This document shows, one piece after another, positions 1 to 33,729 of a DNA stretch of 33,729 nt (within the stretch, counting starts at the first letter, position 1; the number at the start of each line of letters is the position of its first letter). This DNA is from Lachnospiraceae bacterium. GTDB lineage: Bacteria; Bacillota; Clostridia; Lachnospirales; Lachnospiraceae. Where the stretch lies: positions 1-33,729 of the forward strand of contig JAFRLH010000082.1 in NCBI GenBank assembly GCA_017431345.1, read 5' to 3'. Made by a program: the position numbers and the translations under genes. Under the pieces are notes generated by a model. The model saw only the letters and a program-made list of their open reading frames with translations, was not told the DNA's origin and did not search any database.

Positions 1-13
1 GAGGTGAACATTC

Positions 14-283
14 ATGGCACATAAAAAGGGAGTTGGCTCCACCAAGAACGGAAGAGATTCCGAGTCGAAGCGTTTGGGAGCAAAAAGAGCAGACGGACAG
101 TTTGTTCTGGCCGGTAATATCCTTTACCGCCAGCGCGGCACTCATATCCATCCCGGAGTGAATGTCGGACGTGGAAGTGATGATACGCTCTTTGCTACGG
201 CAGACGGCGTTGTGCGTTTTGAGCGGAAAGGCAGAGACAAGAAGCAGGTCTCCGTTTACCCCAGAACCGAAGTCACTGAATAA
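14..283 (+). CDS. rpmA: 50S ribosomal protein L27
   Basis: Large-subunit ribosomal protein L27, whose N-terminal tail reaches the peptidyl-transferase centre. The 89-residue product starts [16 protein letters not shown] and keeps the typical basic core ([38 protein letters not shown]). GAGGTG at 1-6 lies seven bases before the ATG. In most Firmicutes L27 is made with an extra segment of about nine residues ending in FF that the Prp protease removes just before AHKKG. Here an in-frame TGA at 5-7 excludes such an extension, so the gene encodes the mature form directly. A hairpin terminator follows the stop codon. Confidence 0.97.
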
Positions 284-293
284 CAACACTTTG

Positions 294-320
294 GCCGGTG
301 CTTTACGCACCGGCTTTTTT
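294..320 (+). terminator. Intrinsic terminator between rpmA and obgE
   Basis: A perfect 7-bp stem, GCCGGTG at 294-300 with CACCGGC at 308-314, has a 7-nt loop and is followed by six T (315-320). It lies just after the rpmA stop and ten bases before the obgE ribosome site, so it probably lowers rather than blocks read-through into obgE. Confidence 0.85.
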
Positions 321-339
321 ACTCATCACGGAGGTTTCC

Positions 340-1626
340 ATGTTTGCTGATCATGCAAAGATCTATATAAAATCAGGCGACGGCGGAGACGGTCACGTCA
401 GCTTCCGGCGCGAGCTTTATGTTCCGGACGGCGGGCCGGACGGCGGAGACGGCGGAAAAGGCGGCGATATTGTCTTTGTGGTCGACAAAGGCATGAACAC
501 GCTTTCCGATTACCGTCATAAAAGAAAATATGTGGCGGCCAACGGAAAGGAAGGCGGCAAAAGAAGATGCACAGGCGCTTCCGCCGAAGACCTGATCCTG
601 AAAGTCCCGGAAGGCACGGTCATCCGGGAAGCGGAGAGTGGAAAAGTGATCGCCGATATGTCCGGCGGCAACGAACGTGAAGTCGTGCTGCGCGGCGGAA
701 GAGGCGGCACCGGCAATATGCATTACGCCACTTCCACCATGCAGGCGCCGAAATACGCCCGTCCCGGCCAGCCCGGTCAGGAACTGATGGTAGAACTTGA
801 ACTGAAGGTGATCGCTGATGTCGGACTCCTTGGGTATCCGAACGTCGGCAAATCGACGTTCCTTTCCAGAGTGACCAATGCCAGGCCGAAGATCGCCAAC
901 TATCATTTTACGACACTGCAGCCGAATCTCGGCGTTGTGGATATGGGAAACGGACACGGCTTTGTGATCGCGGATATCCCCGGACTGATCGACGGCGCCT
1001 CGGAAGGTGTCGGTCTCGGCCATGATTTCCTGCGTCATATTGAAAGGACCAGGCTGCTCGTTCATATCGTGGATGCTTCCGGTTCGGAGGGAAGAGATCC
1101 GGTGGAAGATATTAAAGCGATCAATGCGGAACTGGAGAGATTCAATCCGGAACTCATGGAGGTACCGCAGATCATCGCTGCCAACAAGACCGACATCATC
1201 CAGACGGAAGAGGGAGAAGAAGACCCGGTCGCGCGTCTCGCGGCCGTATTTGGCCCGGAAGGCATGGAGGTATATCCGATATCAGCTGTGACCGGAAAGG
1301 GCGTAAATGAGCTTATAAACGCGATTTACGAGCGTTTAAAACTGATAAACAAGGATCCTGTCGTTTATGAGAAGGAATATATTCCGAAGAACACCGTGCC
1401 GGATCTTCCGTACGAAGTTTCCGTCAATGAGGACGGCGAGTATGTGATCGAAGGGCCGATGATCGAGAAGATGTTAGGCTATACGAACCTGGAATCCGAA
1501 AAAGGCTTCCTGTTCTTCCAGCAGTTCCTGAAAGACAGGGGAATCCTGGAAGATCTGGAAGCGCTGGGAATCAAAGACGGAGATACGGTGCGTATGTACG
1601 GCTTTGCTTTTGACTACTACAAATAA
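340..1626 (+). CDS. obgE: GTPase Obg (ribosome assembly/stress GTPase)
   Basis: Obg-family GTPase that binds the 50S subunit and links ribosome maturation to the stringent response. The 428-residue product has the glycine-rich Obg fold (about 1-158), then a G domain with GYPNVGKS at 165-172, DIPG at 212-215 and NKTD at 282-285, then a C-terminal OCT domain from about residue 345. The start at 340 is chosen over an in-frame ATG at 298 because GGAGG at 330-334 sits just upstream and MFADHAKIYIKSGDGG is the family's usual N-terminus; the earlier ATG lies inside the terminator hairpin. It is the first gene of an operon with yhbY, nadD-yqeK and rsfS. Confidence 0.97.
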   Translation: MFADHAKIYIKSGDGGDGHVSFRRELYVPDGGPDGGDGGKGGDIVFVVDKGMNTLSDYRHKRKYVAANGKEGGKRRCTGASAEDLILKVPEGTVIREAESGKVIADMSGGNEREVVLRGGRGGTGNMHYATSTMQAPKYARPGQPGQELMVELELKVIADVGLLGYPNVGKSTFLSRVTNARPKIANYHFTTLQPNLGVVDMGNGHGFVIADIPGLIDGASEGVGLGHDFLRHIERTRLLVHIVDASGSEGRDPVEDIKAINAELERFNPELMEVPQIIAANKTDIIQTEEGEEDPVARLAAVFGPEGMEVYPISAVTGKGVNELINAIYERLKLINKDPVVYEKEYIPKNTVPDLPYEVSVNEDGEYVIEGPMIEKMLGYTNLESEKGFLFFQQFLKDRGILEDLEALGIKDGDTVRMYGFAFDYYK

Positions 1627-1655
1627 TCAGATATCCTATTGGACGGGAGAGTAAA

Positions 1656-1946
1656 ATGACAAGCAAACAAAGAAGTTATCTTATGAGCCTTGCCGCAAAG
1701 CTGGATCCCGTTGTGCATGTCGGAAAAGACGGCGCAACGCCGGAAGTGACCGCTTCCGCGGAAGAGGCTGTGAAAGCAAGAGAACTGATCAAGATCGATG
1801 TTCTTAAGAACTGTGTTTATGATATCAGGGAAATTGCAGAGACAATTGCGGAACGTACAAGGGCAACTGTCGTTACCGTGATCGGGCGGAAGATCGTTCT
1901 TTACCGTCCAAATCCAGACAAAAAGAACCGTATTGAACTTCCCTGA
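1656..1946 (+). CDS. yhbY: YhbY/CRM-domain RNA-binding protein
   Basis: Small CRM-domain (CRS1-YhbY) RNA-binding protein associated with pre-50S particles. It has 96 residues, the normal length for a stand-alone YhbY. The N-terminal MTSKQRSYLMSLAAKLDPVVHVGKDG and the later TVVTVIGRKIVLYRP are typical of the fold. A purine-rich GGGAGAG lies about six bases before the ATG. It lies 29 bases after obgE and 15 bases before nadD-yqeK, so the three are almost certainly cotranscribed. The context (Obg, RsfS) supports a role in ribosome assembly. Confidence 0.93.
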   Translation: MTSKQRSYLMSLAAKLDPVVHVGKDGATPEVTASAEEAVKARELIKIDVLKNCVYDIREIAETIAERTRATVVTVIGRKIVLYRPNPDKKNRIELP

Positions 1947-1961
1947 CAGGAGCAGGAACGC

Positions 1962-3092
1962 ATGAAAAAGACCGGTATACTCGGAGGCACGTTTGATCCG
2001 ATCCATCTTGCGCATGAACGGATCGGCCATGCTGCACAGGAAATGCTGGGACTTGATGAGATCATGGTGATCCCTACCGGCAATTCCTATTTCAAAACGG
2101 TGCATGGAAATGTCACCAGCGCAAAGCACAGGCTGGCTATGGTCAGGCTGTCCATTCAGAACGATCCGCTGTTTACTTATTCCGATATCGAGATCAAAAG
2201 ACAGGGATATACCTTTACTGCCGACACGCTTCTTGAACTGACCAGAAGCTTTCCGGACGTCAAGTGGTATTTTATCCTCGGTGCGGATTCCCTTGCCGGC
2301 ATGAAGACCTGGTTCGCTCCGGAAGTGATCTGCAGACACGCGGAGCTGATTCTTGCCACAAGAGAAGACCAGTGTGATAAAGCGGAACTGGAAACGGATA
2401 TCAAATATATGACAGAGCGGTACGGTGCTGTCATCCATGTGCTTCCGCTGTCCGATCTGCCGGTTTCTTCCTCTCAGATCAGGGAGGATATTTATAACGG
2501 AATACTTCCGCATCCGATGCTGGAACCTGCTGTCAGCCAATACATTAAAGAGCATGGGCTGTATGGAAGGCAGAAAAGCGAAGAGGAGATTGCTGCCTCG
2601 CTGAAAAAGAGAATCAAACCTTCGAGGTTTCAGCATACACTCGGCGTAATCGAAACTGCCGAAAAACTGGCTGCGGCATGGCATTATCCGTATCCGGAGA
2701 AAGCCAGGCTTGCCGCGCTGCTGCATGACTGTGCAAAATCCGAATCTGATGCGCTCGGGCATGCACCGCTTGGTGCTGTCATTGCGAGAGAAGAGTATGG
2801 CGTCAGGGATCCGGAGATCCTGGAGGCGATCCGGTGGCATACGACCGGGCATCCGGATATGTCTGTTCTTGAAAAAATGATTTTTATTGCCGATTATATC
2901 GAACCCGGCCGGGACAGAGCGCCGCACCTGAAAGCGCTCAGAGAACTGGCTTTAAACGATCCTGACAAAACAATATATTGTATTTTGGAAGATACACTTT
3001 CCTATTTAAGGAACTCCGGCGCCTGTATTGACGCGGCATCGGTTGAAACCTATAATTACTACAAAAATCACGCTGACATTAGAAAGGGGTGA
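1962..3092 (+). CDS. nadD: Fused nicotinate-nucleotide adenylyltransferase (NadD) and YqeK HD phosphohydrolase
   Basis: Bifunctional protein of 376 residues. Residues 1 to about 200 are NadD, which adenylates nicotinate mononucleotide in NAD synthesis: GGTFDPIHLAH at 8-18 is the nucleotidyltransferase signature and VSSSQIRE matches the second (ISSTxIR-like) motif. Residues from about 208 are a YqeK-type HD domain, a family with symmetrical Ap4A hydrolase activity: FQHT (H225), LLHDCAK (H255, D256), HTTGHPD and IADYIEPGR (D311). In Bacillus subtilis these are adjacent separate genes of about 189 and 186 residues, and the fused length is nearly their sum. AGGAG precedes the ATG. The stop overlaps the rsfS ribosome site. 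All active-site motifs are present in both halves. Confidence 0.93.
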   Translation: MKKTGILGGTFDPIHLAHERIGHAAQEMLGLDEIMVIPTGNSYFKTVHGNVTSAKHRLAMVRLSIQNDPLFTYSDIEIKRQGYTFTADTLLELTRSFPDVKWYFILGADSLAGMKTWFAPEVICRHAELILATREDQCDKAELETDIKYMTERYGAVIHVLPLSDLPVSSSQIREDIYNGILPHPMLEPAVSQYIKEHGLYGRQKSEEEIAASLKKRIKPSRFQHTLGVIETAEKLAAAWHYPYPEKARLAALLHDCAKSESDALGHAPLGAVIAREEYGVRDPEILEAIRWHTTGHPDMSVLEKMIFIADYIEPGRDRAPHLKALRELALNDPDKTIYCILEDTLSYLRNSGACIDAASVETYNYYKNHADIRKG

Positions 3093-3098
3093 TATTCT

Positions 3099-3473
3099 GT
3101 GAGCGATGCCAGAAGTATGGAAGACGCAAAAAAGATGCTGCAGATATCTTATGATGCGCTTGATGAAAAGAAAGCAGATGACATTACCGTGATCGATATT
3201 CACGATGTTTCCACGATAGCAGATTATTATGTGATCACAAACGGTGAGAATGCGAACCACGTTCAGGCGCTTGTTGAGAACGTACAGGAAAAAATGTTCA
3301 AGGCAGGGTATGCCTGCCGTTCCCTGGAAGGCTACAAGGCTGCCAACTGGGTCCTGATGGATTACGGCGATATCGTAGTAAATGTTTTCTCCAGAGAAGA
3401 CCGCAGATGGTTCGATCTGGAAAGGATCTGGAGAGACGGAAAGATCGTTGAAAGAGAAGAGCTGGATAAATAA
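3099..3473 (+). CDS. rsfS: Ribosomal silencing factor RsfS
   Basis: RsfS (Iojap/YbeB family) binds uL14 on the 50S subunit and blocks subunit joining when nutrients are short. The 124-residue product has the family core: DDITVIDIHDVSTIADYYVI, NANHVQALVENV and the C-terminal NWVLMDYGDIVVNVFSRE with RRWFDLERIW. The start is a GTG at 3099. AAAGGGGTGA at 3083-3092 is its ribosome site and also contains the stop codon of nadD-yqeK, so translation is probably coupled. It is the last gene of the obgE operon and is followed by a strong terminator. Confidence 0.95.
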   Translation: MSDARSMEDAKKMLQISYDALDEKKADDITVIDIHDVSTIADYYVITNGENANHVQALVENVQEKMFKAGYACRSLEGYKAANWVLMDYGDIVVNVFSREDRRWFDLERIWRDGKIVEREELDK

Positions 3474-3481
3474 GATTTATG

Positions 3482-3511
3482 AAAAAAGCAGGCCGTAAGG
3501 TCTGCTTTTTT
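3482..3511. terminator. Bidirectional terminator between rsfS and lexA
   Basis: A stem of seven G/C-rich pairs (3488-3494 with 3499-3505, one G-T) is closed by a GTAA loop and flanked by six A on the left and six T on the right. It can therefore stop transcription from both convergent genes, rsfS (plus) and lexA (minus). Confidence 0.9.
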
Positions 3512-3533
3512 CATGCTTGATCGTACGTTTTCA

Positions 3534-4166
3534 TTACATCTTTCTGTTCTTCATCAGCCGCAGGACGCCGAAAACGCTTCCTAGGACCTGGCAGTCCGGC
3601 ACAATGATGGGATCCATGTCATCGTTTTCCGGCTGCAGTCTGATATGATCCTTTTCCTTGTAGAATCTTTTGACAGTAGCGGAATCATCTACCAGCGCGA
3701 CGACAACTTCTCCGTTGCGGGCAGTCATCTGCTGTTCAACAAGGACATAATCCCCGTCCAGGATCCCTATATTCACCATACTGTCGCCTTTTACGGAAAG
3801 CATGAAAAGATCATTGTTCGGGACCTGATCCGCCGGGAAAGGATAGTAGCCGGAAATATTCTGTTCTGCAAGGATCGGCTGGCCTGCGGCGACCTGACCT
3901 ATGATCGGGATCCGGGTCATTTCTCCGTGGTAGATCCCGTAATCATCATCCACGATCTCAATCGCCCGCGGTTTCGTGGGATCGCGCCGGATAAATCCTT
4001 TCTTTTCAAGGCTTTCAAGATGCGCATGAACGCTGGAAGTGGATTTGAGGCCGACAGCGTCACAGATTTCCCTGACAGCAGGCGGATAGCCTTTTTTCAT
4101 AATACAGTCTCTGATAAATTCGAGGATCTGTTCCTGCTTTTTTGTAAGATTGTCATTGCCAGCCAT
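3534..4166 (-). CDS. lexA: LexA, SOS-response repressor
   Basis: LexA represses DNA-damage genes and cleaves itself when stimulated by RecA-ssDNA. The 210-residue product has an N-terminal winged helix ([14 protein letters not shown] to about residue 70) and a C-terminal S24 latch domain. The cleavage site is A94-G95 in VAAGQP; the catalytic dyad is S129 (VKGDSM) and K166 (ATVKRF). The start at 4166 is chosen because GGAGGTGGG lies just upstream and [11 protein letters not shown] is a normal LexA N-terminus. Upstream in-frame starts run toward the promoter. Its own promoter carries a LexA box, so it is autoregulated. Confidence 0.97.
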
Positions 4167-4213
4167 GAGTCCCACCTCCGGTATAGGATTACCCAAATGT
4201 ATGTTCTGTTTTG

Positions 4214-4242
4214 ATTGTAACACTTTCCAAACTAAAATGCAA
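4214..4242 (-). promoter_or_regulatory. lexA sigma-A promoter
   Basis: On the minus strand TTGCAT (-35, 4237-4242) is separated by exactly 17 bases from TACAAT (-10, 4214-4219). The transcript would start near 4207, about 40 bases before the lexA ATG. The -35 overlaps the LexA box at 4240-4253. Confidence 0.8.
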
Positions 4243-4253
4243 ACGAATGTTCG
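4240..4253 (-). promoter_or_regulatory. LexA box (lexA autoregulation)
   Basis: The minus strand reads CGAACATTCGTTTG, which fits the Gram-positive SOS box pattern CGAAC-N4-GTTYG-like. It overlaps the -35 element of the lexA promoter, the usual geometry for negative autoregulation. Confidence 0.82.
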
Positions 4254-4296
4254 AAAATATTTCTGGAAAATTAATTGTATTTTTCGTGATAATTAG

Positions 4297-4325
4297 TTGA
4301 ATTATCTGTATATTTATGATATTAA
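4297..4325 (+). promoter_or_regulatory. Candidate promoter of the AIM24-family gene
   Basis: TTGAAT (4297-4302), a 17-base spacer and TATTAA (4320-4325) form an acceptable but not strong sigma-A promoter in a very AT-rich stretch. A 6-bp inverted repeat, CTGTTG-TT-CAACAG at 4344-4357, sits between it and the ribosome site and could be an operator or a small leader hairpin. Confidence 0.4.
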
Positions 4326-4375
4326 TAGAGAGTAAATATTAATCTGTTGTTCAACAGAGGAAAAGGAGAGTACAA

Positions 4376-5044
4376 ATGCAATACGAAATCAAAGGCGGTG
4401 TTTTCCCTGTTGTGGAATGCAGTCTCAGTGCAAACGAATCCATGATCACAGAAAAAGGCTCCATGGTCTGGATGAGCCAGAATATGGATATGCAGACAAC
4501 AGGCGCAGGCGGTTTCGGCCGAATGTTCTCGGGAGAAAGCATTTTTCAGAATGTTTACACTGCAAAAGGCGGTCCCGGCATGATCACTTTCGGTTCGAGC
4601 TTCCCAGGTAAGATTCTCCCGGTCGATGTCAGTTATGGCAGCTGGATCTTCCAGAAACAGGCATTTCTGGCTTCGGAATCCTCCGTACAGTTAAATGTGC
4701 ATTTCCGCAAAAAGGCAGCCGCAGGATTCTTCGGCGGGGAAGGCTTTATCATGCAGAAGCTTTCCGGCAGAGGCATCGCTTTTGTGGAAATAGACGGTGA
4801 ATGCATTGAATATGATCTGAGACCTGGTGAGAAGCTGATCGTTGATACCGGAAATGTCGCCGGATTTGAAGCGAGCATAAACATGGATATTCAGAGCGTA
4901 CCGGGACTGAAGAATAAACTGTTCGGCGGCGAGGGACTGTTCAATACGGTTCTGACCGGTCCCGGAAAAGTGCTGCTGCAGACAATGCCGATCAGCAGCG
5001 TGGCAGCATCGATCATCCCGTATATTCCCAAAGGAAGCAGCTGA
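4376..5044 (+). CDS. AIM24-family (TIGR00266/DUF124) protein
   Basis: Protein of 222 residues matching the AIM24/TIGR00266 family of beta-rich proteins, whose function in bacteria is not settled. Recognisable features are the opening MQYEIKGGVFPVVECSLSANESM, the GSMVWMSQNMDMQT stretch, glycine-rich GGFGRMFSGES and GFFGGEGFIMQKLSGRG, and the closing GPGKVLLQTMP. There is no signal peptide or membrane segment. AAAGGAGAG at 4362-4370 precedes the ATG. It sits alone between divergent lexA and the recombinase, with its own candidate promoter and terminator. The LexA box at 4240-4253 lies upstream of that candidate promoter, so SOS control of this gene is possible but not shown. Confidence 0.85.
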   Translation: MQYEIKGGVFPVVECSLSANESMITEKGSMVWMSQNMDMQTTGAGGFGRMFSGESIFQNVYTAKGGPGMITFGSSFPGKILPVDVSYGSWIFQKQAFLASESSVQLNVHFRKKAAAGFFGGEGFIMQKLSGRGIAFVEIDGECIEYDLRPGEKLIVDTGNVAGFEASINMDIQSVPGLKNKLFGGEGLFNTVLTGPGKVLLQTMPISSVAASIIPYIPKGSS

Positions 5045-5068
5045 TAAAAGGCTGCTGCGGTACCGGAT

Positions 5069-5097
5069 AACGGCTTCGGAAGAGGCCGTTTTTTTTT
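5069..5097 (+). terminator. Terminator of the AIM24-family gene
   Basis: AACGGCTTC at 5069-5077 pairs with GAGGCCGTT at 5082-5090 (one G-T pair) around a GGAA loop and runs into nine T (5089-5097). Confidence 0.88.
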
Positions 5098-5104
5098 GTA
5101 TGTA

Positions 5105-5133
5105 TTGACAAATGCAGAGCGGGATGCTATTCT
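5105..5133 (+). promoter_or_regulatory. Strong promoter upstream of the XerS-like gene
   Basis: TTGACA at 5105-5110, a 17-base spacer and TATTCT at 5128-5133 give a consensus-like sigma-A promoter. The transcript would begin near 5140, about 290 bases before the recombinase ATG, so the repeats at 5145-5303 would lie in the leader RNA. A second TATAAT at 5404-5409 lacks a matching -35 and would start transcription inside the ribosome site, so I do not call it. Confidence 0.65.
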
Positions 5134-5144
5134 TCAAATACACC

Positions 5145-5303
5145 CAACTATTCGCAAAAGAAAACTTTAACGAATAGTTGAGGCGTCATTTGACAAGGTT
5201 TTATACTTGCTTTCCCAGTCCGCCTCAACTAATTCGTTAAAGTTCAACAAATAATTTATCTACAGATTTTAACAAGTCCGCCCTCAACTAATTCGTTAAA
5301 GTT
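5145..5303. repeat. Cluster of inverted and direct repeats in the leader of the recombinase gene
   Basis: Four related elements lie here. CAACTATTCG at 5145-5154 is an exact inverted copy of CGAATAGTTG at 5171-5180. A 23-base unit at 5163-5185 (core AACTTTAACGAATAGTTG) recurs in inverted orientation at 5221-5244 with one extra A. The inverted form recurs again at 5279-5303. The last two copies share an AGTCCGCC prefix, making direct repeats 5217-5244 and 5275-5303, spaced about 58 bases. The core itself is an imperfect dyad with AACT and AGTT ends around a CG centre. In RNA, 5145-5154/5171-5180 and 5163-5185/5221-5244 are mutually exclusive hairpins. The 386-base stretch 5045-5430 holds no gene. 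Confidence 0.85.
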
Positions 5304-5326
5304 GATCACGCCCGCAACATATAATT

Positions 5327-5365
5327 TGTCATTCTGAAGCCACCTGCGGCTGAAGAATCCACCGC
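5327..5365. repeat. Short palindromic element, REP-like
   Basis: TCATTCTGAAGCC at 5329-5341 and GGCTGAAGAATCC at 5348-5360 form a hairpin with two stems separated by a tandem G-A mismatch and a 6-nt loop. The TCATTCTGA...GAAGAATC ends resemble small dispersed palindromes that I recall from many bacterial genomes. Family membership is from memory and unverified. Confidence 0.5.
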
Positions 5366-5430
5366 TTTTATTTTTCGGTTTTATTACAACTGATCATAAC
5401 GATTATAATTTTTCAGAAAGGACTTACTAT

Positions 5431-6492
5431 ATGCCTTCCCGTTCTTACCACGAACAGCTTGATAAAGCCAACACCATCAAACTCCGTGAACTTATGGAAG
5501 GACTCCCGGACTTTGTCCCCACCTTCTTCAGAGGCATCGACCAGACAACTTCCTCCCGCACAAAAATCGCTTACGCCTATGATCTTCACGTATTCTTCGA
5601 TTATCTTCATCAGTCACACCCGGATTTTAAGGACCGCGAAATTGCTTCTTATGCCGTCACTGATCTTGACAGGATCAAATCCGTTGATCTTGAAAAATAC
5701 ATGGATCATCTTCGTTATTATTCTAACGAAGATACGGAGCGTGTGAACCAGGAACGTGGCATCATGCGCAAAATGTCTTCCCTGAAGACTTTTTATAACT
5801 ATTTCTTCAAAAAAGAAATGATCTTTACGAATCCGACTGCGCTCGTTTCACTGCCGAAACTTCACGAGAAGGAAATCATCCGGTTGGATATCGACGAGGT
5901 CGCTGATCTTCTGGACCAGGTGGAATCCGGTGAAAAGCTGACTGAAAAGCAGCAGGCGTTCCATGAGAAAACAAAGATCAGGGATCTTGCCCTGATGACA
6001 CTCATGCTGGGAACCGGCATCCGTGTCTCCGAATGCATCGGCCTGAATATGGATGATATCGATTTCCGCAACGCCGGGATCCATATCCACAGAAAAGGCG
6101 GCAAGGAAGTCATTATTTACTTCGGGGATGAAGTGGAGGAAGCGCTCAGAGTCTATGAAAACGAACGAAAACATATTCTTCCGGTAAAAGGACATGAAGA
6201 AGCATTTTTCCTTTCACTGCAGCGCAAAAGGATGAGTGTCCGCAGCGTGGAAAACCTGGTCAAAAAATATGCCAGGACTGTCACCACGCTGAAAAATATC
6301 ACGCCGCATAAGCTGAGAAGTACTTACGGCACCAATCTGTACAGGGAAACCGGTGATATCTATCTGGTCGCCGATGTACTCGGCCACTCTGATGTTAATA
6401 CGACCAGGAAGCACTATGCCGCGCTGGATGACGAGCGTCGCCGCAGCGCAAGGAATAAAGTGCAGCTTCGGGAAAAGAAAGAAAACGAATAA
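5431..6492 (+). CDS. XerS-like tyrosine recombinase
   Basis: Site-specific tyrosine recombinase of 353 residues. The N-terminal core-binding domain covers about 1-165 and the catalytic domain about 175-340. All catalytic residues are present: R198 (GTGIRVSE), K222 (RKGGKE), H293 and R296 (TPHKLRSTYG), H319 (LGHSDV) and Y329 (KHYA). The length and the AFHEKTKIRDLAL and RKGGK segments resemble streptococcal XerS (356 residues), a single recombinase that resolves chromosome dimers at a site next to its own gene, rather than paired XerC/XerD of about 300 residues. AAAGGA precedes the ATG by eight bases. It lies between lexA and the yneA-like gene. It could instead be an XerC-type or element-derived integrase, but no element genes surround it. 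Confidence 0.85.
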   Translation: MPSRSYHEQLDKANTIKLRELMEGLPDFVPTFFRGIDQTTSSRTKIAYAYDLHVFFDYLHQSHPDFKDREIASYAVTDLDRIKSVDLEKYMDHLRYYSNEDTERVNQERGIMRKMSSLKTFYNYFFKKEMIFTNPTALVSLPKLHEKEIIRLDIDEVADLLDQVESGEKLTEKQQAFHEKTKIRDLALMTLMLGTGIRVSECIGLNMDDIDFRNAGIHIHRKGGKEVIIYFGDEVEEALRVYENERKHILPVKGHEEAFFLSLQRKRMSVRSVENLVKKYARTVTTLKNITPHKLRSTYGTNLYRETGDIYLVADVLGHSDVNTTRKHYAALDDERRRSARNKVQLREKKENE

Positions 6493-6498
6493 TCGATC

Positions 6499-6561
6499 AA
6501 AAAAACAACAGAGTTCTCCGGGGATTGGATAAGAGGTGGGAGTACCCGGAGTCCTCTGCTG
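6499..6561 (-). terminator. Terminator of the yneA-like gene
   Basis: An imperfect stem pairs 6509-6513 with 6554-6558 and 6516-6522 with 6545-6551, with a 2x2 internal loop. On the minus strand it is followed by seven T (6499-6505), so it terminates the yneA-like transcript. It begins seven bases past the recombinase stop. Confidence 0.75.
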
Positions 6562-6598
6562 TAAGCGGAATGAATTCATACTCTTCTATCGCGAACAG

Positions 6599-6898
6599 TC
6601 ATCTTTTAATAGTGTAGATCATGATATAAGCACCGGGATGAAGTGCGGAATCATTTATAATATGGTTCATTTCCTTCAGATCCCTGACATATTCCCTGAT
6701 ATCCTGCGGATCGCTGCTCCCGCAGAATTCCTCTGAAATAGACCAGAGTGTATCTCCCGGCAGGATCTGTACTGAAGAGTATGCTCTCGGCAATGTATCG
6801 CGTCCGGATGTCGCAAGTGTACGCGCTCCGAAGCTGCCGATAAATAATATGGCAAGCAGTATTAATACTGTCACTGTTCGAAATGCTTTTCTGTTCAT
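6599..6898 (-). CDS. yneA: YneA-like SOS cell-division suppressor (TM + LysM)
   Basis: Protein of 99 residues with one N-terminal membrane segment (VTVLILLAILFIGSFGA, about 9-25), a short linker, and a LysM domain (VQILPGDTLWSISEEFCG to the end, about 43-97). This is the architecture and size of Bacillus YneA, which delays septation during DNA damage. GGAGGAGAG precedes the ATG. The promoter carries three LexA-box-like sites, which strongly supports an SOS role. In B. subtilis yneA sits directly divergent from lexA; here the AIM24-family and recombinase genes lie between. A generic LysM wall protein is the alternative, but the promoter argues against it. Confidence 0.87.
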   Translation of the reverse strand: MNRKAFRTVTVLILLAILFIGSFGARTLATSGRDTLPRAYSSVQILPGDTLWSISEEFCGSSDPQDIREYVRDLKEMNHIINDSALHPGAYIMIYTIKR

Positions 6899-6908
6899 CT
6901 CTCTCCTC

Positions 6909-6922
6909 CGAACATTTGTTCT
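6909..6922. promoter_or_regulatory. LexA box 1 of the yneA-like gene
   Basis: CGAACATTTGTTCT matches CGAAC-N4-GTTC closely. It lies downstream of the start of transcription, adjoining the ribosome site, where bound LexA would act as a roadblock. Confidence 0.8.
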
Positions 6923-6932
6923 GTGTGGTTAC

Positions 6933-6961
6933 AATATATCACCCGAACATATGTTTGTCAA
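6933..6961 (-). promoter_or_regulatory. yneA-like gene promoter
   Basis: On the minus strand a perfect TTGACA (6956-6961), 17-base spacer and TATATT (6933-6938) form a very strong sigma-A promoter. The central LexA box fills part of the spacer, so LexA binding would exclude RNA polymerase. Confidence 0.88.
6944..6957. promoter_or_regulatory. LexA box 2 of the yneA-like gene
   Basis: CGAACATATGTTTG is a near-perfect SOS box located between the -35 and -10 of the promoter, touching the -35. Confidence 0.87.
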
Positions 6962-6968
6962 GCGTTTT

Positions 6969-6982
6969 CGAACATATTTTCG
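6969..6982. promoter_or_regulatory. LexA box 3 of the yneA-like gene (degenerate)
   Basis: CGAACATATTTTCG has an intact CGAAC half and a weak second half. It lies just upstream of the -35, 25 bases centre-to-centre from box 2. Confidence 0.5.
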
Positions 6983-6991
6983 ATTTCCGCC

Positions 6992-7030
6992 AAAAAAGAA
7001 ACGCCCGTTATCATAAACAGGCGTTTCTTT
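6992..7030 (-). terminator. Terminator of the cytidylate-kinase-like gene
   Basis: GAAACGCC at 6998-7005 pairs with GGCGTTTC at 7020-7027, and the stem continues inward after one mismatch. On the minus strand it is followed by a run of T (6992-6997). Confidence 0.85.
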
Positions 7031-7047
7031 CATATTCGAAACAGTTT

Positions 7048-7686
7048 TTAAACGTGCAGGATATCATCCCTTTTCTCATCCCGTGCTTTCAGGAAACTGA
7101 GAATCAGTTCTACTGCACTTTCCGGTGTCAGGTTGGAACTGTTCAGCGTCAGATCATAGGTATTGGCGACGCCCCATTTCTTATCGGAATAATAATTGTA
7201 ATAACTCGATCGCTTCTTATCATTCTTCGTGATCATTTCCATCGCCTTGTCATCCGACACATCGAAGCGTTTTGCGATCCGCTTTACTCTGTCAGACAGG
7301 TTGGCGCAGATAAAGATATTCGTGACATCCGGGAAATCAGCAAGCGCATAATCAGCACATCTGCCGATGATCACACAGGATTCCTTTTTCGCTATATTCT
7401 GAATCGTCTCGAACTGCGCGAGGAAGACCCTCTGGTTCAGCGGAAGATCCACATAATTATTGATCCCGCGGCTGACGGAATTATCCACGACCAGCGAATA
7501 AAAGAAACTGTTGATCGGTTTTTCATCGTGTGTTTCCACGACTTCAGCAGCCAGCCCGCTCTCTTTTGCAGCAAGGTTCAGGAGTTCTTTGTCATAACAG
7601 GTTACACCAAGACGTTCCGCAAGCATCTTGCCGATCGTATATCCCCCGCTCCCGAACTGTCTGCCGATAGTAACGATTTTATTCAT
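7048..7686 (-). CDS. Cytidylate-kinase-like family protein
   Basis: Protein of 212 residues of the cytidylate-kinase-like family, a P-loop group common in Clostridia whose substrate is not firmly known. The nucleotide-binding loop is GRQFGSGG at 8-15, followed by IGKMLAERLGVTCYDKELL. Later parts are VIIGRCADYALAD and IFICANLSDRVKRIAKRF, typical of NMP-kinase core and lid regions. It differs from true Cmk in its N-terminal loop and insert, so CMP kinase activity should not be assumed. GGAGGACC precedes the ATG. It has its own promoter and terminator, so it is probably monocistronic. Confidence 0.85.
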   Translation of the reverse strand: MNKIVTIGRQFGSGGYTIGKMLAERLGVTCYDKELLNLAAKESGLAAEVVETHDEKPINSFFYSLVVDNSVSRGINNYVDLPLNQRVFLAQFETIQNIAKKESCVIIGRCADYALADFPDVTNIFICANLSDRVKRIAKRFDVSDDKAMEMITKNDKKRSSYYNYYSDKKWGVANTYDLTLNSSNLTPESAVELILSFLKARDEKRDDILHV

Positions 7687-7740
7687 GAAAATGGTCCTCC
7701 ATTAATTATCACTTTATTGCTGGAATTGTTACTTTTATAT

Positions 7741-7769
7741 AATATACGACATTTCCAATAAAAAAGCAA
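7741..7769 (-). promoter_or_regulatory. Promoter of the cytidylate-kinase-like gene
   Basis: On the minus strand TTGCTT (7764-7769), a 17-base spacer and TATATT (7741-7746) form a good sigma-A promoter directly after the rluD stop. No clear terminator separates rluD from this gene, so read-through is also possible. Confidence 0.65.
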
Positions 7770-7802
7770 CAAAAATTTATGCAACGGATGATATTTCCGG
7801 TC

Positions 7803-8711
7803 TTATAAGATCTCCAGGAGATGCTTCATATAATCCGGAATGTCCGATGTTACCTCGAGCCATTCTCCGGTACCGGGGTGGACCAGTCCCAGAGAAAGCG
7901 CATGAAGTGTCTGTCCCTGCAGTCTGAATTTATTCGGTCTGTTTCCGTATGCTGTATCTCCAAGCAGCGGATGTCCCTCCGATGTCATGTGTACGCGTAT
8001 CTGATGCGTTCTCCCGGTCTCCAGGCTGCATTCTATATAAGTATATGCCTCGAACCGCTGAAGCACCTTAAAATGCGTTACAGCGCGTTTTCCGTCAGGT
8101 ACGACTGCCATCTTCAGTCTGTTCGTTCTGGAACGTCCGATCGGTTTGTTGATCACTCCCGTGTCTTCTTCTATTCTTCCGTGAACGATCGCGCGGTATT
8201 TCCGTTTGATACTGTGTACCGCAAGCTGTTCCGCCACCTTCCGATGTGCCGCATCGTTTTTGGCAACTGCCAGTACACCGCTTGTATCCATATCAATACG
8301 GTGAACGATGCCCGGACGGAGCACGCCGCCGATCGAGGAAAGATCGTCCCCGAGATAATATACCAGCGCATTTACCAGTGTCCCGGTCTCATGGCCGGGT
8401 GCGGGATGCACGACCATCCCTTTCGGTTTATTTACAAAAAGAAGATCCTCATCTTCGTAAAGGATCTCAAGCGGAATATTTTCCGGAATCGCTCTTGCCG
8501 GTTCCGGTTCCGGGATACTGATCAGTATTTCATCACCCGGTCTGACCGGCTGTTTGGCTTTCACGATCCTGCCGTTATATTTTACGCACCCTTCCGCGAT
8601 CTTTTTCTGCAGAAAAGATCTGGAATAGGAATCCAGGAAATGGGAAAGATATACATCGAGTCTCTCTCCGGCCTGTTCTTCCTCTACAATTGCTTTGATC
8701 TCTTCACTCAT
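7803..8711 (-). CDS. rluD: RluA/RluD-family 23S rRNA pseudouridine synthase
   Basis: RluA-family pseudouridine synthase of 302 residues. An S4 RNA-binding domain covers about 15-75 (GERLDVYLSHFLDSYSRSFLQKKI). The catalytic domain carries HRIDMDTSG with catalytic D140, and later GRTHQIRVHM and GHPLLGDTAYG. The RluD-like length and linkage to lspA (as in Bacillus lspA-ylyB) suggest 23S rRNA helix 69 as substrate, but RluA-family members cannot be told apart by eye. Its ATG overlaps the lspA stop as ATGA, so translation is coupled to lspA. Confidence 0.93.
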   Translation of the reverse strand: MSEEIKAIVEEEQAGERLDVYLSHFLDSYSRSFLQKKIAEGCVKYNGRIVKAKQPVRPGDEILISIPEPEPARAIPENIPLEILYEDEDLLFVNKPKGMVVHPAPGHETGTLVNALVYYLGDDLSSIGGVLRPGIVHRIDMDTSGVLAVAKNDAAHRKVAEQLAVHSIKRKYRAIVHGRIEEDTGVINKPIGRSRTNRLKMAVVPDGKRAVTHFKVLQRFEAYTYIECSLETGRTHQIRVHMTSEGHPLLGDTAYGNRPNKFRLQGQTLHALSLGLVHPGTGEWLEVTSDIPDYMKHLLEIL

Positions 8712-9205
8712 AGGATACCTTTCAGATCCTCTTCTTTATAACAGAACAACAGAAGCACGAACAGCAGGACAGCAGAAACAGAAACATAACAGTCTGCAAC
8801 ATTGAAGATCGGAAAATCGATCAGGGAAAAATAGATAAAATCAACCACATAGGACTGTGTGATCCTGTCAATGAAATTTCCGATGGCTCCCGAAAACAAC
8901 AGGATGCACAGGATATTCAGCGGCAGGTATTTCGCTCCCTGCGGGATCCGGAACAGGAAAAAATAAAACAGCAGTCCGAGAACGATGATCGTGAGAATAA
9001 AGAAAAGCGTTTGTTTATTCTGCAGCACGCCAAAGGCTGCACCGTGATTTTCCAGATATTTCAGTTCCAGAACACCTTTCAGCAGTACAATGGGTTCCCT
9101 GTCTTTCAGATATTGTACCGCTGCCGATTTTGTGACACGGTCAGCAGCGATCAGGAATGCTGCGCAGACCAATGACAGTATAATAAAAGCTGAACTTTTT
9201 TTCAT
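8708..9205 (-). CDS. lspA: Lipoprotein signal peptidase (SPase II)
   Basis: Aspartic signal peptidase of 165 residues that removes signal peptides from diacylglyceryl-modified prolipoproteins at the membrane. There are four hydrophobic segments. Conserved motifs include the N-terminal ADRVTK (D22), ENHGAAFG, and the two catalytic aspartates D113 (GNFIDRI) and D138 (FNVADCYV). The ribosome site is weak (GAGGTC). The gene follows sepF behind a terminator and has no obvious promoter of its own, so it probably depends on read-through from sepF. It is coupled to rluD through an ATGA overlap. Confidence 0.96.
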   Translation of the reverse strand: MKKSSAFIILSLVCAAFLIAADRVTKSAAVQYLKDREPIVLLKGVLELKYLENHGAAFGVLQNKQTLFFILTIIVLGLLFYFFLFRIPQGAKYLPLNILCILLFSGAIGNFIDRITQSYVVDFIYFSLIDFPIFNVADCYVSVSAVLLFVLLLFCYKEEDLKGIL

Positions 9206-9231
9206 TCATGACCTCACATTCGCAGTTCAAA

Positions 9232-9264
9232 GAAAAACGCCATCGCAATAATAAAACGATGGCG
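9232..9264 (-). terminator. Terminator between sepF and lspA
   Basis: CGCCATCG at 9238-9245 and CGATGGCG at 9257-9264 form a perfect 8-bp stem with an 11-nt loop. The minus-strand product ends in TTTTTC (9232-9237). It stops or attenuates the sepF transcript. Confidence 0.83.
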
Positions 9265-9300
9265 GCGCGATCTGTTATGATTGCATCAGGAACCGGCTGA

Positions 9301-9828
9301 TCAGGAATTCAGGCTCAGTGTGGAAAGATCCTGACTGCCTTCGATCACATCGGAGAAATCACCGGAAAGACCGATCGACTGAGGCGTAACAATAAAGATG
9401 TATTTGGAGATCTTCTGAAGATTGCCGTTGATCGAATAGCAGGAACCGGAGGTAAAATCAACGATCCGCTGCGCAAGATCTACATGCACGCCCTCCATAT
9501 TGATCACTACAGCGCGTCCGGAAAGAAGGATATCACAGATCTCCCTCGCATCATCCAGCGCAGAAGGCTTTACCATGCATACTTCCATACCGGCCGTATT
9601 CTTCATGGGAACGATATTGTCTCTGGTAGGCCGCCTGGAGGCGGTGCGCACGGGCTTCTCGGGTTCTGCCTGCTGTCTTACAGGTTTCTCCTCTTTCGGT
9701 GTGCTTTTGCGGAAAGACCTTCTGGGAGCGGGTTCTTCCTTCTCTTCAAATTCCTCTTCATCATCATATTCATCGTCATCATCATAAAGCTTCATGGAAT
9801 TCAAGAAACGGTCGATAAAGTTCGCCAT
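9301..9828 (-). CDS. sepF: Cell-division protein SepF
   Basis: SepF forms rings that bind and align FtsZ filaments at the division septum and anchors them to the membrane through its N-terminal amphipathic helix. The 175-residue product starts MANFIDRFLNSMKL (the helix), then an acidic and charged linker (DDDDEYDDEEEFEEKEE, about 16-75), then the SepF core (VCMVKPSALDDAREICDILLSGRAVVINMEG to VTPQ). The start at 9828 has GGGAGAG eight bases upstream and matches the family N-terminus better than the earlier in-frame ATG at 9849. The usual Bacillus neighbours ylmE, ylmG, ylmH and divIVA are absent; lspA follows. Confidence 0.95.
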   Translation of the reverse strand: MANFIDRFLNSMKLYDDDDEYDDEEEFEEKEEPAPRRSFRKSTPKEEKPVRQQAEPEKPVRTASRRPTRDNIVPMKNTAGMEVCMVKPSALDDAREICDILLSGRAVVINMEGVHVDLAQRIVDFTSGSCYSINGNLQKISKYIFIVTPQSIGLSGDFSDVIEGSQDLSTLSLNS

Positions 9829-9887
9829 AATCCGCACTCTCCCTGTCAATTAAATTAAGTAAACAGATGCAATCCTGCATCGTACCT

Positions 9888-9916
9888 ATTATCATGGTTT
9901 TTTTATGAATTGTCAA
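9888..9916 (-). promoter_or_regulatory. sepF promoter
   Basis: On the minus strand TTGACA (9911-9916), 17 bases and GATAAT (9888-9893). The leader of about 50 nt contains a small perfect hairpin, GATGCA-ATCC-TGCATC at 9866-9881. Confidence 0.75.
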
Positions 9917-9952
9917 CCAAAACAGGCATTTTTCTGTTCCGGAAGATAAAAA

Positions 9953-11371
9953 TCAATAGATTATTTCACCATCTTTCGCCATATTTCCGTTCAGGAGGAT
10001 ATGGTCGTAGATCGTCAGTCCGTAGGGCTGCCCGTTTTGTATGATCACGTAATCACTGTTCTCATCCAGAATGGTGATCTGTTTGAACTGGGCGTACCCT
10101 TTATTGACATTCATAACGCCCTGCACGGAAGCCTCGGCGCTGACGGTATACGAAGGAGCGTTCTCTCCCGGTTCCCCGTTCTCTCCGCCTTCCGGCTTGA
10201 TCAGAACGCTGCCTTCCGTAATTTCATCCGAACGGATGTAGTAGAAATCCTCATTCCTGCCGCAGATTTCCGCGCTGCAGAATGAGACCTGGCCGTCCTC
10301 GCCCTGAAGATAGAAGCCGGGGGCGGAATCGTTTCCTCCCTGTCCGGCGTACGATACCGGCACGACGTAAAATTCTTCCGTCACAATAGCCGTCCGCGGG
10401 ATCTTCAGTCCGGTAATCGAGGATCCGCGGGTACCGGCCCTCCTGAGAGATACGGAAGTGAACCTTTTATCCGCCAGCTGGATCATATAATCCTTCAGTT
10501 CGCATTTTCCGACAACGGTACCGTCGGAAAGCGTGATCAGGGAGAACCTGGCAGGCAGCTCCATATTGATATCCGTAAAAAAGAGCCGGATACTTGTCTG
10601 ATCCACAAGTGCTGCCTGATCTTCGTTGTTGAGCGGCAGATAAACAGTCCAGTTCTCGCTGCTGATAGTCTTGAATACCGGATCGCCGACAGAGACCATT
10701 TTCCCGGAGGTAAGAGAATTTCTCTGCGCGTTTGAAGTACGGAAAGAATCTGCAGTCATATTTTCTTCCGAAAGAGACTCCATGCCGTCGGTATAGTATT
10801 CCACCACACCGCTGGCGTCGGACGGAACAAGGGTAAGATATTTCGCATCGACGCCGAGCTCCGCGATCTCGTTCAGGCTGTCCTGGCTCATAAAACTCAG
10901 AAGCTGGTTCTGAAGACCGAACTTCTCACTGTAAACATCCTGGAATCTGGCAGGATCATAGGAAACGGAGAATGTGACCAGTCTGTTCTTCAGGGAAATG
11001 AGCTGGGCAGAGGTAAGGGTGCTCTCTGTGTTGCTCTGTTTGGAAAGCATTTGCGTATACTGTCCGTTCGAATCCAGAAGGCAGACATACTCTCCCATGG
11101 AAGTACGTGTTCCTTCCCGGATATAAACGTTTACATAGCCGGATGCAGGTGCGGTCACGATATCTTCATCACGCAGGATGAGCGCGGTATAAGTCGTATC
11201 CTGCATGACAGAACTTTCCGAATTTACTTCATAGACCTGGATCCTGGGCCTGACAGCGTATATAACAAGATTGATCACGATATAGATGAAGAACACAAGG
11301 AAGACGATCATGCCGATATTCAGATGGATCTTTCCGCTGTAGCTGATAATGTTTCTTCTGTTTTTCTTCAC
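9953..11371 (-). CDS. HlyD-like single-pass membrane protein, exporter absent
   Basis: Protein of 472 residues with a basic N-terminus, one membrane segment (IGMIVFLVFFIYIVINLVIYAV, about 19-40) and a large outer part. The stretch ALILRDEDIVTAPASGYVNVYIREGTRTSMGEYVCLLD resembles the lipoyl/barrel-sandwich hairpin of HlyD/MFP adaptors. A later segment with SGKMVSVGDPVFKTI and PRTAIVTEEFYVVPV fits the second half of that fold. No ABC transporter or outer channel gene is nearby, so the transport partner is unknown. Location next to sepF points to an envelope or division role (inference). The start is GTG at 11371 with AAGGAGG upstream; no clear promoter was found between it and the preceding terminator. 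Confidence 0.75.
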   Translation of the reverse strand: MKKNRRNIISYSGKIHLNIGMIVFLVFFIYIVINLVIYAVRPRIQVYEVNSESSVMQDTTYTALILRDEDIVTAPASGYVNVYIREGTRTSMGEYVCLLDSNGQYTQMLSKQSNTESTLTSAQLISLKNRLVTFSVSYDPARFQDVYSEKFGLQNQLLSFMSQDSLNEIAELGVDAKYLTLVPSDASGVVEYYTDGMESLSEENMTADSFRTSNAQRNSLTSGKMVSVGDPVFKTISSENWTVYLPLNNEDQAALVDQTSIRLFFTDINMELPARFSLITLSDGTVVGKCELKDYMIQLADKRFTSVSLRRAGTRGSSITGLKIPRTAIVTEEFYVVPVSYAGQGGNDSAPGFYLQGEDGQVSFCSAEICGRNEDFYYIRSDEITEGSVLIKPEGGENGEPGENAPSYTVSAEASVQGVMNVNKGYAQFKQITILDENSDYVIIQNGQPYGLTIYDHILLNGNMAKDGEIIY

Positions 11372-11421
11372 GACCTCCTCCTTTCCGTTTTTTGAGGATA
11401 AAAATAAGACGTCCTTCTCTT

Positions 11422-11459
11422 CAAAAATGCAGAAAAGCCCGCCCGGAGCTTTTCTGCAT
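11422..11459 (-). terminator. Terminator of the small P-loop gene
   Basis: A 12-bp stem pairs 11427-11438 with 11448-11459 around a C/G-rich 9-nt loop. The minus-strand product ends in a T run (11423-11427). It lies ten bases past the stop of the P-loop gene. Confidence 0.87.
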
Positions 11460-11469
11460 CAAAATTTTC

Positions 11470-11889
11470 TTACAGCGCTATGATCGTTTTTTCCTTTGCG
11501 ATCTCAGGAAGCAGTTCATTGTCTCTTGAGATGCTCAGAACGAATACGACATCAAATTTTTCCCCGATATAGATAAGATCTTTTATGACTTTTTCCAGAT
11601 CCTCGTCGGCTACATGGGCGATTTTCAGGAAACTGTCAAGGTACATCTGCTCAAGATCATGATCCTGTGAAATGATACCGCAGATAAATCCGAGGAAACC
11701 CTCGTAAGAATGGATGGGATATGAAGAAACGTCGATCAGACGTATTTTGTTATTCAGTTCAAACATGTGTTTCGTATTTTTATCCAGGTAACATATAGAG
11801 CCGTGCGCCTCTTTGATAGCTGAATTAACTTTCTCCAGCAGATAGCGGGTCTTGCCCTTTCCCCGGTTACCTGAAATGATCTGAACCAT
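11470..11889 (-). CDS. Small P-loop NTPase of unknown function
   Basis: Protein of 139 residues with a Walker A motif GNRGKGKT at 7-14 directly at the N-terminus and a hydrophobic beta strand FDVVFVLSIS near the end that could carry a degenerate Walker B. There is no membrane segment or recognisable partner domain. Proteins of this kind in Clostridia are often labelled PilT-like or ATP-binding; nothing here supports a pilus role. The start at 11889 has AAGGAGG eight bases upstream; the longer open frame to 12120 runs into rodA and is rejected. It has its own promoter and terminator. Confidence 0.72.
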   Translation of the reverse strand: MVQIISGNRGKGKTRYLLEKVNSAIKEAHGSICYLDKNTKHMFELNNKIRLIDVSSYPIHSYEGFLGFICGIISQDHDLEQMYLDSFLKIAHVADEDLEKVIKDLIYIGEKFDVVFVLSISRDNELLPEIAKEKTIIAL

Positions 11890-11981
11890 AATGTTATCCT
11901 CCTTGAATGTATTTCGTCTTCCCGGACGATAAATAACTCTTCTCTTCACCGGCCTCTCCGGCTCGGTGGACCTCTGATTAC

Positions 11982-12010
11982 AGTATAGCCGAAACCCGGC
12001 GAAAGTACAA
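11982..12010 (-). promoter_or_regulatory. Promoter of the small P-loop gene
   Basis: On the minus strand TTGTAC (12005-12010), 17 bases and TATACT (11982-11987). The leader of about 85 nt holds a hairpin made of CACCG/CGGTG (ends 11947 and 11969) and GCC/GGC. Confidence 0.78.
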
Positions 12011-12019
12011 GCGGATTTC

Positions 12020-12047
12020 AAAAACACAGACAGAGGATGCCTGTTTA
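12020..12047 (-). terminator. Terminator after rodA
   Basis: GCCTGT (12039-12044) and ACAGAC (12026-12031) form a 6-bp stem with one G-T pair and a 7-nt loop; the minus-strand product ends in TTTTT (12020-12024). It starts directly at the rodA stop and would end the long operon. Confidence 0.55.
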
Positions 12048-13199
12048 CCAGGTCGAAAGATCTTCCTTTTTCTGCAGCGCTACATTCAGCACAAAGCCGA
12101 CGCCCATATAGAAACACCACAGCGAACTGATTCCTGCGGAGAAGAATGGCAGCGGCAGTCCCGTATTCGGCAGAAGTTTTATGGAAACGCCGATATTAAC
12201 GAACGACTGAAAAGCGATCAGCGAAGCAACACCCACACAGATCAGTCTGCCGCTCATATCAGGGGCTTTGGAAGCTGTTCTGATGCACATGAAAACAAGG
12301 ATCACGATCAGCGCAATAATGATAATACAGCCGACAAAACCGAGTTCCTCTCCCACTACAGCGAAAATGAAATCACTGTTCTCTTCTGCCAGAAAGTTGC
12401 CGTTCTTGACGGATTCAAAGCTGGTATTGTTAAGGCCTTTGCCGAACAGCTGCCCGGATGCGATCGCCAGGATTGAGTTATCCTGCTGTGTGTTTCCGCT
12501 GGAAGCGCCTGCCCTGTCGGGATAGATGAAATCCAGCACACGTTTTACCTGATAGATATGAAGATCATTGATCAGATAGTCCTGATAACGGACGATAATA
12601 TAATAACCGATCAGGATGAGAGGGATCATGATCAGGATCGCTGCCAGGATCCATTTATAGCTTATTCTGGAAGCGTAAACGACTGCCACGAATATAAATG
12701 TTACCACCAGCGTAGTGGAAAGATCCGGTTCTGCAAGGATCAGCGCTGCGGTAATTCCGTAAAACAAAAGACCCAGCAGGACGACCCAGAAACGGTTTAT
12801 CCTGAATTCGTTCTTCCCGTAGAACCAGGCGAGCATAAGTATAAGAAAGATCTTGGCAAATTCCGAAGGCTGGATGCGGATTCCGAATTCGAGCCATCTG
12901 GTCGCACCGTTTACCGTAACGCCGAGGCTTGTCAGCACAAGTCCCAGCAGGACGACATTGACCAGCATGATAAGCGGAGCAAATTTCAGTACGAAATGAT
13001 AATCCACGATCATGAGGAACGCCATGATCACGAACCCTGCAGAAAGTCCCATGATCTGTTTTGTCATGGCGGCATCCCTGTCAAGGTCATTTGCCATAGC
13101 GCTGTGGAGAATCAGTGCGCCGATTACGGAAAGCGCGATCACACAGAGTATGATCTGATAATTGATATTTTTTCTTTTGTATCTGTCAAAAGCAAACAT
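12045..13199 (-). CDS. rodA: RodA/FtsW-type SEDS peptidoglycan glycosyltransferase
   Basis: SEDS-family polytopic membrane glycosyltransferase of 384 residues that polymerises lipid II, working with a class B PBP. About ten hydrophobic segments are visible. Signature stretches are GATRWLEFGIRIQPSEFAKI, AEPDLSTTLVV, AEENSDFIFAVVGEELGF and NTGLPLPFFSAGISS. Placement beside mreC, mreD and an mrdA-type PBP supports RodA (elongation) rather than FtsW, although the two cannot be separated with certainty by eye. GGGAGAG precedes the ATG. It is the last gene of the long miaB-rodA run, 36 bases after mrdA. Confidence 0.9.
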   Translation of the reverse strand: MFAFDRYKRKNINYQIILCVIALSVIGALILHSAMANDLDRDAAMTKQIMGLSAGFVIMAFLMIVDYHFVLKFAPLIMLVNVVLLGLVLTSLGVTVNGATRWLEFGIRIQPSEFAKIFLILMLAWFYGKNEFRINRFWVVLLGLLFYGITAALILAEPDLSTTLVVTFIFVAVVYASRISYKWILAAILIMIPLILIGYYIIVRYQDYLINDLHIYQVKRVLDFIYPDRAGASSGNTQQDNSILAIASGQLFGKGLNNTSFESVKNGNFLAEENSDFIFAVVGEELGFVGCIIIIALIVILVFMCIRTASKAPDMSGRLICVGVASLIAFQSFVNIGVSIKLLPNTGLPLPFFSAGISSLWCFYMGVGFVLNVALQKKEDLSTW

Positions 13200-13235
13200 G
13201 TCTCTCCCTATCTTCCATCGCTGAACGGACGGCGT

Positions 13236-16088
13236 TTATTCATCGGAGATGGATCCCTGGAAAATGGCGGCTCCTGATTCGATGATATTCTGAAGGGTAT
13301 TTTTGCCGAAGACATATTCCATGGAGGCATTCGCAAGCCTGCAGGAGTATGTCGAAGAGAAGCCATTGGGGATCGTTGCGGCGATCGCATACTGCGGATC
13401 GTCAAAAGGCGCATAGCCGACAAAAGTGGCATGGTTCGGGCGCATTTTGTTTTCTTCGGCAGTACCCGTCTTTCCCGCTATATTCAGATCCTGCAGGAAT
13501 TCTTCTTTATGTTCGTAACGGACAACTCTTGCCATTCCTGTATGGATCGTATTCCAGGTCTCGGAGGAAATATTGATCTGATTGATGACTTCCGGAGAAA
13601 ACTCTTCCGTCGTCTTGCCGTTTATATCAGTGATCCTGTCAAGTACCGTAAAATTGTAAACCGTGCCGCTCGTAGCCATAACAGCCGCATATCTGGCCAG
13701 CTGTACATTGGAATAGTTATGGGTACCCTGACCGATCGCGGACGGAACAGGAGCTGTATCAGATACTTTGGGCTCCGATTCTGCAACTTCCACGCCTGTC
13801 TTCTCGTTCAGGCCGACCATGGAAGCATATTTCTGGATCATGTTGACACCCTTTGATTCAATGTAAGTGTCCGATTCATCACAGCTCAGTCTGTATCCGA
13901 CTTCCGAGAAGAAAGAGTTGCAGGATTTCTGGATCGCTGTGATAGTACTGATGTCTCCGTGCGTGCCGGTACACTTCAGGTGCAGTCCCTGTTTTTCAAA
14001 AATACCTTCACAGTCGATGCTTGTATTCGCTGTGATCACGCCCTCTTCCATGCCGGCCATCGTAGATACCAGCTTAAAGGAAGATCCGGGAGCCGTTCTC
14101 GTCTGTGTTGCAGAACTGTACAGCGGATGCGACAGATCCTCTGAGAGGGTAAAATAGTAGGAAGGATCCGAGATCCGGTTATTGTCATAGCCGGGATAAG
14201 AGACCATCGCCAGCACTTCTCCGGTATCGGTATTAACGATCGTAACAGCCCCGGTACAGGGATCAAGCGCCATCTGGGCAGGAGTGATCTCCAGTTTCCG
14301 GATCTTTTCCCGCATGAACTTATATGCAGTGCTGCTGTCGCCGGTCTGAAGCTGCGCATAGCTTTCCGGATCGTCAGCCAGCACGCCCTGATCAAAAAGC
14401 GCCAGACAGATATCGCAGGGTGCGATCCTGCCGGAGTCTACAAGGATCTGATAGATCCTCTTGCTGAAATCTCTGTCGGTCATCAAAAGATCCAGCGTTT
14501 TCTCCACAAGTGCATTATACGTGTCGTCAGCGCTGGCATATCTGTCCGACAGGCCAAGCTTTGTTACATCGATCCACGATTTCGAAATGGCATATTTGAG
14601 GAATTCCGCCAGGCTCATCGTCTCATCTTTGTGATACGCCAGATAGATCTCATCTGTGGAATCGATCCTGTCTTCCAGCAGAAGCCCGCTGTATTCCATC
14701 GCAGTATGCGCATACGTCATATACGCCTGCATATCTTCAGAAAGCTTGTTGTACGGCAGCGGCGACGCGGAGGTAAGCTCCGTTCGCATCTGCTGGACAA
14801 CAGTCTCCAGTTCGGAGAGGAACGCCTGATAGATCCTTGCTTCCGCAGGACTTGCATCTTCTTCCCCGAAGGAAATGTAATCAAGGACATTATTGTTGAT
14901 CATCTGGAAATAAACATCTTTGACGCTGATCTTCCGTTCGGAACTCTTCATCGTGGGAAGGATGGTGACATCTCCCGGTTCCAGCTTATCCAGGATGATC
15001 CCGGCGAGGTTCTGCTCGATCAGATGATAGAGACCCTTCTGCAGATCTGCATCAATGGTCAGATAAACATCACAGCCTGTCTGGGAAGGGGTCTCACTCT
15101 CTATGGACTGCACATGACCGACACTGTCCACATACATGACCCGTTCTCCCTTGATGCCCTGCAGCTGTTTTTCGGCAAAATTCTCGATGCCGGTCTTTCC
15201 GATGACATCGCCGTTCGCATAGCCGCCGCCGTCTTCATTCAGGACATCGATCTCCTCGGCCGAGGCTTTTCCGGTGTATCCTATGATATGGGAAAAACAT
15301 ACGCTGTCCGGATATTCCCTTACAGAATAATCCTCTACTGCCACACCTAGCATTTGTGTAGAGTGTTCCAGGATATCCTGCATTGTTTCTGTGGAGATAT
15401 CCTGTGCAACAGTTGTGGGGACGTACTTCTGATAGCTGTTGAGAGACATGGCATATCGGATATTTACGATATAGAAAGCATATTCATCGGAGATCTCGTA
15501 GGTATCTCCTTCTCTGGAAGAATACTTTCCTACGCCGTATCTGTCCTTCATATACGCAACGGCTTCTTCGGCAGTGATATCAGAAGGTTTCTGTTCTGTA
15601 AAATCATCCGTGGTGGGAAGGCCGTACATATCCCTTAAGAAACGTAGTCTGGATTTTCCCTCTGTCGTAAAGCTGTACTTTCCCTCCGGTGTCCTGATGA
15701 TCGGGACATAAGAAAGGATCGATTCATTATGCGATCTCAGGATATCAAGAAGCCTGATCAGCATAACGTTCTTTTCATACCCGTTCCTGTAATCCCCGTT
15801 ATCAGTAACCGTAACGGCATAGACCAGCTTGTTGTAAGCCAGCAGTTCCCCGTTCCTGTCATAAATATTGCCTCTTGTGCTGGCTACGCTGATCGTCTTT
15901 TTCGTGGTCTGCGTATATCGCTCCTGCGCTTCCTCCCCCTCGAGGATCTGCAGCTGGAACAGCCTGACAGTCAGAACGCTGAACATGACAAAAAACAGAA
16001 TGCTGATCGGAAGAAGTCTCGAACCGGCAATCCGTTTGATATGATAAACAATTATTTCCAGTATATCTCTAAACAAATCTCTTCGCAC
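13236..16088 (-). CDS. mrdA: Class B penicillin-binding protein (PBP2/MrdA type) with large insertion
   Basis: Peptidoglycan transpeptidase of 950 residues, partner of RodA. It has a membrane segment at about 28-48 (ISILFFVMFSVLTVRLFQLQIL), a PBP dimerisation domain (TRGNIYDRNGELLAYN, then about 70-340), and a transpeptidase domain with S669-S-F-K672 (APGSSFKL), S722-C-N724 and K873-T-G-T876. The normal link from TIDADLQK (344-351) to the DP.TGEVLAMVSYP strand is interrupted by about 240 residues (about 365-605), mostly polar and helical, so the protein is far longer than usual PBP2 (about 600-700). The GTG at 16088 abuts GAGGA; a TTG at 16076 has better spacing, so the start is uncertain by four residues. 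It overlaps mreD. Confidence 0.92.
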   Translation of the reverse strand: MRRDLFRDILEIIVYHIKRIAGSRLLPISILFFVMFSVLTVRLFQLQILEGEEAQERYTQTTKKTISVASTRGNIYDRNGELLAYNKLVYAVTVTDNGDYRNGYEKNVMLIRLLDILRSHNESILSYVPIIRTPEGKYSFTTEGKSRLRFLRDMYGLPTTDDFTEQKPSDITAEEAVAYMKDRYGVGKYSSREGDTYEISDEYAFYIVNIRYAMSLNSYQKYVPTTVAQDISTETMQDILEHSTQMLGVAVEDYSVREYPDSVCFSHIIGYTGKASAEEIDVLNEDGGGYANGDVIGKTGIENFAEKQLQGIKGERVMYVDSVGHVQSIESETPSQTGCDVYLTIDADLQKGLYHLIEQNLAGIILDKLEPGDVTILPTMKSSERKISVKDVYFQMINNNVLDYISFGEEDASPAEARIYQAFLSELETVVQQMRTELTSASPLPYNKLSEDMQAYMTYAHTAMEYSGLLLEDRIDSTDEIYLAYHKDETMSLAEFLKYAISKSWIDVTKLGLSDRYASADDTYNALVEKTLDLLMTDRDFSKRIYQILVDSGRIAPCDICLALFDQGVLADDPESYAQLQTGDSSTAYKFMREKIRKLEITPAQMALDPCTGAVTIVNTDTGEVLAMVSYPGYDNNRISDPSYYFTLSEDLSHPLYSSATQTRTAPGSSFKLVSTMAGMEEGVITANTSIDCEGIFEKQGLHLKCTGTHGDISTITAIQKSCNSFFSEVGYRLSCDESDTYIESKGVNMIQKYASMVGLNEKTGVEVAESEPKVSDTAPVPSAIGQGTHNYSNVQLARYAAVMATSGTVYNFTVLDRITDINGKTTEEFSPEVINQINISSETWNTIHTGMARVVRYEHKEEFLQDLNIAGKTGTAEENKMRPNHATFVGYAPFDDPQYAIAATIPNGFSSTYSCRLANASMEYVFGKNTLQNIIESGAAIFQGSISDE

Positions 16089-16587
16089 TCCTCTTTTCGG
16101 AAGCGGAAAGCCTTTCGTTGAGCTTCAGTACAAGCGGATAGACAAGAAGCGTCAGAAGGGCGGTATATACCACTTCCGGCAGGATCACCTGGGTCATATA
16201 AGAACCCAGCGCGGTTCTGCCGCGGATCAGAAATCCGAACGTATAAATATACATGTTGTAGATGAAGTCACTGAGCACACACAGAAGAAGCGGCATGTTG
16301 AGGAACTCAATATAGAACATCTGCCCGATCATTCCGGTGACATAGCCGACTACAAGATAGATCATCGCATAATAGCCAATGATCGATCCAAACGCAAAAT
16401 CCATAAGCAGTCCGCAGAAAAACCCGACCGTCATGCCCTCCGATGTCCCTCTGATGAATCCGATCGAGAAGGTCAGGATCAGAAGGATGTTCGGGGTAGC
16501 GTCGATGATGGGACAGACAGCGAACACATTATTCTGCAGGAGAAAAGCCAGGAGGATGATCCCTGCATAAGAAAGTACTCTTTTCAT
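16069..16587 (-). CDS. mreD: Rod-shape-determining membrane protein MreD
   Basis: Integral membrane protein of 172 residues with about five hydrophobic segments, part of the elongation machinery with MreC, PBP2 and RodA. Typical features are the short N-terminus MKRVLSYAGIILLAFLLQNNVF, NILLILTFSIGFIRG, and GFFCGLLMDFAFGSIIGYYAM. Its ATG overlaps the mreC stop as ATGA and its end overlaps the start of the PBP gene by up to 20 bases, so mreC, mreD and mrdA are translationally linked. Identification rests on hydrophobic pattern plus context. Confidence 0.92.
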   Translation of the reverse strand: MKRVLSYAGIILLAFLLQNNVFAVCPIIDATPNILLILTFSIGFIRGTSEGMTVGFFCGLLMDFAFGSIIGYYAMIYLVVGYVTGMIGQMFYIEFLNMPLLLCVLSDFIYNMYIYTFGFLIRGRTALGSYMTQVILPEVVYTALLTLLVYPLVLKLNERLSASEKRSAKRFV

Positions 16588-17498
16588 TGTCCGCCTTCCT
16601 CCGCAGCAGTTTCTCCGGCCTCATCCTGACTGTCTTCCTCTCCGCTGTTCTCCTGACCGCCGGATTCCTTCACACTTGTAATGATAAGGACAGAATCAAG
16701 ATGCGTGAAATCAACGACCGGGATCAGATATCCGGATTTTGTCAGATTGTTCGGATCCACAGTCAGTTCGGAAGCATAGCCGATCAGGATCCCGGGCATA
16801 TACATCGTACTGGTATTGGAAGTCACGATCTTGTCGTCGTTGTTGATATCATCATCCTTGGCGATTCTTGACAGAGAAAGAAGCCCTTTTTCATAAAGGG
16901 AAAGATCACCCGTCACGATGCAGGCATCCTTGGAATTCAGCGCCATAGCTCCGACATTCCGGTTGTCATTGATAATTGTGCTGATCGTAGCCGTAGCAGG
17001 CGTGACCGACGTAACGATACCGACCAGACCGCCGTCTGCGATCACATTCATATCGACAGCGATCCCGTCCTTTGAGCCTTTATCGACCATGATCGTCTTG
17101 TACCAGTTGTCTGAGTTCTTTCCGATGATATGCGCGCCGACCGTTTCATAATCAGGATACTGTTCAGCAAGCTTAAGAAGGCTTCTGTATTCTGCGAGTT
17201 CGGTCAGTTCGAGCTGATAGCGGGTATTCTGCTCTTTCAGTTCGGCGACCTCATCCTTCAGACGCTCGTTCTCCTTTTCCACATTATGCAGATGGATCAG
17301 GTTGTCAGCACGGTTAAAGATCCCCCCGCCGACAAGGTTGAAGCCTTTCTGCATCGGCATAAGGAGCGTGTTGAAGCCGCCGCGCAGGATATTGCCGCCG
17401 TTTGATACGGAGGTGGCAATGATCAGCACCAGGCACAGCGCTGCCAGAATTGTAAATATATGTTTTGGCTGAATGCTCGGCCCTTTTTTCTTCTTCAT
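16584..17498 (-). CDS. mreC: Cell-shape protein MreC
   Basis: Bitopic membrane protein of 304 residues that scaffolds the elongation complex outside the membrane. It has a membrane segment at about 14-32 (IFTILAALCLVLIIATSV), a coiled coil at about 65-105 (HNVEKENERLKDEVAELKEQNTRYQLELTEL), then the beta-barrel core with VGAHIIGKNSDNWYKTIMVDKGSKDGI and GLVGIVTSVTPATATISTIINDNRNVGAM. The last 25 residues are acidic and low-complexity. AAGGAT precedes the ATG. It lies 12 bases after radC; mreB, which normally sits between these two genes, is missing. Confidence 0.95.
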   Translation of the reverse strand: MKKKKGPSIQPKHIFTILAALCLVLIIATSVSNGGNILRGGFNTLLMPMQKGFNLVGGGIFNRADNLIHLHNVEKENERLKDEVAELKEQNTRYQLELTELAEYRSLLKLAEQYPDYETVGAHIIGKNSDNWYKTIMVDKGSKDGIAVDMNVIADGGLVGIVTSVTPATATISTIINDNRNVGAMALNSKDACIVTGDLSLYEKGLLSLSRIAKDDDINNDDKIVTSNTSTMYMPGILIGYASELTVDPNNLTKSGYLIPVVDFTHLDSVLIITSVKESGGQENSGEEDSQDEAGETAAEEGGQ

Positions 17499-17510
17499 TC
17501 TGTAATATCC

Positions 17511-18227
17511 TTAAAGAGCACAGTCATCATTCATATAACCGCACTCCTGAAAACTCGTATAACAGTGATCTCCAATAATGATATGGTCATAGACCGGTAT
17601 CTGCAGAAGTCTTCCTGCACGGACAAGCTGCAGCGTCAGCTGAAGATCTTCGGTACTGGGTGCCGGATCTCCGCTCGGGTGATTGTGCAGGATGACGGTA
17701 TAGACCGCTCTGTGTTTTAACGCTTCGATAAAAAACTCTCTCGGAGAAATGACCGATCGTGAAACGGTGCCGCTGCTCAGATCCTTTGAGGTAATAAAAC
17801 CGCCTTTTGTATCGAAATAAGCAGCTTTTACGACCTCATGATCCAGCATCCGCATCTCTTCCATAAAATAATCAGCGATCGAATCAGGGGAGGTAAGCCT
17901 TACCGAAGCATGCATCTTCGTCCTGGATATTCGGATCCCCAGTTCTCCGATGCATTGAAGCTGAATAGCCTTGATCTTTCCGATCCCAGGGATCTCGGTA
18001 AATTCATCGACCGAGATATTCTTCAGCGCAGGAAGCCCGCCGAGCGGTCCCAGCCTTAAAAGGATCTCTTCCGCCAGCTTTCTGGAAGGCGTGCCCTGTA
18101 CGCCGTTTCTCAGGATAATGGCCAGAAGTTCAGCGTCACTTAAGACCTCCGGGCCGAAAGAAAGACATTTTTCATAGGGTCTTTCCGAAGCGGGAAGGTC
18201 TTTCATGGTATTTCCTTTTTTGTACAT
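17511..18227 (-). CDS. radC: RadC-family JAMM-domain protein
   Basis: RadC/YeeS-family protein of 238 residues with a helix-hairpin-helix-like N-terminal half (NISVDEFTEIPGIGKIKAIQL, about 70-90) and a C-terminal JAB/JAMM metal site: H181, H183 and D194 in HNHPSGDPAPSTED. Despite the name, a role in DNA repair is not established. Two ATGs lie six bases apart; the second (18227) has GGAGG six bases upstream and is chosen. A third at 18206 (MKDLPASERPYEK) is the start seen in many relatives and has AAGGAA upstream. It sits between the Met-gamma-lyase gene and mreC in the long operon. Confidence 0.94.
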   Translation of the reverse strand: MYKKGNTMKDLPASERPYEKCLSFGPEVLSDAELLAIILRNGVQGTPSRKLAEEILLRLGPLGGLPALKNISVDEFTEIPGIGKIKAIQLQCIGELGIRISRTKMHASVRLTSPDSIADYFMEEMRMLDHEVVKAAYFDTKGGFITSKDLSSGTVSRSVISPREFFIEALKHRAVYTVILHNHPSGDPAPSTEDLQLTLQLVRAGRLLQIPVYDHIIIGDHCYTSFQECGYMNDDCAL

Positions 18228-18276
18228 GATCATCCTCCGCGCTCTCCCCGTGACCCCGTCAGATGATTTGTAAAAG

Positions 18277-19590
18277 TTATCTTACCACAACGGCGGCACC
18301 TGCGTCCACTAATTTTTGAACGGACATCAGGATGCCGAATTTTGCATGCTGCCATGTGATCCCGCCCTGGAAAAATACCGCATAAGGCGGACGGAGCGGA
18401 CCGTCAGCAGACAGTTCGATCGAAGAACCGGAGACGAATGCGCCTGCTGCCATGATCACCTGGTCTTCATACCCGGGCATATCCCATGGTTCCGGCGTCA
18501 GATAGGAATCCACCGGTGCAGCCGCCTGAATCCCCAGGCAGAAGGCTTTCAGTGCCTCTGCACTGCCGAGTTCAACGGACTGGATAATGTCAAACCGTTT
18601 CTCCGCTGATGCCGGATGCACTCTAAAGCCAAGCTTTTCATACATTGCTGCCGCAAAGACCGCACCTTTTTCTGCAGATGCCGTAACGGTCGGCGCAAGA
18701 AAGAAACCCTGATAGAAAGCCGGGTTGATCCCGAGATTGGCGCCGACTTCTCTGCCGAGCCCGGGAGAAGTCAGTCTTTTGGCGACCCTTTCCACACAGG
18801 CATGCGTACCGCAGATGTACCCGCCTGCCGGTGCAAGGCCGCCGCCCGGATTTTTGATCAGCGACCCAACGATCATATCAGCGCCACAATCGGATGGTTC
18901 CAGAACATCTGTGAACTCGCCGTAGCAGTTATCCACCATGCAGAGGATATCCGGTTTGATCTGCTTCAGGAAGGCGATCAGTTCCCCGATCTCGGCCGGT
19001 GAAAAGGTCTTTCTGGAAGAATAGCCGCAGGAGCGCTGTATGGTCGCCATCTTTGTTTCAGGCCTGATCGCTGCTTTGATCGCTTCATAATCAAAGCTTC
19101 CATCCGGTGTCAGTTCCACCTGGGAATAGGATACGCCGTATTCTGCCAGCGACCCCTCCGACGCCCGGATTCCGATCACTTCTTCCAGGGTATCATACGG
19201 ACTTCCTACTGGTGAGAGCAGATGATCCCCCGGGCGGAGGTTCGCGGACAGCGCCAGATTCAGCGCATGTGTACCGCATGTGATCTGCATCCTGACAAGT
19301 GCATCTTCCGTATGGAATGTATCCGCATACACGGATTCCAGTGTATCCCTTCCGAGATCATTATAGCCGTACCCGGTCGTAGCCTGGAAATGGCTTTCGG
19401 AAACGCGGTTCTTTCTCATTGCCGACAGGACTTTCAGCTGGTTGAACTCCGCGATCCTGTCGATTTCTTCGAATCTGTCTTTCAGGGCAGCAAGTACTTC
19501 CTGTCCGAGCCTGTACACCGGTTCTGAGATGCCGGATTCCATATAAGAAGCACAAAGCATGTCCTCTTTATTTTCTTTATATTGATCCAT
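18277..19590 (-). CDS. PLP-dependent Met-gamma-lyase / aluminium-resistance family protein
   Basis: PLP enzyme of 437 residues of the methionine-gamma-lyase family (often annotated aluminium resistance protein). Fold type I features: CGTHALNLAL, LLSPVGSPYDTLEEVIG, MVDNCYGEF with D220 for the PLP ring nitrogen, and the Schiff-base lysine K246 in GSLIKNPGGGLAP. The C-terminal QGGITWQHAKFGI is characteristic of the family. Substrate cannot be read from sequence; a C-S lyase reaction is the family expectation. Its ribosome site AGGAGT overlaps the miaA stop, eight bases upstream, so the two are coupled, an order common in Firmicutes. Confidence 0.9.
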   Translation of the reverse strand: MDQYKENKEDMLCASYMESGISEPVYRLGQEVLAALKDRFEEIDRIAEFNQLKVLSAMRKNRVSESHFQATTGYGYNDLGRDTLESVYADTFHTEDALVRMQITCGTHALNLALSANLRPGDHLLSPVGSPYDTLEEVIGIRASEGSLAEYGVSYSQVELTPDGSFDYEAIKAAIRPETKMATIQRSCGYSSRKTFSPAEIGELIAFLKQIKPDILCMVDNCYGEFTDVLEPSDCGADMIVGSLIKNPGGGLAPAGGYICGTHACVERVAKRLTSPGLGREVGANLGINPAFYQGFFLAPTVTASAEKGAVFAAAMYEKLGFRVHPASAEKRFDIIQSVELGSAEALKAFCLGIQAAAPVDSYLTPEPWDMPGYEDQVIMAAGAFVSGSSIELSADGPLRPPYAVFFQGGITWQHAKFGILMSVQKLVDAGAAVVVR

Positions 19591-19598
19591 GGAAAGAA

Positions 19599-20567
19599 TT
19601 ACTCCTGATTATTCTGTCTGTTTTTCCAAAGGGAAATGATATGATCACTCAGACATGCGGCATTATCCCAGCCTGCGCAGTCCAGCCAAATGGTGTCCGG
19701 TATCCGTTTGAACCAGGTAAGCTGGCGTTTTGCGTAATGCCTTGTATTTCTTTTAATGAGCCGCACGGTCTCTTCATAAGACGTTTCTCCGTCTATATAG
19801 GCCAGCATCTCTTTATAGCCGAGACCCTGCATCGAGACCATATTTCTTGCGCATCCTGCCGTACGCAGCCGCACGGTCTCTTCATACAGTCCGTCTTCCA
19901 GCATCTGATCTACCCGTCGGTCGATCCGGCGGTATAGTTCTTCCCGGTCCCTCTCCAGTACTACAAACAGGAAGCTGTACGGGGATACTCTTTCCTTCTC
20001 CCTCGCATTGTGATCCGAAATGCATTCTCCGGATGCATGATGGAATTCCAGCGCCCGGACAACACGCTTTATATTATTCGGATGGATCTCCAGTGCTGCT
20101 TTCGGGTCTGCTTCAAGGAGCATTTTATACAGACTTCCCGGTTGTTCCCGTTCCGTCTCTTCCAGCATCTCCCTGTAAGCACGGTCGCTCGCGTTTTCCG
20201 TGAAATCCGTATCCTTCAGGACCGCCTGGATATAAAACCCGGTCCCGCCGGTAAGGATCGGAATCTTCCCGCGCGAACAGATATCGTCAATGGCGGCTGA
20301 TGCCTCTTCCTTATAACGTACGACATTGTACTCCTCCGTCGGGCTGCAAACATCGATCAAATGATGTCTGACACGCTTTCTTTCCTCCGGAAGCGCCTTC
20401 GCCGTTCCGATATCCATCCCTTTGTATACCTGCATGGAATCGGCGCTGATGATCTCTCCGCCAAGTTTTTCGGCCAGCAAAAGAGAACATTCTGTCTTTC
20501 CTACGGCGGTGGGTCCGGCAAGAATCAGGAGCGGTTTTTTATTTGTTTCGGAATCAGTCTTATTCAT
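19599..20567 (-). CDS. miaA: tRNA dimethylallyltransferase MiaA
   Basis: Transfers the isopentenyl group to A37 of tRNAs that read codons starting with U; the product is the substrate of MiaB, encoded in the same run. The 322-residue protein has the P-loop GPTAVGKT at 18-25, the DSMQVYKGMDIGTAK loop and HHLIDVCSPTEEYNVVRY, all typical. The start at 20567 fits the family length; there is no good ribosome site, and the ATG lies 10 bases after the stop of the preceding small gene, so translation probably depends on that gene. The longer frame to 20750 overlaps that gene and is not used. Confidence 0.95.
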   Translation of the reverse strand: MNKTDSETNKKPLLILAGPTAVGKTECSLLLAEKLGGEIISADSMQVYKGMDIGTAKALPEERKRVRHHLIDVCSPTEEYNVVRYKEEASAAIDDICSRGKIPILTGGTGFYIQAVLKDTDFTENASDRAYREMLEETEREQPGSLYKMLLEADPKAALEIHPNNIKRVVRALEFHHASGECISDHNAREKERVSPYSFLFVVLERDREELYRRIDRRVDQMLEDGLYEETVRLRTAGCARNMVSMQGLGYKEMLAYIDGETSYEETVRLIKRNTRHYAKRQLTWFKRIPDTIWLDCAGWDNAACLSDHIISLWKNRQNNQE

Positions 20568-20577
20568 ATCATCAAAG

Positions 20578-20811
20578 TCATTCGGCTTCTTTCGTCTTAT
20601 CGGAGCCATCGTCATGATCAGCAGAATTTTCTTCAGACTTTTTAAAGAGATCCGGAACGTCCTTTTCATCCATCGGGTACACCGGCATCTTCGGGTCGCG
20701 GAAACCAAAATGTCCTGCCAAAAGGTAAAATGCCAATACCAAAAAAGCAACGATCAGTACTATGATCGGATTATCTGTTCCCAACAGATTCAAAATATTT
20801 GTTATATCCAT
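20578..20811 (-). CDS. Small single-pass membrane protein of unknown function
   Basis: Short protein of 77 residues with a hydrophobic segment (NPIIVLIVAFLVLAFYLLAGHFGF, about 14-37) and a charged tail rich in D, E and K (DEKDVPDLFKKSEENSADHDDGSDKTKEAE). I do not recognise a family. It lies between mutL (21 bases away) and miaA (10 bases away) in the same direction. Its ribosome site is weak: GGAG lies about 15 bases before the ATG. The tight fit between two genes and the clear membrane-plus-acidic-tail layout favour a real gene. Loss of its translation might reduce miaA translation. Confidence 0.65.
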   Translation of the reverse strand: MDITNILNLLGTDNPIIVLIVAFLVLAFYLLAGHFGFRDPKMPVYPMDEKDVPDLFKKSEENSADHDDGSDKTKEAE

Positions 20812-20832
20812 TTTATTACACGATTGCTCCAG

Positions 20833-22818
20833 TTACACGATCCTTGAAAATCTCTTCTCGATCTCATATTTTGACATGGAAATCAATGTCGGCCTTCCGT
20901 GCGGGCACATATACGGATTATCCAGCTGCAGCAGTTCATCCAGCAGTGTATTGATCTCTGCATTGCTGATGGTGTAATTTCCTTTGATCGCCGCTTTGCA
21001 CGACATCAAAGCAAGTTTTTCTTCCAGAATATGCACCTGCTCATGTCCTGTTTCACCGGAAACGGAATCCAGCAGTTCTTTAAAGATTTCCTGCCAGGAA
21101 AGGCCGAGGACATTGCCGGGAACAGCAGTGACCTGCAGTTTCCCGTCCGCATTTCCGAATTCAAAGCCCAGTTGTCTGAACGCTTTGATATGTTCCGAGA
21201 ACATCTGCATTTCCTTTACACCGAGATCCGGTTCGAAAGGCGGCATGAGCATCTGCGACGTGAATTCCTTATTCCTGAACGCAGCCAGATTCCTCTCATA
21301 CAGGACTTTTTCATGCGCGGCATGCTGATCCATCATGAGGAAAGTGTCATTATATTCGAACAGCCAGTAGGTGTCGAACAGCTGACCGATCACTCTGTAA
21401 TTCTTTCTCGTCTCTGCCGTAAAAAGTCTCTCCTGCTGTCCGGTGAGAAGGACGTCGCTCTTCACTGCGGAAGGCCGGCTTAATTCCGGTACCTGATCCT
21501 GATCTGCGGCAGTTCCTGTATCTCCTGCAGGCTGATCTTCCTTCTTTTCCGTCCTCTCCCATTCCTTCATCAGAAGTTCCACGGTAGACAGATCCCTCCT
21601 GAACGGGCGGACCGGTTCAGTTCTTCCCGGAAATGCATGCTCTTCAGGGAGAACCGGAGGCAGTTCCTGCCTTTCGTCCCCGGCAGGGGCAGTTCTGACT
21701 TCTGTCTTTTCAGGCCGTTTTTCCGCATATGGATAGACCGGTCTTCTTTCCGCAAAGAAAGGTTCCGTCCCATCATCGCGTCTGCTCTCTTCCTGCAGTT
21801 CTCTTACGAGCTGCTGCCGTTTGATCAGTTCTACGGAAGACAGCGCTTCCCTTACAGCTTCATAGACAGCCTGGTAAGCCAGATCTTCGTCTGAGAATCT
21901 GATCTCCAGTTTTGCCGGATGTACATTTACGTCAACGGACCCCGGCCTGAATTGCAGGAAAAGGATGCAGACAGGATATCTGTGCTGCATAAGGAATCCC
22001 TGATAGGCGTTCTCTATGGCTTTCCCGATAACAGGATTTTTTACGAATCTGTTATTGACGAAATAGATCTCTGAAGTCCGGTTCGCGCGGCTGTACTCCG
22101 GTTTGGCAGTAAATCCGGTGATCTCCACACCGGACCAGGTTCCGTTCACGGGAATCATGGAAGCCGCGGCATCCTTTCCGTAAACAGAATAGACCAGATC
22201 CTTCAGTCTGCCGTTTCCGGGCGTGTTGAGTTTCACCCTGTCATCCACAATGAGCCGCATGGATACAGAAGGATGCGACAGCGCCAGCCTTTCCATCATC
22301 GTGCAGACATTGGAAGCTTCTGTCATTCCTTTTTTCAGGAATTTTTTTCTGGCCGGCGTATTATAGAAAAGTTCCCGGATAATGATCGTCGTGCCTTCCG
22401 GTGCGCCGACCTCCGAATATTCCTTTTCTGTTCCGCCTTCATTGATATACCGGATCCCGGTAATGTTCTCAGCCGTCCTTGTGATCAGTTCCGTTTTGGA
22501 AACAGATGCAACGGAAGGCAGCGCTTCTCCCCGGAATCCCAGCGAACCCACAGAGAAAAGATCTTCCGCTGTCCTGATCTTGCTTGTTGCATGCGGCATG
22601 AAAGCCGTACGGATATCAGCCGGATCAAAGCCGCTTCCGTTATCCGTAACGCGGATCAGTGCTTTCCCGCCGTCCCGGATCTCGACTGTGACCGCAGATG
22701 CGCCGGCGTCGATCGCATTTTCCGTCAGTTCCTTCACTACGGACGAAGGCCGTTCAATGACTTCTCCGGCCGCGATCTGGTTGATCGTATCCTGATCGAG
22801 GATATGTATCTTCTGCAT
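20833..22818 (-). CDS. mutL: DNA mismatch repair protein MutL (endonuclease type)
   Basis: MutL of 661 residues. The N-terminal GHKL ATPase shows ELTENAIDAG (30-39), DNGSG (59-63) and LGFRGEALPSVASV. A variable linker follows at about 330-470, then the C-terminal dimerisation and nuclease domain. DQHAAHEKVLYE, starting at residue 497, matches the DQHA(X)2E(X)4E metal motif and CPHGRP is at 638-643, so this MutL should nick DNA itself, as expected for organisms without MutH. GGAGGCATC precedes the ATG, 12 bases after mutS. Confidence 0.96.
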   Translation of the reverse strand: MQKIHILDQDTINQIAAGEVIERPSSVVKELTENAIDAGASAVTVEIRDGGKALIRVTDNGSGFDPADIRTAFMPHATSKIRTAEDLFSVGSLGFRGEALPSVASVSKTELITRTAENITGIRYINEGGTEKEYSEVGAPEGTTIIIRELFYNTPARKKFLKKGMTEASNVCTMMERLALSHPSVSMRLIVDDRVKLNTPGNGRLKDLVYSVYGKDAAASMIPVNGTWSGVEITGFTAKPEYSRANRTSEIYFVNNRFVKNPVIGKAIENAYQGFLMQHRYPVCILFLQFRPGSVDVNVHPAKLEIRFSDEDLAYQAVYEAVREALSSVELIKRQQLVRELQEESRRDDGTEPFFAERRPVYPYAEKRPEKTEVRTAPAGDERQELPPVLPEEHAFPGRTEPVRPFRRDLSTVELLMKEWERTEKKEDQPAGDTGTAADQDQVPELSRPSAVKSDVLLTGQQERLFTAETRKNYRVIGQLFDTYWLFEYNDTFLMMDQHAAHEKVLYERNLAAFRNKEFTSQMLMPPFEPDLGVKEMQMFSEHIKAFRQLGFEFGNADGKLQVTAVPGNVLGLSWQEIFKELLDSVSGETGHEQVHILEEKLALMSCKAAIKGNYTISNAEINTLLDELLQLDNPYMCPHGRPTLISMSKYEIEKRFSRIV

Positions 22819-22830
22819 GATGCCTCCGTT

Positions 22831-25479
22831 TTACCCCTGCCATCGGTTCTTTCTCTTTGCCTGCAGCGAATACAGCGTATTCAGCGCATCGATCGGCGTC
22901 ATTGTGGAAAGCTCCAGTTCGTCGATCTCCTTCAGGATCTCATCATCGCTGTTCGTATCGAACAGTGAAAGCTGGTTCCTGTCCACATAATCAGGCTTCG
23001 GAACATGCTTCTTTCTGTCCGGGGCTCCTGTCTCCGCCACTTCTCTGGCTCGCGCGGAAATATCTGCATCCGACAGTTCAGCTACGAGTTCCTTTGCCCG
23101 CTCTATGACCTGAACGGGAACACCGGCCAGCTTTGCGACCTGGATGCCGTAGCTCTTATCTGCGCCGCCGGCAACGATCTTTCTTAAGAATACGATCGTA
23201 TCGCCCTGCTCCTTTACGGCAATGCAGTAATTATTCACGCCCGGCAGATGCCCTTCCAGTTCGGTCAGTTCGTGATAATGTGTTGCAAAAAGCGTCTTCG
23301 CTCCGATCAGCTTCGGCTGGCTGATATGCTCCACGACTGCCCAAGCGATCGCGAGACCGTCGAATGTGCTTGTGCCCCTTCCGATCTCGTCCAGGATCAG
23401 CAGGGAATTCCTGGTCGCGTTCCGCAGAATATTCGCGACTTCCGTCATCTCTACCATGAACGTGCTCTGTCCGGATGCCAGATCATCCGACGCGCCGACG
23501 CGGGTAAATATACGGTCGCAGATTCCGATATCCGCTTTCTCGGCAGGGACATAGGAACCGGTCTGCGCCATGAGGACGATCAGGGCTGTCTGCCGCATAT
23601 AGGTGGATTTTCCGGCCATATTCGGTCCGGTGATCACCGCGATCCGATGGTCTTTCAGATCGAGTTTTGTATCGTTGGGAACGAACGGCTCGTCCTTCAT
23701 CATTTTCTCGACTACAGGATGCCTGCCGCCGATAATACTGATATTTCCTCTGTCATTGATCTTCGGACGGACGAAATGCTCATGCTCTGCAGCATGTGCC
23801 AGCGAAAGCAGGACGTCCAGCATGGCAACAGAATGCGCTGTCCTCTGGACGCGGGAGACCTGTCCGGAAATATGATCCCTGATCTGACAGAAGAGATCGT
23901 ATTCCAGCGCAGTAAGCTTTTCATCCGCCCCGAGAATGACGGATTCCAGTTCTTTCAGTCTCGGCGTTGTATATCTCTCGGCATTGGTCAGTGTCTGCTT
24001 CCTGATATAATCCTCCGGCACCATATCTTTGAAAGAATTGGTGACCTCCAGATAATACCCGAAAACCCTGTTGTATTTGATCCGGAGATTTTTAATGCCG
24101 GTCCGTTCCTTTTCCGTCTCTTCCAGTTCCTTCAGCCAGACATTGCCTTCCGTCTTTGCTTCGCGCAGCCTGTCCGCTTCTTCGGAATACCCCGGTTTAA
24201 TAACGCCTCCCTCTTTGGAAGAAAGCGGCGGATCGTCATTGATCGCTTCGCCGATCAGTGCGCAGATATCCTCCAGTCCGTCCATATCTTCCTGCAGTTC
24301 TGCCAGAAGATCGCATTTGAATCCCTTCAGCAGCGCCTTGATATGCGGCAGCATTTCCAGGGATGTCTTAAAAGCGATGAGATCCCTGGGACCGGCGGTA
24401 TGGAAAGTGATCCTGCCCATCAGCCTTTCCAGGTCATAGACAGGGGCAAGGTATTCCCTGAGTTCTTCTCTTGTAATAAGATCTTCCAGAAGATCCTGAA
24501 CGGCATCCTGTCTCCGGATGATCTCCTCCTTCTTAAGAAGCGGCTGTTCGATTACGGTACGCAGGAGCCTTGCTCCCATGGCCGTTCTCGTTCTGTCCAG
24601 CACCCACAGAAGCGTGCCGTGCTTTTTCTTCTCCCGGAGCGTTTCGGTCAGTTCCAGATTCCGTCTTGTGGAAGTATCGATGATCATATATTTCCCGCGG
24701 TCATACAGGCTGATGCCGGTAATATGCGTCAGGGAGATCTTCTGCGTCTCATCCAGATAGATGAGCATGGCACCGGATGCCAGGCCGGCCGCATGACGGT
24801 CTTTAAAACCGAGGCTCTCGTAGGAGTAAACGTCAAAATGACTGCAGAGACGTTTCACACAGTCCGCTTCCTTAAAGTACGAAGCCGGCAGCACGGAGAT
24901 CATCATGTGATATCTGTTTTTCAGTTCATCCGTATCGACGCCGCGGATCATAAATGCTTCATTGACAATGATCTCGGAGGGCATGAATTTATAGATCTCA
25001 TCGAACAGCTCGCTGACGGAAGATACTTCCGCGGCAAAAAATTCCCCCGTGGAAACATCCGCTGCGGAAAGGCCGAACTCCTTATCCTGTGCTGCTATGC
25101 ACATGATATAATTGTTCCTGCCTTCCTCGAGCGCCTGCGGAGACATATTCGTCCCGGGCGTTACGATCCGCACGACTTCCCGCCGGACGAGCCCTTTGGC
25201 CTGTTTCGGATCCTCCGTCTGCTCCGCAATGGCGACTTTAAATCCTTTCTCCACCAGCTTGTTGATATATACATCCGCAGCATGGTGCGGTACGCCGCAC
25301 ATGGGAGCACGCTCCGGCATGCCGCAGTCCTTGCCCGTAAGCGTCAGTTCAAGCTCCCGGGAGACCGTAACGGCATCCTCATAGAACATCTCATAGAAGT
25401 CGCCCAGTCTGTAAAACAAAATGCAGTCCGGGTACTCTTTCTTCGTATCCAGATAATGCTGCATCATCGGTGTCATCAT
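22831..25479 (-). CDS. mutS: DNA mismatch recognition protein MutS
   Basis: MutS1 of 882 residues. The mismatch-binding domain begins with LFYRLGDFYEMFYEDA, which holds the conserved Phe-x-Glu pair. The ATPase has Walker A GPNMAGKST at 618-626 and the DEIGRGTSTFDGLAIAWA Walker B/signature region, followed by FATHYHEL. The C-terminus ends in a short helical region. The start at 25479 (MMTPMMQHYLDTK) has GGAGAGG ten bases upstream and matches the family N-terminus; the longer frame to 25560 overlaps miaB and is not used. It lies 49 bases after miaB and is followed by mutL. Confidence 0.97.
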   Translation of the reverse strand: MMTPMMQHYLDTKKEYPDCILFYRLGDFYEMFYEDAVTVSRELELTLTGKDCGMPERAPMCGVPHHAADVYINKLVEKGFKVAIAEQTEDPKQAKGLVRREVVRIVTPGTNMSPQALEEGRNNYIMCIAAQDKEFGLSAADVSTGEFFAAEVSSVSELFDEIYKFMPSEIIVNEAFMIRGVDTDELKNRYHMMISVLPASYFKEADCVKRLCSHFDVYSYESLGFKDRHAAGLASGAMLIYLDETQKISLTHITGISLYDRGKYMIIDTSTRRNLELTETLREKKKHGTLLWVLDRTRTAMGARLLRTVIEQPLLKKEEIIRRQDAVQDLLEDLITREELREYLAPVYDLERLMGRITFHTAGPRDLIAFKTSLEMLPHIKALLKGFKCDLLAELQEDMDGLEDICALIGEAINDDPPLSSKEGGVIKPGYSEEADRLREAKTEGNVWLKELEETEKERTGIKNLRIKYNRVFGYYLEVTNSFKDMVPEDYIRKQTLTNAERYTTPRLKELESVILGADEKLTALEYDLFCQIRDHISGQVSRVQRTAHSVAMLDVLLSLAHAAEHEHFVRPKINDRGNISIIGGRHPVVEKMMKDEPFVPNDTKLDLKDHRIAVITGPNMAGKSTYMRQTALIVLMAQTGSYVPAEKADIGICDRIFTRVGASDDLASGQSTFMVEMTEVANILRNATRNSLLILDEIGRGTSTFDGLAIAWAVVEHISQPKLIGAKTLFATHYHELTELEGHLPGVNNYCIAVKEQGDTIVFLRKIVAGGADKSYGIQVAKLAGVPVQVIERAKELVAELSDADISARAREVAETGAPDRKKHVPKPDYVDRNQLSLFDTNSDDEILKEIDELELSTMTPIDALNTLYSLQAKRKNRWQG

Positions 25480-25528
25480 GTGTATCAAACCTCTCCAAAC
25501 CGAACCGTCATTGCATACAGTTCGCTGA

Positions 25529-26968
25529 TCAGACCATTTCTCCGTGATAATAGAATCCATGGGCTGATGTCAGTTTAACATGCACCAGCCTTCCGACAAG
25601 TTCCGGACATCCCGGAAAATGTACCATGATGTGATTCGAAAGTCTCCCGGTAAGCAGCGAAGGATCTTTTTCATTCACTTCTTCGACGAGCACTTCCATT
25701 GTTTTTCCCGTATCTCTGCAGCAGACTTCCTTTGCAATATCCTGCACTTCAGCCAGAAGCCTGTCAAAACGGTCATGCACGACCTTATCCGGCACCTGTT
25801 CCATTTTTGCGGCAGGGGTGCCGGTACGCGGCGAATAGATAAAGGTAAAGGCGCTTTCATACCGGACTTTCCGCACTACATCGAGCGTATCCTGGAAATC
25901 CTCTTCCGTCTCTCCCGGAAATCCGACAATAATATCTGTTGTAATAGAGATCTCCGGGATTTCTCTTCGGATCTTCAGCGCCAGCGCGAGATAATCTTCT
26001 TTCGTATACTTGCGGTTCATTGCCTTCAGGAGCTTCGTGCTTCCGGACTGCAGCGGCAGATGAAGATGTCTGCAGATCTTTTGGCTGTCCCGCATTACTG
26101 CGATCAGCTCATCCGACAGATCCTTTGGATGGGATGTCATGAACCGGATTCGTTTGATCCCGTCGATCTTTTCGACTTCCCGTAACAGTTCGGAGAAAGT
26201 CATAGGCGTTTCCAGGTCTTTGCCGTAGGAATTTACATTCTGTCCAAGAAGCATGATCTCAATGACGCCGTCATCTGCCAGTGCCCGGATCTCCTTCAGG
26301 ATATCTTCCGGCGCACGGCTGCGTTCCCGGCCTCTGACATAGGGGACGATGCAGTAAGTGCAGAAATTATTGCATCCGAAGGAGATATTGACGCCGGATT
26401 TAAAGGAATACTTTCTGTTCACGGGAAGATCTTCAACGATGGCCTCCGCCTTGTCCCAAATATCGATCACCCGTCTTTTTTCAGAAAGAACGCTGTACAG
26501 CAGTTCCGCCAGTTTATAGACATTGTGTGTGCCGAAAATGAGATCTACGAACGGATAGGAGGATCTGAGCTTATCGACGACTTTCTGCTCCTGCATCATG
26601 CAGCCGCAGAGACCGATCAGCATATCCGGATTCTGCTTTTTATAGTGATGCAAGTGTCCCAGACGTCCGTAAACACGGATATTTGCATTTTCCCTGACAG
26701 TGCAGGTGTTGTAAAGAACAAGATCCGCATTCTCATCTTCGCTTTCCGTATAACCGATCGCTGTCAGAACGCCCAGAAGCTTTTCGGAATCTCTCGCATT
26801 CATCTGACATCCGAAGGTGTTCACACAGCAGGTAAGCGGTCTCCCCTTCTCTGCCTGCATCCTGCCGAGGATATCCCTGCACAGGCGCATAAAATAATAC
26901 TGCCGCATGGGTTCGTATTCAGGCGGCGGCATTGTGACATCTATCATGTCAAGATCATATTTCGTCAT
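25529..26968 (-). CDS. miaB: tRNA-2-methylthio-N6-dimethylallyladenosine synthase MiaB
   Basis: Radical SAM methylthiotransferase of 479 residues that adds the methylthio group to i6A37 made by MiaA. N-terminal cluster cysteines are C54 (NTFGCQMNARDSE), C89 (YNTCTVREN) and C123 (GLCGC). The radical SAM cluster is C199-x3-C203-x2-C206 (GCNNFCTYC), followed by PYVRGRERSR. A TRAM domain closes the protein. It has an N-terminal extension of about 40 residues before the methylthiotransferase domain. The start at 26968 (GAGGA nine bases upstream) is preferred over a TTG at 26989. It is the first gene of the run ending at rodA. Confidence 0.96.
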   Translation of the reverse strand: MTKYDLDMIDVTMPPPEYEPMRQYYFMRLCRDILGRMQAEKGRPLTCCVNTFGCQMNARDSEKLLGVLTAIGYTESEDENADLVLYNTCTVRENANIRVYGRLGHLHHYKKQNPDMLIGLCGCMMQEQKVVDKLRSSYPFVDLIFGTHNVYKLAELLYSVLSEKRRVIDIWDKAEAIVEDLPVNRKYSFKSGVNISFGCNNFCTYCIVPYVRGRERSRAPEDILKEIRALADDGVIEIMLLGQNVNSYGKDLETPMTFSELLREVEKIDGIKRIRFMTSHPKDLSDELIAVMRDSQKICRHLHLPLQSGSTKLLKAMNRKYTKEDYLALALKIRREIPEISITTDIIVGFPGETEEDFQDTLDVVRKVRYESAFTFIYSPRTGTPAAKMEQVPDKVVHDRFDRLLAEVQDIAKEVCCRDTGKTMEVLVEEVNEKDPSLLTGRLSNHIMVHFPGCPELVGRLVHVKLTSAHGFYYHGEMV

Positions 26969-27053
26969 CTTCCGTAATCCTCTATCCAAACTATTCCGCT
27001 TTATGCACTGCTAATTCTGCAATTGCCGGTGAAAAGCACAGGGCTGATTAATC

Positions 27054-27082
27054 ATTTTATCAAACGGGAACTGTTATCGCAA
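27054..27082 (-). promoter_or_regulatory. Candidate promoter of the miaB-rodA operon
   Basis: On the minus strand TTGCGA (27077-27082), 17 bases and TAAAAT (27054-27059), about 80 bases before the miaB ATG. It is the best candidate in the 27000-27137 gap, which otherwise shows nothing I can name. Confidence 0.5.
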
Positions 27083-27137
27083 GCCGTAAATGAATAAAAG
27101 CAGAATGATTTTTTCTGTAAACATATCATTTACAGCA

Positions 27138-27185
27138 TTGAAAAAGAAGCATTGCAGGATCATGGATCACGGCTCTGCTTCTTTT
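27138..27185 (-). terminator. Terminator of the phoH-to-C39-like operon
   Basis: AAAAGAAGCA at 27142-27151 pairs fully with TGCTTCTTTT at 27176-27185. The minus-strand product ends in TTTTT then C. It lies ten bases past the stop of the C39-like gene. Confidence 0.83.
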
Positions 27186-27194
27186 GATATCCGA

Positions 27195-28658
27195 TCAGTC
27201 AGTCGCTTTAAAGACAAAGAAGTTTTTGGATTTCATGGTTCCGGACTTCAGCCTGGATTCCGTTACCCAGTCGCCGTAAGGCGTTGTTCCTCTCTTCTTT
27301 CCGTAAGCGGATTCGAGCATCAGGAACTTCCCGTTCTTATAGGCAACACAGGCCATATAATGGCCGGGCACATAGGCAATGGCTGTCTCTCCGGCTTTCA
27401 GATGTTTTTTCAGGGTACTGAAACTCATGGTAGCGCCAAGATATTCAAAACCGTAGGTCTTTCCGAATTCCTTGGAAGCAGCTGCGAATACCTTATAGCT
27501 GGTACCGCTGCCTTCCACCCTGTATCCTTTCTTAACGGAAAATGCTGCGGTCTTCATAGGATTGATATACTGTCCGTTCAGCGCGTAGATCGTATTTGTG
27601 AAAGAAAGGATGGCACAGGCAGAGGCTGCCATATTGTTGGTCCTTCCGTATTTTTTCGCGCCCCACTCCGGCTCATACTGGCAGAAGACTCTCCAGTGCT
27701 TTTTGTTCTTGCCGTCAGCCATGACGACCCTGAATCTCTTATGGTCATTTCCGCCGGCCGGCTTCAGGGAAAAGGTATCATCCGCATAGAGATATTTGCC
27801 CGCTGCCGCATTTTTCAGATAGTAATAGGCACCGTATCGTTCCATGTGCCACAGCTGTCTGTAATCATCCGGGTCTTCTGATCTTGCAGCCATGATGACC
27901 GGATCACCTTCGCCGGAATCATTGTAAGTCAGCAGATTGCCGGAATCGGCACTGTAGATCCTGAAATAATCTTTCTTATAATACTCAAAGACAAATTTCT
28001 GTTTGGCGTTCTTCTTTGCATCTGCGAGACCGACCGCGCCGGCGTCAGCGGTTACCATCTTTCCCTTGCCGCTCTTGGGCGCAAGCGTATAGGTCCCTTC
28101 CGCCATGATCTGCTTTTCGGAGCCGTCATAAAGCCGGATATTTCTTTCATATTCGGAAGATGTCACCCATCCCATACGGTATTTTTTGCCGTATTTAAAG
28201 ACGACCTGCTTATAGCCTTTATATTCTCCGACGATCTGCACCCGGGAGAAAGCGGAAATGGAGCCAAAAGATTTTTTGCCTTTTACGGTCTTTATGACTT
28301 TCGCTTTATACCTGGTGCAGGCGTCTTTTCCCTTATAGGAAGGCTTATAAAGGAAAACGGATGCTTTGAACCAGCCTTCAGAAAGTTTTCCATTATATTT
28401 ATATTTGGCGTAAACGGCGGAGCCGGATTGTTTCAGGATCGCGGCATAGGTTTTCTTGCCTTTTATTTTTTCGACCTTCTGGGAAAGGTTCTCGTCCGCA
28501 TACACAGTAATTTTCCCGGATTTTACGGGATAGGTATAGACCATCTTCCCTTTTCCGCTCGCAAGCGGAAGCAGATCCGCGCCGAAAGCCGGTACTGAAA
28601 AAACGAGGATCATCAGTCCGATCACGGCTATCGCAGCTTTGGTTCGTAAAATCTTCAT
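27195..28658 (-). CDS. Secreted SH3-like/ricin-lectin/C39-like protein, probably catalytically dead
   Basis: Exported protein of 487 residues. The signal peptide spans about 1-26 (MKILRTKAAIAVIGLMILV...AFG). Residues about 35-180 hold two SH3-like modules rich in K, Y and G. Residues about 188-312 look like a ricin-type beta-trefoil (YFRIYSADSGNLLTY, RQLWHM, YYLKNAAAGKYLYAD). Residues about 330-487 resemble a C39-like peptidase: KTAAFSVKKGYR, LKAGETAIAYV, GHYMACVAY with H433, LESAYG. At the nucleophile position, where relatives have CGPTS, this protein reads NNMAAS (341-346); the only nearby cysteine, C348, is inside the helix. The usual Asp is also replaced (E449/S450). AAAGGAG precedes the ATG. 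Ligand unknown. Confidence 0.75.
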   Translation of the reverse strand: MKILRTKAAIAVIGLMILVFSVPAFGADLLPLASGKGKMVYTYPVKSGKITVYADENLSQKVEKIKGKKTYAAILKQSGSAVYAKYKYNGKLSEGWFKASVFLYKPSYKGKDACTRYKAKVIKTVKGKKSFGSISAFSRVQIVGEYKGYKQVVFKYGKKYRMGWVTSSEYERNIRLYDGSEKQIMAEGTYTLAPKSGKGKMVTADAGAVGLADAKKNAKQKFVFEYYKKDYFRIYSADSGNLLTYNDSGEGDPVIMAARSEDPDDYRQLWHMERYGAYYYLKNAAAGKYLYADDTFSLKPAGGNDHKRFRVVMADGKNKKHWRVFCQYEPEWGAKKYGRTNNMAASACAILSFTNTIYALNGQYINPMKTAAFSVKKGYRVEGSGTSYKVFAAASKEFGKTYGFEYLGATMSFSTLKKHLKAGETAIAYVPGHYMACVAYKNGKFLMLESAYGKKRGTTPYGDWVTESRLKSGTMKSKNFFVFKATD

Positions 28659-28671
28659 TTTCCCCGCTCCT

Positions 28672-28896
28672 TTAATGTTTTTTTCCTTTATTTCCGTACT
28701 TTTCTCCAAGATCAACGATCGAACCGTCGGGATACTGGATCTTCGTGCTGTCCAGTGTTCCTCTGAGATTGGCCCGGATCGCGGCGATATACTCCTGCCG
28801 CAGCCTGTCCTGCTCGGCTTTCTCTTCCGGGGTAAGTCCGACTGCTTTTGATTTATGATAAAGCGTGTTGATGCGGTCAATATCTTTCATATCCAT
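28672..28896 (-). CDS. ynzC: YnzC/DUF896 family small protein
   Basis: Helical protein of 74 residues of the UPF0291/DUF896 family. The N-terminal DIDRINTLYHKSKAVGLTPEEKAEQDRLRQEYI is the family's helical hairpin and IRANLRGTLDSTKIQYPDG its signature. Function is unknown. In B. subtilis ynzC is the third gene of the SOS-regulated yneA-yneB-ynzC operon; here it is about 22 kb from the yneA-like gene, inside a different operon, with no LexA box nearby. AGGAAG lies upstream of the ATG. Its start overlaps the end of the FAD gene by 10 bases. Confidence 0.9.
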   Translation of the reverse strand: MDMKDIDRINTLYHKSKAVGLTPEEKAEQDRLRQEYIAAIRANLRGTLDSTKIQYPDGSIVDLGEKYGNKGKKH

Positions 28897-30464
28897 GGTC
28901 TGTATCTTCCTATTATCTCTTCTGCTGTTTTCATGCCGTCCGCGGCAGCGGATGTGATCCCCCCGGCATAGCCGGCGCCCTCCCCGCAGGGAAACAGGCC
29001 TTTGATGCTGCTTTCATAGTTTGCATCCCGGTTGATCCTTACCGGAGAAGAAGTCCTGCTCTCCACGCCGGAAAGGACAGCGTCATATCTGTCAAATCCC
29101 TCGATCCGTTTTCCGAAATACGGCATTACGGATATTATCGACGAAGACAGCCCATCCGTCAAGACTTCTCTGAGATTCGAAAGGGAATAAGCGCCTTTTA
29201 TATCCGGCTGGATATCGCCAAGCTGTACGGATCCTTTCCCGTTCATGAAATCACCGAGAAGCTGGACAGGGATGTTCCCATTGCCGGCGCGCCAGGCAGC
29301 TTTCTCCAGTTTGCGCTGCATGTCCATGCCGGCAAACACACCCTCTCCGAAATCTGCCGGGCCGACACCGACCACGATCGCGGAATTGGAATTCCTGCCG
29401 TCCCGCGCTTTCAGGCTCATTCCGTTCACGCAGATCATGCCGGCTTCCGTGGAGGAATTGATCACACTTCCTCCGGGGCACATGCAGAAGGAATAAACAC
29501 CGTGTCCGTCATCACTTCTGCCGGTCAGTTTATAATCCGCTGTCGGCAGTTTTTTATACTGTTCTCCGTACTGCGCTCTGCTGATCATCGCAGCGGGATG
29601 TTCGATCCGCAGACCGACGGCAAAATTCTTTGCTTCGACAGGAACGCCCTGGGAATAAAGCATTCTTATGGTATCTCTTGCGGAATGGCCGCAGGCCAGG
29701 ATCACACAGCCGCAGGAAAGTTCTTCCGGTTTGCCCGCACTGTTTTTGATCAGAAGGCCTCTGACCGCGCCGTCCTTAAGGATCAGCTTTTCGGCTCTTG
29801 TGTGGAATCTGTATTCTCCGCCTGCGGCTTCGGTCTTTTTCCTGATATTCATCATAATACCGGGAAGCCTGTCGGAGCCGAGATGCGGTTTGTGCCAGTA
29901 CAGGATATCTTCGTCCGCCCCTGCTTCACAGAACCAACGGAGGATCTGTCTGATCCGGCCGTGCTTATCTTTGATCCCGGTCGTCAGCTTTCCGTCGGAA
30001 AAGGTTCCCGCGCCTCCTTCGCCGAAGCACGGATTGGAATCCGGATCAAGGCTTCCGTTTTCCCAGAATTCATTGACCGTCTTCATTCTTTCATCGGCCG
30101 GCGCACCTCTTTCAATGATCAAAGGCGCATAACCATACAGTGCCAGAAGAAGCCCCGCGAACATACCGGCCGGTCCGGCACCGATAATGACCGGACGTCC
30201 GGAGAGTTCACTGACGCCGTGTTCCGGTGCAGTATAAGGTCTCTCATTGATTTCAGAGATTCCTGCCCCGCCGTAAGGTCTTAAACCGCTGCCGCTTTCC
30301 AGATCAAAAGAAGCCAGATAGTGGATCTCTTCCTTTTTCCTCGCGTCAAGAGACAGTCTGGAGAGAACATATTCCTGATTCTTCACGCCGATCCTGCGCA
30401 GTCTTTTTTCAATATCCGCCCCGGTGTATTCCGGCGGCAGTTTTATATTACTGATTCTGATCAT
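28887..30464 (-). CDS. FAD-dependent dehydrogenase, COG2509 type
   Basis: Predicted flavoprotein of 525 residues. A short N-terminal domain (MIRISNIKLPPEYTGADIEKRLRRIG to about 80) precedes the FAD-binding fold with VIIGAGPAGMFAGLLLA, then FGEGGAGTFSDGKLTTG, LACGHSARDTIRMLY, YSFCMCPGGSVINSS and the C-terminal GLFPCGEGAGYAGGITSAAADG. These segments are those of the COG2509 family; the substrate is unknown. The ATG at 30464 overlaps the stop of the upstream flavoprotein as ATGA, which fixes the start; the longer frame to 30521 is not used. It is in the phoH operon. Confidence 0.88.
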   Translation of the reverse strand: MIRISNIKLPPEYTGADIEKRLRRIGVKNQEYVLSRLSLDARKKEEIHYLASFDLESGSGLRPYGGAGISEINERPYTAPEHGVSELSGRPVIIGAGPAGMFAGLLLALYGYAPLIIERGAPADERMKTVNEFWENGSLDPDSNPCFGEGGAGTFSDGKLTTGIKDKHGRIRQILRWFCEAGADEDILYWHKPHLGSDRLPGIMMNIRKKTEAAGGEYRFHTRAEKLILKDGAVRGLLIKNSAGKPEELSCGCVILACGHSARDTIRMLYSQGVPVEAKNFAVGLRIEHPAAMISRAQYGEQYKKLPTADYKLTGRSDDGHGVYSFCMCPGGSVINSSTEAGMICVNGMSLKARDGRNSNSAIVVGVGPADFGEGVFAGMDMQRKLEKAAWRAGNGNIPVQLLGDFMNGKGSVQLGDIQPDIKGAYSLSNLREVLTDGLSSSIISVMPYFGKRIEGFDRYDAVLSGVESRTSSPVRINRDANYESSIKGLFPCGEGAGYAGGITSAAADGMKTAEEIIGRYRPWI

Positions 30465-31669
30465 GATTCCATGTATGATGCTGCTGAAACACCTGCCGTA
30501 TAGCCGGTGGAGAAAGCCCACTGCAGGTTATAGCCGCCGCAGATTCCGTCCGCATCCAGTATCTCTCCGGCAAAATACAGGCCCGGTATATTTCTTGATT
30601 CCATGGTGCCCAGATCGACCGAACGAAGATCGACACCGCCGGCGGTCACCTGCGCTTCTTCATAGTTCCTGACTGCCCTGACCGTCAGTCTGAAGGAATG
30701 GATCATGTTCATGATCTTCTTCGGATCTGCCTGGGAAACAGCGGTATCAGGTCTTACGCCGAGCCTTTTTAAGAATACTTCTGCAAGCTTTATCGGGAAA
30801 GCTCCATGAAGCGCTTCTGCGGCAGTAAGATCTTTTCGATCGAGGATTTTTCGCAGGTCTGCATCTTCTTCCGGCATAAAATCGACTATTGCCTCTGCAG
30901 CCGGTCTGTCTTTCAGCACATAAGCCGTGTGCCTGCTGACCTGGAACACCGGAATTCCGGAAATCCCGTTCTTCATGAGCTGCAGTTCTCCCGTATCGGA
31001 ATGCGGTTTCCCTGATCTGTCGCAGACGGTGACCCTTCCATGCGTCCTTACGCCATGCCACACAGAGCAGCATGGATCTTCTGAAAGCAGTCCCGTAAGT
31101 GCCGGGACTGTCGGAATGATCTTTATGCCAAGGGTTTTCAGTATTTCAAGACCGCTGCCGTCAGATCCCGTTGCCGGAGCAGCCATTCCCCCGGTACACA
31201 TGATCAGTCTGTCAGCAGAAAGCGTTTTCCCGGAAACAAGCGTAAGAAGAAATCCTCCGTCTTCCGATAAAGCGGCTGCTTTAAGAGGATCCTCTTCGAT
31301 CATTTGTATTTTCAGCTTTCTGATCTCTCCCAGAAGAACCTCTCTGACAGAGGAAGCCTGCATGCTTCGGGGATAGACATAACCATCCCTTTCACAGGAA
31401 AGCATGCCCATCTCCCGAAAGAAAGCGATCGTATCCCTGCTGCCAAAAGATCTTAAGACCTTCATCGGTCCGTCCGGCCATGCGGAATGATAACATTCCT
31501 TCTTCATCCGGAGATTGGTGAAGTTGCATCTTCCGTTCCCGGTCATCAGGATCTTTTTCCCGGGTGCTGTACGGCCGGCGATGATAACAGGATGCGCACC
31601 GGATCTTGCTGCAGCGATCGCAGCCATCATTCCCGAAGCTCCTGCACCGGCAATATACAGACCGCTCAT
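30461..31669 (-). CDS. HI0933/BaiN-like flavoprotein
   Basis: FAD-binding protein of 402 residues of the HI0933-like (BaiN/RdsA) family. It opens with the dinucleotide-binding IAGAGASGMMAAIAAARSG, then GKKILMTGNGRCNFTNLRM, typical of the family, LIMCTGGMAAPATGSDGSG in the middle, and near the C-terminus TAGGVDLRSVDLGTMESRNIPGLYFAGEILDADGICGGYNLQWA. Physiological substrate is not known for most members. Its ATG overlaps the ybeY stop and its stop overlaps the next start, both as ATGA, so translation is tightly coupled to ybeY and the COG2509 gene. Confidence 0.9.
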   Translation of the reverse strand: MSGLYIAGAGASGMMAAIAAARSGAHPVIIAGRTAPGKKILMTGNGRCNFTNLRMKKECYHSAWPDGPMKVLRSFGSRDTIAFFREMGMLSCERDGYVYPRSMQASSVREVLLGEIRKLKIQMIEEDPLKAAALSEDGGFLLTLVSGKTLSADRLIMCTGGMAAPATGSDGSGLEILKTLGIKIIPTVPALTGLLSEDPCCSVWHGVRTHGRVTVCDRSGKPHSDTGELQLMKNGISGIPVFQVSRHTAYVLKDRPAAEAIVDFMPEEDADLRKILDRKDLTAAEALHGAFPIKLAEVFLKRLGVRPDTAVSQADPKKIMNMIHSFRLTVRAVRNYEEAQVTAGGVDLRSVDLGTMESRNIPGLYFAGEILDADGICGGYNLQWAFSTGYTAGVSAASYMES

Positions 31670-32172
31670 TGGAGCATTTCCTCGTCATCCCGCGGGATCC
31701 CGCAGGCAGCAAGGATCTTTTCCTGGCGTTCTTCCATATCCGCTCTCATTTCATCCGTCATATGATCATAGCCCATCAGATGAAGCATGCTGTGCGCAGT
31801 CAGGAAGGCCAGTTCCCGGCGGTGGCTGTGATTGTATTCTTCTGCCTGTGCAATGACATGTTCCAGGGAAATCACGATATCCCCCAGGATCATCTCATCC
31901 GTTTCCGGATCTATGTCAGCCTCTTCAAGCGCTGCAGTATCTCCCGGCACTTCATATTCGATCATCGGGAAGGACAGCACATCCGTCGCTGCATCGATCT
32001 CTCTTTCAGAAAGATTGATCTCGTGAATGGAATCGTCATCCGTCAGAAGGACGTTCACTTCCATATCCTGCGGGAACCCTTCTTCCGCAAGGGACTGATC
32101 GACCACGCGTTCGATCACCTTTTCAGCGTCACATCTCAGTTCAATATCGGTTTCTTTCTCTATGAATACCAT
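31666..32172 (-). CDS. ybeY: Endoribonuclease YbeY
   Basis: Metal-dependent RNase of 168 residues needed for 16S rRNA 3'-end maturation and rRNA quality control. The metal motif is H127-x3-H131-x5-H137 (AHSMLHLMGYDH), with the family's TDVLSFP and LGDIVISLEHV. It is slightly longer than Bacillus YbeY, with an acidic insert EVPGDTAALEEADIDPETDE. GAGGA is nine bases before the ATG. It follows phoH by 26 bases, the standard phoH-ybeY order; the usual dgkA, cdd, era and recO do not follow and are replaced by two flavoprotein genes. Confidence 0.95.
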   Translation of the reverse strand: MVFIEKETDIELRCDAEKVIERVVDQSLAEEGFPQDMEVNVLLTDDDSIHEINLSEREIDAATDVLSFPMIEYEVPGDTAALEEADIDPETDEMILGDIVISLEHVIAQAEEYNHSHRRELAFLTAHSMLHLMGYDHMTDEMRADMEERQEKILAACGIPRDDEEMLQ

Positions 32173-32198
32173 CCCGGTTAATCCTCATGCCGGCTGTT

Positions 32199-33221
32199 TT
32201 ACGGCTGTCTGTTCGGTCTTTCGTTCCTTACGCGGTACACTTTTTTTCTTTTTTCCTGATACGACGACTTTTTTTCATATTCTTCATAGGCTTCCACGAT
32301 CTTCTGGACCAGCGGATGTCTTACGACGTCCCGGTTCGTCAGATAGACCATGCCGATATCTTCCACATCCTTCAGCACCTTGATCGCGACATCCAGTCCT
32401 GAGATCTGTCCTGACGGCAGGTCTTTCTGCGTCGGATCTCCGGTTATGATCACTTTTGATCCGAAGCCGATCCTTGTCAGGAACATCTTCATCTGGGCCG
32501 GTGTGGTATTCTGCGCTTCATCCAGGATGATATAGGCATTATCGAGCGTCCGGCCGCGCATATAAGCCAGCGGCGCGACTTCGATCAGCCCTTTTTCGGA
32601 ATTGGCAAGATAGGCGTCCGCTCCCATGATCTGATAGATCGCATCATACAGAGGGCGAAGGTAGGGATCGATCTTGCTCTGAAGATCGCCCGGCAGGAAT
32701 CCGAGATTCTCTCCGGCTTCGATCGCAGGTCTCGTCAGGATAATACGGTTAACCTCCTGATCCTTGAAAGCCTGGATCGCCATGGCCATCGCAAGATAAG
32801 TCTTTCCGGTCCCGGCAGGTCCGAGTCCGAAGCAGATCATCTTCTCCCGGATGGTATCGATATATTTTTTCTGACCGAGCGTCTTGGGCTTGATCGGTTT
32901 CCCGGCGACCGTTCGGCAAAGGATATCCTTATCCATGACAGCCAGTTCTTCGGTCTTTTCTTCTCTGGCCAGGGACAGGATATAATCCACGCTCTGATCC
33001 GTGATATCATTGCCGCGCTCGGAAAGCATCAGCAGATTTCCAAGCACGTTCTTCGTATTCCGGACGGACGATTCCGCACCGACGATCTTAATGACACCGT
33101 CTCTTGCGATCAGTTCAACGCCGAGTTTCTTTTCGATCTTCTTCATATGAACATCGAACTGTCCGCAGACATTGCTCATATGGGAGACCGGTATTTCTAT
33201 CTGTGATGTTACAGACGCCAT
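32199..33221 (-). CDS. phoH: PhoH-family ATPase (PhoH-like/YbeZ type)
   Basis: Cytoplasmic PhoH-like NTPase of 340 residues, often linked with YbeY in RNA metabolism. A KH-like N-terminal domain (about 1-95) precedes the ATPase with GPAGTGKTYLA at 134-144, LTRPAIEAGENLGFLPG, IILDEAQNTTPAQMKMFLTR (Walker B) and VIITGDPTQKDLP. The start at 33221 (MASVTSQIEIPV) has GGGGAAA upstream; the longer frame to 33320 runs into the rpsU terminator and past the promoter, so it is rejected. It is the first gene of a six-gene operon ending with the C39-like gene. Confidence 0.94.
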   Translation of the reverse strand: MASVTSQIEIPVSHMSNVCGQFDVHMKKIEKKLGVELIARDGVIKIVGAESSVRNTKNVLGNLLMLSERGNDITDQSVDYILSLAREEKTEELAVMDKDILCRTVAGKPIKPKTLGQKKYIDTIREKMICFGLGPAGTGKTYLAMAMAIQAFKDQEVNRIILTRPAIEAGENLGFLPGDLQSKIDPYLRPLYDAIYQIMGADAYLANSEKGLIEVAPLAYMRGRTLDNAYIILDEAQNTTPAQMKMFLTRIGFGSKVIITGDPTQKDLPSGQISGLDVAIKVLKDVEDIGMVYLTNRDVVRHPLVQKIVEAYEEYEKKSSYQEKRKKVYRVRNERPNRQP

Positions 33222-33267
33222 GTATGTTTCCCCGTTCTTCTGTTCATGAAAGGATTTTCCGCCGCGG

Positions 33268-33273
33268 ATTATA
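33268..33273 (-). promoter_or_regulatory. -10 element of the phoH operon promoter
   Basis: The minus strand has a perfect TATAAT here, 46 bases before the phoH ATG and just after the rpsU terminator. No convincing -35 is seen at 16-18 bases, so an activator or another feature may be needed. Confidence 0.45.
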
Positions 33274-33308
33274 TCGTCACACCGGCGGGAAATGCCTGTT
33301 CTCAGTGC

Positions 33309-33339
33309 AAAAAAGGACAACCCGTGCGGATCGTCCTTT
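33309..33339 (-). terminator. rpsU terminator
   Basis: AAAGGAC at 33312-33318 pairs with GTCCTTT at 33333-33339, with a further C/G pairing inside the loop; the minus-strand product ends in six T (33309-33314). Confidence 0.85.
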
Positions 33340-33346
33340 ATGTACG

Positions 33347-33523
33347 TCAGTTATATTTGCGCTTCCTTGCAGCTTCAGACTTTTTCTTGCGTCTTACGCT
33401 GGGCTTTTCGTAATGCTCTCTCTTACGGATCTCCTGCTGGATGCCGTCTTTCGCGCAGTTTCTCTTAAAGCGGCGCAGTGCGCTGTCAAGAGTCTCATTT
33501 TCTTTTACGATAACTGTAGCCAT
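33347..33523 (-). CDS. rpsU: 30S ribosomal protein S21
   Basis: Small basic ribosomal protein of 58 residues, the normal length for S21 in Firmicutes. [58 protein letters not shown]-type composition, with the conserved LRRFKR and REHYEKPS segments, is unmistakable. AAAGG and GGAGG lie upstream of the ATG at 33523; the longer frame to 33571 runs into the leader. It stands alone between its own strong promoter and terminator. S21 helps position the Shine-Dalgarno pairing on the 30S platform. Confidence 0.97.
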
Positions 33524-33588
33524 AAACCTTTTTCCCTCCCTCCAGTTGTGGATTGTGCAACTCGAGGACAAATGTCAGCACTCAGGAT

Positions 33589-33616
33589 ATTATAGCATAG
33601 ATTTTCCATTCGTCAA
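33589..33616 (-). promoter_or_regulatory. rpsU promoter (extended -10)
   Basis: On the minus strand TTGACG (33611-33616), 16 bases and TATAAT (33589-33594) preceded by TGC, giving an extended -10. It should be one of the strongest promoters here. A perfect inverted repeat, CACAA-TTC-TTGTG at 33618-33630, lies directly upstream of the -35. Confidence 0.87.
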
Positions 33617-33630
33617 CACAATTCTTGTGA

Positions 33631-33729
33631 TCAGATTTCGTCTTCTTCATTTATTTTCAGCGCCAGCATCGTGAGATCGTCAAACTGCGGTTCATCACCG
33701 ACAAATCCGTCAACATGATTCCTTACATC
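33631..33729 (-). CDS. C-terminal end of a SpoIIE/RsbU-type PP2C phosphatase (partial)
   Basis: The last 32 codons of a gene that begins outside the window. The readable end, with FVGDEPQFDDLTMLALKI then NEEDEI and a TGA at 33631-33633, is the closing motif of PP2C-type (SpoIIE) serine phosphatases, in which the two aspartates of QFDDLT bind metal. Whether it is SpoIIE itself, an RsbU-like regulator or another sensor phosphatase cannot be told without the N-terminal part. It is about 100 bases upstream of rpsU in the same direction. Confidence 0.8.
   Translation of the reverse strand, partial: DVRNHVDGFVGDEPQFDDLTMLALKINEEDEI

What the first reader, a model, noticed from the sequence alone, without database searches (positions are those of the whole stretch)
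5100..5430. Repeat-rich structured leader in front of an XerS-like recombinase
A consensus promoter (5105-5133) would start an RNA near 5140 whose first 165 bases contain four related repeat units: an exact 10-bp inverted pair (5145-5154/5171-5180), a 23-base unit at 5163-5185, and two copies in opposite orientation at 5221-5244 and 5279-5303. The hairpins they allow exclude each other. The DNA core is an imperfect dyad with AACT/AGTT ends around CG. XerS-type recombinases (streptococci) and XerH act at dif sites next to their own genes, so these units may be recombinase binding sites, i.e. an atypical dif or an autoregulatory operator. Alternatively they may form a switching RNA leader. I do not recognise the repeat as any known dif.
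Basis: partly seen in the sequence, partly recalled or inferred. Interest (0 to 1): 0.72.

Follow-up and report, generated by a model that had tools for sequence, protein, structure and literature searches.

The report
Chromosome dimer site beside its recombinase
The repeat in front of this gene is very probably the DNA site at which a single enzyme separates fused daughter chromosomes in a large family of gut bacteria, and some of these bacteria carry a puzzling hairpin built from half of that site.

Summary
The repeats are real. The first inverted pair is a 34-bp site, AAC-TATTCGCNAAA-N6-TTTWACGAATA-GTT (window 5146-5179), the probable dif site of a single-recombinase Xer system in Lachnospiraceae and other Clostridia. 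14 of 29 unselected orthologue loci carry it within 1.5 kb upstream of the recombinase gene, always with a 6-bp spacer. In a class-wide sample it occurs in 9 of 34 genomes with the recombinase and 1 of 162 without. The GC-skew switch lies 1.2-6.0 kb from it in five other genomes; in the window the skew maximum is at 5126, 20 bp away. G000 has no protein over the XerD cut-off. Filamentous and tailed phage contigs carry the site. It is not XerS/difSL: the protein misses the XerS cut-off and the spacer is 6 bp, not 11. The two other units are inverted copies of the site's right half, each able to form a long hairpin with it. Such a hairpin recurs at 9 of 135 sites; its role is unexplained. The RNA-switch reading is weak. 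No binding or recombination was measured.

The parts
5105..5133 (+). Predicted sigma-70-type promoter (TTGACA-17 nt-TATTCT, TG before the second hexamer) of the recombinase gene
   Evidence: both hexamers identical in sister genome G003
5146..5179 (+). Candidate dif site, 34 bp: AAC TATTCGCAAAA GAAAAC TTTAACGAATA GTT (outer 3 + arm 11 + spacer 6 + arm 11 + outer 3)
   Evidence: identical in G003 while the flanks diverge
5149..5159 (+). Left arm of dif (TATTCGCAAAA; consensus TATTCGCNAAA)
   Evidence: column counts over 141 sites
5160..5165 (+). 6-bp central spacer (GAAAAC), variable between species
   Evidence: no other spacer length found at up to 2 mismatches
5166..5176 (+). Right arm of dif (TTTAACGAATA; consensus TTTWACGAATA)
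5163..5185 (+). 5' strand of a 23-bp hairpin: last 3 nt of the spacer, right arm, GTT and GAGGCG flank
5221..5244 (-). First inverted copy of the dif right half with a 1-nt insertion (read on +: AACTAATTCGTTAAAGTT); 3' strand of the hairpin
5282..5303 (-). Second inverted copy of the dif right half, same 1-nt insertion; absent in G003
5431..6492 (+). Single Xer-type tyrosine recombinase, 353 aa; XerS-like but below the XerS, XerC and XerD cut-offs; active-site Arg, Lys, HxxR, His and Tyr positions align with E. coli XerD (residue roles recalled)
5126..5126 (.). Maximum of the window's cumulative GC skew (skew +0.091 left of dif, -0.074 right of it)

Best explanation
Window 5146-5179 is the chromosome dimer resolution site (dif) of a single-recombinase Xer system. 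The 353-aa tyrosine recombinase encoded just downstream binds the two 11-bp arms (with conserved outer AAC/GTT), and when the two dif copies of a dimeric chromosome meet at the division septum it exchanges strands in the 6-bp spacer and restores monomers. SHOWN: a conserved 34-bp palindrome with an 11-6-11 core, mostly single-copy, upstream of the recombinase gene across Lachnospiraceae and further Clostridia families, and located at the GC-skew switch. INFERRED: binding, cleavage, recombination and septal (FtsK-type) control. In G000 and G003 dif also lies in the predicted 5' leader of the recombinase gene, so recombinase bound to dif could repress its own promoter (inferred). The two downstream half-sites are inverted copies of the right half of dif; they form a recurrent but optional hairpin of unknown role.
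For: Unselected orthologue loci (congeners included): 14 of 29 have the site at <=2 of 18 mismatches within at most 1.5 kb upstream, all with spacer 6; spacers 3-5 and 7-11 give 0 of 29 at that level, shuffled sequence 0 of 29. Pattern-selected sites with a recombinase match of >=40% identity in the fetched stretch: 84 of 84 distinct pairs have the site upstream of the gene, 15-4844 bp, median 790 (85 pairs, one duplicate). Relatives: 21 of 41 genomes have a site at <=1 mismatch, 19 of them exactly one; in 14 of the 21 it is within 10 kb of the orthologue (positions). Class sample: 9 of 34 genomes with the orthologue (E<=1e-50) against 1 of 162 without, Fisher p = 5e-7; 8 of those 9 sites are on the orthologue's contig, upstream of it. 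Outer AAC/GTT were not part of the search pattern yet are 79-94% conserved in 141 sites. Skew maximum relative to the site: G065 -5.9 kb, G156 +6.0 kb, G178 -1.2 kb, complete genome AP025576.1 +3.2 kb, G311, another family, +1.4 kb, the window -20 bp. No G000 protein over the XerD cut-off. Presence in phages: 85 viral stretches carry the exact 20-base pattern, among them five of one filamentous phage type with no match to this recombinase.
Against: No binding or recombination was measured. 25 of 34 orthologue genomes in the class sample and 15 of 29 orthologue loci show no site at those thresholds; diverged sites are likely but were not shown. At 3 mismatches other spacers give 3 chance-level hits. 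In G034, G033, G028, G035, G040 and G102 the site is on another contig than the gene, in G036 52 kb away, in G005 no orthologue was found. G020 and G036 hold two sites and G197 three. The backwards control hits 3 of 196 genomes at 1 mismatch, against 10 for the site; at 2-3 mismatches noise is common. The Bacillus-type dif search (0 of 41) also found nothing in the 7 relatives with a XerD over the cut-off, so it had no positive control. The XerC model was not run on the genome. G178 has a second plus-to-minus skew switch near 0.4 Mb.
Confidence: 0.93

Rival explanations
1. The repeats are only an operator: the recombinase (or another regulator) binds the palindrome and half-sites to control its own gene, with no recombination function.
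For: In G000 and G003 the site lies just downstream of a conserved promoter; 24 of 85 site-gene pairs are within 200 bp.
Against: 61 of 85 pairs are 200-4844 bp apart and some genomes have the site on another contig; it sits at the skew switch in six sequences; phages carry it. Site orientation to the gene is not fixed (57 same, 28 opposite).
Confidence: 0.03
2. A switching RNA leader: mutually exclusive hairpins in the 5' leader control expression of the recombinase.
For: Strong predicted fold, z = -5.0; two competing 3' strands in G000; one such hairpin also in the sister G003.
Against: Such hairpins also occur at sites 760 (L114), 2919 (L109) and 4844 bp (L090) from the recombinase, or with none in the stretch (L074, L163, L179, L050). 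Four congeners (G002, G004, G006, G007) have their site about 1 kb upstream and no such hairpin. The second copy is missing in G003; no Rfam match at gathering threshold in the window. The 5' strand is the dif arm itself, conserved for another reason.
Confidence: 0.04
3. The palindrome is an attachment site or remnant of a mobile element rather than the host's dif.
For: Filamentous and tailed phage contigs carry it; the inverted half-sites could be leftovers of an element.
Against: It is present once in most genomes that have it, at the replication terminus, and tracks the chromosomal recombinase. Phages exploiting dif is a known pattern (PMC5357621, PMC9765430).
Confidence: 0.03
4. About the extra half-sites only: they are a functional accessory element of dif, such as a folded single-strand form, an accessory recombinase-binding site, or a terminator that shields dif from transcription.
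For: Of eight side/orientation combinations only one is clearly enriched (right half, inverted, downstream: 10 of 132 at <=2 mismatches, control 1.8%); 9 of 135 sites at edit distance <=1, 0 of 675 shuffles at <=2. Stems differ between species but pair in each; 6 of 8 loci (G003 left out) have a 1-nt bulge at about the same place. Seven of the nine share an offset of 51-58 nt, two sister pairs among them.
Against: Absent at over 90% of sites, so not needed for dif; on the recombinase tree the 6 placed rows fall in 4 places, or 3 without the doubtful G020; pairing could arise by simple inverted copying.
Confidence: 0.35

Closest known systems
XerS/difSL (streptococci, lactococci; Castillo et al. 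2017, PMC5357621, abstract and passages seen)
   Same: One tyrosine recombinase of about 355 aa, its gene near a dif-like site; by eye the arms share a TT..C..GAAA character with the difSL arms printed in that review
   Different: Protein scores 187.8 bits against the XerS cut-off of 267; difSL has an 11-bp centre in a 31-bp site by that review, here 6 bp in 28-34 bp; here the gene is often 0.2-5 kb away or not linked
XerL/dif (Legionellales; Nicholson et al. 2022, PMC9765430, abstract and Discussion read)
   Same: A single-recombinase system long overlooked in a whole order; a mobile element mimics its dif
   Different: Other phylum; there dif and xerL are >400 kb apart. XerL sequence not compared here
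XerCD/dif (Kono et al. 2011, PMC3025954, passages seen)
   Same: 28-bp 11-6-11 layout, one copy near the skew switch
   Different: No G000 protein over the XerD cut-off; Bacillus-type dif pattern not found in 41 relatives (no positive control)
XerH/difH (Campylobacter, Helicobacter; PMC5357621 passages)
   Same: Single recombinase, site near the gene
   Different: Weak sequence match to the XerH chain 5jjv (E 3.7e-8, weaker than XerD 1a0p at 2.3e-20); difH not searched
CTXphi attP fold and integron attC (PMC3089051, passages seen)
   Same: Two dif-like sequences in opposite orientation, tens of nt apart, that can pair in single-stranded DNA; after CTXphi integration one working dif and non-working copies remain
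   Different: Here only the right half is copied, the four hairpin loci whose neighbours were listed show host-type genes, and no folded-strand recombination is shown

Membership tests
dif site (chromosome dimer resolution site), general | Imperfect palindrome of two about 11-bp arms around a 6-8-bp centre | tested here: met
dif site (chromosome dimer resolution site), general | Usually one copy per chromosome | tested here: met
   19 of the 21 relatives with a site at <=1 mismatch have exactly one (exceptions G020, G036); 3 of 3 genomes of named records, chosen from pattern hits, have one 0-mismatch site
dif site (chromosome dimer resolution site), general | Lies at the replication terminus / GC-skew switch | tested here: met
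   five other genomes within 6.1 kb, window within 20 bp; G178 has a second switch elsewhere
dif site (chromosome dimer resolution site), general | Recombined by the host Xer recombinase; loss gives chromosome dimers | not testable with these tools
   needs experiment
XerS/difSL | Recombinase passes the XerS model (NF003462, 267 bits) | tested here: not met
   187.8 bits
XerS/difSL | 31-bp site with an 11-bp central region | tested here: not met
   only spacer 6 found at <=2 mismatches
XerCD/dif | Two recombinases XerC and XerD | tested here: not met
   no G000 hit over the XerD cut-off of 329.6 bits (best is this protein, 157 bits); the XerC model was applied only to this protein (174.5 against 335.15), not to the genome
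XerCD/dif | Bacillus-type dif sequence (pattern recalled) | tested here: inconclusive
   0 of 41 at <=3 mismatches, but also 0 in the 7 relatives with XerD, so no positive control
XerH/difH | Recombinase of the XerH family acting on difH | not tested
   only a weak PDB sequence match; difH not searched
XerL/dif | Recombinase of the XerL family | not tested
   no XerL sequence was compared
Structured RNA leader (riboswitch or attenuator) | Leader structure conserved in front of orthologous genes | tested here: not met
   the inverted half-copy is present at 9 of 135 sites; of these only G000 and G003 have it within 300 bp in front of the recombinase gene
CTXphi-type attP scar | Inverted dif-like copies close to dif | tested here: met
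CTXphi-type attP scar | Phage body and second junction next to it | tested here: not met
   host-type genes in the four loci examined (L090, L109, L163, L074); in the window the only matches to AACTTTAACGAAT at <=1 mismatch are the three described

The most novel reading that the evidence does not exclude
Beyond being a new single-recombinase dif, the site of some Lachnospiraceae carries a folded form: the dif right half plus 3-6 spacer bases pairs with a nearby inverted copy that repeatedly carries one extra, bulged base. This could be the trace or the working substrate of single-strand recombination by a lone Xer enzyme (as in CTXphi attP or integron attC), perhaps with filamentous phages of the same hosts as partners, although the filamentous stretches held here do not show the hairpin.
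Probability: 0.2. Interest if true: 0.85.

Novelty: new variant of a known kind. Interest (0 to 1): 0.68.

Why it matters
Lachnospiraceae are among the commonest bacteria of the human gut and the rumen (general knowledge), and the searches made here found no paper describing their dimer-resolution site (open-access library only). The site gives a sequence test for the terminus in draft genomes and a ready plasmid assay. It may explain the direct repeats reported around inoviruses of Enterocloster and Hungatella: that paper has 0 occurrences of 'Xer', 'integrase' or 'recombinase', and 'dif' in the passages shown is part of other words (PMC10061712, 12 of 14 passages seen). Tailed phages carry a host-type dif beside terminase genes, some with an FtsK-like ATPase. 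The recurrent half-site hairpin is a concrete open question about Xer recombination.

Tried and rejected
RNA switch: tested by folding and by looking for the hairpin elsewhere; it follows dif, not the gene leader. XerS membership: rejected on the model cut-off and the spacer. Bacillus-type dif: none found, but the search had no positive control. Other spacer lengths: none at <=2 mismatches; at 3 mismatches 2 loci at spacer 7 and 1 at spacer 11. Hairpin as a phage junction: no phage-type genes beside the four hairpin loci whose neighbours were listed, and the arrangement was not found in the filamentous stretches (80 of the 85 viral stretches scanned; 5 weak matches, none in a filamentous one). 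Hairpin as a terminator for genes running toward dif: on the reverse strand the stem is followed by ..TTTTGCG, but the GC-rich part is at the loop end, which is poor for a terminator; not tested further.

Doubts and dropped rows. The hairpin site of G020 lies on a small contig (C123) while a different, clade-typical site lies 38 bp from its recombinase, so it may be contamination and the tree's four placements may be three; L074, L163 and L179 are not on the tree because no recombinase was in their stretch. On that tree 2 of 500 label shuffles need as few changes, because two sister pairs are among the six rows. The half-site counts include two loci counted twice (L092, L095). The recombinase matches L146 (29%) and L168 (37%) were dropped before the linkage count; L146 stayed in the tree on a very long branch. 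On filamentous stretches: an earlier grouping of nine by spacer and sequence was cut to five after a marker check: L303, L313, L321, L345, L346 have the adhesin-like, Zot-like and replication genes; L314, L316 and L375 have only a weaker adhesin-like match; L292 and L364 have none. Not done: a tree with XerS, XerH and XerL; FtsK-orienting motifs; finding the diverged sites of orthologue genomes without a match; a G243 skew test.

Literature is limited to open-access PubMed Central; 'not in print' means not found in the nine searches made.

Full report
Observation. The coordinates in the finding hold. The window contains one 34-36-bp imperfect palindrome, 5145-5180, and two further inverted copies of its right half, 5221-5244 and 5282-5303. 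The 28-bp core is not expected by chance in the window and the 13-mer shared by the three units exceeds all 100 shuffles.

Identity of the palindrome. 34 of 41 genomes in the relatives search have a match to the recombinase at E <= 1e-80 (36 of 41 at any level to 0.001). Reading the sequence upstream of 30 of these, the window's included, showed the same palindrome with a changed centre: arms TATTCGCNAAA and TTTWACGAATA around a 6-bp spacer. In the 29 loci other than the window's, chosen by the protein and not by the site, 14 have it at <=2 mismatches within at most 1.5 kb upstream; spacers of 3-5 and 7-11 give 0 of 29 and shuffled sequence gives 0 of 29. At 3 mismatches it is 15 of 29, with 2 at spacer 7 and 1 at spacer 11. 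Over 141 sites, most of them selected by pattern, the positions outside the pattern (AAC before and GTT after) are 79-94% conserved, so the site is about 34 bp. Within the pattern 17 of the 18 fixed core positions are 140-141 of 141, largely by construction.

Copy number and linkage. At <=1 mismatch 21 of 41 relatives have a site and 19 have just one; in 14 of the 21 it lies within 10 kb of the orthologue. In 150 family genomes 96 have a match at <=3 mismatches, a level with clear noise in the backwards control; in the printed, cut list at least 45 genomes have one at <=1 mismatch. Where a recombinase match of >=40% identity is in the fetched stretch, the site is upstream of it in 84 of 84 distinct pairs, 15-4844 bp away, median 790, in either orientation. 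Across the class, 9 of 34 genomes with the orthologue and 1 of 162 without have the site (Fisher p = 5e-7); 8 of the 9 sites are on the orthologue's contig, upstream of it; the backwards control hits 3 of 196 genomes.

Terminus. GC skew sampled along long contigs switches from plus to minus at the site: cumulative maxima lie -5.9 kb (G065, 6.93 Mb single contig), +6.0 kb (G156), -1.2 kb (G178), +3.2 kb (AP025576.1, Lachnospiraceae bacterium CE91-St56, 7.29 Mb, site at 49.6% of the record) and +1.4 kb (G311, another family of the class) from it. These are local maxima within joined stretches of 60-240 kb around the site, backed by coarse sampling of the rest; G178 shows a second plus-to-minus switch near 0.4 Mb. 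In the window the maximum is at 5126, 20 bp before the site; skew is +0.091 to its left and -0.074 to its right. The five genes with family matches up to and including the recombinase are on the + strand, the next two on the - strand.

The recombinase. 353 aa; Phage_integrase domain; best NCBIfam model XerS with 187.8 bits against a cut-off of 267, XerC 174.5 of 335, XerD 159 of 330. The alignment to E. coli XerD covers the active-site Arg, Lys, HxxR, His and Tyr positions (residue roles recalled). G000 has no protein over the XerD cut-off; 7 of 41 relatives have one, so some genomes hold a second Xer. XerC was not scanned genome-wide. A Bacillus-type dif was found in 0 of 41, including the 7 with XerD, so that search proves little.

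Phages. 85 viral stretches contain the exact 20-base pattern. Three include the orthologous host gene (L292, L314, L316). Five (L303, L313, L321, L345, L346) are one filamentous phage type: adhesin-like, Zot-like ATPase (98-100% identical) and replication genes, and no match to the recombinase. In L345, 10 proteins were scanned: a Zot-like ATPase (PF05707, E 4.9e-8) and an RstB-like protein (PHROG, E 1.1e-5), no integrase. In L303 and L345 the site is at the very end of the stretch. Whether the phage supplies a full site was not shown. Their spacer, GTCTAG, is also that of L101, L147 and L155 (Clostridium sp. E02, an uncultured Lachnospiraceae, Hungatella sp.). A paper on inoviruses of Enterocloster and Hungatella reports flanking direct repeats without naming Xer; this site is a possible explanation. 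A second group of viral contigs has the site near the large terminase gene (a protein cluster in 29 of 80 stretches, 28 matches within 1.5 kb; terminase family in 2 of 2 tested), and 11 of 80 stretches have an FtsK/SpoIIIE-like ATPase gene (2 of 2 tested).

The extra half-sites. Scanning 250 bp on each side for eight side/orientation combinations, one is clearly enriched: an inverted copy of the right half downstream of the right arm, in 10 of 132 sites at <=2 of 15 mismatches against 1.8% with other species' right halves as query; the other seven give 0 or 1. Allowing one indel, 9 of 135 sites have edit distance <=1 over 17 nt, and 0 of 675 shuffled regions reach 2. The nine include two sister pairs (G000/G003, L090/L109). 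Stems run from 3-6 spacer bases through the arm and GTT into 2-8 further pairs that differ between species yet remain complementary; 6 of 8 loci (G003 left out) have a single bulged base on the 3' strand, and the sisters L090 (perfect) and L109 (bulged) suggest that the insertion follows the copying. Seven of the nine have an offset of 51-58 nt; L114 has 15 and L050 24. Two tandem copies occur in the window, L163 and L179. On a tree of 102 recombinases the 6 hairpin-labelled rows need 4 changes, 3 if G020 is set aside. Pairing alone does not prove selection, since inverted copying gives it for free; the repeated bulge and the shared offset are what is hard to explain. Neighbours listed for four hairpin loci are host-type genes. 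The bulged pattern AACTNATTCGTTAAA occurs in 6 of 150 family genomes, next to a listed dif in two of them (G000, G020). The layout resembles in part what CTXphi leaves after integrating its folded single strand (PMC3089051).

Verdict. dif of a single-recombinase Xer system, new in sequence and host group as far as the open literature searched shows; closest in concept to XerS/difSL (tested, not a member) and XerL/dif (not compared in sequence). The hairpin is the open question.

Noticed in passing
L303, L313, L321, L345, L346: Filamentous phage stretches of one type carry the dif-like site (in L303 and L345 at the very end); Zot-like ATPase, adhesin-like and replication genes, no match to the host recombinase. 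Probably Xer-exploiting inoviruses of Hungatella/Enterocloster-type hosts (inferred from the shared spacer).
   Followed up: partly
L302, L315, L318, L328, L334, L360 (tested) and others in L291-L370: Viral contigs with terminase, portal or packaging genes carry the host dif sequence nearby; 11 of 80 stretches have an FtsK/SpoIIIE-like ATPase gene, possibly a phage-borne activator of the host recombinase.
   Followed up: partly
window 5316-5394: Part of a dispersed repeat (TGTCATTCTGAAG..CTGAAGAATCCACCGC..CGGTTTT) with 12 other matches in G000; it lies between the half-sites and the start codon in both G000 and G003.
   Followed up: partly
window 6599-6985: Gene convergent with the recombinase encodes a LysM protein weakly like the division suppressor YneA (38.5 bits, cut-off 60); GAACATATGTTT-like palindromes upstream look like LexA boxes (motif recalled).
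   Followed up: no
G178:C1 near 0.38-0.48 Mb: A second plus-to-minus GC-skew switch besides the one at the dif site: a large inversion or an assembly fault.
   Followed up: no
L092:4750, L095:6285, L168:478: A different half-site, GTCAATTTTACGAATAGTT or close to it, lies 60-92 bp to the left of the site, on the side of the recombinase match, in three stretches; its inner bases do not match the site's spacer.
   Followed up: no
G036:C2:4805 and C21:85611; G090:C51:9695 and C7:27606; G142:C60:20610 and C6:2526: Two good sites with different spacers in one genome: candidates for integrated Xer-dependent elements or contamination.
   Followed up: no
G243:C1:2270629, G311:C1:771591, G219:C1:86247: In other families of the class the arms are perfect inverted repeats (TATTCGCAAAA-CACAAG-TTTTGCGAATA).
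   Followed up: partly
L163 right of the site: The inverted half-site there is part of a tandem repeat of about 93 bp, so tandem duplication may be how second copies arise.
   Followed up: no
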